NCBI GenBank assembly: GCA_024405215.1 | Contig: JAKSPB010000027.1 | Coordinates: forward strand, 1 to 39,716 | Reading direction: 5' to 3' | From: Lentisphaeria bacterium | Lineage (GTDB): Bacteria; Verrucomicrobiota; Lentisphaeria; Oligosphaerales; Oligosphaeraceae | Length of the DNA stretch: 39,716 bases | In this document: piece by piece, positions 1 to 39,716 of the stretch | Position numbering within the stretch: position 1 is the stretch's first letter | Layout: every line of letters begins with the position of its first letter | Notes under the pieces: model-generated | Seen by the model: the letters and a program-made list of their open reading frames with translations, nothing else | Database searches by the model: none | Told to the model about the DNA's origin: nothing | Translations under genes and position numbers: made by a program

Positions 1-17
1 GTGACGGCCAGGGGTTT

Positions 18-1034
18 TCAATTATTCCGGCCATATTGCATATGGATGCAAAGCCAGATATTCAGCATCTCGTCGAGTTCCGCATCGGGGGTCCTGACCT
101 GGCAGCGTTCCAGTCGTTCCCACCACCACGCCTGGAAATCTTCAGCGGCGGCATCCACTTGCGCGGGATCGTCGTATTTCCGAAGCACTTCCGCCGCCTT
201 CCGGAGCTCCGGCGAAGCCGTCAGCTTGACGATGACCCGCTGGGATTCGCCGGGATTCAGACGGAAGTCCATCCGGAAGCACCCGCAGATGGGGAACCCC
301 GCGCCGGGGACCTCGGAGTTCCCCAGTTCGCCGGAATCCAGCGCCTGGGGGCAAGCCTCCGCCCGGCATCGTCCGATGAATTTGTCACGACTCATCTCGT
401 ATGAGGTGATGGGACGCGAGGCGTTGAAAAGCGTATAGCCCTTGTGGATCGCCTCGTAGGCGAAATAATCCAGCCGAAGCGCGCCGATCTCCTTGTCAAA
501 GAACCCCGTCATCTGATTTCCGCAGAAATGGTAGTAGAGGACCTCCTTGGGAACGTCGCGCATGGCGAAGTCCAAATAGGGATAGGCGGAGAAAACGGCT
601 TCCGTACTGCGGGTGTTGGTGAAAGTGACATCCCATAGGAGCACGGGATCCTTCCGGGGAATCATATAGCGGACCTTTGCGGCGATGCCATTCTTTTCGG
701 CCAGGAAGATGGTGTAGAAAAGTCCGTGCCGGCACTCGTACTTATCCACCGGCGTCCGGGTCGGCAGCACCGACGGCGTCCACAACTCCTTGCCGTCCTT
801 GACATAGAGATAGAATCCCGGCGTATCCTCTGGCTGTGCCATGAACTGGTAGCGGGTCAGTCGGCCCGTATGGGGCTGCTTATACCAGGCCGTGCCGCCG
901 CCGCGATTCGAAACGAAGGCATCCAGATCGGCCACGCCGCCAAGATAGTTGATCCAGGCCTTCGGAGTCAAAGGAGAGGTAACGACGTATTCGTGGCGTT
1001 CCGCGTCAAAGTATCCGTAGGGATTCGTGTTCAT
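18..1034 (-). CDS. GH94-like glycoside phosphorylase, N-terminal part only
   Basis: 338 residues resembling the N-terminal beta-sandwich of GH94 (cellobiose/chitobiose phosphorylase group, old 'glycosyltransferase 36'). The start reads YGYFDAERHEYVVTSPLTP, followed by PKAWINYLGG, SNRGGGTAWYK, LTRYQF and PGFYLYVKDG, all typical of this domain. GH94 enzymes cleave beta-glucosidic disaccharides with phosphate and are usually about 800 residues. Here a TGA (18-20) follows MLNIWLCIHMQYGRNN, exactly where the helical linker into the catalytic (alpha/alpha)6 barrel should begin. The catalytic Asp and phosphate-binding part are therefore absent from this frame. Only 17 bases remain to the window edge, so I cannot tell a true truncation from a frameshift or nonsense mutation with the rest lying outside. 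The start codon ATG at 1034 gives the expected family N-terminus. No strong ribosome binding site is visible. Confidence 0.7.
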   Translation of the reverse strand: MNTNPYGYFDAERHEYVVTSPLTPKAWINYLGGVADLDAFVSNRGGGTAWYKQPHTGRLTRYQFMAQPEDTPGFYLYVKDGKELWTPSVLPTRTPVDKYECRHGLFYTIFLAEKNGIAAKVRYMIPRKDPVLLWDVTFTNTRSTEAVFSAYPYLDFAMRDVPKEVLYYHFCGNQMTGFFDKEIGALRLDYFAYEAIHKGYTLFNASRPITSYEMSRDKFIGRCRAEACPQALDSGELGNSEVPGAGFPICGCFRMDFRLNPGESQRVIVKLTASPELRKAAEVLRKYDDPAQVDAAAEDFQAWWWERLERCQVRTPDAELDEMLNIWLCIHMQYGRNN

Positions 1035-1156
1035 GCTGCTTCATCTTTAGATGGTGATGGAAAAAAGAGGACCATTGCATCCAGACTCGACGTTCTTCAG
1101 GGGCTTTCGCCTCGGGCACAGGACAAGTCCGTGCCTTCTGGACATAACGAATTAAA

Positions 1157-1193
1157 GGCAATTGCAAAAACCGATTGGGTCAAGACGATTGCC
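1157..1193 (-). terminator. weak hairpin after the GT39 gene
   Basis: Six-bp inverted repeat GGCAAT/ATTGCC (1157-1162 and 1188-1193) with a 25-nt loop containing a T5 run on the minus strand. It lies about 20 bases beyond the stop of the membrane glycosyltransferase gene and could end that transcript. The long loop makes this tentative. The rest of the 180-bp gap to the GH94-like gene shows no clear promoter. Confidence 0.25.
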
Positions 1194-1214
1194 ACCGCCT
1201 TCCTTCACGCCGTG

Positions 1215-3023
1215 TCATTTGCCTCCCCGGTAGATGCCCCGATAGAGGTTCATCAGGCGCGGCTCGTAGTATTTTCGTGCGTAGTCGGGAAAATCCTCGT
1301 CCAGCATCTCCGTGCGGGTGTATTCCTTTCCGGGGTAATTCCAAAGGAACATCCTCCCATCCAGCTTCCGGGCATCGGGTCGCAACTGGCGGTGCATCTG
1401 GAAATCCACGGGACCGGAGAGTTTCTCCCAGTTCCAGCCGGGGAAGAGCGGCTGTCTGGCGCTGACCAGGAAGACCTCTTCCGCCTTCGGCAAATCCTCC
1501 GCCTTGCGGAGACGGCGCACTGGACGGCGAAGATAGAACATCTGTGCCGGGAAGGAGGAATCCTCCGAATACAGATAGACCGTATCGCGCTCGCCTGGCA
1601 ATTGGGAAGCGTCCAGCTGCGGTGCGCCATCCCGGCGGGACTCGCCCAGGATTCTCCGCGCCACGTGTCGGCGATCGCCGATGGTCAGGAAAAGCGGCAA
1701 AAGAAAGAGCGCGACAAAGGCGAGGCGCATTCCCGCCACACACCAGGCAATCCGCGCCGCGTCCACCTTGTGCCCGCGGCACCAGAAACACACGCCAGCC
1801 AGAAGCAAAACGCCGACCACAAGCCATCCGAACACCGCCACGGAGAAAGCCATGTCCGTATTTGCGAAAGTGGTGCGCCCCATAGCCACCCAGAACCAGC
1901 TGACCACGGCATAGAAAAGCTGCAGGCTTGACAAGATGCCGGCGGCGAGCAGGATCTTTCCCCACTGGCGTTCATGCCGGTGGAGGACAATGGGCAGATT
2001 GAAGCTGATCATCACGGCCATTGCGGGCAAGGCCGGCATCATCAGCAAGGAGGAATAGTCCGGCAGAATCCAATAGAAAATGAAAAGGCAGAGCACCGCC
2101 GTCCGCAGGAATCCGCAGAGGGACCCCGTGGGTTCCAGAGGCCGCAGCGCCAGGCAGAATGGCATCCAGAGGAAGAGTCCCCAGGGCATCAGATCCCGGA
2201 AACAGCGGAAAGGGAAGAAGAAGAGATGATGCAGGAATCCCTCTGGAAGAGCGGAAGCGGAAAGCGGTCCAACCAGGGCATTCCAGGCGAAAAGCGGCTG
2301 GGGGCACACCAGCGTCACCCAGAGATAGATCGCCAGGGCAAAGACCACCAGCCACTGGAGATGCGCCGGGAAGCGTAGCATCCGCCGGGTCCTGGGCGGC
2401 ATGGCGGTGAAGAAAAAGGGCAGATAGAAGAGCAGGATGGCGCGCAGGCCAATGGTCAGGACATCCAGCGCCACAAAGCCCAGCGCCACGCCCCAGGCCG
2501 CACTCCAGCGCCGTCCCATGGCGCCGAGACTATGCCAGGAGAACCAGGCACAGCTTAACAGGCAGGCATGAAGAGTCTCCGTCTGGCCGAGGATGCCCAC
2601 ACGCATGGCGCCGAAAGAGGTCAGGACAATGAGCGCGGCCAGCGCGCCTGCCTCTCCGTCCCGGTGCTTCCGTGCCATGAAGGCGGCCTGCAAGGCCATT
2701 CCGAAGACCGACAGGACGGCAGGCAGGCGCACAGCGAAGACCTCCGGCAGGCCCATGCCGTGGAAGAGCGCGATGAGCCAGGGGTAGAGCGGGAAGATCC
2801 CCACGTTCTCCCCCTGGAAGGTCGTCCGGAAGAAAGAACGTTTCGCCACCATCTCCCGGGCTACCGTCGCCAAGACCGACTCGTCGCTGCCGCGCAGTTC
2901 CGCCCAGGGAACACAGGCAAGATAGAGCAGTCCTGCCAGCAGGACAAGCGAGAAGAGCAGGAAGTTATTGGATTTCGCCTTTCCCGTCGAAGAAGAAGCA
3001 GTTGCAAAAGTCGCCGAGGTCAT
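1215..3023 (-). CDS. GT39/ArnT-like membrane glycosyltransferase
   Basis: 602 residues. A cytoplasmic Ser/Thr-rich start (1-20) is followed by about ten to twelve hydrophobic segments to about residue 435 and a soluble extracytoplasmic C-terminal domain. The first periplasmic loop carries [15 protein letters not shown] (D47-E48), the acidic pair followed by an A.EM helix typical of GT-C enzymes of the dolichyl-phosphate-mannose/ArnT group (PMT_2). Such enzymes move a sugar from a polyprenyl-phosphate donor to lipid A, protein or a cell-surface glycan; acceptor and sugar here are unknown. The ATG overlaps the hisI stop by four bases (ATGA, 3020-3023), so translation is coupled, although no functional link with histidine synthesis is known. 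The family is a confident call; the substrate is not. Confidence 0.75.
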
Positions 3024-3385
3024 TTTTTAGGATATTCGGGTAGATGCCGCAGTTCGCCGTCTGGACCGACCTCCCGGAAGAAGCAACTCCGGTAGCCTTC
3101 GTGGCAGGCCACGTCGCCATCGGAAACCACCTTGAAGACGATGGAGTCGAGATCACAGTCCAGAAGAATTTGCTTGATGTGTTGCAAATGACCGCTGGTC
3201 AGCCCCTTGACCCAGATTTCCTGGCGAGAACGGGACCAGTAGGTCCCCAGTCCCGTCGCCAGCGTCTTCTCCCAGGCCTCCTGGTTTATATATGCCTGCA
3301 TGAGAATCTCGCCCGATTTCCAGTCCTGCACAATGACAGGAAGAAGACCATCGGCGCTCTTGCTGAAATTTGGCGTTGCTTTCAT
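3020..3385 (-). CDS. hisI: phosphoribosyl-AMP cyclohydrolase
   Basis: 121 residues, the usual size of stand-alone HisI. It opens the adenine ring of phosphoribosyl-AMP, the third step of histidine biosynthesis, in the cytoplasm. Conserved stretches are [44 protein letters not shown] (76-80) and [10 protein letters not shown]. By family comparison Cys77, Cys94 and Cys101 are the likely zinc ligands and Asp76/78/80 the magnesium ligands. No HisE (pyrophosphohydrolase) domain is fused and no other his gene is in the window. It overlaps the downstream glycosyltransferase gene by ATGA. Its start faces the divergent FAD-protein gene across a 143-bp promoter region. Confidence 0.93.
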
Positions 3386-3474
3386 TTTTTGGTTCCTTGG
3401 TCGAAATTTTGCGGAAGAAGACAGATTTGGAAAACCGCCGGGCTTTCACAAAAAAAGTTTTCCCGGTTATGTTA

Positions 3475-3507
3475 TGTCCATGTTCCGTACATGGGACAAA
3501 ATATAAT
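3475..3507 (+). promoter_or_regulatory. candidate operator and -10 box for the FAD-protein gene
   Basis: A perfect TATAAT (3502-3507) lies 21 bases before the chosen ATG at 3529. Just upstream is an imperfect palindrome with arms TGTCCATGT (3475-3483) and ACATGGGACA (3489-3498), complementary except for one extra G. The palindrome sits where the -35 box should be and no TTGACA-like element is seen, which suggests regulator-dependent transcription. The site lies between divergent genes, so it could also affect hisI. Confidence 0.4.
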
Positions 3508-3528
3508 AACCGTTGCCCTGTTTTTTTG

Positions 3529-5982
3529 ATGGAAATCCTCGTACCTGTCATCCAAGAAGTAGATGTGCTGCTGATCGGCGGCACCCTGGCAGGGTGTGAA
3601 CTGTCTCTTCGCCTGCGCAAAGCCGGCCGGAAGGTCCTGCTGGCCTGTGAGGCAAACGGCCTGGGGACGGATGCCATCGGGAAACTGGACCAGGCAGCCA
3701 TGGAAAACTCGCCCTTGCTCCAGCCGCCCTACCGTCCCTCCAACTGCCTTGCGCAATTGGACCGGCAGCTTCTGGAAGCGGGAGTGGAAATCTTCTTCGA
3801 GACCATCCCCCTGCGCCCGCTCTATTCCGCAGGCAACCGCAAATTGGCCGGATGGTTCTTCTTCGGGCGGAGCGGATATTTCGCCATCGCAGCAAAAGCA
3901 GTGGTGGACGCCACTTGCGAGGGACATCTTCCCTTCCAGATGCGCCTGGCCAGACGCTCCAGCGCCTTGGTGGACTGCACCGTCAACTGGAATTTCATCG
4001 GAGAATACCAGGAGACCCTTCCCGAGGTCCAGATGGAAGTCTCCCTTTCCCCCATTGAACTGGGCCAGGGGCGCGTTCCCCTGTGCTGCTGCCAGAAGAA
4101 CTTCCGTCTGCGGGAAAATGACCTGGCAGGACGCAAACGGGCGGAAAGTCAGATGAAAGGCCTGGCCAAGCAGAACTCCTATCCGGCTCCCCTGTACACC
4201 TTCCATTTCCTTCAGCATGCTTGGAATGGCCTGAAAAGCACCCAGGAACAGCCGCTTTTCCAGGCGGCAACCGCCGATGTCCCCCTGCTTCTCCAACTCA
4301 CCCTGCCGGCGGTTCCCCATGCGCAAAGCTATTCCCCCGTGGAATGCCGGCTGGCTTTGGACAACGAAGAACAGCTCCTTTGGAAATTCCGGTATCCCCG
4401 CATGGGCATTTACCCTAAAGTCCCGTTTTTCCTGGAAACCCTCGCCACGCCTGCACCAGATGTGGACGTACTGGTCATCGGCGGGAATCCCGCAGGCGTA
4501 GAGGCGGCCAGGACAGCGGCGAAACAAAATCTTCGCGTCATGCTGCTCGAGTCCTCCGGACGCATTCTGGGAGATCTCCCAGAACTTCTTTCCCTGGGCA
4601 TTGAAATCTGGCATCACGCCGTTCCGGCAGCCGTTCTCCTGAAAGGGAAAAAGACCTGCGGCGCCATCGTGCTGAGCTGCACCGGCGAATCCTGCCTGGT
4701 GCGATCCTCCGTCCTCATTGACGCAACAGGCTTTGCCATCGCCGCCTGCGCGGCAGGCGCACCCATCCGGATGCCCCAGGACACCGAACTGGTCACCCAG
4801 GGCGCGCTAGTGGCTCCAAGGCTCTCCTCCAACCCCATGGGATCCCCCGCCGAACTCGGCCATGCGGAAAACGACACCATGGACTGCTCCAGGGCGTTGC
4901 TCCTCTGCCATCTGAAACAGAAGCAGGCCTTCATGTCCGAATTGCCGGATCTACCTCATTCACGCACAAAAATCCAGGGGGAAATGATTCTTCTCCCCCA
5001 CGACGTGGTCCTGGGACGCCAATTCCCGGACACCTTGGTCGCATGTCCGGGGAAGCTGCCCTCCCCCTACGAGGCCTGCCACCCACTTTTCTGGCTGCAT
5101 GACTTCCAAGGGCAGACCGCGGACATCCGACTTCCCCTGCGCGCACTGCTCCCGTTCCATCTGGAAGGAATGCTGGTCCTGGGACAGGCAATCTCCGCCC
5201 ACAAGGACGTCCTCCGAATCTGCGCCTCGGCACCGGACATCCGCTTCCGGGAAGGCCGCGCGGCAGGACTGCTGGCAGCGGCAGCCATCCAATGCCATCT
5301 TCCCCTGCGGGAGGTCGACCTCAAGCCAATCCAGCAGAAGCTGGTTGACGACGGACTGCTTCCGCCGCAGGTCCTGGCCTACCAAGACGAATACGACGCA
5401 GAGAATGCCTCCCCCTTGGCGGCAATCTTCCGTCGTCCGGACCAGGCACGACGCATCCTCCAGGCAAAATTTGAAGAAGCCCCGGACATGAATACCGCTT
5501 TGCTTCTGGCTTTCCTCGGAGACACGTCCGGGCGACCGACCATCTCACAGGCGCTGGCAAAAGTCGATCCCGTGACGCAGCCGTACCAGCTTTGTCTTCT
5601 GGTGGAGGCTTTCTCCATTATCGGCGGAAATCCCGGCGTGGTTCTGGACAAGCTCCGTATCCTGAGCCACGAGACCCCACTGGCCATCCTCCGAATCCTC
5701 TCCCTCTTCTTCCAGCGCTGGCCCGCCAAAAACGCAGCGCCGCTATTAAGTTCCCTCCTCAACGACCTACGGGACGTCCGTCCAGAAAATCCCGGCCACA
5801 TGGCCCTTCTTTCCGCAAATTCACCTTCCACTGACGAACGGCGCCTCAAGGCGCTGTATCTGGCGGCGGCTCTCCACGCCTGCGATCCTACGGACGAAGA
5901 CGCCCTGGACTGCCTGGAGGGGATGCGGAAGTCCTGGCGTATCATGGTCGCGCTTTTCGCGCGCAACGCCCTCCTCTCCTGA
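3529..5982 (+). CDS. double-Rossmann FAD-dependent oxidoreductase with helical C-terminus
   Basis: 817 residues from ATG 3529, chosen because VDVLLIGGTLAG (FAD-binding Rossmann motif, GG at 17-18) follows directly; the frame is open further upstream but crosses the TATAAT box. A second motif, VDVLVIGGNPAGVEAA, begins at residue 312, so two FAD_oxidored-like modules appear fused. Each half also has the 'DAT' motif closing a nucleotide domain (VVDATCEGH; VLIDATGFAIAACAAGA). RFREGRAAGLLAAAA and LREVDL near 610-640 match the end of the FAD_oxidored family. The last roughly 160 residues are helical (LLLAFLGDTSGRPTISQAL...), resembling HEAT-like repeats. It has no signal peptide. It ends 41 bases before kdsB. 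Substrate unknown; in PVC bacteria this superfamily is numerous and poorly characterised. Confidence 0.7.
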   Translation: MEILVPVIQEVDVLLIGGTLAGCELSLRLRKAGRKVLLACEANGLGTDAIGKLDQAAMENSPLLQPPYRPSNCLAQLDRQLLEAGVEIFFETIPLRPLYSAGNRKLAGWFFFGRSGYFAIAAKAVVDATCEGHLPFQMRLARRSSALVDCTVNWNFIGEYQETLPEVQMEVSLSPIELGQGRVPLCCCQKNFRLRENDLAGRKRAESQMKGLAKQNSYPAPLYTFHFLQHAWNGLKSTQEQPLFQAATADVPLLLQLTLPAVPHAQSYSPVECRLALDNEEQLLWKFRYPRMGIYPKVPFFLETLATPAPDVDVLVIGGNPAGVEAARTAAKQNLRVMLLESSGRILGDLPELLSLGIEIWHHAVPAAVLLKGKKTCGAIVLSCTGESCLVRSSVLIDATGFAIAACAAGAPIRMPQDTELVTQGALVAPRLSSNPMGSPAELGHAENDTMDCSRALLLCHLKQKQAFMSELPDLPHSRTKIQGEMILLPHDVVLGRQFPDTLVACPGKLPSPYEACHPLFWLHDFQGQTADIRLPLRALLPFHLEGMLVLGQAISAHKDVLRICASAPDIRFREGRAAGLLAAAAIQCHLPLREVDLKPIQQKLVDDGLLPPQVLAYQDEYDAENASPLAAIFRRPDQARRILQAKFEEAPDMNTALLLAFLGDTSGRPTISQALAKVDPVTQPYQLCLLVEAFSIIGGNPGVVLDKLRILSHETPLAILRILSLFFQRWPAKNAAPLLSSLLNDLRDVRPENPGHMALLSANSPSTDERRLKALYLAAALHACDPTDEDALDCLEGMRKSWRIMVALFARNALLS

Positions 5983-5987
5983 ACCAA

Positions 5988-6007
5988 GAGGCTCTTGCAA
6001 AAGCCTC
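5988..6007 (+). repeat. small hairpin with CTTGCAAA loop (copy 1)
   Basis: GAGGCT (5988-5993) and AGCCTC (6002-6007) enclose the eight-base loop CTTGCAAA. It sits between the FAD-protein stop and kdsB. A second hairpin with the identical loop but different stem bases lies at 11230-11245. It may be a weak terminator or processing site; no T tract follows. Confidence 0.35.
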
Positions 6008-6023
6008 AAACCATTCTTAATGC

Positions 6024-6761
6024 ATGAAAACCATCGCCGTCATCCCCGCACGCTACGGTAGCACCCGTTTCCCCGCCAAGCCCCTGGCCCTCATCCAGGG
6101 AAAGCCCATGATCCAGTGGACCTACGAATCCACCAAGAAATGCACCGACTTCCAGGACGTCTTTGTCGCCACGGACGACGACAGGATCTACAACGCCGTC
6201 GTGGCCTTTGACGGCAAAGCGGTCATGACCAGCCCGGAATGCCGTTCCGGCAGCGACCGCATCTGGGAAGCCATCCAAGGCCTTGACGCGGAACTGATCG
6301 TCAACGTCCAGGGTGACGAGCCCCTGATTCCCGCAACGGTCCTCCACCAGCTGGTTGCTCAGATGACCGAATCCGGCGCAGACATGGGCACGGTGGCCGT
6401 CCCCTTCTCTGTTTCCGGACGCGACCCGCAGGACCCCAATGCCGTCAAAGTCGTATTGGACAATCGTAATCTTGCATTATATTTCTCTCGTTCGCTGATT
6501 CCGTTTCCCCGCACCGGCGGCACAACCGTGGAGCCTCTGTTGCACTGGGGGCTCTATGCCTACCGCCGCGACTTCCTGCGGCAGTTCGTCTCCTGGCCTA
6601 CGGGAAAGCTGGAGGCCTGCGAAAAACTGGAGCAGCTCCGAGCCCTGGAGAACGGCGCGAAGATCTGTGTCCTGACCACCACCGAACGCACCGCCGACGT
6701 CGATGTCCCCGAGGACATCGCCCGTGTGGAGGCACTGCTGGACAGCCTGAAGAAAAACTAG
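6024..6761 (+). CDS. kdsB: 3-deoxy-manno-octulosonate cytidylyltransferase (CMP-Kdo synthetase)
   Basis: 245 residues, matching the family length of about 245-255. It activates Kdo with CTP to CMP-Kdo for transfer to lipid A in the cytoplasm. Key motifs are IPARYGSTRFPAKPL (nucleotide-binding start), VATDDDRI, SGSDRIWEA, VNVQGDEPLI (magnesium/CTP site) and HWGLYAYRRDFL. The C-terminus has LEQLRALENG and VDVPEDI, also typical. First gene of the envelope operon; kdsA follows after about 40 bases. The presence of Kdo activation implies a Gram-negative outer membrane. The ATG at 6024 begins directly with the conserved KTIAVIPARY; no clear ribosome binding site is present. Confidence 0.95.
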   Translation: MKTIAVIPARYGSTRFPAKPLALIQGKPMIQWTYESTKKCTDFQDVFVATDDDRIYNAVVAFDGKAVMTSPECRSGSDRIWEAIQGLDAELIVNVQGDEPLIPATVLHQLVAQMTESGADMGTVAVPFSVSGRDPQDPNAVKVVLDNRNLALYFSRSLIPFPRTGGTTVEPLLHWGLYAYRRDFLRQFVSWPTGKLEACEKLEQLRALENGAKICVLTTTERTADVDVPEDIARVEALLDSLKKN

Positions 6762-6800
6762 TGACCGAGGAAATTGCAATCCACCCGACTTCAAAAAAAC

Positions 6801-7625
6801 ATGAGCCTGAAATCCTTTGACATCCTCCCCGGAATCACCGTTGGCCCCGGCAATCCTCTTCTGGTCCTGGCCGGACCTTGCGTCGCCGAGTCCTCCGCCA
6901 TCTGCCAGGAGATCGCCGGAACCGCAAAAGAGGTCTGCGCCAGCCTGGGGCTGAACTATGTCTTCAAGGCCTCTTTTGACAAGGCGAACCGCACAAGCAT
7001 CAACTCTTTCCGCGGCCCAGGCATGGAAGCCGGCCTTGCCATGCTGGCTGAAGTCAAGGAGAAATTCGGTCTGCCCGTCATCACGGATGTCCATGAACCA
7101 GACCAGTGTGCCCCTGTCGCCAAAGTGGCGGACATGTTGCAGATTCCTGCCTTCCTGAGCCGTCAGACCGACTTGCTCCTGGCTGCCGGCAATACTGGCA
7201 AGCCCGTCAATGTGAAGAAAGGCCAGTTCCTGGCCCCCGAAGACATGGCCGGCGTGGTCAAGAAGCTGGAATCCACCGGAAACGGAAAAATCCTGCTGAC
7301 CGACCGAGGCACCACCTTCGGATACCACAACCTGGTCGTGGATATGCGCGGCCTGGCCATCATGCGCTCTCTGGGATGCCCCGTCGTCTTTGACGCCACC
7401 CACTCCGTGCAGCTCCCCGGCGGGAACGGAACCTCCTCCGGCGGGAACCGGGAGTTCGTCCCCCCATTGGCCCGTGCAGCCTGCGCCGTGGGCATCGACG
7501 CCGTCTTCCTGGAAATCCATCCCGAGCCAGAAAAGGCCCTTTCCGACGGCGCAAACTCCTTGCGCCTCGCGGACCTGAAGGACCTGCTCACCAGCCTGAA
7601 AGCCATCCACGCCATCTGCCCATGA
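6801..7625 (+). CDS. kdsA: Kdo-8-phosphate synthase
   Basis: 274 residues from ATG 6801; an in-frame TTG at 6774 would add nine residues unlike the family. It condenses phosphoenolpyruvate with arabinose-5-phosphate to Kdo-8-phosphate. Recognisable are [22 protein letters not shown] (56-64 core), [50 protein letters not shown] and [12 protein letters not shown]. Cys27 in GPCV, plus the ALSDGAN motif, place it in the metal-dependent class (Aquifex type); the E. coli class has Asn at this position. His in ATHS, Glu in LEIHPEP and Asp in LSDG would complete the metal site. It ends with ATGA overlapping kdsC. Confidence 0.95.
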
Positions 7626-8203
7626 AACTCCTTTCCGAACAGAAATTCCTCAAACGCGGCACTACCTTGGAAGAAACCCTCCAGGGAATCAAACTCATCG
7701 CCTTAGACGTAGACGGCGTACTCACAGATGGACGCATCGGATACGGCGGAACCGCTGATGAAATCAAATTTTTCTATGTCCGGGACGGATCAGGCGTCAC
7801 CATGCTCCGCAGGGCAGGCATTTTCGTCGGAATCATCTCCGGCCGTCGAAGCCGTGCCAACCAGACCCGTGCCGCGGAACTCAAATTGGATTTTCTGGTC
7901 GAAGAGTGCTGGAACAAGTGGGAGAGCCTTTTGAACATCGCCAGGGAAAAAGGCGTCTCCCCCAACGAATGTCTTTTCATCGGGGATGACATGATTGACG
8001 GCGGCGCTCTCGCCAATGCCGGAATCGGCATCGCCGTCGGAGATGCAGCCGAAGCGGTCCTCCCCGCTGCCGACCTGCAGACCGATGCATTCGGCGGACA
8101 CGGCGCAGTCCGCGAAACCGCCGAATGGCTCCTGAAAGCCCAGGGCAAGTGGGAAATGCAGCTCCGTCACTACCACATCCCTGGACACGAACCCACCATC
8201 TAG
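7622..8203 (+). CDS. kdsC: Kdo-8-phosphate phosphatase (HAD family)
   Basis: 193 residues, close to the usual 170-190 for KdsC. It removes phosphate from Kdo-8-phosphate, the step between KdsA and KdsB. HAD motif I is [11 protein letters not shown] (Asp29 nucleophile, Asp31), motif II is IISGRRS, and motif IV is [12 protein letters not shown]. The absence of a cap domain and the GRIGYGG.ADEIKFF.VRDG stretch are characteristic of the KdsC tetramer subfamily. C-terminal GGHGAVRE is also diagnostic. The start ATG overlaps the kdsA stop by four bases, so the two are coupled. The synthesis genes kdsA, kdsB and kdsC are thus together here. Confidence 0.94.
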
Positions 8204-8217
8204 ATCTCCCAAACGTC

Positions 8218-8721
8218 TTGCGCCTTCTCTTTTTCATCATTCTTGCAACGGCCATGGCCCTTCCGGGCGCTGGATTCAATCTGGACGACCTGGAGCGCAT
8301 TGAACTCAAAGGCTTCCAGACAAACGGCATTTCCCAGGCGAAACGCGGCGATGCCTCCACCGAAGGAATCGCCTGGCGCATCCGCGGCGAAGGGGCTGTC
8401 ATCCAGAAGCCAAACTATACCCTCAATGGCTTTGAAATGACCCTGGACGGAACAACCGATTCCTTCGGACATTACCTTCTGGAGAGCCCCAAGTGCATCT
8501 ACAATCACGATGCCCAGCAGGTCCGGGGAGACGGCGCCGTGCTGTTGCACGGTCCTGACAACCTCTCCGTTTCGGGCATCGGCTATGATTTCTACTGGAA
8601 TCCCGACCAGGAAGAAGGCATCCGACTGGTCATCCGGGACGCCGTCCACATCGAACTGGAACTCGGGTCCATCCAAAAATGGAAGAGCACCCCCATAGAG
8701 CCTTTTGAAGTCACTCCGTAA
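8218..8721 (+). CDS. lptC: LptC-like LPS-export protein (periplasmic, membrane anchored)
   Basis: 167 residues from a TTG at 8218, chosen because it begins a clean signal anchor (RLLFFIILATAMALPGAG) 14 bases after the kdsC stop; the only upstream in-frame alternatives would overlap kdsC by up to 79 bases. Behind the anchor is a beta-rich domain of the LptC/OstA type: TEGIAWRIRGEGAVI, YTLNGFEMTLDG, YLLESPKCIYN, VRGDGAVLLHG and LSVSGIGYDFYWN. LptC receives LPS from LptBFG and hands it to LptA. The family is assigned by fold pattern and by position between kdsC and lptA-lptB; sequence identity of LptC is generally low, so lptA-like is an alternative. Confidence 0.7.
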   Translation: MRLLFFIILATAMALPGAGFNLDDLERIELKGFQTNGISQAKRGDASTEGIAWRIRGEGAVIQKPNYTLNGFEMTLDGTTDSFGHYLLESPKCIYNHDAQQVRGDGAVLLHGPDNLSVSGIGYDFYWNPDQEEGIRLVIRDAVHIELELGSIQKWKSTPIEPFEVTP

Positions 8722-8725
8722 GCAA

Positions 8726-9385
8726 ATGAAGCACCTTCTTCTCACCATTCTCGCCTTCTCCCTCGCCTTTATCCTCCTGGCACAGGAAAATGGCCAGTCT
8801 GAAGCCTCCGCCGCCCCTGCCAAGGAAGCCGAAGAGCAGGCGGTCTCAAAAGGCCTTTCCGGCAAAGTCACCATCTCTGCTGATCGCATGGAGATGATCC
8901 TGAAGAAAGTCGCCAGGCTGGACGGCAACGTGGAAGTGGTCTTCTATCCTTCCGGCGAAACCCTCCAGGGCCTGAAAAAGCAGTTCAAAGGCGACGACAT
9001 CCGTGTCATCCTGAATGCGGACCACATGACGGTCTTCTTCCCGGAAGGCGGCGCAGAAAAGGAAAACGCCTCCAGCCGTCCGGAGAAGATTCTGGCCACG
9101 GGACGCATCAAGCTCCATTCTCCTGATGGCAAGAGCGCCACAGGCGACCAGGCAGCCTGGGACCTGACGAACGGCAGTACCATCGCCCTGGAAGGGAAAT
9201 GCACCATTCTGGCGGACGGACGGATCATGAACTCCAGCCGCGTAGTCTACGACTTCAACGAGAGCCGATTCTCCGCAGCACGCGCCATCATCACCCTGCC
9301 CGTAGCCTCCCGCGGCGACAGTGAAATCCTCCCCGGCGTAAAATCCGATTCAGGCAATGCCACAAAGGAGAGCCAGCAGAAATGA
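8726..9385 (+). CDS. lptA: LptA-like periplasmic LPS transport protein
   Basis: 219 residues from ATG 8726, four bases after the lptC stop; an upstream in-frame TTG at 8705 is less likely because the signal peptide starts at MKHLLLTILAFSLAFILLA. After a Glu/Ala-rich linker (20-50) comes an OstA-type beta-jellyroll: VTISADRMEMILKKVARLDGNVEVVF, then RVILNADHMTVFF, ILATGRIKLHSPDGKSATGDQAAWD, IALEGKCTI and RIMNSSRVVYDF, i.e. the repeating 'ADR / GNV / A.GDQA' pattern. LptA bridges the periplasm and carries LPS to LptD. The stop overlaps the lptB start (ATGA), which supports its role. Confidence 0.83.
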   Translation: MKHLLLTILAFSLAFILLAQENGQSEASAAPAKEAEEQAVSKGLSGKVTISADRMEMILKKVARLDGNVEVVFYPSGETLQGLKKQFKGDDIRVILNADHMTVFFPEGGAEKENASSRPEKILATGRIKLHSPDGKSATGDQAAWDLTNGSTIALEGKCTILADGRIMNSSRVVYDFNESRFSAARAIITLPVASRGDSEILPGVKSDSGNATKESQQK

Positions 9386-10128
9386 CGGTCTCCTCCACCA
9401 CCACTCCGCTTCTCTCCGCCCAGCACCTGCGAAAAGTCTATGGCGGACGATGCGTCGTCAACGATGTCTCCCTGGACGTCCGCCCCGGCGAAGTCGTCGG
9501 GTTGCTGGGCCCCAACGGCGCCGGCAAGACCACCTCGTTCTACATGATCGTTGGCATGATCGCCCCCGACGGCGGCTCCATCGCTTTCCGGGGCGAGGAT
9601 GTCTCCCAGTTGCCAATGTACCAGCGCGCACGGCGCGGCATGGGATATCTGGCCCAGGAACCTTCCATCTTCCGAAAACTGACTGTCCGCGAAAATGTGG
9701 AGGCAGTCCTGGAGACCCTGGACTTGACTGCGGCACAACGGCGGGAAAGGCTGACGGAGCTGCTGGATGAACTCCAGCTGACCCATTTGGCAGACCAGAA
9801 GGCACTGACCCTCTCCGGCGGAGAACGCCGGCGCCTGGAAATCACCCGCGCCCTGGCGACATCCCCCGATTTCATCATGCTGGACGAGCCATTCGGCGGA
9901 GTCGACCCCAAGAACGTTTTCGAAGTCCAGAAAATCATCGCCATCCTTCGCGACCGCGGACTGGGAATCCTCATCACGGACCACAATGTCCGGGAAACTC
10001 TGGCCATCGTGGACCGCGCATACCTCATCTGCGCCGGCGAGATCCAGTTCTCCGGTTCCGGAGAGGCACTGGTACAAGACGAGACTGCCCGGAAAATCTA
10101 CCTCGGGCCCAGCTTCAATCCCACATGA
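9382..10128 (+). CDS. lptB: LPS export ABC transporter ATP-binding protein
   Basis: 248 residues, the normal LptB length. It is the ATPase powering LPS extraction from the inner membrane with LptFG (not in this window). Walker A is GPNGAGKT (43-50), the Q-loop is YLAQEPSIFRKLTV, the ABC signature is LSGGERRR (from 144), Walker B is FIMLDE (164-169) and the switch His is H201 in TDHNVRETL. LSGGERRRLEI, FGGVDP and the C-terminal R.IYLG ending separate LptB from branched-chain amino acid transporters. ATG 9382 overlaps the lptA stop by four bases. The last gene before hpf, which has its own strong ribosome binding site. Confidence 0.95.
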   Translation: MTVSSTTTPLLSAQHLRKVYGGRCVVNDVSLDVRPGEVVGLLGPNGAGKTTSFYMIVGMIAPDGGSIAFRGEDVSQLPMYQRARRGMGYLAQEPSIFRKLTVRENVEAVLETLDLTAAQRRERLTELLDELQLTHLADQKALTLSGGERRRLEITRALATSPDFIMLDEPFGGVDPKNVFEVQKIIAILRDRGLGILITDHNVRETLAIVDRAYLICAGEIQFSGSGEALVQDETARKIYLGPSFNPT

Positions 10129-10196
10129 TTTCTTTCGTCCGGAAAGGCCATCCGATCTTCCCGGAAGCACACAAACCCCAACCAGGAGGTTAACAC

Positions 10197-10574
10197 ATGG
10201 AACTGCTCCTAACCGGCAAACACGTGGAAATCAAAGATGATGCGCGCGCAGTGGCACAGAAACTGGCCGACAAGCTATCTGCTGATTACGCGAAGCTCTC
10301 CACCCTCCGAATGGTCCTGTCCGCCGAAAGAGGGCTGAACAGCTGCGAAGCACTGCTGAATGGCAACAACGTCAACCTGAGCGCTTCCGCCAAAGCCGAT
10401 TCCATTCCGGCTGCCATCGCCGCCGTCTACGACAAGCTGGACAAGCAAATGCGCCGCTATCTGAACAAGATCCAAGACCGCTCGGTCTCCGGCGATCCCG
10501 CCCTTAAGGAAAAGATCTGGGCCAGCGCCGATCTGAAACTGGAAAACGACGCCGAAGCCGAAATCTTTGAATAA
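10197..10574 (+). CDS. hpf: short ribosome hibernation promoting factor
   Basis: 125 residues with the single S30AE/RaiA domain (MELLLTGKHVEIKDDAR, KLADKLSADYAKLSTLRMVL, NLSASAKADSIPAAIAAVYDKLDKQMRRYLNKIQD). It binds the decoding centre of the 30S subunit and helps inactivate ribosomes in stationary phase. Without the long C-terminal dimerisation domain it is of the short HPF/YfiA kind with a slightly extended acidic tail. The classical AGGAGG at 10184-10189 lies seven bases before ATG, much stronger than its neighbours, suggesting high expression. A gap of 68 bases follows lptB, and a strong terminator lies 14 bases downstream. The hpf-lptB neighbourhood recalls the E. coli rpoN region, but no rpoN is present. 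Confidence 0.88.
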   Translation: MELLLTGKHVEIKDDARAVAQKLADKLSADYAKLSTLRMVLSAERGLNSCEALLNGNNVNLSASAKADSIPAAIAAVYDKLDKQMRRYLNKIQDRSVSGDPALKEKIWASADLKLENDAEAEIFE

Positions 10575-10588
10575 CCATTGAACCAGCC

Positions 10589-10620
10589 GGAACCCAGTGT
10601 CTTCCACTGGGTTCCTTTTT
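10589..10620 (+). terminator. intrinsic terminator after hpf
   Basis: Perfect 11-bp stem GGAACCCAGTG/CACTGGGTTCC (10589-10599, 10605-10615), loop TCTTC, followed by T5. It ends the kds-lpt-hpf transcript. It stops only nine bases before the dCMP deaminase ATG at 10630. Confidence 0.88.
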
Positions 10621-10629
10621 CCTTCCGCC

Positions 10630-11211
10630 ATGTCCACGGAACCCACCATCGTAATGCCCGCCCACGGCGCGCCCTCGTACCGTCCGAACTGGGATCAGTA
10701 TTTCATGAAGCTGGCCATGCTGGCCAGCGAACGCGCCACCTGCCCGAGAATGCACTGCGGCTGCGTCCTGGTCAAGGACAACCATGTCCTCTCGACGGGA
10801 TACAATGGTTCCCTTCCCGGCACAGCGCACTGCTACGATGATGGCTGCCTGGTGGTCAACGACCACTGCGTCCGCACGAACCATGCGGAAATCAACGCAA
10901 TTTGCCAGGCCGCTCGTCATGGCATGGCCCTGGAAGGATCCACTGCCTACGTGACGAACCTCCCCTGCACTTCCTGCGCCAAGGCCCTCATCGCAGTGGG
11001 CATCGTTCGCGTAGTCATCTTTTCCAGCTATCACGATTCCTTGGCCGAACGCTTCTTCCAGGAAAGCCACGTGGAGCTCTGCCGACTCCCCATGCCCGAA
11101 GGCATCATCCACTATGACCTGAAGGAGTTCTCCTCCGCACGCTCCTTCGAAGAAAGCGAACGCGAAAACCACGCCGGTGAATCCTGCTCCTGCCAGCATG
11201 AATCATATTGA
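10630..11211 (+). CDS. dCMP deaminase family protein
   Basis: 193 residues from ATG 10630; a further upstream in-frame start would lie inside the terminator hairpin. Zinc-dependent deaminase signature HAEINAI (His85, Glu87) and PCTSCAKAL (Cys113, Cys116), with TGYNGSLPGTAHC as in dCMP deaminases (ComEB/Dcd1 type). It converts dCMP to dUMP to supply thymidylate synthesis. Extra Cys/His residues before the active site (CPRMHCGC; CYDDGC) match the second zinc site seen in family members. The C-terminal 25 residues are charged and end CSCQHESY, unlike the core. It lies just behind the hpf terminator, so its expression depends on read-through or on a start within that hairpin region. Confidence 0.87.
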   Translation: MSTEPTIVMPAHGAPSYRPNWDQYFMKLAMLASERATCPRMHCGCVLVKDNHVLSTGYNGSLPGTAHCYDDGCLVVNDHCVRTNHAEINAICQAARHGMALEGSTAYVTNLPCTSCAKALIAVGIVRVVIFSSYHDSLAERFFQESHVELCRLPMPEGIIHYDLKEFSSARSFEESERENHAGESCSCQHESY

Positions 11212-11229
11212 GGCTTTTGACTTCAAATG

Positions 11230-11245
11230 GACTCTTGCAAAAGTC
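11230..11245 (+). repeat. small hairpin with CTTGCAAA loop (copy 2)
   Basis: GACT (11230-11233) and AGTC (11242-11245) flank the same CTTGCAAA loop as the hairpin at 5988-6007; a G-U pair could extend the stem by one. Located 18 bases after the dCMP deaminase stop. Confidence 0.35.
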
Positions 11246-11269
11246 TCATGCCTGTTCAGAAGGGATGGA

Positions 11270-11434
11270 AGAACCATGAATGAACACGAGTAAAGCCTTT
11301 GTTCCTGCAGACAGGGGACAACGCTGTTGGACGCGGAATGCGTCGACGACATCGGAGCTATGTTCCTGCAGACAGGGGACAACGCTGTTGGAACCGCCTG
11401 CCTGCTTCTGCCATTCGTGTCCATTCGTGGTTCC
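11270..11434 (+). repeat. 165-bp element: two 32-bp direct repeats between 22-bp inverted repeats
   Basis: Two identical 32-base repeats lie at 11300-11331 and 11361-11392 (each begins TGTTCCTGCAGACAGG and ends CAACGCTGTTGGA), separated by an unrelated 29-base spacer. They are bracketed by an imperfect inverted repeat: 11270-11291 (AGAACCATGAATGAACACGA...) and 11413-11434 (ATTCGTGTCCATTCGTGGTT...), 18 of 22 positions complementary. The right arm itself contains CCATTCGTG twice (11411-11419, 11421-11429). Each 32-mer can fold CCTG-CAGA-CAGG and CAAC-GCT-GTTG. Unit length 61 resembles a one-spacer CRISPR, but no cas gene is present and the flanking inverted repeats fit a MITE-like or repeated intergenic element better. 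Confidence 0.7.
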
Positions 11435-11458
11435 ATAACCCTCCTACAATGTCTCACC

Positions 11459-12235
11459 ATGCATTTCTTTGATTCCCATACCCATCTTCCCGACGACTGC
11501 TCGAAAGAAGAAGCCGAGGCCATCCTCCTGGAGGCCTCGGCCGCTTCCGTGAAGGAAATCCTGCTGGCAGGGACATCCCTTGACGACATACCCGTCTATC
11601 TTCCTTTGGCAGAAACACATCCAGGAGTTCACACCGCAGTCGGGATACACCCGGAGGCCTGCAGTGCCTTTGACGAGGCAAGCGCCCTGCCGCGCTTGCG
11701 CGAATGGGCCAAGGCGCCCGGCGTGGTCGCCATCGGGGAAATCGGCTTGGACGCACACTATGACGCAACCACAGCGGAAGAACAGGAACGATGCCTGAAA
11801 GCCATGTTGCGCCTTGCAGATCAAACGGGCCTCCCCGTCGTCATTCACTGCAGGGAAGCTTTTGAGCGTTGCCATCAGATCATCGACCAATGCCTCGCCA
11901 TTGATCATCCTCTTCAAATCCATAGTTTTGCAGACGGTCCTAGAGAATTGGATATCTGGCTGAAACGCAATACGTTCTTCTCTTATAATGGCATGACGAC
12001 CTTCAAGAAGGCCGAAAATATCCGCGGAACCCTCCGGCTAGTTCCCCGGAAACGACTGCTTCTGGAAACCGACGCCCCCTATCTGACGCCTGTGCCCTAC
12101 AGAGGACAGGCCAACGCCTCAAAATTCATCCCCCTTATCGCTGAACGCGTGGCACAGGAACAAGGCCTTTCCCTGGAAGAAGTCGCCGAACTTACCACGG
12201 CAAATGCCCATCGGCTCTTCCGACTAGACAAGTAG
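11459..12235 (+). CDS. tatD: TatD family metal-dependent hydrolase (DNase)
   Basis: 258 residues from ATG 11459, chosen since MHFFDSHTHLPD is the classical family start and the upstream frame runs through the repeat element. Metal ligands by homology: His7 and His9 in DSHTH, Glu94 in AIGEIGLD, His130 in VVIHCRE, His155 in IHSFADG and Asp in LLLETDAPYL. C-terminal YLTPVPYRGQ.N....IP.IAE and TTANAHRLF complete the family pattern. TatD proteins are TIM-barrel nucleases (3'-5' exonuclease or D-aminoacyl-tRNA deacylase-like). SFADG replaces the common SFSG/CFSG motif. Ends 77 bases from the convergent GH78 gene. Confidence 0.92.
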   Translation: MHFFDSHTHLPDDCSKEEAEAILLEASAASVKEILLAGTSLDDIPVYLPLAETHPGVHTAVGIHPEACSAFDEASALPRLREWAKAPGVVAIGEIGLDAHYDATTAEEQERCLKAMLRLADQTGLPVVIHCREAFERCHQIIDQCLAIDHPLQIHSFADGPRELDIWLKRNTFFSYNGMTTFKKAENIRGTLRLVPRKRLLLETDAPYLTPVPYRGQANASKFIPLIAERVAQEQGLSLEEVAELTTANAHRLFRLDK

Positions 12236-12256
12236 TTCAGCCTCCATGGAACCATG

Positions 12257-12274
12257 CGAGGCGCGCCAGCCTCG
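12257..12274. terminator. hairpin between convergent tatD and GH78 genes
   Basis: CGAGGC (12257-12262), loop GCGCCA, GCCTCG (12269-12274). It is the only clear inverted repeat in the 77-bp convergent gap. No T tract is present on either side, so any terminator function would be weak or Rho-assisted. Confidence 0.35.
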
Positions 12275-12312
12275 TCCCCGGTGCCTATATTCCCAACGCC
12301 CCCCCTACTCTC

Positions 12313-14553
12313 CTATTCCAACCCAATCTCCGTCTCCCCCGCAGGAATTTCTCGCGGGGCCTTTCCGGGCAGCACTAGTGTTGCCTTCGTGCCTTCGGGG
12401 ATGCTGACCCGATAGAGCACCCTGCCCTGCTCCCTATACCATCCCGCTTTTAGGATTTTGCCATTAGGCAAAACGTGTTTCGCCTGGAAGAAATCAAGCT
12501 GCGGCACCACGCAAGGCATGAGCTTCACTTGGGTGAATCCAGGGCCGTCGAACTGCGGTCGAATTCCCGCCAGATACTCGAAACACCAGGCGGAGGGATC
12601 GCCGAACATGATATGGTCCAAGGAGGCATCGCCCTTCCAGGTCTCCCAAAGGGTGGAGGCTCCCTGCCGAAGCATATAGACGTATCCCGGGAACTCCGGC
12701 TGCAAGAGCATCTTCACCACATCCTCCGCATAGCCGTAATCTCCCAGCACACGGGGAATCCACTGGGAGCCGAAAATACCGAAATCCACCTTGTGCCGGT
12801 TGTCCCGAAGTTTCTTCACAAGTCGTTCAACCAAGGAAGAAACCTGCACCTCGTCGCACAACTTGAAATAGACTACGCAGGCCAACGAGGACCACTGCTC
12901 CTTGTCCACGGTTCCATCGGAATGGATGAACTCCTTCCGGATGTTCGTGCGCAGTTCTGCCGCGCGCCGTCTGGCAATCACCGCATCTTCCTTACGCCCA
13001 AGCATCTCCGCAAAAACAGCGAAGCGCTGATGCATGGAATAGACCCACGCCGAGGAAGTCAGGCGAGTAGAGGCCATACGCTCGTCATCCACCGGACACC
13101 AGTCTCCCAAGCCATATTCCGGCAGTCCATCCACCTTCATGACTTCCGTGAACTCCAGATAGCGTCGCATGGCATCGTAATGCTCCCGAATGACGCTGTC
13201 ATCGCCATAGAAACGCCAGGCCTCCCAGGCGCCCTGCCAGAGAACGTAGTCCCAAGCCGGTCCGCAGTTCCACCACCATTGGCCAGATGGCGCAATAGGC
13301 GCCAACTCGCCGCTGGGACGTTGCGTATCCACAAAGATCTGCAAGAAGTTCTTGTAGCCCTTCATGGCGTCATAGTTCCAAAGGGCGGTGTCCATGGCCA
13401 GGTTGTGGTCGCCTGTCCAGCCATTCTTTTCGCGATGGGGACAATCTGTGGGGATCCCTGTGAAATTGGTCAGGAAACTCCGGCGGATGACCTCTTGGAG
13501 CTGATTCAAGTCGGCGCTGGAACTCGTGAAATTGCCCACCGAGGCAAAATCGTTGTGGATGAAAAGCGCCTGCACACGACGGATGGCGACATTCGCCAGC
13601 ATCTTACAATGCAAGTGGATATACCGATATCCAAAATAGGTGAAGTGAGGACGCCAGACAAAACTGCGGCGTCCGGGCGTCAGAATCATCCGTCCGATCT
13701 GTGCCTCCCAGCCATTTTCGGAAAAGCAGGCGATGTTCCTGCGGTCGGCAGTGCCATCGGGATTCAGCCTTTCGCCGAACTCCATCATAAGCTCCAGCGG
13801 TTCCTTCTGCTCCTCGGAAAGCTCCACTTCCACTTCCGCCCAGCCCGTGACGTTCCTGCCCATGTCGAAGAGGATGGTCTCCCCATCCAGCTGCCGACGC
13901 TCCACGGCGTCCGTGCGTTCACAGACACGGCATGGCTCCATCTCCTCACGAATCAGCGTCCCCGCCGGCGGTCGTCCCGGAAATGCCTGCGCCCAGGCGG
14001 AATCATCGAAATCCGCATCAAAGACGCCCGGAATCTCCTTCCCGAAATCGTATGTCTCGCCGGAGCGCATGGAATCGAAGACCACGGGGCTTGGGGCCAT
14101 CTTCCAGGAATGGTCGCTCTTCAGGCAAAGTCTGCCGTCCACTACCAGGTCGCAACACATCCGGGGGAAATCACGCCAGGGCGCATGGATGAAATTCCAG
14201 ACCTCGGAAGTCTGGGCATTGAACAAGCCATTCCCCTGAAGAACGGTAATGGCGTTGTCGCCTGATTTCAGAAGCGCCGTCAGATCATACTCCAGGTAGT
14301 TCACATGGACATCGAACTGGCTGACGCAGGGCGCCAGCACCCGGTCGTCCGCCTTGACGCCATTGACATAGAGCTCATGCCAGCCAGCCGTCGCCAGATA
14401 GAGCACCGCGCTGGCAGGCGTCGCATCCAAGGTGAAGCGCTTGCGAAAATATGGCGCCGGCTTCACCGGAAATTTCAGCATATCCCGACCAATGTCAATC
14501 CATCCGGCTTCCGCCGAAATCCAGGTCCCGGACCATTTGCGAGTGGTAAGCAT
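12313..14553 (-). CDS. GH78 alpha-L-rhamnosidase
   Basis: 746 residues without a signal peptide, so probably cytoplasmic. It removes terminal L-rhamnose from plant glycans or glycosides. Order: N-terminal beta domain (WSGTWISA, PAPYFRKRFTL, ATAGWHELYVNGVKADDRVLAP; the last is the family hallmark), a further beta domain with DMGRNVTGW, then the (alpha/alpha)6 barrel. The barrel has IPTDCPHREKNGWTGDHN, carrying the acidic residues of the GH78 active site, followed by W.NCGPAWDYVLW. LWETWKGDASLDHIMFGD provides the second conserved acid. The C-terminal beta-domain closes with the G.A..VLPGKAPREIPAG pattern. It starts 57 bases after the GH2 gene on the same strand, so the two probably share a message and a substrate containing rhamnose and galactose. 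Confidence 0.92.
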   Translation of the reverse strand: MLTTRKWSGTWISAEAGWIDIGRDMLKFPVKPAPYFRKRFTLDATPASAVLYLATAGWHELYVNGVKADDRVLAPCVSQFDVHVNYLEYDLTALLKSGDNAITVLQGNGLFNAQTSEVWNFIHAPWRDFPRMCCDLVVDGRLCLKSDHSWKMAPSPVVFDSMRSGETYDFGKEIPGVFDADFDDSAWAQAFPGRPPAGTLIREEMEPCRVCERTDAVERRQLDGETILFDMGRNVTGWAEVEVELSEEQKEPLELMMEFGERLNPDGTADRRNIACFSENGWEAQIGRMILTPGRRSFVWRPHFTYFGYRYIHLHCKMLANVAIRRVQALFIHNDFASVGNFTSSSADLNQLQEVIRRSFLTNFTGIPTDCPHREKNGWTGDHNLAMDTALWNYDAMKGYKNFLQIFVDTQRPSGELAPIAPSGQWWWNCGPAWDYVLWQGAWEAWRFYGDDSVIREHYDAMRRYLEFTEVMKVDGLPEYGLGDWCPVDDERMASTRLTSSAWVYSMHQRFAVFAEMLGRKEDAVIARRRAAELRTNIRKEFIHSDGTVDKEQWSSLACVVYFKLCDEVQVSSLVERLVKKLRDNRHKVDFGIFGSQWIPRVLGDYGYAEDVVKMLLQPEFPGYVYMLRQGASTLWETWKGDASLDHIMFGDPSAWCFEYLAGIRPQFDGPGFTQVKLMPCVVPQLDFFQAKHVLPNGKILKAGWYREQGRVLYRVSIPEGTKATLVLPGKAPREIPAGETEIGLE

Positions 14554-14567
14554 TGTTTTCTAAATTG

Positions 14568-14589
14568 TGGCGCCCCATGCGGGGCGCCA
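14568..14589 (-). terminator. hairpin between GH2 and GH78 genes
   Basis: Perfect nine-bp stem TGGCGCCCC/GGGGCGCCA (14568-14576, 14581-14589) with loop ATGC, 21 bases beyond the GH2 stop and 15 bases before the GH78 start. No T tract follows on the minus strand, so it may reduce rather than stop read-through or stabilise the GH2 message. Confidence 0.5.
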
Positions 14590-14610
14590 TTCTTCCAGTC
14601 AACCGAACCT

Positions 14611-18176
<3,566 letters not shown>

Positions 18177-18869
18177 CTATGCCTGCAATTCGTCCAGGAT
18201 CGCCCGGGCGGCGGAGGCGGGATCCGGCGCAGCCAGAATCGGACGTCCGACCACAATGAAATCCGCGCCGGCCTCGGCAGCCTTCTTGGGCGTCATGACA
18301 CGCTTCTGGTCACCGGCTTCGGTGCCGGCGGGACGGATGCCGGGAACCACTGTCAGGAAATCCGGACCGAAATGTTCCCGGAGCATGGGCAGTTCCAACG
18401 CGGAGCAGACCACGCCGGGAAGGCCGGCCGCCTGGGTCAAACCGGCCAGGCGGACAACCTGCTCGGCAGGGGAAACCGTAATGCCGACGGCTTCCAGCTG
18501 CGCATGATCCATGCTAGTCAGCACCGTCACCGCAATCACCGTCTTGCCCGTCTCCTTCATGGCTTCGGCTGCGGCAGAAAGCATGGCGGGACCGCCGGAT
18601 GCGTGGACGTTGATCAAGTCGGCGCCGATGATGGCCGCGGAGCGAATCGCCTGGGCGACGGTGTTGGGGATGTCATGGAACTTCATGTCCAGGAAGACCT
18701 TCTTGCCACGCGCCTTCAATTCCTGGACGGCCTGTGGGCCGTAGTGGGTGAAAAGCTGCTTGCCCACCTTGTACCATTCCACGTTGTCGCCAATCTTGTC
18801 CACCAGCGCCAGGGCGGTGGAGAGTTCCGGCACATCCAGTGCGCTAATCAGTTTCGTCTGCTTTGTCAT
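18177..18869 (-). CDS. pyrF: orotidine 5'-phosphate decarboxylase
   Basis: 230 residues, family-typical. It makes UMP from OMP, the final step of de novo pyrimidine synthesis. ISALDVPELSTAL is the start of the barrel; DMKFHDIPNTV (Asp61, Lys63, Asp66) is the catalytic motif; NVHASGG, VTVLTS and GVVCSALE follow; the phosphate-gripper region is TVVPGIRPAG...GDQKRVMTP and FIVVGRPIL. This is the E. coli/Bacillus type (short group I enzyme). The start overlaps the upstream membrane-protein gene by 26 bases, so it is the last gene of a likely mrp-gcvH-like-membrane protein-pyrF operon. Confidence 0.96.
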   Translation of the reverse strand: MTKQTKLISALDVPELSTALALVDKIGDNVEWYKVGKQLFTHYGPQAVQELKARGKKVFLDMKFHDIPNTVAQAIRSAAIIGADLINVHASGGPAMLSAAAEAMKETGKTVIAVTVLTSMDHAQLEAVGITVSPAEQVVRLAGLTQAAGLPGVVCSALELPMLREHFGPDFLTVVPGIRPAGTEAGDQKRVMTPKKAAEAGADFIVVGRPILAAPDPASAARAILDELQA

Positions 18870-19626
18870 AGGGAGAAACCTCTTGATTATTCGAGTTGGT
18901 GATTTCCGCCTCCGTTTCCGAGAGATTCCGTTCCGGAGACACGACTTGGGGAGACGTTGTTTCCCCTTTGTTCAAAAGCACATAGATGATTCCCAGCGTC
19001 TGCGCCGCGAAGGTGGTCATCGCCAGGGAAACCACAATCCGCCGTCCTTCTCCATGGGTAGCCAAAGACCAAAGAAGAAAGGGCACCGAGCGAGCCGACA
19101 TACCGTCATCTCCCCACTCCCGCACCAGCAGGCATCCTGCGGCAGCCAAAACCGCCAGCAAAGGGATGACAATTGTCAGCCGTCCTGCCCCCAGCAGCAC
19201 CCCAACGCCAGGCGCCAGGCGTTCCCGCCAGTCATTCCGAATAATCAAGGGATAAAGAGCCACCAGGAAAGCCTGGCAGATCAGGAAAGCCACGCTCATT
19301 CCCAAGAAATAGGTCCAATGCACCCCGGCAAGAGAGGCGGAACCATAACTTCCAAGATAAACCAGCCAAGATACAAAGGGAGAAAACCCCGTGGTGAGCA
19401 ACGCAAATACGCGCAGCCCGAATACGGAATACGGTTGCCGTCCCCCTTCATCAACCGATGCCTCCGGCCAAAGGAAGGCAGCCAGGGAAAAGAAAACTGC
19501 CAGGCAGACTGGCCAATACTGCACCTGCATTCGCGGGAAGGCCCCCCAGTACATCTGCGCAAGAAAAAGCGTTGTCAACGCCATGGCACAGAAATAGAAG
19601 GCAATGGAGAGGCCTTTGCGAAGCAT
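18844..19626 (-). CDS. six-TM integral membrane protein, unknown function
   Basis: 260 residues that I do not recognise. About six hydrophobic segments: near 5-25, 36-53, 72-92, 104-125, 145-166 and 198-220, followed by a hydrophilic acidic tail rich in Glu, Ser, Thr and Asn (from about 222). A charged loop RNDWRERLAP lies between segments 4 and 5. No transport or enzymatic motif is visible. It begins five bases after the gcvH-like stop and its tail overlaps pyrF by 26 bases, so it is translated in an operon with both. The tail could have grown by loss of an earlier stop into pyrF. Confidence 0.7.
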   Translation of the reverse strand: MLRKGLSIAFYFCAMALTTLFLAQMYWGAFPRMQVQYWPVCLAVFFSLAAFLWPEASVDEGGRQPYSVFGLRVFALLTTGFSPFVSWLVYLGSYGSASLAGVHWTYFLGMSVAFLICQAFLVALYPLIIRNDWRERLAPGVGVLLGAGRLTIVIPLLAVLAAAGCLLVREWGDDGMSARSVPFLLWSLATHGEGRRIVVSLAMTTFAAQTLGIIYVLLNKGETTSPQVVSPERNLSETEAEITNSNNQEVSPYDKADETD

Positions 19627-19631
19627 AGATG

Positions 19632-20027
19632 CTAGAGGGAATCCAGATGCTTTGTATACTGGCTGCCGTTCATCAGCAGATCCAGCTCATCCTCATCGTC
19701 ATATTCCATCTTGAAAAGCCAGGCCTTTTTCCAGTCAAGGTAAATCAGGGCAGGATCGTCCAGCACTTCCTGATTGACTGCGGTCACCCGTCCCGTCAGG
19801 GGGCAGCGGAAATGGCGGATGCGGTTCTTGGTATGGATGTGAATCACCAGGGAATCCATCTCCAACTCATCCTCTTCCAGCGGGACATCGATGCTGTCGA
19901 TGCCACCCAACTCCTCAGCCAGATAGTCTGTGATGCCAATCTGCGCAATGTGAGTCTTGGCGTTGCACTGCGCCCAAACGTGATGAGTATTGTAAACCTT
20001 GCTGTCGGGATATTCAGCTGATGCCAT
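19632..20027 (-). CDS. GcvH-like lipoyl-domain protein lacking the canonical lipoyl-lysine
   Basis: 131 residues, the size of glycine cleavage H protein. The family frame is clear: HHVWAQ..., QIGITDYLAEELGGIDSIDVPL, PLTGRVTAVN.EVLDDPALI and the C-terminal AWLFKMEY...ELDLLMNGSQY. The lipoyl site differs: canonical E-S-V-K-A is replaced by H-T-K-N-R, and in ungapped alignment from both sides Asn68 occupies the lysine position, with Lys67 next to it. No gcvT, gcvP or lipoyl ligase gene is nearby. Such GcvH-like proteins may act in other pathways or be regulatory; function here is unknown. It lies between mrp (48 bases upstream) and the membrane-protein gene. Confidence 0.78.
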   Translation of the reverse strand: MASAEYPDSKVYNTHHVWAQCNAKTHIAQIGITDYLAEELGGIDSIDVPLEEDELEMDSLVIHIHTKNRIRHFRCPLTGRVTAVNQEVLDDPALIYLDWKKAWLFKMEYDDEDELDLLMNGSQYTKHLDSL

Positions 20028-20075
20028 TGTTGTTTTCCTTCTATTCTCTAAACCTGATAGTTGTTGTCTTTTGAA

Positions 20076-20936
20076 CTACTTCTGCTGCAACTTGGCGACA
20101 ATCTCCTGGAAGGCCTTCGCCGTAGCCGAATTGGCATAGCGCTGCACGAAGGGCTCTCCTGCGTCGCCGCCTGCGCAGATTTGCGGATCAATGGGCAACC
20201 GTCCAAGGAACGGCACGCCGTATTGCTTTGCCAGCGCCTCGCCTGCGCCAGAAGAGAAGATCTGCGTCACTTCGCCGCAATGCGGGCAGACGAAACCGCT
20301 CATGTTCTCCACGATGCCCAGCACGGGGAAGGAGAGCTGGGAACAGAAGTTCAAGGACTTGCTCACATCCGTCGCAGAGACCTGCTGCGGAGTGGTGACC
20401 ACCACGGCGCCGTCCGCCCGGGGCAGAAGCTGGCAGACCGAAAGAGGTTCGTCACCGGTGCCGGGAGGAGTGTCGATGACCAGCGCATCCAGTTCGCCCC
20501 AGGCGACATCGCCCAAAAGCTGCTTGATGACGCCGTGCTTCATTGCCCCGCGCCAGACCACGGCCTGGTCCTGGTCCCGGAGCGTGAACCCGATGGACAT
20601 CACCTTCAGGTTGTTATCCAGGGGAACGGGCATGATCTTCTCGTTCTCGTCACCATAAAGGGGAGAGCCTTCCAGGCCGAGCATCTTGGGAATGCTGGGA
20701 CCGTGGAAATCCACGTCCAGCAACCCGACCTGCTTGTCTTCCATGGCCAGCGCCATGGCCAGATTCGCCGCTACCGTGCTCTTGCCAACACCGCCCTTGC
20801 CCGATAGAACAAGATAGATATGTTTCACACCCTGCAGGTTGTCATGCACCTGACGTTTGTCCTCGTGACACTTGCCCCCGCAGCTTTCGCAGCTCTTTCC
20901 GCTGGGGCACTGGGATTTTTCCTGATTCTCTGACAT
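20076..20936 (-). CDS. Mrp/ApbC-type Fe-S cluster carrier ATPase
   Basis: 286 residues from ATG 20936, chosen because the longer frame would add a hydrophobic stretch foreign to the family. N-terminus has a Cys cluster CPSGKSCESCGGKC (Cys10, 16, 19, 23), similar to NBP35-type proteins. Deviant Walker A is SGKGGVGKS (45-53), with LLDVDFHGPSIPKMLG, VIDTPPGTGDEPLS and TTPQQVSATDV as in Mrp. The bridging cluster-binding CPHC is in MSGFVCPHCGE. It assembles and transfers 4Fe-4S clusters to apoproteins. First gene of the minus-strand operon ending at pyrF. Divergent from the HAD gene. The bacterial MIP18-type N-terminal domain is absent, closer to the archaeal/NBP35 layout. Confidence 0.92.
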   Translation of the reverse strand: MSENQEKSQCPSGKSCESCGGKCHEDKRQVHDNLQGVKHIYLVLSGKGGVGKSTVAANLAMALAMEDKQVGLLDVDFHGPSIPKMLGLEGSPLYGDENEKIMPVPLDNNLKVMSIGFTLRDQDQAVVWRGAMKHGVIKQLLGDVAWGELDALVIDTPPGTGDEPLSVCQLLPRADGAVVVTTPQQVSATDVSKSLNFCSQLSFPVLGIVENMSGFVCPHCGEVTQIFSSGAGEALAKQYGVPFLGRLPIDPQICAGGDAGEPFVQRYANSATAKAFQEIVAKLQQK

Positions 20937-21086
20937 CTTTTCCAAAACACAAAATTCAGTTGCCCTGCCATCAACAAGGCAGTTCGTCCGCAAATATATT
21001 ATGAAAAGTAAAATTGCAAGCCCGAACCGGAACGATTTCCTCACTATCTTTCCATTTTCTTCTTAAAAAGACGAAATTTTCCTGAA

Positions 21087-21773
21087 ATGTCCGAAATTTT
21101 CCATTTTCGTGCCGCCATCTTTGATTTGGACGGAACCTTGTTGAACACTCTTCCCGGCATCCAGACGAGCGCCAACCTCATGCTGAAAGACTATGAACTG
21201 GCGAATGTCGGCCCGGCGGAGATCCGCCGTTTCGTCGGCGATGGCGCCACCATGTTGGTGACACGCCTCTTGGAACACGCAAATGGCGGAAAAGTTCCTG
21301 TTCCAGAAGCCCTGGAGAGATATCTTTCCCATTTTCACAGGCACTGTCTGGACGACATTGCCCCCTATCCCGGCATTCCGGAATTATTGAATTTCCTGCA
21401 TTCCCAGAACATTCCGGTGGCTGTATGCACCAACAAGCCACAGGACCTGGCAGAAATCAACATCCACGCCTGCTTTCCCGATAACAGTTTCCTGCATATT
21501 CTTGGAGACAGCCCCGACCATCCCAAGAAGCCCGCGCCGGATGGCGCGCTGCGCCTGGCGCAGGCCATGCAGGCAACGCCGTCACAGTGCCTATACATCG
21601 GCGACACCAACACCGACATGAGGACCGGCCAGGCGGCAGGGATGTTCACCGTAGGGGCAGCCTGGGGCTTCCGGAGCCGCAATGAACTCGCCGCCTTCCG
21701 CCCGGACTATCTGGCGGAAACGCCCGACCAACTTCTGAATTATCTATCCAAGACGATGCAGAACGAAAACTAG
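21087..21773 (+). CDS. gph: HAD-family phosphatase, phosphoglycolate phosphatase-like
   Basis: 228 residues. HAD motif I FDLDGTLLNT (Asp13, Asp15), motif II VCTNKP, motif III Lys in HPKKPAPDGAL and motif IV YIGDTNTDMRTGQAAG, with an alpha-helical cap from about 20 to 90 as in Gph. Gph hydrolyses 2-phosphoglycolate, which arises from DNA repair and oxygenase reactions. The exact substrate cannot be read from sequence, since the subfamily also includes pyrophosphatases and other sugar phosphatases. The start lies in a small direct repeat (CGAAATTTTCC at 21072-21082 and 21092-21102), 151 bases from the divergent mrp gene. Confidence 0.82.
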   Translation: MSEIFHFRAAIFDLDGTLLNTLPGIQTSANLMLKDYELANVGPAEIRRFVGDGATMLVTRLLEHANGGKVPVPEALERYLSHFHRHCLDDIAPYPGIPELLNFLHSQNIPVAVCTNKPQDLAEINIHACFPDNSFLHILGDSPDHPKKPAPDGALRLAQAMQATPSQCLYIGDTNTDMRTGQAAGMFTVGAAWGFRSRNELAAFRPDYLAETPDQLLNYLSKTMQNEN

Positions 21774-21810
21774 ACAAAAGGAAAGACGGAAGGCAAAACC
21801 AAATAACAAC

Positions 21811-21847
21811 AAAAAAATCCTTCGGCGGGAACCACCGAAGGATCTTT
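21811..21847. terminator. bidirectional terminator between gph and the floA operon
   Basis: Stem ATCCTTCGG (21817-21825) and CCGAAGGAT (21835-21843), nine-base loop, with A7 on the left and CTTTT on the right, so it serves both convergent transcripts. Confidence 0.82.
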
Positions 21848-21900
21848 TGATTATTTTACCTGTTTTGTGTATTTTGCGCTCGCCGCGGCAAGCGGAATGG

Positions 21901-22641
21901 CTATTCCATTCGGCGCAGGCTCAAGGGCTTGTCCAGGATTTCCTTCATGACCAGCGCTTTTGCCAGCCCCTTTTGTCCCCGGGGGACGACTTCCGCCAGC
22001 CATGCGGCACGCTCACGCTCCAACTTTATTTTGCGGGCCAGGCCAGGCGTAGGCTCGGCATGCGTGGTGGCGATATGGCCGTCGGCATGTTCCGCAACTC
22101 CGGAATGAAGCTGCGGAGAGACCTCCGGCTTCAGCGGATCAGCAGCGATGTGCTCCTGGGAATGCCGGATGGCAGGCGAGGTCCTGCCCACCATGGGCGA
22201 TTGATGCGGTTCGGGAATCGGCGCCGCATAGGACTCCCCGGCATGTTCGTCCAGACGGTTGTGCGCAGAAGCCTTCTGAAGTTCTTCCGCAGCCTTTTCC
22301 TCCTTCTCCTGCTCCATGCTTTCCCGGACGCCTTCCATCATGACGAGGATGTCTTTGACGGAAAGACCGCACTTTTCCATGTAGTCGATCATTGACGGCG
22401 GAAGCATCACCTGGTCCAGGGGATAGCCCTCCTGGCAGCTCTTCTCCAAAAACTTGCGAATCATTTTTTGAAGTGCGGCCACCGAGGGAGCGCCAGCCCG
22501 TGTACGACGATTTCCCGGCTGCCGCCCGCCATGTGGGGAACGACGATTCGAAGTCGTCTTCCCACCGTTGCGGGAGCGAATGAGCCGTGGAATCACATTC
22601 ACGCAGACGATAATGATGATGAAAAGGACAACAGAGCTCAT
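21901..22641 (-). CDS. membrane-anchored protein of unknown function, downstream of floA
   Basis: 246 residues that I do not recognise as a named family. An N-terminal TM anchor (SSVVLFIIIIVCVNVIPRL) is followed by a basic, Arg-rich linker, a helical part (VAALQKMIRKFLEKS, MIDYMEKCGLSVKDILVMMEG), a Glu/Lys-rich segment and a His/Pro/Ala-rich low-complexity region (about 130-200). A conserved-looking end reads RAAWLAEVVPRGQKGLAKALVMKEIL; similar RQAIVMSEIL-type tails close other envelope proteins in this group of bacteria. It begins six bases after floA, where many genomes instead have nfeD. A scaffold or partner for FloA membrane domains is a guess from position only. Confidence 0.65.
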   Translation of the reverse strand: MSSVVLFIIIIVCVNVIPRLIRSRNGGKTTSNRRSPHGGRQPGNRRTRAGAPSVAALQKMIRKFLEKSCQEGYPLDQVMLPPSMIDYMEKCGLSVKDILVMMEGVRESMEQEKEEKAAEELQKASAHNRLDEHAGESYAAPIPEPHQSPMVGRTSPAIRHSQEHIAADPLKPEVSPQLHSGVAEHADGHIATTHAEPTPGLARKIKLERERAAWLAEVVPRGQKGLAKALVMKEILDKPLSLRRME

Positions 22642-22647
22642 TTCAGA

Positions 22648-23637
22648 TTACTGCTGAACCTGGTCATCACCGGCGATATTCCGGCGCATGTCAGTGTCGG
22701 ACTTCAGGTTCTCCAGGCGATAGTAGTCCATCACGCCCAGTTTGCCGTTGCGCAGAGCCTCGGCCATGGCCATGGGAACCTGCGCCTGCGCGGCCACGAC
22801 CTGCGCCTGCATCTCCTGGACCTTCGCCTTCATCTCCTGCTCGCTGGCGACGGCGGCGGCGCGGCGGACTTCCGCCGTGGCCTGGGCAACGCGGCGGTCG
22901 GCCTCGGCCTGGTCGGCCTGCAGGCGTGCGCCGATGTTGTCGCCTACGTCAACGTCGGCGATGTCGATGGAAAGAATCTCGAAGGCCGTTCCGCTGTCCA
23001 GTCCCTTCTCCAGCAGACGCTGGGAGATGTTGTCGGGATTCTCCAGGACGGCGGAATAGGAGGCGCTGGAACCGATGGTGGTCACAATGCCTTCGCCGAC
23101 ACGGGCGATGATGGTGTCCTCCGTGGCGCCGCCGACCAGGCGTTCCAGATTGGTGCGGACTGTGACACGGGCGCGGACCTTGACCTGGATTCCGTCCTTG
23201 GCCACGGCGTCCAGCGTGTCATGGTCAGTGCCTTTCTTGGGGCAGTCGATGACCCGGGGATTGACGCTGGTGCGCACGGCCTCCAGCACGTCGCGTCCCG
23301 CCAGGTCGATGGCTGCCGCCTGCCGGAAGGAGAGTCCAATGGAAGCCTTGTCGGCGGCCACCAGCGCATTGACCACGCGTTCCACATTTCCGTGGGCCAT
23401 GTAGTGGCTTTCCAGTTCATCGGTAGTGATGGTGGTCAGCCCGGCCTTCCGCAACTGAATGTAGGAACGGACGATCAGCGCGGAAGGAACATGGCGGAGT
23501 GTCATCATCAGCAGTCGCCAGAAGGAGATGTGCGCTCCGGAAGCCTGCGCCTGCAACCAGGTACCGAAGTAGTTGATCATGACGACGACGACGATGAAAC
23601 AGACGAAAATCAGAAGACCAAGAAGCAAAGACACCAT
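22648..23637 (-). CDS. floA: flotillin-like protein FloA
   Basis: 329 residues, as in Bacillus FloA (YqfA; 331 residues, former UPF0365). An N-terminal hydrophobic hairpin ([20 protein letters not shown]) is followed by the SPFH-like domain ([39 protein letters not shown]-like [34 protein letters not shown]). It continues with [27 protein letters not shown] and an Ala/Glu/Gln-rich coiled coil (about 235-300). FloA forms mobile membrane assemblies that order lipids and secretion machinery. AGGAG seven bases upstream of ATG is a good site. It sits 35 bases after a secreted hydrolase gene and 6 bases before a membrane-anchored protein. No nfeD partner is present. Confidence 0.95.
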
Positions 23638-23672
23638 TTTTTTCTCCTATGTATTTTATGGAACACAAAAAA

Positions 23673-25706
23673 CTATTTGACGGGGACCAGGACTTCGCCC
23701 CAGATGTCGTTTCCGCTGAAATGCCAGACGCCAGGCGAAGTCTCCTTGGCATGGCCATACAAGGACTTCATCGGCGGCATCCAGCGGGGAAGCCTGATCT
23801 CGCCGTCCACGTTCTCCGGACCGATGGACGCGACCATGACCATAGGCGTGCAATCGTCGTCAGTCAGGAAGACGGCCGCCTCCGCCTTTCCGCCCTTCAG
23901 CTGGATGTCCATCTCGGTGGGACCGTCCTTGGAAAGAATCCAGGGGGAGAGGTTCTTCAGCATGGTGGCCAGTTCCTTCGCCTCGTTCCAGTGCCACAGG
24001 AACTCCTCCCGTGTCTGGAGAGTCATCCCCTTGAAACGTTGCGGATCCTTGTAACCGCGCTTCAGGTCGAAGAAGGAGTAGTTGACAAAGCCGCGGGCGC
24101 CTCGGATCGCCTCCAGGAGGATGATTCCGCGCATCTGGTCGGGCCGGGGCTGGATCCACTCGTCAAAAAGCTCCGGGCAGTTGACCGCCTGGTATACCGC
24201 CCAGTTGAAAATCTGGGGCACGGCCCAGAAAGGCTGTCCGGAGAGCTTCGCCGCATCCAGCATCGCCACCGTGCGCTTGTTGTCGGAGACCTTCTGCTTC
24301 ATAATGGGATAGGGATCCACGCCAAGAACATCGCAGGTCGCCCCGAAGAACGGCGTCTCCAAGGCGTCGCAGAGCACGCCCCACACGGGATGGTAGGGAT
24401 CCAGCGCGTTGATCAGCTTCCGGCGGGCGCTCACCTTCTCCAGATCGGAGAGGGGGATCTCGTCGTTGTCGTACCAGGAGAGGATGGCGGGATGCTCCCG
24501 GAAGGCTGTCACCAGCTTGGCCACAAGTTCGTCCGAATTGCTGACTTCGTAGCTCTTCAAGGCATCCTTCAGCACCTCCTTGAAGCGCGGAAGCTCAAAG
24601 AAGTCCTTGACGCTGAAGATGACCTTGACGCCATGCTCGTCCAGCTCGTCCAGCACCCGTCGGATGTTCCCCAGGAAATCCTTGTCTTTCTCGCCTTTCA
24701 GGGCAAGGGCAGAACTGGCATACGGCATCAGGCAGTTGTAGTCGGAATCGTAGATGAGTTCCAGGTCGTCATCCTCGTTGACGCCGCCCATGTAGAGCCC
24801 GATGGGCAGATAGGGCTTGCCGTCCACGATGGTGCGGCCGTATTCGTCAATGAAGGCGGCGCCTTTGGGGAGCGTCTCCCGCGCCTCGTCCACCACATCC
24901 AGCCACCCCTCCGCCTTGGCACCAGTGGGAACGTCCAGCGCATCCAGCAGTTCCGCCCGATAGGCCAGCTTGCCGGGAGACAATTCCGGAGTCGGGAAGA
25001 CCGCCAGGATGCCTTTCACCGGCGCGATGAAACCGTAGTCCTTTTCCTGTGCGTCCGTCATGGTCAAACGGACCTTCATCCCCTTGAAAGAATCATCATC
25101 CTTGACGGTATTGCCCAGCTTGCCGACGCAGAAACGGAAAAGTCCGTCCTTCGCCTTGATGCGTCCCTGGACGGGATAGACCATCTGCAAAGAGGCTTCG
25201 CGCTGGATTGGCTCCACCGCGATGTTGTCAAAATAGGCAGTGCCGTAGGCGGTCTTTTCCAGATAAGCGAGAACATGGGCCTTCACGCATCCTTCGGGAA
25301 TGACCAGATTGACCTCTACGAAAAGCCAGTCCTCCGTGCCGTTGGGCCCTTGTTTGTATGCGCCGCCAAGCCATTCTCCCTTTTCATTGAAATATTCCAC
25401 GGCGACGGAAGTCTTTCCATCCACCACGCCATCCGCCTTGATCATGGCGCTCAGCCGGTAGGCCTTGCCCACCTCCAGGCCTTTTAGGTCCTGGGAAGAA
25501 TAGCGGTAGGGCATACCCTGGGTGCGAACCACCTTCAGGCCGCCGTTGCCATTGAAGCCGAAGCCGCGGGCGATCTCCGCGCCGGGAATCAGTTTCCAGC
25601 CATCCTCGCCATCCTCAAAACTACCATTCCCCACAAAATTCTCTGCGGCAACCAGCGATGCCATCATAAGGGAGAAAGCCAGCAGAAACGCAAATGTTTT
25701 TTTCAT
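23673..25706 (-). CDS. secreted glycoside-hydrolase-like protein with N-terminal CBM-like domain
   Basis: 677 residues from ATG 25706 (GGTGG five to nine bases upstream). Signal peptide MKKTFAFLLAFSLMMASLVAA. Residues about 22-165 look like a carbohydrate-binding jelly roll (CBM4/9-like): NFVGNGSFEDGEDGWKL, KAYRLSAMIKADG, EGCVKAHVLAYLEKTAYGTAYFDNIAVEP. After a beta-rich linker comes a TIM-barrel-like domain beginning GRTIVDGKPYLPIGLYMGG, with HPAILSWYDNDEIP, where the acids are placed as in GH-A clan-like enzymes, and DVLGVDPYPI. A C-terminal beta domain has AAVFLTDDD and VNVDG-type strands. I cannot assign a CAZy family. Secretion and the CBM-like domain suggest extracellular glycan work. 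First gene of a possible operon with floA. Confidence 0.75.
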   Translation of the reverse strand: MKKTFAFLLAFSLMMASLVAAENFVGNGSFEDGEDGWKLIPGAEIARGFGFNGNGGLKVVRTQGMPYRYSSQDLKGLEVGKAYRLSAMIKADGVVDGKTSVAVEYFNEKGEWLGGAYKQGPNGTEDWLFVEVNLVIPEGCVKAHVLAYLEKTAYGTAYFDNIAVEPIQREASLQMVYPVQGRIKAKDGLFRFCVGKLGNTVKDDDSFKGMKVRLTMTDAQEKDYGFIAPVKGILAVFPTPELSPGKLAYRAELLDALDVPTGAKAEGWLDVVDEARETLPKGAAFIDEYGRTIVDGKPYLPIGLYMGGVNEDDDLELIYDSDYNCLMPYASSALALKGEKDKDFLGNIRRVLDELDEHGVKVIFSVKDFFELPRFKEVLKDALKSYEVSNSDELVAKLVTAFREHPAILSWYDNDEIPLSDLEKVSARRKLINALDPYHPVWGVLCDALETPFFGATCDVLGVDPYPIMKQKVSDNKRTVAMLDAAKLSGQPFWAVPQIFNWAVYQAVNCPELFDEWIQPRPDQMRGIILLEAIRGARGFVNYSFFDLKRGYKDPQRFKGMTLQTREEFLWHWNEAKELATMLKNLSPWILSKDGPTEMDIQLKGGKAEAAVFLTDDDCTPMVMVASIGPENVDGEIRLPRWMPPMKSLYGHAKETSPGVWHFSGNDIWGEVLVPVK

Positions 25707-25854
25707 GTCAGCCACCTTTTTTCGACCATGAATGCCATTCAGCCTAAAAGAGACTCCCTTCTGGAACCTCATCACGGAATAGAACCATATTGTATCACCA
25801 AATCCATGTTTTGCCGTATCAACCAAGCAAAATCAGGCAGTCTGGAGTTTTTCC

Positions 25855-26664
25855 CTAAAAGATGTCTATCCCGAATTGCCGGGGAGCAGTTTGGCGTCGG
25901 TAGGCGACTGCAGGAATCCCGAAGAGAAGCACTGCGGCTATTCCGTAGCCTTTGGGAATGCCCAGACGTTTCCGGAGAGACGGGACCCACTTCAAGGCGT
26001 GAACAGCAAATCCGCTCCAGCAGGTCCCGATATTCAGCGATTGGGCAAGCAGATCAAAGTAGCTAAGTGCAATCCAGGGATCGGCTTCCCGGCACGGAGA
26101 TTTCTTGTTCGCCGATACCACGATCATGTGCGGGGTGTTTCGGAAAACCACATCGGCGCCGTTTGCCACCTCATCCATGTAGCGCTTGAATTTGGGATAG
26201 AAGAGTCCAAGAATGCCCGTCTTGATGAAGAAACGGAGCGTCTCCTGCATTTTCTTGCGGAAGAAGGACATTTCCTCTTTGTGCCGAATCACCGTAAAAT
26301 GAAGGTTGTGCACATTGCATCCCGTAGGCGTCCACGCCAGAGAATCCAGCAAAGCCCGCAAGCTCTTCTCGTCGATATCTTCATCTTTGAACTGACGGAC
26401 GCTTCTCCGCTGGCGAAGCAGGTTGCCCAGTTGTTCTGGCGCAGGAAGCGGACCGACCATTCCGCATTCCCCCGCAGTCACACCATGGCAATTCACGGCT
26501 TCCGCGGGACATACCGCAAGACAATGCTGGCAATTCAGACAGTATGGCTCATTCTCCGGAAGCATCGCAGGAAAACCATCCGCCTGAATGGTCAAAACCT
26601 TGACAATGCAATCCTTGACGCAGGCCTCGCATTTGATGCACTTGCTCTTATCGATAATGACCAC
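25855..26664 (-). CDS. ferredoxin-nitroreductase fusion protein
   Basis: 269 residues. The N-terminus has two 4Fe-4S motifs: Cys9/12/15/19 (CIKCEACVKDC) and Cys42/45/48/52 (CLNCQHCLAVCP). The rest is a flavin nitroreductase fold: LLRQRRSVRQFKDEDI (FMN phosphate contact), WTPTGCNVHNLHFTVI, DPWIALSYFDLLAQSLNIGTCW and the final GIAAVLLFGIP. Such fusions carry electrons from ferredoxin to FMN for reduction of enones, quinones or similar substrates. Start GTG/ATG region overlaps the epimerase-like gene by 17 bases, so it is the last gene of the seven-gene operon. A role in reducing a double bond or quinone-like intermediate of the operon product is inferred. Confidence 0.88.
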   Translation of the reverse strand: MVIIDKSKCIKCEACVKDCIVKVLTIQADGFPAMLPENEPYCLNCQHCLAVCPAEAVNCHGVTAGECGMVGPLPAPEQLGNLLRQRRSVRQFKDEDIDEKSLRALLDSLAWTPTGCNVHNLHFTVIRHKEEMSFFRKKMQETLRFFIKTGILGLFYPKFKRYMDEVANGADVVFRNTPHMIVVSANKKSPCREADPWIALSYFDLLAQSLNIGTCWSGFAVHALKWVPSLRKRLGIPKGYGIAAVLLFGIPAVAYRRQTAPRQFGIDIF

Positions 26665-27613
26665 AGGAAAACTCCTTCAAATTGGCAGCCTTGAACCAGT
26701 CGAGCATCCGCCGGTTGCTGAAATCCAGATTGTGAATGATGGTATCCAGAGAATAAAGCGTCGGATCAAAAAGCGGTTCCCGGCGAGAGAGATGCGTTGA
26801 CAACCAGGCCAGCGGCCATACGGTCGCCGTTGGCAGGCAGCATTCACGAAGTCTCTTGCCCTCCAGGAATTCCCGCGCAATCTCCCGGTAATACTGCCGG
26901 AGCGTCGTGAACTTGCTGTCCAGAACCGTAACGCCCTGCCCCGAAGCCTCAGGAAGAATCATCGCGGCATGCAACGCACGGCAGACATTCTCCACATGCG
27001 CCAACGGCCAGCGGTTCTCCCCTTTCCATTTGCCGAAGTGAAACAGCAAAGGCGACTTCCGGAGATAGTCGATTGTTCGCGGCGTGATTGTCGTATCGCC
27101 GTTGCCAAAGACCACGCAAGGGCGCACGCAGGAAAAGCGCTCTGGCGCAAGGTTCGCCGCCAGCCATTTTTCCGACTGGATCTTGTATTTCGGATAGGGA
27201 TTGCTCACGGCTTCGTCAAATGGCAATTCCTCCTCTGATTCTCCATGAAAATCATGCAAGCCATAGACATCCGCTGTGGACAAGTAAACAAAACGCCTCA
27301 CGCCATGCGTGACTGCCCGCGTCGCCAGTACTTTCGTCGCCTCGAAATTTTCCCGCCGGAACCATTCGTCTTTGCCTACGTCACTGGCCCTGGCCGCAAT
27401 ATGCAGGACGTAATCATACCGCTTTTCAAAAAGCGCCTCCAGGGAAACCGGGTCATCCAAATCCCCGGGAACCGCCTTCGCGCCGGATTTTTCAAAGCGC
27501 GGATTGACCTTGCGGTGAACCATCCCCGTGACATCGTATCCCTGGCGGACAAAATACTCTGCCGCGTTCGAGCCAATGTAACCGCCTGCCCCTGTAATCA
27601 GAATGCTTTGCAC
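26648..27613 (-). CDS. NAD(P)-dependent epimerase/dehydratase-fold reductase
   Basis: 321 residues, extended short-chain dehydrogenase. Cofactor site ITGAGGYIG (Gly8, Gly11, Gly14), HIAARASDVG, VYLSTADVYG (Ser112/Thr113) and the catalytic pair Tyr140-Lys144 (YPKYK), then RPCVVFGNGDTTI and H-V-ENVC as in 3-beta-HSD/GDP-sugar epimerase-like members. In Caulobacter the 3-ketosphinganine reductase CerR belongs to this same family, and the operon starts with a serine palmitoyltransferase-like gene; reduction of a keto-amino-lipid is therefore plausible. A nucleotide-sugar or steroid/terpenoid substrate cannot be excluded. It overlaps the nitroreductase gene by 17 bases and starts nine bases after the ThiL-like gene. 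Confidence 0.85.
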   Translation of the reverse strand: MQSILITGAGGYIGSNAAEYFVRQGYDVTGMVHRKVNPRFEKSGAKAVPGDLDDPVSLEALFEKRYDYVLHIAARASDVGKDEWFRRENFEATKVLATRAVTHGVRRFVYLSTADVYGLHDFHGESEEELPFDEAVSNPYPKYKIQSEKWLAANLAPERFSCVRPCVVFGNGDTTITPRTIDYLRKSPLLFHFGKWKGENRWPLAHVENVCRALHAAMILPEASGQGVTVLDSKFTTLRQYYREIAREFLEGKRLRECCLPTATVWPLAWLSTHLSRREPLFDPTLYSLDTIIHNLDFSNRRMLDWFKAANLKEFSCGHYR

Positions 27614-27622
27614 TGCCCTCTC

Positions 27623-28549
27623 CTACCTGAACAGCCCTTCCCAGTATTCCACAGTCGCCGCCAGCCATCTGTCGGCATCAATGCTCCGATAATCCGGCGG
27701 AGAAGCCTTCATTCGTCCCCGCTTTCCCTGATAGCAGACAAGGAACTCGTTTTCCTCTTGTTCACTGAAACACCCCGTTCCGACCTGGACTGCATTGGGA
27801 ACATTTGTCCCGGCGGGCATGGCGAAGAGCAACTCATACTCCCCGATTCCGCCTACCAGTGCCAACGCCGGTTCGACCTTGCCGGCAAACAAGGAAACAA
27901 CCTCTGGTGCCAACGCCAGCGAGGCATCGATTTCCAGGTGCATCCCCTGATTGGCGCGCCGGAAATTCTCCAGCGCATCAAAGAAGCCGCCACTGGAATC
28001 CGTCGCGAAAAGCGCTTCCGAAGGCACAGGCTGATTCAGGGAAAATTCCGGCAGGGACTGACTGGAAAAAAAAGCCGCATTTGCCCTGCCGAAGGGCGCA
28101 GATGCATACAAATCAAAGGAGATGCGTTTTGAGGAACGCCTCATGATCGGAACATCGGTAAAACCGATGGCAGTGCCAGTCCAATTCCAGACAGGCAACG
28201 TCCCCATGTCCCCCCCGAGGCATTTCGCGCCGTAGGCCTCCAGCACCTCCTGAATGCCAGACGCAACCTCTGCATAAAAAACGGTATCATGGCAAGCATC
28301 CGTGTTCCATGCCTGGAGAAGATACCGGGGAGAGGCGCCGCAGGCCAGGATGTCTGAACAGCAGGCTATGGCCATCTGGCGTCCCATCTGCTTCGGGGAC
28401 AAGCCATTGAAAAAGTCCTCCTGTTCAGAGAACGAATCCACGGAAACCAATTCCACGCCATTGCCGACTGGTATGATTTCCGCGTCCGCAAGGAACGGCT
28501 CGTTTCCATGAATCTTGGACAGGACTGAGATGAGTTGTGCTTCAAACAT
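27623..28549 (-). CDS. ThiL/AIR-synthase-fold protein, substrate unknown
   Basis: 308 residues with the PurM/ThiL/SelD ATP-grasp-like AIRS fold: LVSVDSF, QMGRQMAIACCSDILACGASP (SDILACGA 65-72, matching the SDIAAMGA motif of thiamine-phosphate kinase) and AKCLGGDMGTLPVW (GGD 112-114). The C-terminal half has LFATDSSGGFFDALENF and IGEYELLFAMP, as the D.SDGL and G.DYELLF motifs of ThiL. The N-terminal GDDAAV motif is changed to LADAEII, so it is probably not a normal thiamine-monophosphate kinase. No thiamine genes are nearby. It overlaps the lipid-kinase-like gene by eight bases. Phosphorylation or ATP-dependent activation of an operon intermediate is inferred. Confidence 0.75.
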   Translation of the reverse strand: MFEAQLISVLSKIHGNEPFLADAEIIPVGNGVELVSVDSFSEQEDFFNGLSPKQMGRQMAIACCSDILACGASPRYLLQAWNTDACHDTVFYAEVASGIQEVLEAYGAKCLGGDMGTLPVWNWTGTAIGFTDVPIMRRSSKRISFDLYASAPFGRANAAFFSSQSLPEFSLNQPVPSEALFATDSSGGFFDALENFRRANQGMHLEIDASLALAPEVVSLFAGKVEPALALVGGIGEYELLFAMPAGTNVPNAVQVGTGCFSEQEENEFLVCYQGKRGRMKASPPDYRSIDADRWLAATVEYWEGLFR

Positions 28550-29396
28550 GGTCGGTCTCCGGAACGATGAGATTCAACTGTCTTTCGGAAAAACGAATCT
28601 GCAAAGGCAATGCACCATGTGGATCGCCGTCAAATTCATACGGAACGTGCGCCTCCGCCTGGATCTGCAACTCTCCCCGGCAGACACGAACAGTCCCGCA
28701 GGGAATTCCCCGGTAGAATTTCGGCAGCAGAGCCAGCCACTTTCCCAGCGACAGTTTCTGGACATACCATACCGCATATTCGTCCTCCGCAAGGCGGGGC
28801 AATGCGATTTTCAGCCCGCTGGCGATATACGGCATTCGGGTAATCAGCAGATGATTGCATTGCGGCAGGCATTCGTCATTGAGCGCAAAATCGTATTTTC
28901 TGCTGCGCAAAAGACTTTTCAGCAAGGCAAGGAGCGTCCCCGGCTTGTCTCCGAGCCATGGACGCAGGCGGTTTGCAGCAGAAGCGACCTCGGCCCCCAT
29001 GCCCAGATTGCAGGAACAAAAGAAGTTCTGGCCGTTGGCCTGAAGCACAGGGACTCGTTTCGTCACTCCCGCTTTCAGCACGCCAACCGCTTTTCCCAAG
29101 TCAAGCGGTATGTGATGGAAAGCACAGAAATCCGGACTCGTCCCCATGTAGAGGACACCGAATTTCAAATCCGGATTGGCAGATGCCAGCACACCGTCAG
29201 CAATGGCGTTGATGGTTCCGTCACCCCCGCAGGCCACCACGGCATCGCAATCCGTCTCTGCCGCAAGCCGACGCGCCTCCGGCATGTCTGCCGTGACGTG
29301 GAATACGGCCTCGGGCAACAGCGGCTCAATGGCGTGCCAGTTTTTTCCGGCACGCCCGCCATGGGATTGGGGATTGACAATGACGCAATACTTCAT
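28542..29396 (-). CDS. diacylglycerol/sphingoid-base kinase-like lipid kinase
   Basis: 284 residues from ATG 29396; longer starts would run back into the radical SAM gene. DAGK_cat domain: IVNPQSHGGRAGK at the N-terminus, VVACGGDGTINAIADGVL (GGDGT 57-61, ATP site), FGVLYMGTSPDF and FCSCNLGMGAEV, then the beta-sandwich C-terminal domain (IQAEAHVPYEFDGDPHGALPLQI), all as in YegS/DgkB and sphingosine kinases. The 'GTSPDFC' variant of the usual GT.NDFA motif is noteworthy. It would phosphorylate a lipid alcohol from ATP at the membrane. ATGA overlap with the radical SAM stop. In an operon with a serine palmitoyltransferase-like enzyme a sphingoid-like substrate is a reasonable guess. Confidence 0.87.
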   Translation of the reverse strand: MKYCVIVNPQSHGGRAGKNWHAIEPLLPEAVFHVTADMPEARRLAAETDCDAVVACGGDGTINAIADGVLASANPDLKFGVLYMGTSPDFCAFHHIPLDLGKAVGVLKAGVTKRVPVLQANGQNFFCSCNLGMGAEVASAANRLRPWLGDKPGTLLALLKSLLRSRKYDFALNDECLPQCNHLLITRMPYIASGLKIALPRLAEDEYAVWYVQKLSLGKWLALLPKFYRGIPCGTVRVCRGELQIQAEAHVPYEFDGDPHGALPLQIRFSERQLNLIVPETDHV

Positions 29397-30634
29397 TTGT
29401 AGATTCCGATGGAATCGTAGACCTTTGTCGGAGTCCCCGGCTTCCAGTTCTTCGTCAGCTTTTCCGTCACGTTCCAGGGAAGCGGCAGCTGCTCGCCGGA
29501 GCATTTCGCGATTTCCCGCGCATGAGTGCAGCAGGTCCATTCCTCGCAGGGAACTGCAAAGCATTGTCTCATGCGCTGATAGGCGGTCTCAAAAGAAACC
29601 TCCTTCAAATTGCCGAAAGAAAGATTGACGAACTCGCAGGGCTGCACATCGCCAGCAGCCCCCACATAAAACCGGTCTATGCCACCGCAGCAGCATCCGA
29701 GCATCCCCGGTGATTCCTCGAATACCTGCGCCGTCAGCACAGGCGAATGCTTTTCCTTTGAAGAATTGTACCGGAGCTGGGCCTCTGTCGCAATCCGAAT
29801 AGCCTCCTGGCTTAATTTTGAATCGAATTCCTTTCCCATCCAGGCGCCGCACGCCTTCGGATGAATCAGCTGGATGTAGTCGCACTCGTGCTCCTTGGCC
29901 AGCGCCATGATCTCATCAATGCCGCCTGCGACAATCTGTTCATCACTCAAAACCGTATTGAACCCGACGAGCATCCCGGCCAGTCGGCACTCCTTCAGAA
30001 AATTCAATGCACGCTGCCAGGAGCCAGGCATACCGGTAAACACATCATGCTCTTCCGGATTCACCGAATGGATGGAACTCATGATGCCAGTCACTTGAAG
30101 TTCGGCCAGGCGGTGGATTTTCTCCGGCGTCGCCGAATAGCCCGTGCTGTTCACCCATACCTCCAGCCCTTTGATTTCCTTCAGAACAGCCTCCAGACGC
30201 TCGAAACGAAGCAGCGGCTCGCCGCCCTCCACCGCCCAGGCAACGATCCCGAAATCACGCATCTTGCGGACATTCTCCAGAAGCAGCGGCAACGGCAGTT
30301 CCTCTGAAGAATCCTTGCGCTGATAACAGTGCGGGCATTTATAGGCGCATGCCTTGGAAATGGACAGGACCACGCTGACGGGACGAGGCGGATGCCTCAA
30401 CACCTTGTCTTCCATCGCCGTGAAAAACGCCGCAGAGGGATACCGCGGCATGTAGAAATCCAGTTTATACTCGCCAGACGGCAGTTTCACCAGTTTGTGC
30501 TTGAAGAAGATGCTCGTGAATTTGGATGCCTTCAGCAAAACGCCAACAGAACGGTAACGCCAGGCGCATACCAGCGACATCCTGATATAGAAGAATACTT
30601 TTTGAAGGCCTGTTATGAATCTACTCTTTTTCAT
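29393..30634 (-). CDS. radical SAM enzyme with C-terminal Cys cluster
   Basis: 413 residues. The N-terminal 80 residues are basic and partly hydrophobic (FITGLQKVFFYIRMSLVCAWRY) and may lie on the membrane. The radical SAM core has CAYKCPHC (Cys96, 100, 103), followed by AWAVEGGEPLL (SAM-binding GGEP), EVWVNSTGYSAT, GIMSSIHSVNPEEHD and VGFNTVLSD. C-terminal GMLGCCCGGIDRFYVGAAGDVQPCEF and CEEWTCCTH form a SPASM-like auxiliary cluster region. Reaction unknown; related enzymes modify peptides or small molecules. It overlaps the UbiA gene by 14 bases and the lipid kinase by four. In this setting a carbon-carbon or carbon-hydrogen chemistry on a lipid chain or head group is possible. Confidence 0.85.
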   Translation of the reverse strand: MKKSRFITGLQKVFFYIRMSLVCAWRYRSVGVLLKASKFTSIFFKHKLVKLPSGEYKLDFYMPRYPSAAFFTAMEDKVLRHPPRPVSVVLSISKACAYKCPHCYQRKDSSEELPLPLLLENVRKMRDFGIVAWAVEGGEPLLRFERLEAVLKEIKGLEVWVNSTGYSATPEKIHRLAELQVTGIMSSIHSVNPEEHDVFTGMPGSWQRALNFLKECRLAGMLVGFNTVLSDEQIVAGGIDEIMALAKEHECDYIQLIHPKACGAWMGKEFDSKLSQEAIRIATEAQLRYNSSKEKHSPVLTAQVFEESPGMLGCCCGGIDRFYVGAAGDVQPCEFVNLSFGNLKEVSFETAYQRMRQCFAVPCEEWTCCTHAREIAKCSGEQLPLPWNVTEKLTKNWKPGTPTKVYDSIGIYK

Positions 30635-31583
30635 CGCGGTACCAATTGAAAAGAATTCCGATTTCTACAAGAGACATCACTTCCAGGTATAAACCAAACG
30701 GGAAGAAAATCATCATGGACGAAAAGATCATCGCCACACAGAACTGGCAATTCAGGCAAGTCGTCCGATGATAGGTGTTGCGGACAATGGAACGCAGTAA
30801 TTGTATCAAAAGGACTGTCACAAGAGCTGTCTGCAAAGTTCCCAGCAAGAGATTGTTTCCCAAAGGCCTCGCTGCCCCAGCAGAAAAAAACATGAAAAGA
30901 TATCCGTAGGTAATCAATGTTCCCGTCAGTGAAACTACGACAGACAGGCGCTTGGGGAAAATCACCTGAAGCGTCCGAATACCGGCCAGCCTGTCGCCTT
31001 CCACATCCTTGTAATAGCTGTTGTGGCACATGAGAAAATGCGCAGGAAGAACATAAAGCAACACATTCTGAATCAAATTCCATGGCGGCAACCCTCCCTC
31101 CACTGCCGAGTAACTGAAAAGCGCACAGCAGGAAATCGCGCAGGCATAAATCAGACAGTTCAAGACAGGAATTTTCTTGCAGATCGAATAGGCGATATTC
31201 AGCAAGCCGCCGACTGCCAGAATCGCCAGGCACCATGGATTCAGACAATAGGCAACGACTCCGAAGGCAAGCATGATGACGCCCGACAGCATCATGGCCG
31301 GCCTGGCGGGAAGCGCCCCCGTCACCATCGGACGATGCGGAGCATTGACGGCATCCTCACGCCGGTCACAGTAGTCGCTGAAAATCTGGTTCACGCCCCA
31401 GGAAAGGAAACCGATGCAAAGAACCAAGGCAACGGAAATCCACTCGCTTCTGCGTATCGTCCCGGAAGACGATAATTTCTGGAATCCCCACCACGAGACG
31501 CCGTACAGGGTTGTCGTTCCTGTTACGAAACAGTAATACAACCGCATGGAACGCAGATAATAATAAAGGAAACGTTTCATCAT
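30621..31583 (-). CDS. UbiA-family prenyltransferase
   Basis: 320 residues with about eight to nine TM helices. First Asp-rich motif: SDYCDRREDAVNAPHRPMVTG (Asp70, Asp73, Asp77), very like the NDY.DR..DA.N.P.RP motif of the ChlG/DGGGP-synthase branch, with Ser69 where Asn is usual. Second motif: YYKDVEGDRLAGIRTL (KDxEGD.xAGIRTL). The enzyme joins a prenyl diphosphate to an acceptor in the inner membrane. The acceptor could be quinone-like, glycerol-phosphate-like or the operon's lipid. It overlaps the upstream SPT-like stop by four bases and the radical SAM start by 14. Confidence 0.9.
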   Translation of the reverse strand: MMKRFLYYYLRSMRLYYCFVTGTTTLYGVSWWGFQKLSSSGTIRRSEWISVALVLCIGFLSWGVNQIFSDYCDRREDAVNAPHRPMVTGALPARPAMMLSGVIMLAFGVVAYCLNPWCLAILAVGGLLNIAYSICKKIPVLNCLIYACAISCCALFSYSAVEGGLPPWNLIQNVLLYVLPAHFLMCHNSYYKDVEGDRLAGIRTLQVIFPKRLSVVVSLTGTLITYGYLFMFFSAGAARPLGNNLLLGTLQTALVTVLLIQLLRSIVRNTYHRTTCLNCQFCVAMIFSSMMIFFPFGLYLEVMSLVEIGILFNWYRDEKE

Positions 31584-32776
31584 GCGTTTTCCTTCTGCGT
31601 TTTCAACACCCTGTCGAAGATTTCCACGGCTTCATCAATCAGGGACGTTGTGTGCGTGACCATGTAGCTGGTACGAAGCAAGGCCTGTCCTTCCGGTGTC
31701 CCAGGCGGGACAAAGGGATTCACATAGACTCCTGCGTCATACAAATCCTTTGCCGCACGCAACGTCGCCTCCAGCGTATAGGTATATAAGGGAATCACCG
31801 GCGTCGGATATTGCAGCGCAGACTCCTTTATCGGGATGTTCTTGTCCAGCAATGCCTTCCGAGTATATTGCCCAAGTTCCTGGAGCTGAAGCGGCAATTC
31901 CGGATGCGCCTCCAGATGTCGCAAGGCCGCCAGCGCCACAGCCGCATTGGCAGGCGGCAGAGATGCGGAAAAGATGAACGGACGCGAATTATGGCGCATG
32001 TAATCGATGACTTTTCGTTTTCCGGCCACAAATCCGCCCAGGGAAGCCAGGGACTTGGAAAAAGTCCCCATGAAAATATCAATGTCCTTTTCCAAACCGA
32101 AATGGAAAGCGGTTCCGCGACCACCGACGCCGATTGTTCCCAATCCATGGGCGTCATCCACCATGATTCTCGCCCCGTATTGGCGGGCCAGCCTGACGAT
32201 TTCCGGCAGATTCGCCAGATCCCCGCCAATGGAAAACAATCCGTCCACGACAATCAACGCGCCGCTCTCCTGCGGCACCCGTTCCAGGCAATTCCTCAGA
32301 CTTTCCATGTCGTTATGGCGGAAGCGGAGCATCTTGCCGTAACTCATCTGACAGGCGCAATAGATGCTGGCATGGTCTTCAATATCGCAGATGACAGTGT
32401 CATGCCTGCCGACAATACAGCTGATAATACTCAGATTGGTCTGGAATCCAGTGCCGAAAGTCAGGGCATCTTCCTGACCGAGGAATGCCGCCAGTTCATG
32501 TTCCAATTCCAGATGAAGATCAAGCGTGCCGTTCAGGAACCGGGAACCGGAACAGCCTGTGCCGTATTTTTCAAGGGCTTTCCTGCCGGCCTCCATGACT
32601 TCGGGACAGCAGGTCAACCCAAGATAATTATTGGAGCCCAGCATGATACGGCGTCTTCCTTCCATGACGACTTCTGGCCCCTGCATAGATTCAAGTACAT
32701 GGAAATATGGATATAACCCCGCCGAACGCACCGCATCTGCCCGGGTGTCATCATAGCATTTTTTCAGAATGTCCAT
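31580..32776 (-). CDS. serine palmitoyltransferase-like alpha-oxoamine synthase
   Basis: 398 residues from ATG 32776; a GTG at 32788 would add four. PLP enzyme joining an amino acid to an acyl thioester with decarboxylation. YLGLT...GSNNYLGL, KYGTGCSGSRFLNGTLDLHLELE, IEDHASIY (His135), VDDAHGLG (His210) and GTFSKSLASLGG (PLP lysine Lys241) show the family; His-Lys spacing equals that of Sphingomonas SPT. GSRFLNGT, RPFIFSASLPP and GVYVNPFVPPGTPEGQALLRTS near the end fit serine palmitoyltransferase better than KBL (glycine) or BioF (alanine). It would begin sphingoid-base synthesis from serine and palmitoyl-thioester. First gene of the seven-gene operon; the 205-bp divergent region upstream is AT-rich next to the start. 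Confidence 0.87.
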   Translation of the reverse strand: MDILKKCYDDTRADAVRSAGLYPYFHVLESMQGPEVVMEGRRRIMLGSNNYLGLTCCPEVMEAGRKALEKYGTGCSGSRFLNGTLDLHLELEHELAAFLGQEDALTFGTGFQTNLSIISCIVGRHDTVICDIEDHASIYCACQMSYGKMLRFRHNDMESLRNCLERVPQESGALIVVDGLFSIGGDLANLPEIVRLARQYGARIMVDDAHGLGTIGVGGRGTAFHFGLEKDIDIFMGTFSKSLASLGGFVAGKRKVIDYMRHNSRPFIFSASLPPANAAVALAALRHLEAHPELPLQLQELGQYTRKALLDKNIPIKESALQYPTPVIPLYTYTLEATLRAAKDLYDAGVYVNPFVPPGTPEGQALLRTSYMVTHTTSLIDEAVEIFDRVLKTQKENA

Positions 32777-32846
32777 TTGCAGATTCACTTGAGGTTTCCG
32801 AAGTAAAAGATATGATAAGATAATACTTATTTTTCTGCCGGAACCG

Positions 32847-32878
32847 GCGCAACCCGCGCAAGGATGCGCGGGTTGCGC
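32847..32878. promoter_or_regulatory. perfect 13-14-bp hairpin in the divergent SPT/lactonase promoter region
   Basis: Arms GCGCAACCCGCGC (32847-32859) and GCGCGGGTTGCGC (32866-32878), with A60-T65 extending the stem to close an AGGA tetraloop. It is upstream of both divergent genes, so it is not an ordinary terminator of either. No T tract follows on the plus strand beyond TTCTT. It may be a cis-regulatory hairpin or end an unannotated small transcript. A smaller CCCCAT/ATGGGG repeat (32927-32932, 32946-32951) lies nearer the lactonase gene. Confidence 0.4.
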
Positions 32879-32981
32879 TTCTTCCGAGCAAGATGCCTAG
32901 CCTTTGAACGCACCCGCAAGAGAATCCCCCATGTCGTGCTAAAGTATGGGGCAACGCCAATTCAACTTGCCCCCCTCCTCC

Positions 32982-34019
32982 ATGTCTTCCTCAAAAATCT
33001 TCTATCTTACCGCCTGTGGAACCGATGAAGCAAGCGGCATCTACCAGGCGTGCCTGGAAAACGGCCTCTATCGACAGCTGGATTTCGTGCGCCAGGACCA
33101 TGCCAGCTACTTGGCCTTCTCCGAAGACCACAGCCTCCTCTATGTCGCCCTGGAAGGCAAACAAAAGGGCGGCCTGGCCTCCTATGCCATCCAGCCAGAC
33201 GGCTCCCTGAAGAAGCTGGACGAGCTTCTCACCCCCGGCATGGGCTACTGCCACCTGGCCGTCGTGCCCGGCGGGAAATTCATCTATGTGGCCAACTATT
33301 CCGATGGCTTCCTGATGCGCTTTTCCTTGGACCACGGGAAGATCCTGGATTATGAAATCGTCGACAGGCACGCCGGGCACGGTCCTTATGTCGGCCGCCA
33401 GGAGACGCCTCACGTCCACTACACCATCCTCACGCCGGACAAGAAATATCTCTGCACCGTCGATCTGGGCATCGACCGCATAGACGCCTATCCACTGAAT
33501 GACGACGGCACCGTCGACGTAGCCAACGCCAAACGCAGCGCCATCGTCCCCGCGGGATCCGGTCCCCGACACTTCATCTTCGCCAAGGACGGCAAGACCG
33601 CCTATCTGCTCAACGAACTGGCCAACACGGCCATGGTCATGGACTACGCGGACGGCATCTTCTCCATCCGGCAGACCCTCCCCACGCTTCCTGCACAGCT
33701 GCACTCCTTCAGCAAGGCGTCCGCCATCCGCTTCTCCCCCGACCAGCGCTTCCTCTTCGCATCCAACCGCGGCTACGACACCATCGCCACCTATGCCGTC
33801 CAACCAGACGGCTCCCTGAAGCCCCACGCGCTGGATTTCATCGGCGGCCAAGGCCCGCGGGACTTCAATTTCCTGCCAGACGGAAAGACAATCTTCGTCG
33901 GCTGCGAAAACTCCAACAACGCGTTCCTCTTCGACTACGACGCCACGACAGGACGAATGACGCCCAACGGCGATACCCTGCCGCAGATCACCCGTCCCAT
34001 CTGCATTCTCTGGCTGTAA
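32982..34019 (+). CDS. lactonase family beta-propeller protein (6-phosphogluconolactonase type)
   Basis: 345 residues from ATG 32982 (SSSKIFYLTACGTDEASGIYQ, the usual start; an ATG at 32946 would add 12 non-conserved residues). Seven-bladed propeller with repeating PDG-S and PDKKYL elements: YVALEGKQKGGLASYAIQPDGSL, HLAVVPGGKFIYVANYSDG, HVHYTILTPDKKYLCTVDLGID, GPRHFIFAKDGKTAYLLNEL, RFSPDQRFLFASNRG and GPRDFNFLPDGKTIFVGCEN. This is the Pgl (YkgB/YbhE) family, which opens 6-phosphogluconolactone in the pentose phosphate pathway; related members hydrolyse other sugar lactones. No signal peptide. It faces the SGNH hydrolase convergently. Confidence 0.9.
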   Translation: MSSSKIFYLTACGTDEASGIYQACLENGLYRQLDFVRQDHASYLAFSEDHSLLYVALEGKQKGGLASYAIQPDGSLKKLDELLTPGMGYCHLAVVPGGKFIYVANYSDGFLMRFSLDHGKILDYEIVDRHAGHGPYVGRQETPHVHYTILTPDKKYLCTVDLGIDRIDAYPLNDDGTVDVANAKRSAIVPAGSGPRHFIFAKDGKTAYLLNELANTAMVMDYADGIFSIRQTLPTLPAQLHSFSKASAIRFSPDQRFLFASNRGYDTIATYAVQPDGSLKPHALDFIGGQGPRDFNFLPDGKTIFVGCENSNNAFLFDYDATTGRMTPNGDTLPQITRPICILWL

Positions 34020-34040
34020 TGAAGGGAACGATATCCTTCA
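34020..34040. terminator. short hairpin after the lactonase gene
   Basis: TGAAGG (34020-34025) and CCTTCA (34035-34040) with a nine-base loop directly after the lactonase stop. No clear T tract; weak candidate. The rest of the 123-bp convergent gap has GCAATTGCAAAAG at 34046-34058, similar to the TTGCAAAAG motif elsewhere. Confidence 0.3.
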
Positions 34041-34142
34041 AATGCAATTGCAAAAGTGCCCCAAACGACTTTCGCTACTGCCTCTTCTGTTTCTTGCGTA
34101 TTTTAGATATATTGTCCCCGTGAAAACGGGATTGTCAGACAC

Positions 34143-35255
34143 CTACCGACTTGCCAGGGCTTCCTGGAGCACGGGCAGAATTGTCCGGAACATCCGCTGG
34201 AAGCCCAGGTCGTTGGGATGGCAGCCATCCACGGTGCACATCTCGCGGTCCGGTCCATCGAAAAGAGTATCGCCGTCAATGAACCAGACCTTCCGGTCTC
34301 CTGCGGCGACGGCATGATCGTAGGTATCCCGGATGATCTGCCGACGCAATTCATTCCGCTCTTCAATGCACTTGCTACGGAAATTCGGCTTGGAAATCAA
34401 AATGACGGGCAGCTGCGGATGCGCCTCGCGAATCCGTCGGAACATCTTCTCGTGGGTCTTGCGCAGATGCTCCGCATCGGGAGCGTTGTGGTCGTAGTCC
34501 AAAACCAGACAGGAGAAATCCATTGACGCCATGAGCTCCGCCATGGCGTCCTCGCCGCGGCAACCGCCGGAATTTCCGAAATTCACTTGCTCTGCATCCA
34601 CCTCGCGGCACAGAAGACTCGTGTAGGCATTGCCCGGATGGGACGCACAGCCCCCCTGGGTGATGCTGCTTCCGTAGAAGCAAATCGGCTTGTCAATACG
34701 ATGAGGCGTCGGCGCGGAAATCACACAGCTGGGATTGAAGCCCAGCTCCAGTTTTTCCACGCCGCTATACATGGGCAGATTCAGAATGAAATCGCGCTCC
34801 ACATCGCGCCAGGGCTCCCAGTCGCCGTAAAGATTCTGGAGACAAGTCGGAGGCGTGCCCTCGGGCTTGGGATTTTCCAGCCCCTTGGACACGGCGGAGA
34901 CCCAATGCCACTCCTCGCCATCCCGGCAGTAGAGATCGAAGCCACGGCTGCCCATCCGGCACATGTTGTTGGAATCGTGTGCTTCACGCAACGTCGCCCG
35001 CAGAAAGACGTATTCCGGCTTGGCCCGGAAGCGGACGGCGGCGCCCGCGGTATGGCAGACGTGCATGGAGAAGTAGGGATTGTCGTATTGCGCGACCACC
35101 CGCGCCCGAAGCTCCTCCGGGAAGCGCACGAAGGGAATGCCGTCAGTCATCTGGTCTTTCAGTGGCAGCCCTTCCAAGGTGAAAGGCGCCTGGGGAATAC
35201 GGTAGAACCGCACCGGCCACTCTTCGATCTTCTCGTCAATGTATTGCATCGCCAT
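34143..35255 (-). CDS. SGNH/GDSL-family hydrolase with GxDLY N-terminal domain
   Basis: 370 residues. The N-terminal beta domain (about 1-185) contains RMGSRGFDLYC, the GxDLY signature (PF14607-like). The catalytic SGNH part begins FYGSSITQGG (Ser197 nucleophile), followed by NFGNSGGCRG (Gly/Asn oxyanion residues), VLDYDHNAPD and the Asp343-His346 pair in VDGCHPNDLGF. No signal peptide is seen, so it may act inside the cell. The family includes carbohydrate esterases that remove acetyl groups. Neighbouring sugar transporters and glycosidases support a glycan role. A second start three codons in (Met3) is possible. It is divergent from the first MFS gene across 187 bases. Confidence 0.87.
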   Translation of the reverse strand: MAMQYIDEKIEEWPVRFYRIPQAPFTLEGLPLKDQMTDGIPFVRFPEELRARVVAQYDNPYFSMHVCHTAGAAVRFRAKPEYVFLRATLREAHDSNNMCRMGSRGFDLYCRDGEEWHWVSAVSKGLENPKPEGTPPTCLQNLYGDWEPWRDVERDFILNLPMYSGVEKLELGFNPSCVISAPTPHRIDKPICFYGSSITQGGCASHPGNAYTSLLCREVDAEQVNFGNSGGCRGEDAMAELMASMDFSCLVLDYDHNAPDAEHLRKTHEKMFRRIREAHPQLPVILISKPNFRSKCIEERNELRRQIIRDTYDHAVAAGDRKVWFIDGDTLFDGPDREMCTVDGCHPNDLGFQRMFRTILPVLQEALASR

Positions 35256-35442
35256 GACAAAATGCCTTTATGCTTTCAACAGGGAATTTACATCTTTTCC
35301 GGATACTATAGCCCTGAAACACAATATTGCTCCTTCCATAAATATTCCTCAAGAAAAGTACGTGGCGACAGCTTACCCAGCCTTTTGGCGAACTATATTA
35401 AAGCAACGTAAAAATCCCTTCGCCCCCTTCCATCATCCTCAA

Positions 35443-37395
35443 ATGTCCTCAACCTCCCAAAACACAGAGGAACTTCGTTGCGGTTCCCTGAAATACACCA
35501 TGCCGAAACTCATCATGGTCCTTGTCTGGATCATGATCGGCGAGGCAATCGTCGCCTTGGGCACGCAGCTCCCCAACCGGATGCTCCCCGTACAGCTTCA
35601 AGGCATGGCGGAACTGCCGGAAACCTGGAAGGTATTCATCCTCACTACCATCGGCGGAATCCTGAACTGGACGGTCTGCCCCTATATCAGCGTCGCCAGC
35701 GACTGGCACCGCGGACGCCTGGGACGCCGCATCCCCTACATCCTGGCCTCCACACCGCCCATCGCACTGGCGCTGATCCTCTTCGGCTTCACCCAGCGCT
35801 TCGGCACGCAGATCGCATCCTGGGTGGCGCCATTCTGGGAGACAAGTCCCTGGAAGATGACCGCCATCCTCATCGGGATGGTGATGTTCCTCTTCCAGTT
35901 CTTCAACATGTGGGTGAACTCCGTCATCTACTATATCTTCAACGATATCGTCCCGCCAAAATATCACGCCACGGCATTGGCCTTCTTCCGCATTGGCGGA
36001 ACCGCCGCCACCTCCATTTTCAACCTCTTCTTCTTCCGCCATGCGGAAACCCACGCCACCGCCATCTGGGTCTCCGTGGGAATCCTCTACGCCATCGGCG
36101 TGACTCTCTTCTGCCTCATGGTCAAGGAGGGCGAATACCCGCCCCTGACAGAAGAGCAGCTTGCCGCGCAGAGGCTACCGCTGGCCCAGAAGCTCCTCCA
36201 GAAATTCGCGGGAATCAAGACCTTCATCAAGGAGTCATTCCATGACAGGCTCTACATCTACCGCTACTGCCTGATCATCGCCTCCGCCCTCACCTACTGC
36301 ATGGCAAGTTTCTCCTTCTTCCTCCAGTCGGAACTGGGGCTGGACACCAAAGGCGTGGGCAGCATGGACGGCATAAACGGCATCGTCAATGCGTCGGGGC
36401 TGGTGCTTGTCCTGGTGACTTCCGTCCTGGTAAACCGCTGGAACCCCGTCCGAATCGGGAGCTATATGCTTGCCTTCAACCTGACCCTGGCGCCGACCTG
36501 CCTGCGATGGTTCTTCGGCACCCTGCCGCCCAAAGTCTATCTCTACTCCGGCGTACTGAACACCGCCTGTGCGCTGGTGCTTGTCAGCCTCTCCTCCGTC
36601 TCCGACATGCCCACGCACATGCGCATCCTGCCGAAGTCCCGCTTCGGTTCCTTCTGCGCCATGCAGGCGCTCATCCGCTCCTTCGTCGTCATGGTCGTCA
36701 GCCTGGCCGGCGGCGCCCTGCTGGACTTCCTGAAACTCCATGTCTTCGTGGACAACCCGAACTACAGCTATCGTATCCTTGAAGCCTGGCGCGTCCCCTG
36801 GGACTATCTCGCCTTTCTCTTCGGCTTCCTGGCGTTCCGACGCTGGGGCAAGCTGGGCGGCATGACAAAATACAAGGCGCCGGCCTCCTGGGAGCCCTCC
36901 GGCTTCGAGACCATGGACGATGTGGACGCATCCCCGCGCGTCAAACCCGCGCATCTCCTGCGGATGCTTTGGGTCGGCGACCTCTTCTTCCTGCTCTTCA
37001 CCCTCGTCTTCCCGGCCTACGCATACTACCACTGCCGCTGCCAGAATCTTGAGACCGGGCTCTATTCCCGCTATCTGATGCAGCCGCTGGCCGTCATGCT
37101 GGTCGCCGATGCCCTCTGGATCCTCCTCCGGCTCTACCTCGCCTGGGACGCCCGCCGCGTCCAGAAGGGCCAGGTCCCCCACACGGGCCTCCTTCATCCC
37201 CCAATGGCCCTTGTCGTCATGGCCACGGTAGGCGCACAGGTGGCCATCCGCATCGGAAGCGTTGCCTATTCGGCAGGCGGCTTCGCCATCACGTCGCTGA
37301 CCCTTTGCGCCGGAAACCTGCTGTTCCTGGTCATCGCCCTGGCTTTGCTCTCCTGGATGGAACACGGCATCCCTCAACCTGAACAAGAAGCATAA
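35443..37395 (+). CDS. MFS transporter, GPH/SLC45-like, paralogue 1
   Basis: 650 residues from ATG 35443; the longer open frame upstream is hydrophilic and overlaps the divergent promoter. About 12 TM segments in the canonical MFS core with a loop motif VASDWHRGRLGRRIPYI (SD...RxGRRRP type) between helices 2 and 3, and FFNMWVNSVIYYIFNDIVP. After about residue 500 there is an extra roughly 150-residue region with additional hydrophobic segments and LWILLRLYLAWDARR. Family members import sugars with a cation; the substrate here is not readable. It is followed six bases later by a close paralogue with the same domain order, pointing to tandem duplication. Confidence 0.85.
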   Translation: MSSTSQNTEELRCGSLKYTMPKLIMVLVWIMIGEAIVALGTQLPNRMLPVQLQGMAELPETWKVFILTTIGGILNWTVCPYISVASDWHRGRLGRRIPYILASTPPIALALILFGFTQRFGTQIASWVAPFWETSPWKMTAILIGMVMFLFQFFNMWVNSVIYYIFNDIVPPKYHATALAFFRIGGTAATSIFNLFFFRHAETHATAIWVSVGILYAIGVTLFCLMVKEGEYPPLTEEQLAAQRLPLAQKLLQKFAGIKTFIKESFHDRLYIYRYCLIIASALTYCMASFSFFLQSELGLDTKGVGSMDGINGIVNASGLVLVLVTSVLVNRWNPVRIGSYMLAFNLTLAPTCLRWFFGTLPPKVYLYSGVLNTACALVLVSLSSVSDMPTHMRILPKSRFGSFCAMQALIRSFVVMVVSLAGGALLDFLKLHVFVDNPNYSYRILEAWRVPWDYLAFLFGFLAFRRWGKLGGMTKYKAPASWEPSGFETMDDVDASPRVKPAHLLRMLWVGDLFFLLFTLVFPAYAYYHCRCQNLETGLYSRYLMQPLAVMLVADALWILLRLYLAWDARRVQKGQVPHTGLLHPPMALVVMATVGAQVAIRIGSVAYSAGGFAITSLTLCAGNLLFLVIALALLSWMEHGIPQPEQEA

Positions 37396-37401
37396 CTCCC
37401 C

Positions 37402-39453
37402 ATGAAAGAAAAGACTCCCAAACGCTATCATTGCGGCAGTCTCTCTTACACACTGCCCCAACTCTGTCAGCTCTTCTTCTGGCTCATGCTCGGCACCATG
37501 GTCATGGGCCTGGCCAACACCCTGCCCGGAAGCATTCTGCCCATCCAGATCAAGGGACTCGGCCTCACGGACACCCAGAAGTGGCTTATCCTGAGTTGCA
37601 TCGGGACCGTACTGAACATGACCGTCTGCCCCTATATCAGCGTGGTCAGCGACTTGAAGCGCAGCAGGCTGGGACGCCGCATCCCCTACATCATCACCTC
37701 CCTGCCGCCCGTGGTCCTGGCGCTGGTGCTCTTCGCCTTCACACAGAAATTCGGCGCACAGCTCAGTGCCTGGGTCCAGCCCTTCTGGGCAGCCTCTCCC
37801 GCCACCATGACGGCCATCGTCATGGGCCTGGTGATGTTCCTCTTCCAGTTCTTCATGATGTGGGTGAACTCCGTCATCTGGTACATCTTCATCGACATTG
37901 TCCCGGCGGAGTTCTTCAGCCGCATCATGGCATTCGTCCGCCTGGGCCTGCAGCTTGGCAGCGCCATCTTCCAGTACTGCCTCTTCCCCCACGCCGAAGC
38001 CCACGCGAGGGCGATCTTCCTAAGCGTGGCGGCGGTCTATGCCGTCGGCATGACGCTGATGTGCATCTTCGTCAAGGAAGGCGAATACCCGCCGCTGACG
38101 GAAGAGGAACTGAAGCGAAAGAACGCCACCGGAATGGATATGCTGGTCACGAAGATCAAGGGCTTCAAGGAATTCCTCTCCTTTACCTTTTGCCATAGAA
38201 TCTACGTCTATCGCTACCTGATGGGCGTTTCCATGGCCATCGCCGGCGCCGCAGGCACCTTCGGATATTTCATGATGAGCACACAGTTCCACATGACCGA
38301 TGCCCATATCGGCAAAATGAACGGCCTCTGCGGAACCATCTATGCCTTCGGAATCCTCCTGGCCGCCTTCATCGCCACCCTGGTCAACCGCTGGCACCCC
38401 ACCAGAATCATCGCCTACAACGCCGTCTTCACCCTATCCACCATTCCGCTGGTGACGAAGTTCCTCTTCGGCACCCTGGCCCCCGATGTCTACGTGTGGT
38501 ATTTCGTCATCTCCGCCGCCATCAACCTGGCCCTGAGCGGGCTCATCGCCATCAGCGAACAGCCCATGGAAATGCTGCTCTTCCCCAAATCCCGCTACGG
38601 CACCTTCTGCGCCATGCAAGCCATGTTCCGCTCCTGGAGCGCACTGCTCATCGGATTCATCGTGGCGCGGCTCTTCGACTTCATCTCCCATCACTTCAAC
38701 GACTGCTGGCTGGCCGTCACCTACGGCGAGAACTGGCATTATCGCCTGATCAGCCCCTGGACCTTCCCCTGGTATCTCGTCCACATCTTCGTGGCATACA
38801 AGGTATACCGCCATTGGGCGAAACTGGGCGGCTATGCGCACTACGCCTCCCCCGCGCCCTGGTGCCCCGACGGCAAGGACCCCGTTGACAAACTGCCCTG
38901 CAAGCCCGTGAATCCCAGAACCTTCCAGAAGAGCCTCTTCGCCATTGACGGCAGCTTCCTCCTCATCACCCTCGCCATGCCGCTCTTCGCCATCTGGAAC
39001 TGCAAATGGCGCCTGGCCGAGCATATCGTCGATCCCGCAAATCTGGCAAATGCCCCAAAGCTCGACATCATCCGGGACTTCTTCTGCGCCGGCGGCGATG
39101 CCTCCCTCTTCAATGGCTACCTCTTCTGGCCCATCATCTTGATTCTCGTCGCAGATGCCATGTGGATCATTCTGCGCCTCCATCTCCATCGCAAGGCGAC
39201 CCGCAATCCCGATGGAACGGGACTCATCCAGCCCGCGCTATTGCTTTTCTACGTCGTCCTGCACATCGCCGGAATCTTCAACAACTTCTTCGCCATCGCC
39301 CGCACGCCCGGCACGTTCGGCGTCACCTGCATGATCCTGGAGGCCTCCACCATGATCACGCTAGTCCTCACCATCATCATCCTCGACTTCATGGAACGTG
39401 GCGTCAAGGTCGATATCGTTGAGGAAACGCCAGCCACGGAACCGGCGAAATAA
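37402..39453 (+). CDS. MFS transporter, GPH/SLC45-like, paralogue 2
   Basis: 683 residues. Aligns along its length with the preceding gene: CGSLSYTLPQL, TVCPYISVVSDLKRSRLGRRIPYI, MVMFLFQFFMMWVNSVIWYIFIDIVP, VKEGEYPPLTEEEL, VNRWHPTRI, LFPKSRYGTFCAMQAMFRSW and WTFPWYLVHIF. The nucleotide match around CCCCTATATCAGCG is also strong, so duplication is not ancient. Like its partner it has a C-terminal extension with extra TM segments (AIDGSFLLITLAMPLFAIW; IILILVADAMWIILRLHLHRKATRN; a final pair) beyond the standard MFS 12. Ends before a strong hairpin. It probably imports a glycan breakdown product; two copies may have different specificities or pair up. Confidence 0.86.
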   Translation: MKEKTPKRYHCGSLSYTLPQLCQLFFWLMLGTMVMGLANTLPGSILPIQIKGLGLTDTQKWLILSCIGTVLNMTVCPYISVVSDLKRSRLGRRIPYIITSLPPVVLALVLFAFTQKFGAQLSAWVQPFWAASPATMTAIVMGLVMFLFQFFMMWVNSVIWYIFIDIVPAEFFSRIMAFVRLGLQLGSAIFQYCLFPHAEAHARAIFLSVAAVYAVGMTLMCIFVKEGEYPPLTEEELKRKNATGMDMLVTKIKGFKEFLSFTFCHRIYVYRYLMGVSMAIAGAAGTFGYFMMSTQFHMTDAHIGKMNGLCGTIYAFGILLAAFIATLVNRWHPTRIIAYNAVFTLSTIPLVTKFLFGTLAPDVYVWYFVISAAINLALSGLIAISEQPMEMLLFPKSRYGTFCAMQAMFRSWSALLIGFIVARLFDFISHHFNDCWLAVTYGENWHYRLISPWTFPWYLVHIFVAYKVYRHWAKLGGYAHYASPAPWCPDGKDPVDKLPCKPVNPRTFQKSLFAIDGSFLLITLAMPLFAIWNCKWRLAEHIVDPANLANAPKLDIIRDFFCAGGDASLFNGYLFWPIILILVADAMWIILRLHLHRKATRNPDGTGLIQPALLLFYVVLHIAGIFNNFFAIARTPGTFGVTCMILEASTMITLVLTIIILDFMERGVKVDIVEETPATEPAK

Positions 39454-39467
39454 GCCAAGCCTCGCAT

Positions 39468-39500
39468 TGATTCAGAACCCCATTGCGGGGTTCTGAATCA
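39468..39500 (+). terminator. terminator-like hairpin after the MFS pair
   Basis: Perfect 14-bp stem with arms TGATTCAGAACCCC and GGGGTTCTGAATCA, loop ATTGC, 15 bases after the stop. No T tract follows on the plus strand, so it may be Rho-assisted or stabilise the message. Confidence 0.55.
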
Positions 39501-39580
39501 TGCAGAGCATGGCAGAAAGCGACAATATGGCTTGAATTTATTGACAACTATATGACTTTTACGACTTTGCGACCTTTTCC

Positions 39581-39608
39581 TTGACATGGCCCTGAAAAAC
39601 GCTACATT
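39581..39608 (+). promoter_or_regulatory. sigma70-like promoter for the last gene
   Basis: TTGACA (39581-39586), 16-base spacer, TACATT (39603-39608). Upstream lie three spaced GACTTT/GACCTTT blocks (39554, 39563, 39571), possibly a binding site. A 5' untranslated region of about 60 bases would precede ATG 39675. Confidence 0.5.
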
Positions 39609-39674
39609 GTAAATTGCTCCGGACGAAATTCGTCGGACGGAGCAGAGAATCGAACCACAAGATGGAGGAACGCA

Positions 39675-39716
39675 ATGGGAAAGAGCGATTGCGCGACAAA
39701 GGTGTTCCTGTCCGAC
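39675..39716 (+). CDS. start of a gene, possibly Rpn-family PD-(D/E)XK nuclease/transposase
   Basis: Only 14 codons are present: MGKSDCATKVFLSD. GGAGGA (39664-39669) lies five bases upstream, a strong ribosome binding site. The reading resembles the usual start of Rpn/PDDEXK_2 proteins (M...D.ATK..LSD...FADLFN), which promote recombination or belong to transposase-like families. Too short for certainty; it runs off the window. Confidence 0.4.
   Translation, partial: MGKSDCATKVFLSD

What the first reader, a model, noticed from the sequence alone, without database searches (positions are those of the whole stretch)
25855..32776. Seven-gene translationally coupled operon for an apparently undescribed amino-lipid/prenyl-lipid pathway
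Seen: seven minus-strand genes with overlaps of 4, 14, 4, 8 and 17 bases and one 9-bp gap, i.e. one message. Order is SPT-like synthase, UbiA prenyltransferase, radical SAM enzyme, DAGK/sphingosine-kinase-like enzyme, ThiL/AIRS-fold protein, epimerase-fold reductase, ferredoxin-nitroreductase. Known: SPT starts sphingolipids; an epimerase-family enzyme (CerR) reduces ketosphinganine in Caulobacter; UbiA enzymes attach prenyl chains; DAGK enzymes phosphorylate lipid alcohols. Inference: the products are a modified sphingoid or a hybrid sphingoid-prenyl lipid, possibly phosphorylated and altered by radical chemistry. I do not know of a characterised pathway with this gene set.
Basis: partly seen in the sequence, partly recalled or inferred. 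Interest (0 to 1): 0.87.

Follow-up and report, generated by a model that had tools for sequence, protein, structure and literature searches.

The report
Uncharacterised sphingoid-lipid operon in uncultured bacteria
A tightly packed seven-gene operon in a gut bacterium of the Victivallales kind starts like sphingolipid synthesis but continues with enzymes of no pathway I could find described; the same gene set recurs across nine phyla of uncultured bacteria, so it very probably makes a membrane lipid or lipid-like molecule that nobody has yet identified.

Summary
They are not together by chance. Of 49 public loci fetched with the radical SAM protein alone, 46 carry the UbiA, 47 the DAGK, 44 the ThiL-like, 39 the SPT-like and 39 the epimerase-fold gene, usually overlapping and in the same order, in nine NCBI phyla, all MAGs. 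UbiA and radical SAM are one fused protein in three. The window's synthase is sister to solved serine palmitoyltransferases and carries the SPT signature residue, not that of cysteate acyltransferase; elsewhere a second AONS lineage holds the same slot. The seventh gene is variable: Fd-nitroreductase or an Old Yellow Enzyme, never both, or neither. The ThiL-like protein is a ThiL-fold kinase, not ThiL itself. No literature match was found in an open-access library. Best reading: an undescribed sphingoid-type lipid pathway in which two kinases phosphorylate the long-chain alcohol and a UbiA/radical SAM pair remodels it. The prenyl part is unproven: the window's genome has no detectable trans-prenyl-diphosphate synthase. 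Product unknown.

The parts
31580..32776 (-). SPT-like alpha-oxoamine synthase (398 aa), type A; first gene
   Evidence: SerpalmtaseCFB 481 bits, below its 640 cut-off; 400 bits to solved SPT 3a2b; sister to 3a2b in tree; Asn, His, Asp, His, Lys, Arg active-site residues and SPT Ala conserved
30621..31583 (-). UbiA-superfamily membrane transferase (320 aa)
   Evidence: PF01040 95 bits; family profile best to DGGGP synthase 6m31 E 2.7e-18, then chlorophyll synthase; acidic residues D70, E76, D77, D193, D197 invariant; only UbiA found in the genome
29393..30634 (-). Radical SAM/SPASM-type enzyme (413 aa) with two N-terminal helices
   Evidence: PF04055; C96, C100, C103 plus C314, C333, C368 invariant; AlphaFold pLDDT 89, nearest folds SkfB, BlsE, SuiB; fused to UbiA in L055, L056, L060
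28542..29396 (-). DAGK/YegS/sphingosine-kinase-family lipid kinase (284 aa)
   Evidence: PF00781 69 bits; nearest solved proteins are bacterial DAGK/DgkB/YegS; GGDGT motif 57-61 conserved
27623..28549 (-). ThiL-family (AIRS fold) kinase-like protein, not ThiL (308 aa)
   Evidence: AlphaFold pLDDT 94, TM 0.75 to Aquifex ThiL with ADP and TPP 3c9u; profile E 2.5e-26 to ThiL; 71 bits against ThiL cut-off 184; D22, D38, D66, D114, D184 invariant
26648..27613 (-). Extended-SDR (epimerase-fold) ketoreductase (321 aa, GTG start)
   Evidence: PF01370 116 bits; best NCBIfam OleD 96 bits, below cut-off; GxxG motif, Y140 and K144 conserved
25855..26664 (-). Two-cluster ferredoxin domain fused to nitroreductase-family flavoprotein (269 aa, GTG start); accessory
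   Evidence: Fer4 + PF00881; found in 11 loci, Old Yellow Enzyme in 10 others, never both, many with neither

Best explanation
A dedicated, undescribed pathway for a sphingoid-type (long-chain 2-amino-alcohol) lipid. Supported by sequence: the AONS condenses an amino acid (in the window's version most likely L-serine) with a fatty acyl thioester, and the SDR reduces the ketone. Inferred from family: the DAGK-type kinase phosphorylates a hydroxyl of this base. Inferred: the ThiL-type kinase, whose family adds a phosphate to a phosphate, makes the diphosphate. Inferred: the membrane UbiA protein uses a diphosphate (that lipid's own, or an isoprenyl one) to join the lipid to a second group, and the SPASM radical SAM enzyme, sometimes fused to UbiA, carries out a radical C-H or C-C step on the UbiA substrate or product. 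The flavoprotein (Fd-nitroreductase or Old Yellow Enzyme) is an optional reductive tailoring step. My confidence in 'undescribed sphingoid-lipid pathway' is about 0.55; in the two-kinase relay feeding UbiA about 0.3.
For: Conserved order in 49 loci and nine NCBI phyla. UbiA-rSAM fusion proteins in three loci. AONS slot filled by two separate lineages, one of them sister to genuine SPT with the SPT signature Ala and all catalytic residues: replacement by an SPT-like enzyme implies the slot's reaction is SPT-like. DAGK and ThiL-like are neighbours in 44 loci and overlap or lie within 60 bases in 38; ThiL-like keeps ThiL fold and acidic residues but co-exists with genuine ThiL in G054, G055, G051, G006, G008 and G012. 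UbiA keeps diphosphate-binding acidic motifs. In Riflebacteria and deltaproteobacterial loci the cluster adds a ketosynthase and ACP, plus in L069 a PKS-dehydratase-like protein and an MMPL transporter, as expected for acyl-chain building and lipid export. Precedent: a PKS plus AONS pair makes sphingolipids in Pseudomonas (PMC12134224).
Against: No product is known and no enzyme was assayed. No ceramide synthase or head-group gene was recognised in the cluster. The type B AONS, probably the older occupant, scores no better to SPT than to KBL or BioF and has Ser/Thr where SPT has Ala, so its amino acid may not be serine. Known UbiA enzymes need an allylic or sugar diphosphate donor (own knowledge), which a plain sphinganine diphosphate is not. 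The middle Asp of UbiA motif 1 is not conserved. All genomes are MAGs.
Confidence: 0.45

Rival explanations
1. Hybrid sphingoid-isoprenoid lipid: UbiA works like archaeal DGGGP synthase and attaches FPP, GGPP or a longer prenyl chain to a hydroxyl or amine of the DAGK-phosphorylated sphingoid base, giving a two-tailed phospholipid that radical SAM and the ene-reductase then modify.
For: UbiA profile is nearest DGGGP synthase and chlorophyll synthase, which prenylate non-aromatic acceptors; DAGK would give a phosphorylated acceptor like that of DGGGP synthase; most cluster-bearing genomes searched have at least one PF00348 synthase.
Against: No PF00348 prenyl-diphosphate synthase detected in the window's genome (97% complete) or two others of its genus, nor in cluster-bearing G034, G048 and G054; no prenyl synthase was recognised among the genes in the loci examined; it leaves the ThiL-like kinase unexplained.
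Confidence: 0.25
2. UbiA acts like decaprenyl-phosphate phosphoribosyltransferase: PRPP is the donor and the DAGK-made lipid phosphate is the acceptor, giving a ribosylated sphingoid phosphate.
For: Needs no prenyl synthase, in line; the DAGK product would be a lipid phosphate acceptor; a weak UbiA hit to that family exists, 42.6 bits.
Against: Chlorophyll synthase and DGGGP synthase models score higher (73 and 61 bits).
Confidence: 0.1
3. Not a membrane lipid but a specialised metabolite, redox carrier or signal: AONS makes an aminoketone that is elaborated by SDR, radical SAM, flavoprotein and UbiA.
For: Patchy distribution (13 strong carriers in 289 genomes of the phylum), loss by deletion in a congener, and KAS/ACP/dehydratase in some loci fit an accessory metabolite; type B AONS is not specifically SPT-like.
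Against: A lipid-kinase family member in 47 of 49 loci and N-terminal helices on the radical SAM protein point to a lipid; window AONS groups with true SPT.
Confidence: 0.2
4. Ordinary sphingolipid synthesis plus unrelated neighbours that happen to share an operon.
For: SPT-like synthase and a ketoreductase are present.
Against: Synteny in 49 loci, conserved 14- and 4-base overlaps and gene fusions; UbiA, rSAM, DAGK and ThiL-like are the most constant members.
Confidence: 0.02

Closest known systems
Bacterial sphingolipid pathway (Spt, bCerS, CerR of Caulobacter; SPT BT_0870 and reductase BT_0972 of Bacteroides)
   Same: SPT-like first enzyme with the SPT residues and a reductase for the ketone.
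   Different: No bCerS recognised in the cluster; UbiA, radical SAM, DAGK, ThiL-like and flavoprotein are not part of the described core of Spt, bCerS and reductase (PMC11087976); CerR is reported to resemble NDUFA9, whereas this reductase's best family hits are OleD/3-beta-HSD-like.
PfSgaAB polyketide-derived sphingolipids of Pseudomonas fluorescens MYb115 (PMC12134224)
   Same: AONS with SPT-type role; in L068, L069 and L074 a ketosynthase and ACP accompany it.
   Different: There a two-gene type I PKS + AONS cluster; no UbiA, rSAM, DAGK or ThiL-like named in the passages read.
Sulfonolipid (capnine) synthesis, SulA (PMC9304779)
   Same: AONS-family first step.
   Different: Diagnostic Lys281 of SulA is Ala in the window type and Ser/Thr in type B.
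Archaeal ether-lipid synthesis (DGGGP synthase; Tes radical SAM)
   Same: UbiA nearest DGGGP synthase; UbiA and radical SAM both used on lipids.
   Different: No gene for glycerol-1-phosphate chemistry was seen in the cluster; radical SAM is SPASM-like (SkfB, BlsE, SuiB) and Tes was not among its listed hits; starts from an AONS.
Thiamine-monophosphate kinase ThiL
   Same: Fold and acidic residues.
   Different: Far below the ThiL cut-off; co-exists with genuine ThiL in six genomes.

Membership tests
Serine palmitoyltransferase (window AONS) | Active-site Asn, His, Asp, Lys, Arg of AONS/SPT | tested here: met
   All present in window and 13 type A relatives
Serine palmitoyltransferase (window AONS) | SPT signature Ala where SulA has Lys281 | tested here: met
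   Ala in window and all 13 type A relatives
Serine palmitoyltransferase (window AONS) | Curated equivalog score (NF047600 cut-off 640) | tested here: not met
   481 bits, best of all SPT/KBL/BioF models but under cut-off
Serine palmitoyltransferase (window AONS) | Groups with characterised SPT in a tree | tested here: met
   Sister to 3a2b, SH-aLRT 96, quick tree
Serine palmitoyltransferase (window AONS) | Uses serine and palmitoyl thioester | not testable with these tools
   Needs enzyme assay
Thiamine-monophosphate kinase ThiL | Score above TIGR01379 cut-off | tested here: not met
   71 bits against 184; all cluster members listed are below
Thiamine-monophosphate kinase ThiL | ThiL fold | tested here: met
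   TM 0.75 to 3c9u, E 6e-24
UbiA prenyltransferase superfamily | Fold family match and two Asp-rich motifs | tested here: met
   PF01040 above cut-off; D70, E76, D77, D193, D197 invariant, middle Asp of motif 1 not
UbiA prenyltransferase superfamily | Transfers a prenyl group | tested here: inconclusive
   No prenyl-diphosphate synthase detectable in own genome, present in most other carriers searched
Radical SAM / SPASM | CxxxCxxC plus auxiliary cluster cysteines | tested here: met
   C96, C100, C103; C314, C333, C368 invariant; SPASM Pfam hit in L063
Known bacterial sphingolipid pathway | spt, bcerS and cerR together | tested here: inconclusive
   SPT-like and a reductase present; no bcerS seen in the cluster; rest of the genome not searched for it
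Sulfonolipid pathway | SulA-type AONS with Lys281 | tested here: not met
   Ala, Ser or Thr at that site in all

The most novel reading that the evidence does not exclude
A categorically new lipid class: the operon makes its own long-chain amino-alcohol diphosphate by two successive kinases (DAGK then ThiL-type), a UbiA protein uses this non-isoprenoid diphosphate as donor, and a UbiA-coupled SPASM radical SAM enzyme then modifies or joins the lipid. That would be a UbiA transferase working without isoprenoids and, as far as I know, the first SPASM enzyme acting on a membrane lipid.
Probability: 0.2. Interest if true: 0.92.

Novelty: new variant of a known kind. Interest (0 to 1): 0.76.

Why it matters
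Six enzyme families, each familiar, form a conserved unit with no pathway I could find described, in gut and environmental bacteria of nine NCBI phyla, known here only from uncultured genomes. If it is a sphingoid lipid, sphingolipid-type chemistry is wider and more elaborate in bacteria than the described Spt/bCerS/CerR route, and rumen and gut communities hold an unknown lipid that hosts meet. The UbiA-radical SAM fusion points to a membrane-bound radical step on a lipid. The seven genes fit in under 7 kb, so the product can be tested by expression in a laboratory strain.

Tried and rejected
Chance clustering: rejected by synteny. ThiL itself: rejected by score and by co-existing genuine ThiL. 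Cysteate acyltransferase (sulfonolipid): rejected by residue. Second AONS of the genome (L097) as the missing type B: it does not fall in the type B clade. Sister radical SAM proteins at 205-219 bits (L108-L110): no cluster around them, a methyltransferase-like gene beside them, so set apart. Viral contigs with the ThiL-like protein: none. Promoter and terminator scan: at chance level. Genes inserted in L049, L052 and L077 gave no head-group clue in Pfam. A further Pfam batch failed on wrong coordinates and was not repeated. Paper searches for the gene set gave nothing relevant.
Full report
OBSERVATION. The seven genes are there exactly as described: SPT-like 31580-32776, UbiA 30621-31583, radical SAM 29393-30634, DAGK 28542-29396, ThiL-like 27623-28549, epimerase-fold 26648-27613, Fd-nitroreductase 25855-26664, all minus strand, no internal stops, overlaps 4, 14, 4, 8, gap 9, overlap 17. 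Pfam confirms all families. The genome is a 2.98 Mb MAG, 97% complete; its nearest named relatives for this cluster are Victivallales/Lentisphaeria MAGs from ruminants.

CONSERVATION. In 48 genomes of the order only a few carry a close ThiL-like protein, and around each lie the other genes. An alignment of the radical SAM protein alone brought 49 loci from species-representative genomes. In these, UbiA is found in 46, DAGK in 47, ThiL-like in 44, AONS in 39, epimerase-fold in 39, many absences being contig ends; UbiA-rSAM-DAGK-ThiL stand in this order and strand in 42. The 14-base UbiA/rSAM and 4-base rSAM/DAGK overlaps are themselves conserved in most loci. NCBI names place the loci in Lentisphaerota, Kiritimatiellota, Verrucomicrobiota, Planctomycetota, Elusimicrobiota, Riflebacteria, Myxococcota, Bdellovibrionota and Bacteroidota; the first three are usually one phylum in GTDB, and mis-binning of single MAGs is possible. 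In the phylum the radical SAM protein occurs in 13 of 289 genomes plus three weaker sister proteins that lack the cluster, so the trait is patchy. In a congener (G043) only a decayed 5' piece of the SPT gene (80% identical over 210 bases, with an in-frame stop) and a piece of the nitroreductase remain next to each other (L111:3983-4372): the operon was lost there by internal deletion.

ANATOMY. In L055, L056 and L060 UbiA and radical SAM are one open reading frame of about 715-721 aa, both Pfam domains being shown in L055; two more genomes have 723-728 aa frames at the radical SAM. The radical SAM tree has two clades: the mostly gut clade that includes the window, and a mostly environmental one. 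The seventh gene follows the clades: Fd-nitroreductase in 11 loci of the first, an Old Yellow Enzyme in 10 of the second, none with both, and many with neither despite enough flank. It is therefore accessory, and the two look like alternative reductases. Riflebacteria, myxococcal and Bdellovibrio-type loci add ACP (four) and ketosynthase (three), L069 also a weak PKS-dehydratase-like protein and an MMPL transporter.

THE SYNTHASE. Two AONS lineages fill the same slot. Type A (window, at the head of the operon) is sister to the solved Sphingobacterium SPT, has every AONS catalytic residue and the Ala that marks SPT against SulA's Lys281 (site taken from PMC9304779). Type B (between ThiL-like and epimerase-fold, or after the Old Yellow Enzyme) is a separate clade about equally far from SPT, KBL and BioF with Ser/Thr at that site. 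Type B occurs in both radical SAM clades, type A only in part of the gut clade, so A most likely replaced B. No genome examined had both as cluster members; the window genome's other AONS falls outside both. Replacement by an SPT-like enzyme is the best evidence that the step is an SPT-like condensation.

KINASES, UbiA AND RADICAL SAM. DAGK keeps the GGDGT motif. The ThiL-like protein has ThiL's fold (pLDDT 94; TM 0.75 to 3c9u) and conserved acidic residues, fails the ThiL cut-off, and lives beside genuine ThiL in six genomes. ThiL's chemistry is phosphate to diphosphate (own knowledge), so DAGK followed by ThiL-like suggests alcohol to phosphate to diphosphate, which is what a UbiA enzyme consumes. 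This relay is inference. UbiA keeps the acidic motifs except the middle Asp of motif 1 and is nearest DGGGP and chlorophyll synthases. It is the only UbiA found in the genome. No PF00348 trans-prenyl synthase was found in the genome, in two congeners, or in carriers G034, G048 and G054, by profile or by a relative's protein, while most other carriers searched have one; UppS is present, so FPP must come from somewhere, and a gap in the assembly cannot be excluded. The radical SAM model (pLDDT 89) resembles SPASM/Twitch enzymes SkfB, BlsE, SuiB and PqqE and has invariant auxiliary cysteines.

INTERPRETATION. Shown: conserved gene set, fusions, exchange of AONS and reductase types, families and key residues. 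Inferred: sphingoid-type base, its phosphorylation, the diphosphate, the UbiA donor and the radical step. Nothing in the open-access library describes the set; subscription papers and preprints were not searchable, so 'undescribed' carries that limit. The described bacterial route uses Spt, bCerS and a reductase (PMC11087976); a PKS plus AONS route exists in Pseudomonas (PMC12134224). Neither includes UbiA, radical SAM or the kinase pair in the passages read. I therefore file it as a new variant of AONS-initiated lipid synthesis, with a one-in-five chance that it is a new kind altogether.

Noticed in passing
L111:3983-4372 (G043 contig C62, same genus): Deletion scar of the operon: decayed SPT 5' piece next to a nitroreductase piece, the rest missing.
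   Followed up: yes
L034:3168-4376; also L039, L041, L042, L043, L048: AAA_14/DUF4143 ATPase gene inserted in or beside the operon, between DAGK and ThiL-like, in six loci; looks like a mobile or parasitic insertion.
   Followed up: partly
G000, G042, G043 (all genomes held of this genus): No PF00348 trans-prenyl-diphosphate synthase detectable although UppS is present; how FPP is made is unclear.
   Followed up: partly
L108:7408-9518, L109:5707-7847, L110:6861-9169: Sister radical SAM proteins paired with a methyltransferase-like gene instead of UbiA; possibly a second, unrelated two-gene system.
   Followed up: no
window:23673-25826: Large protein downstream of the operon on the same strand, about 700 aa, without any Pfam or NCBIfam match.
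   Followed up: no
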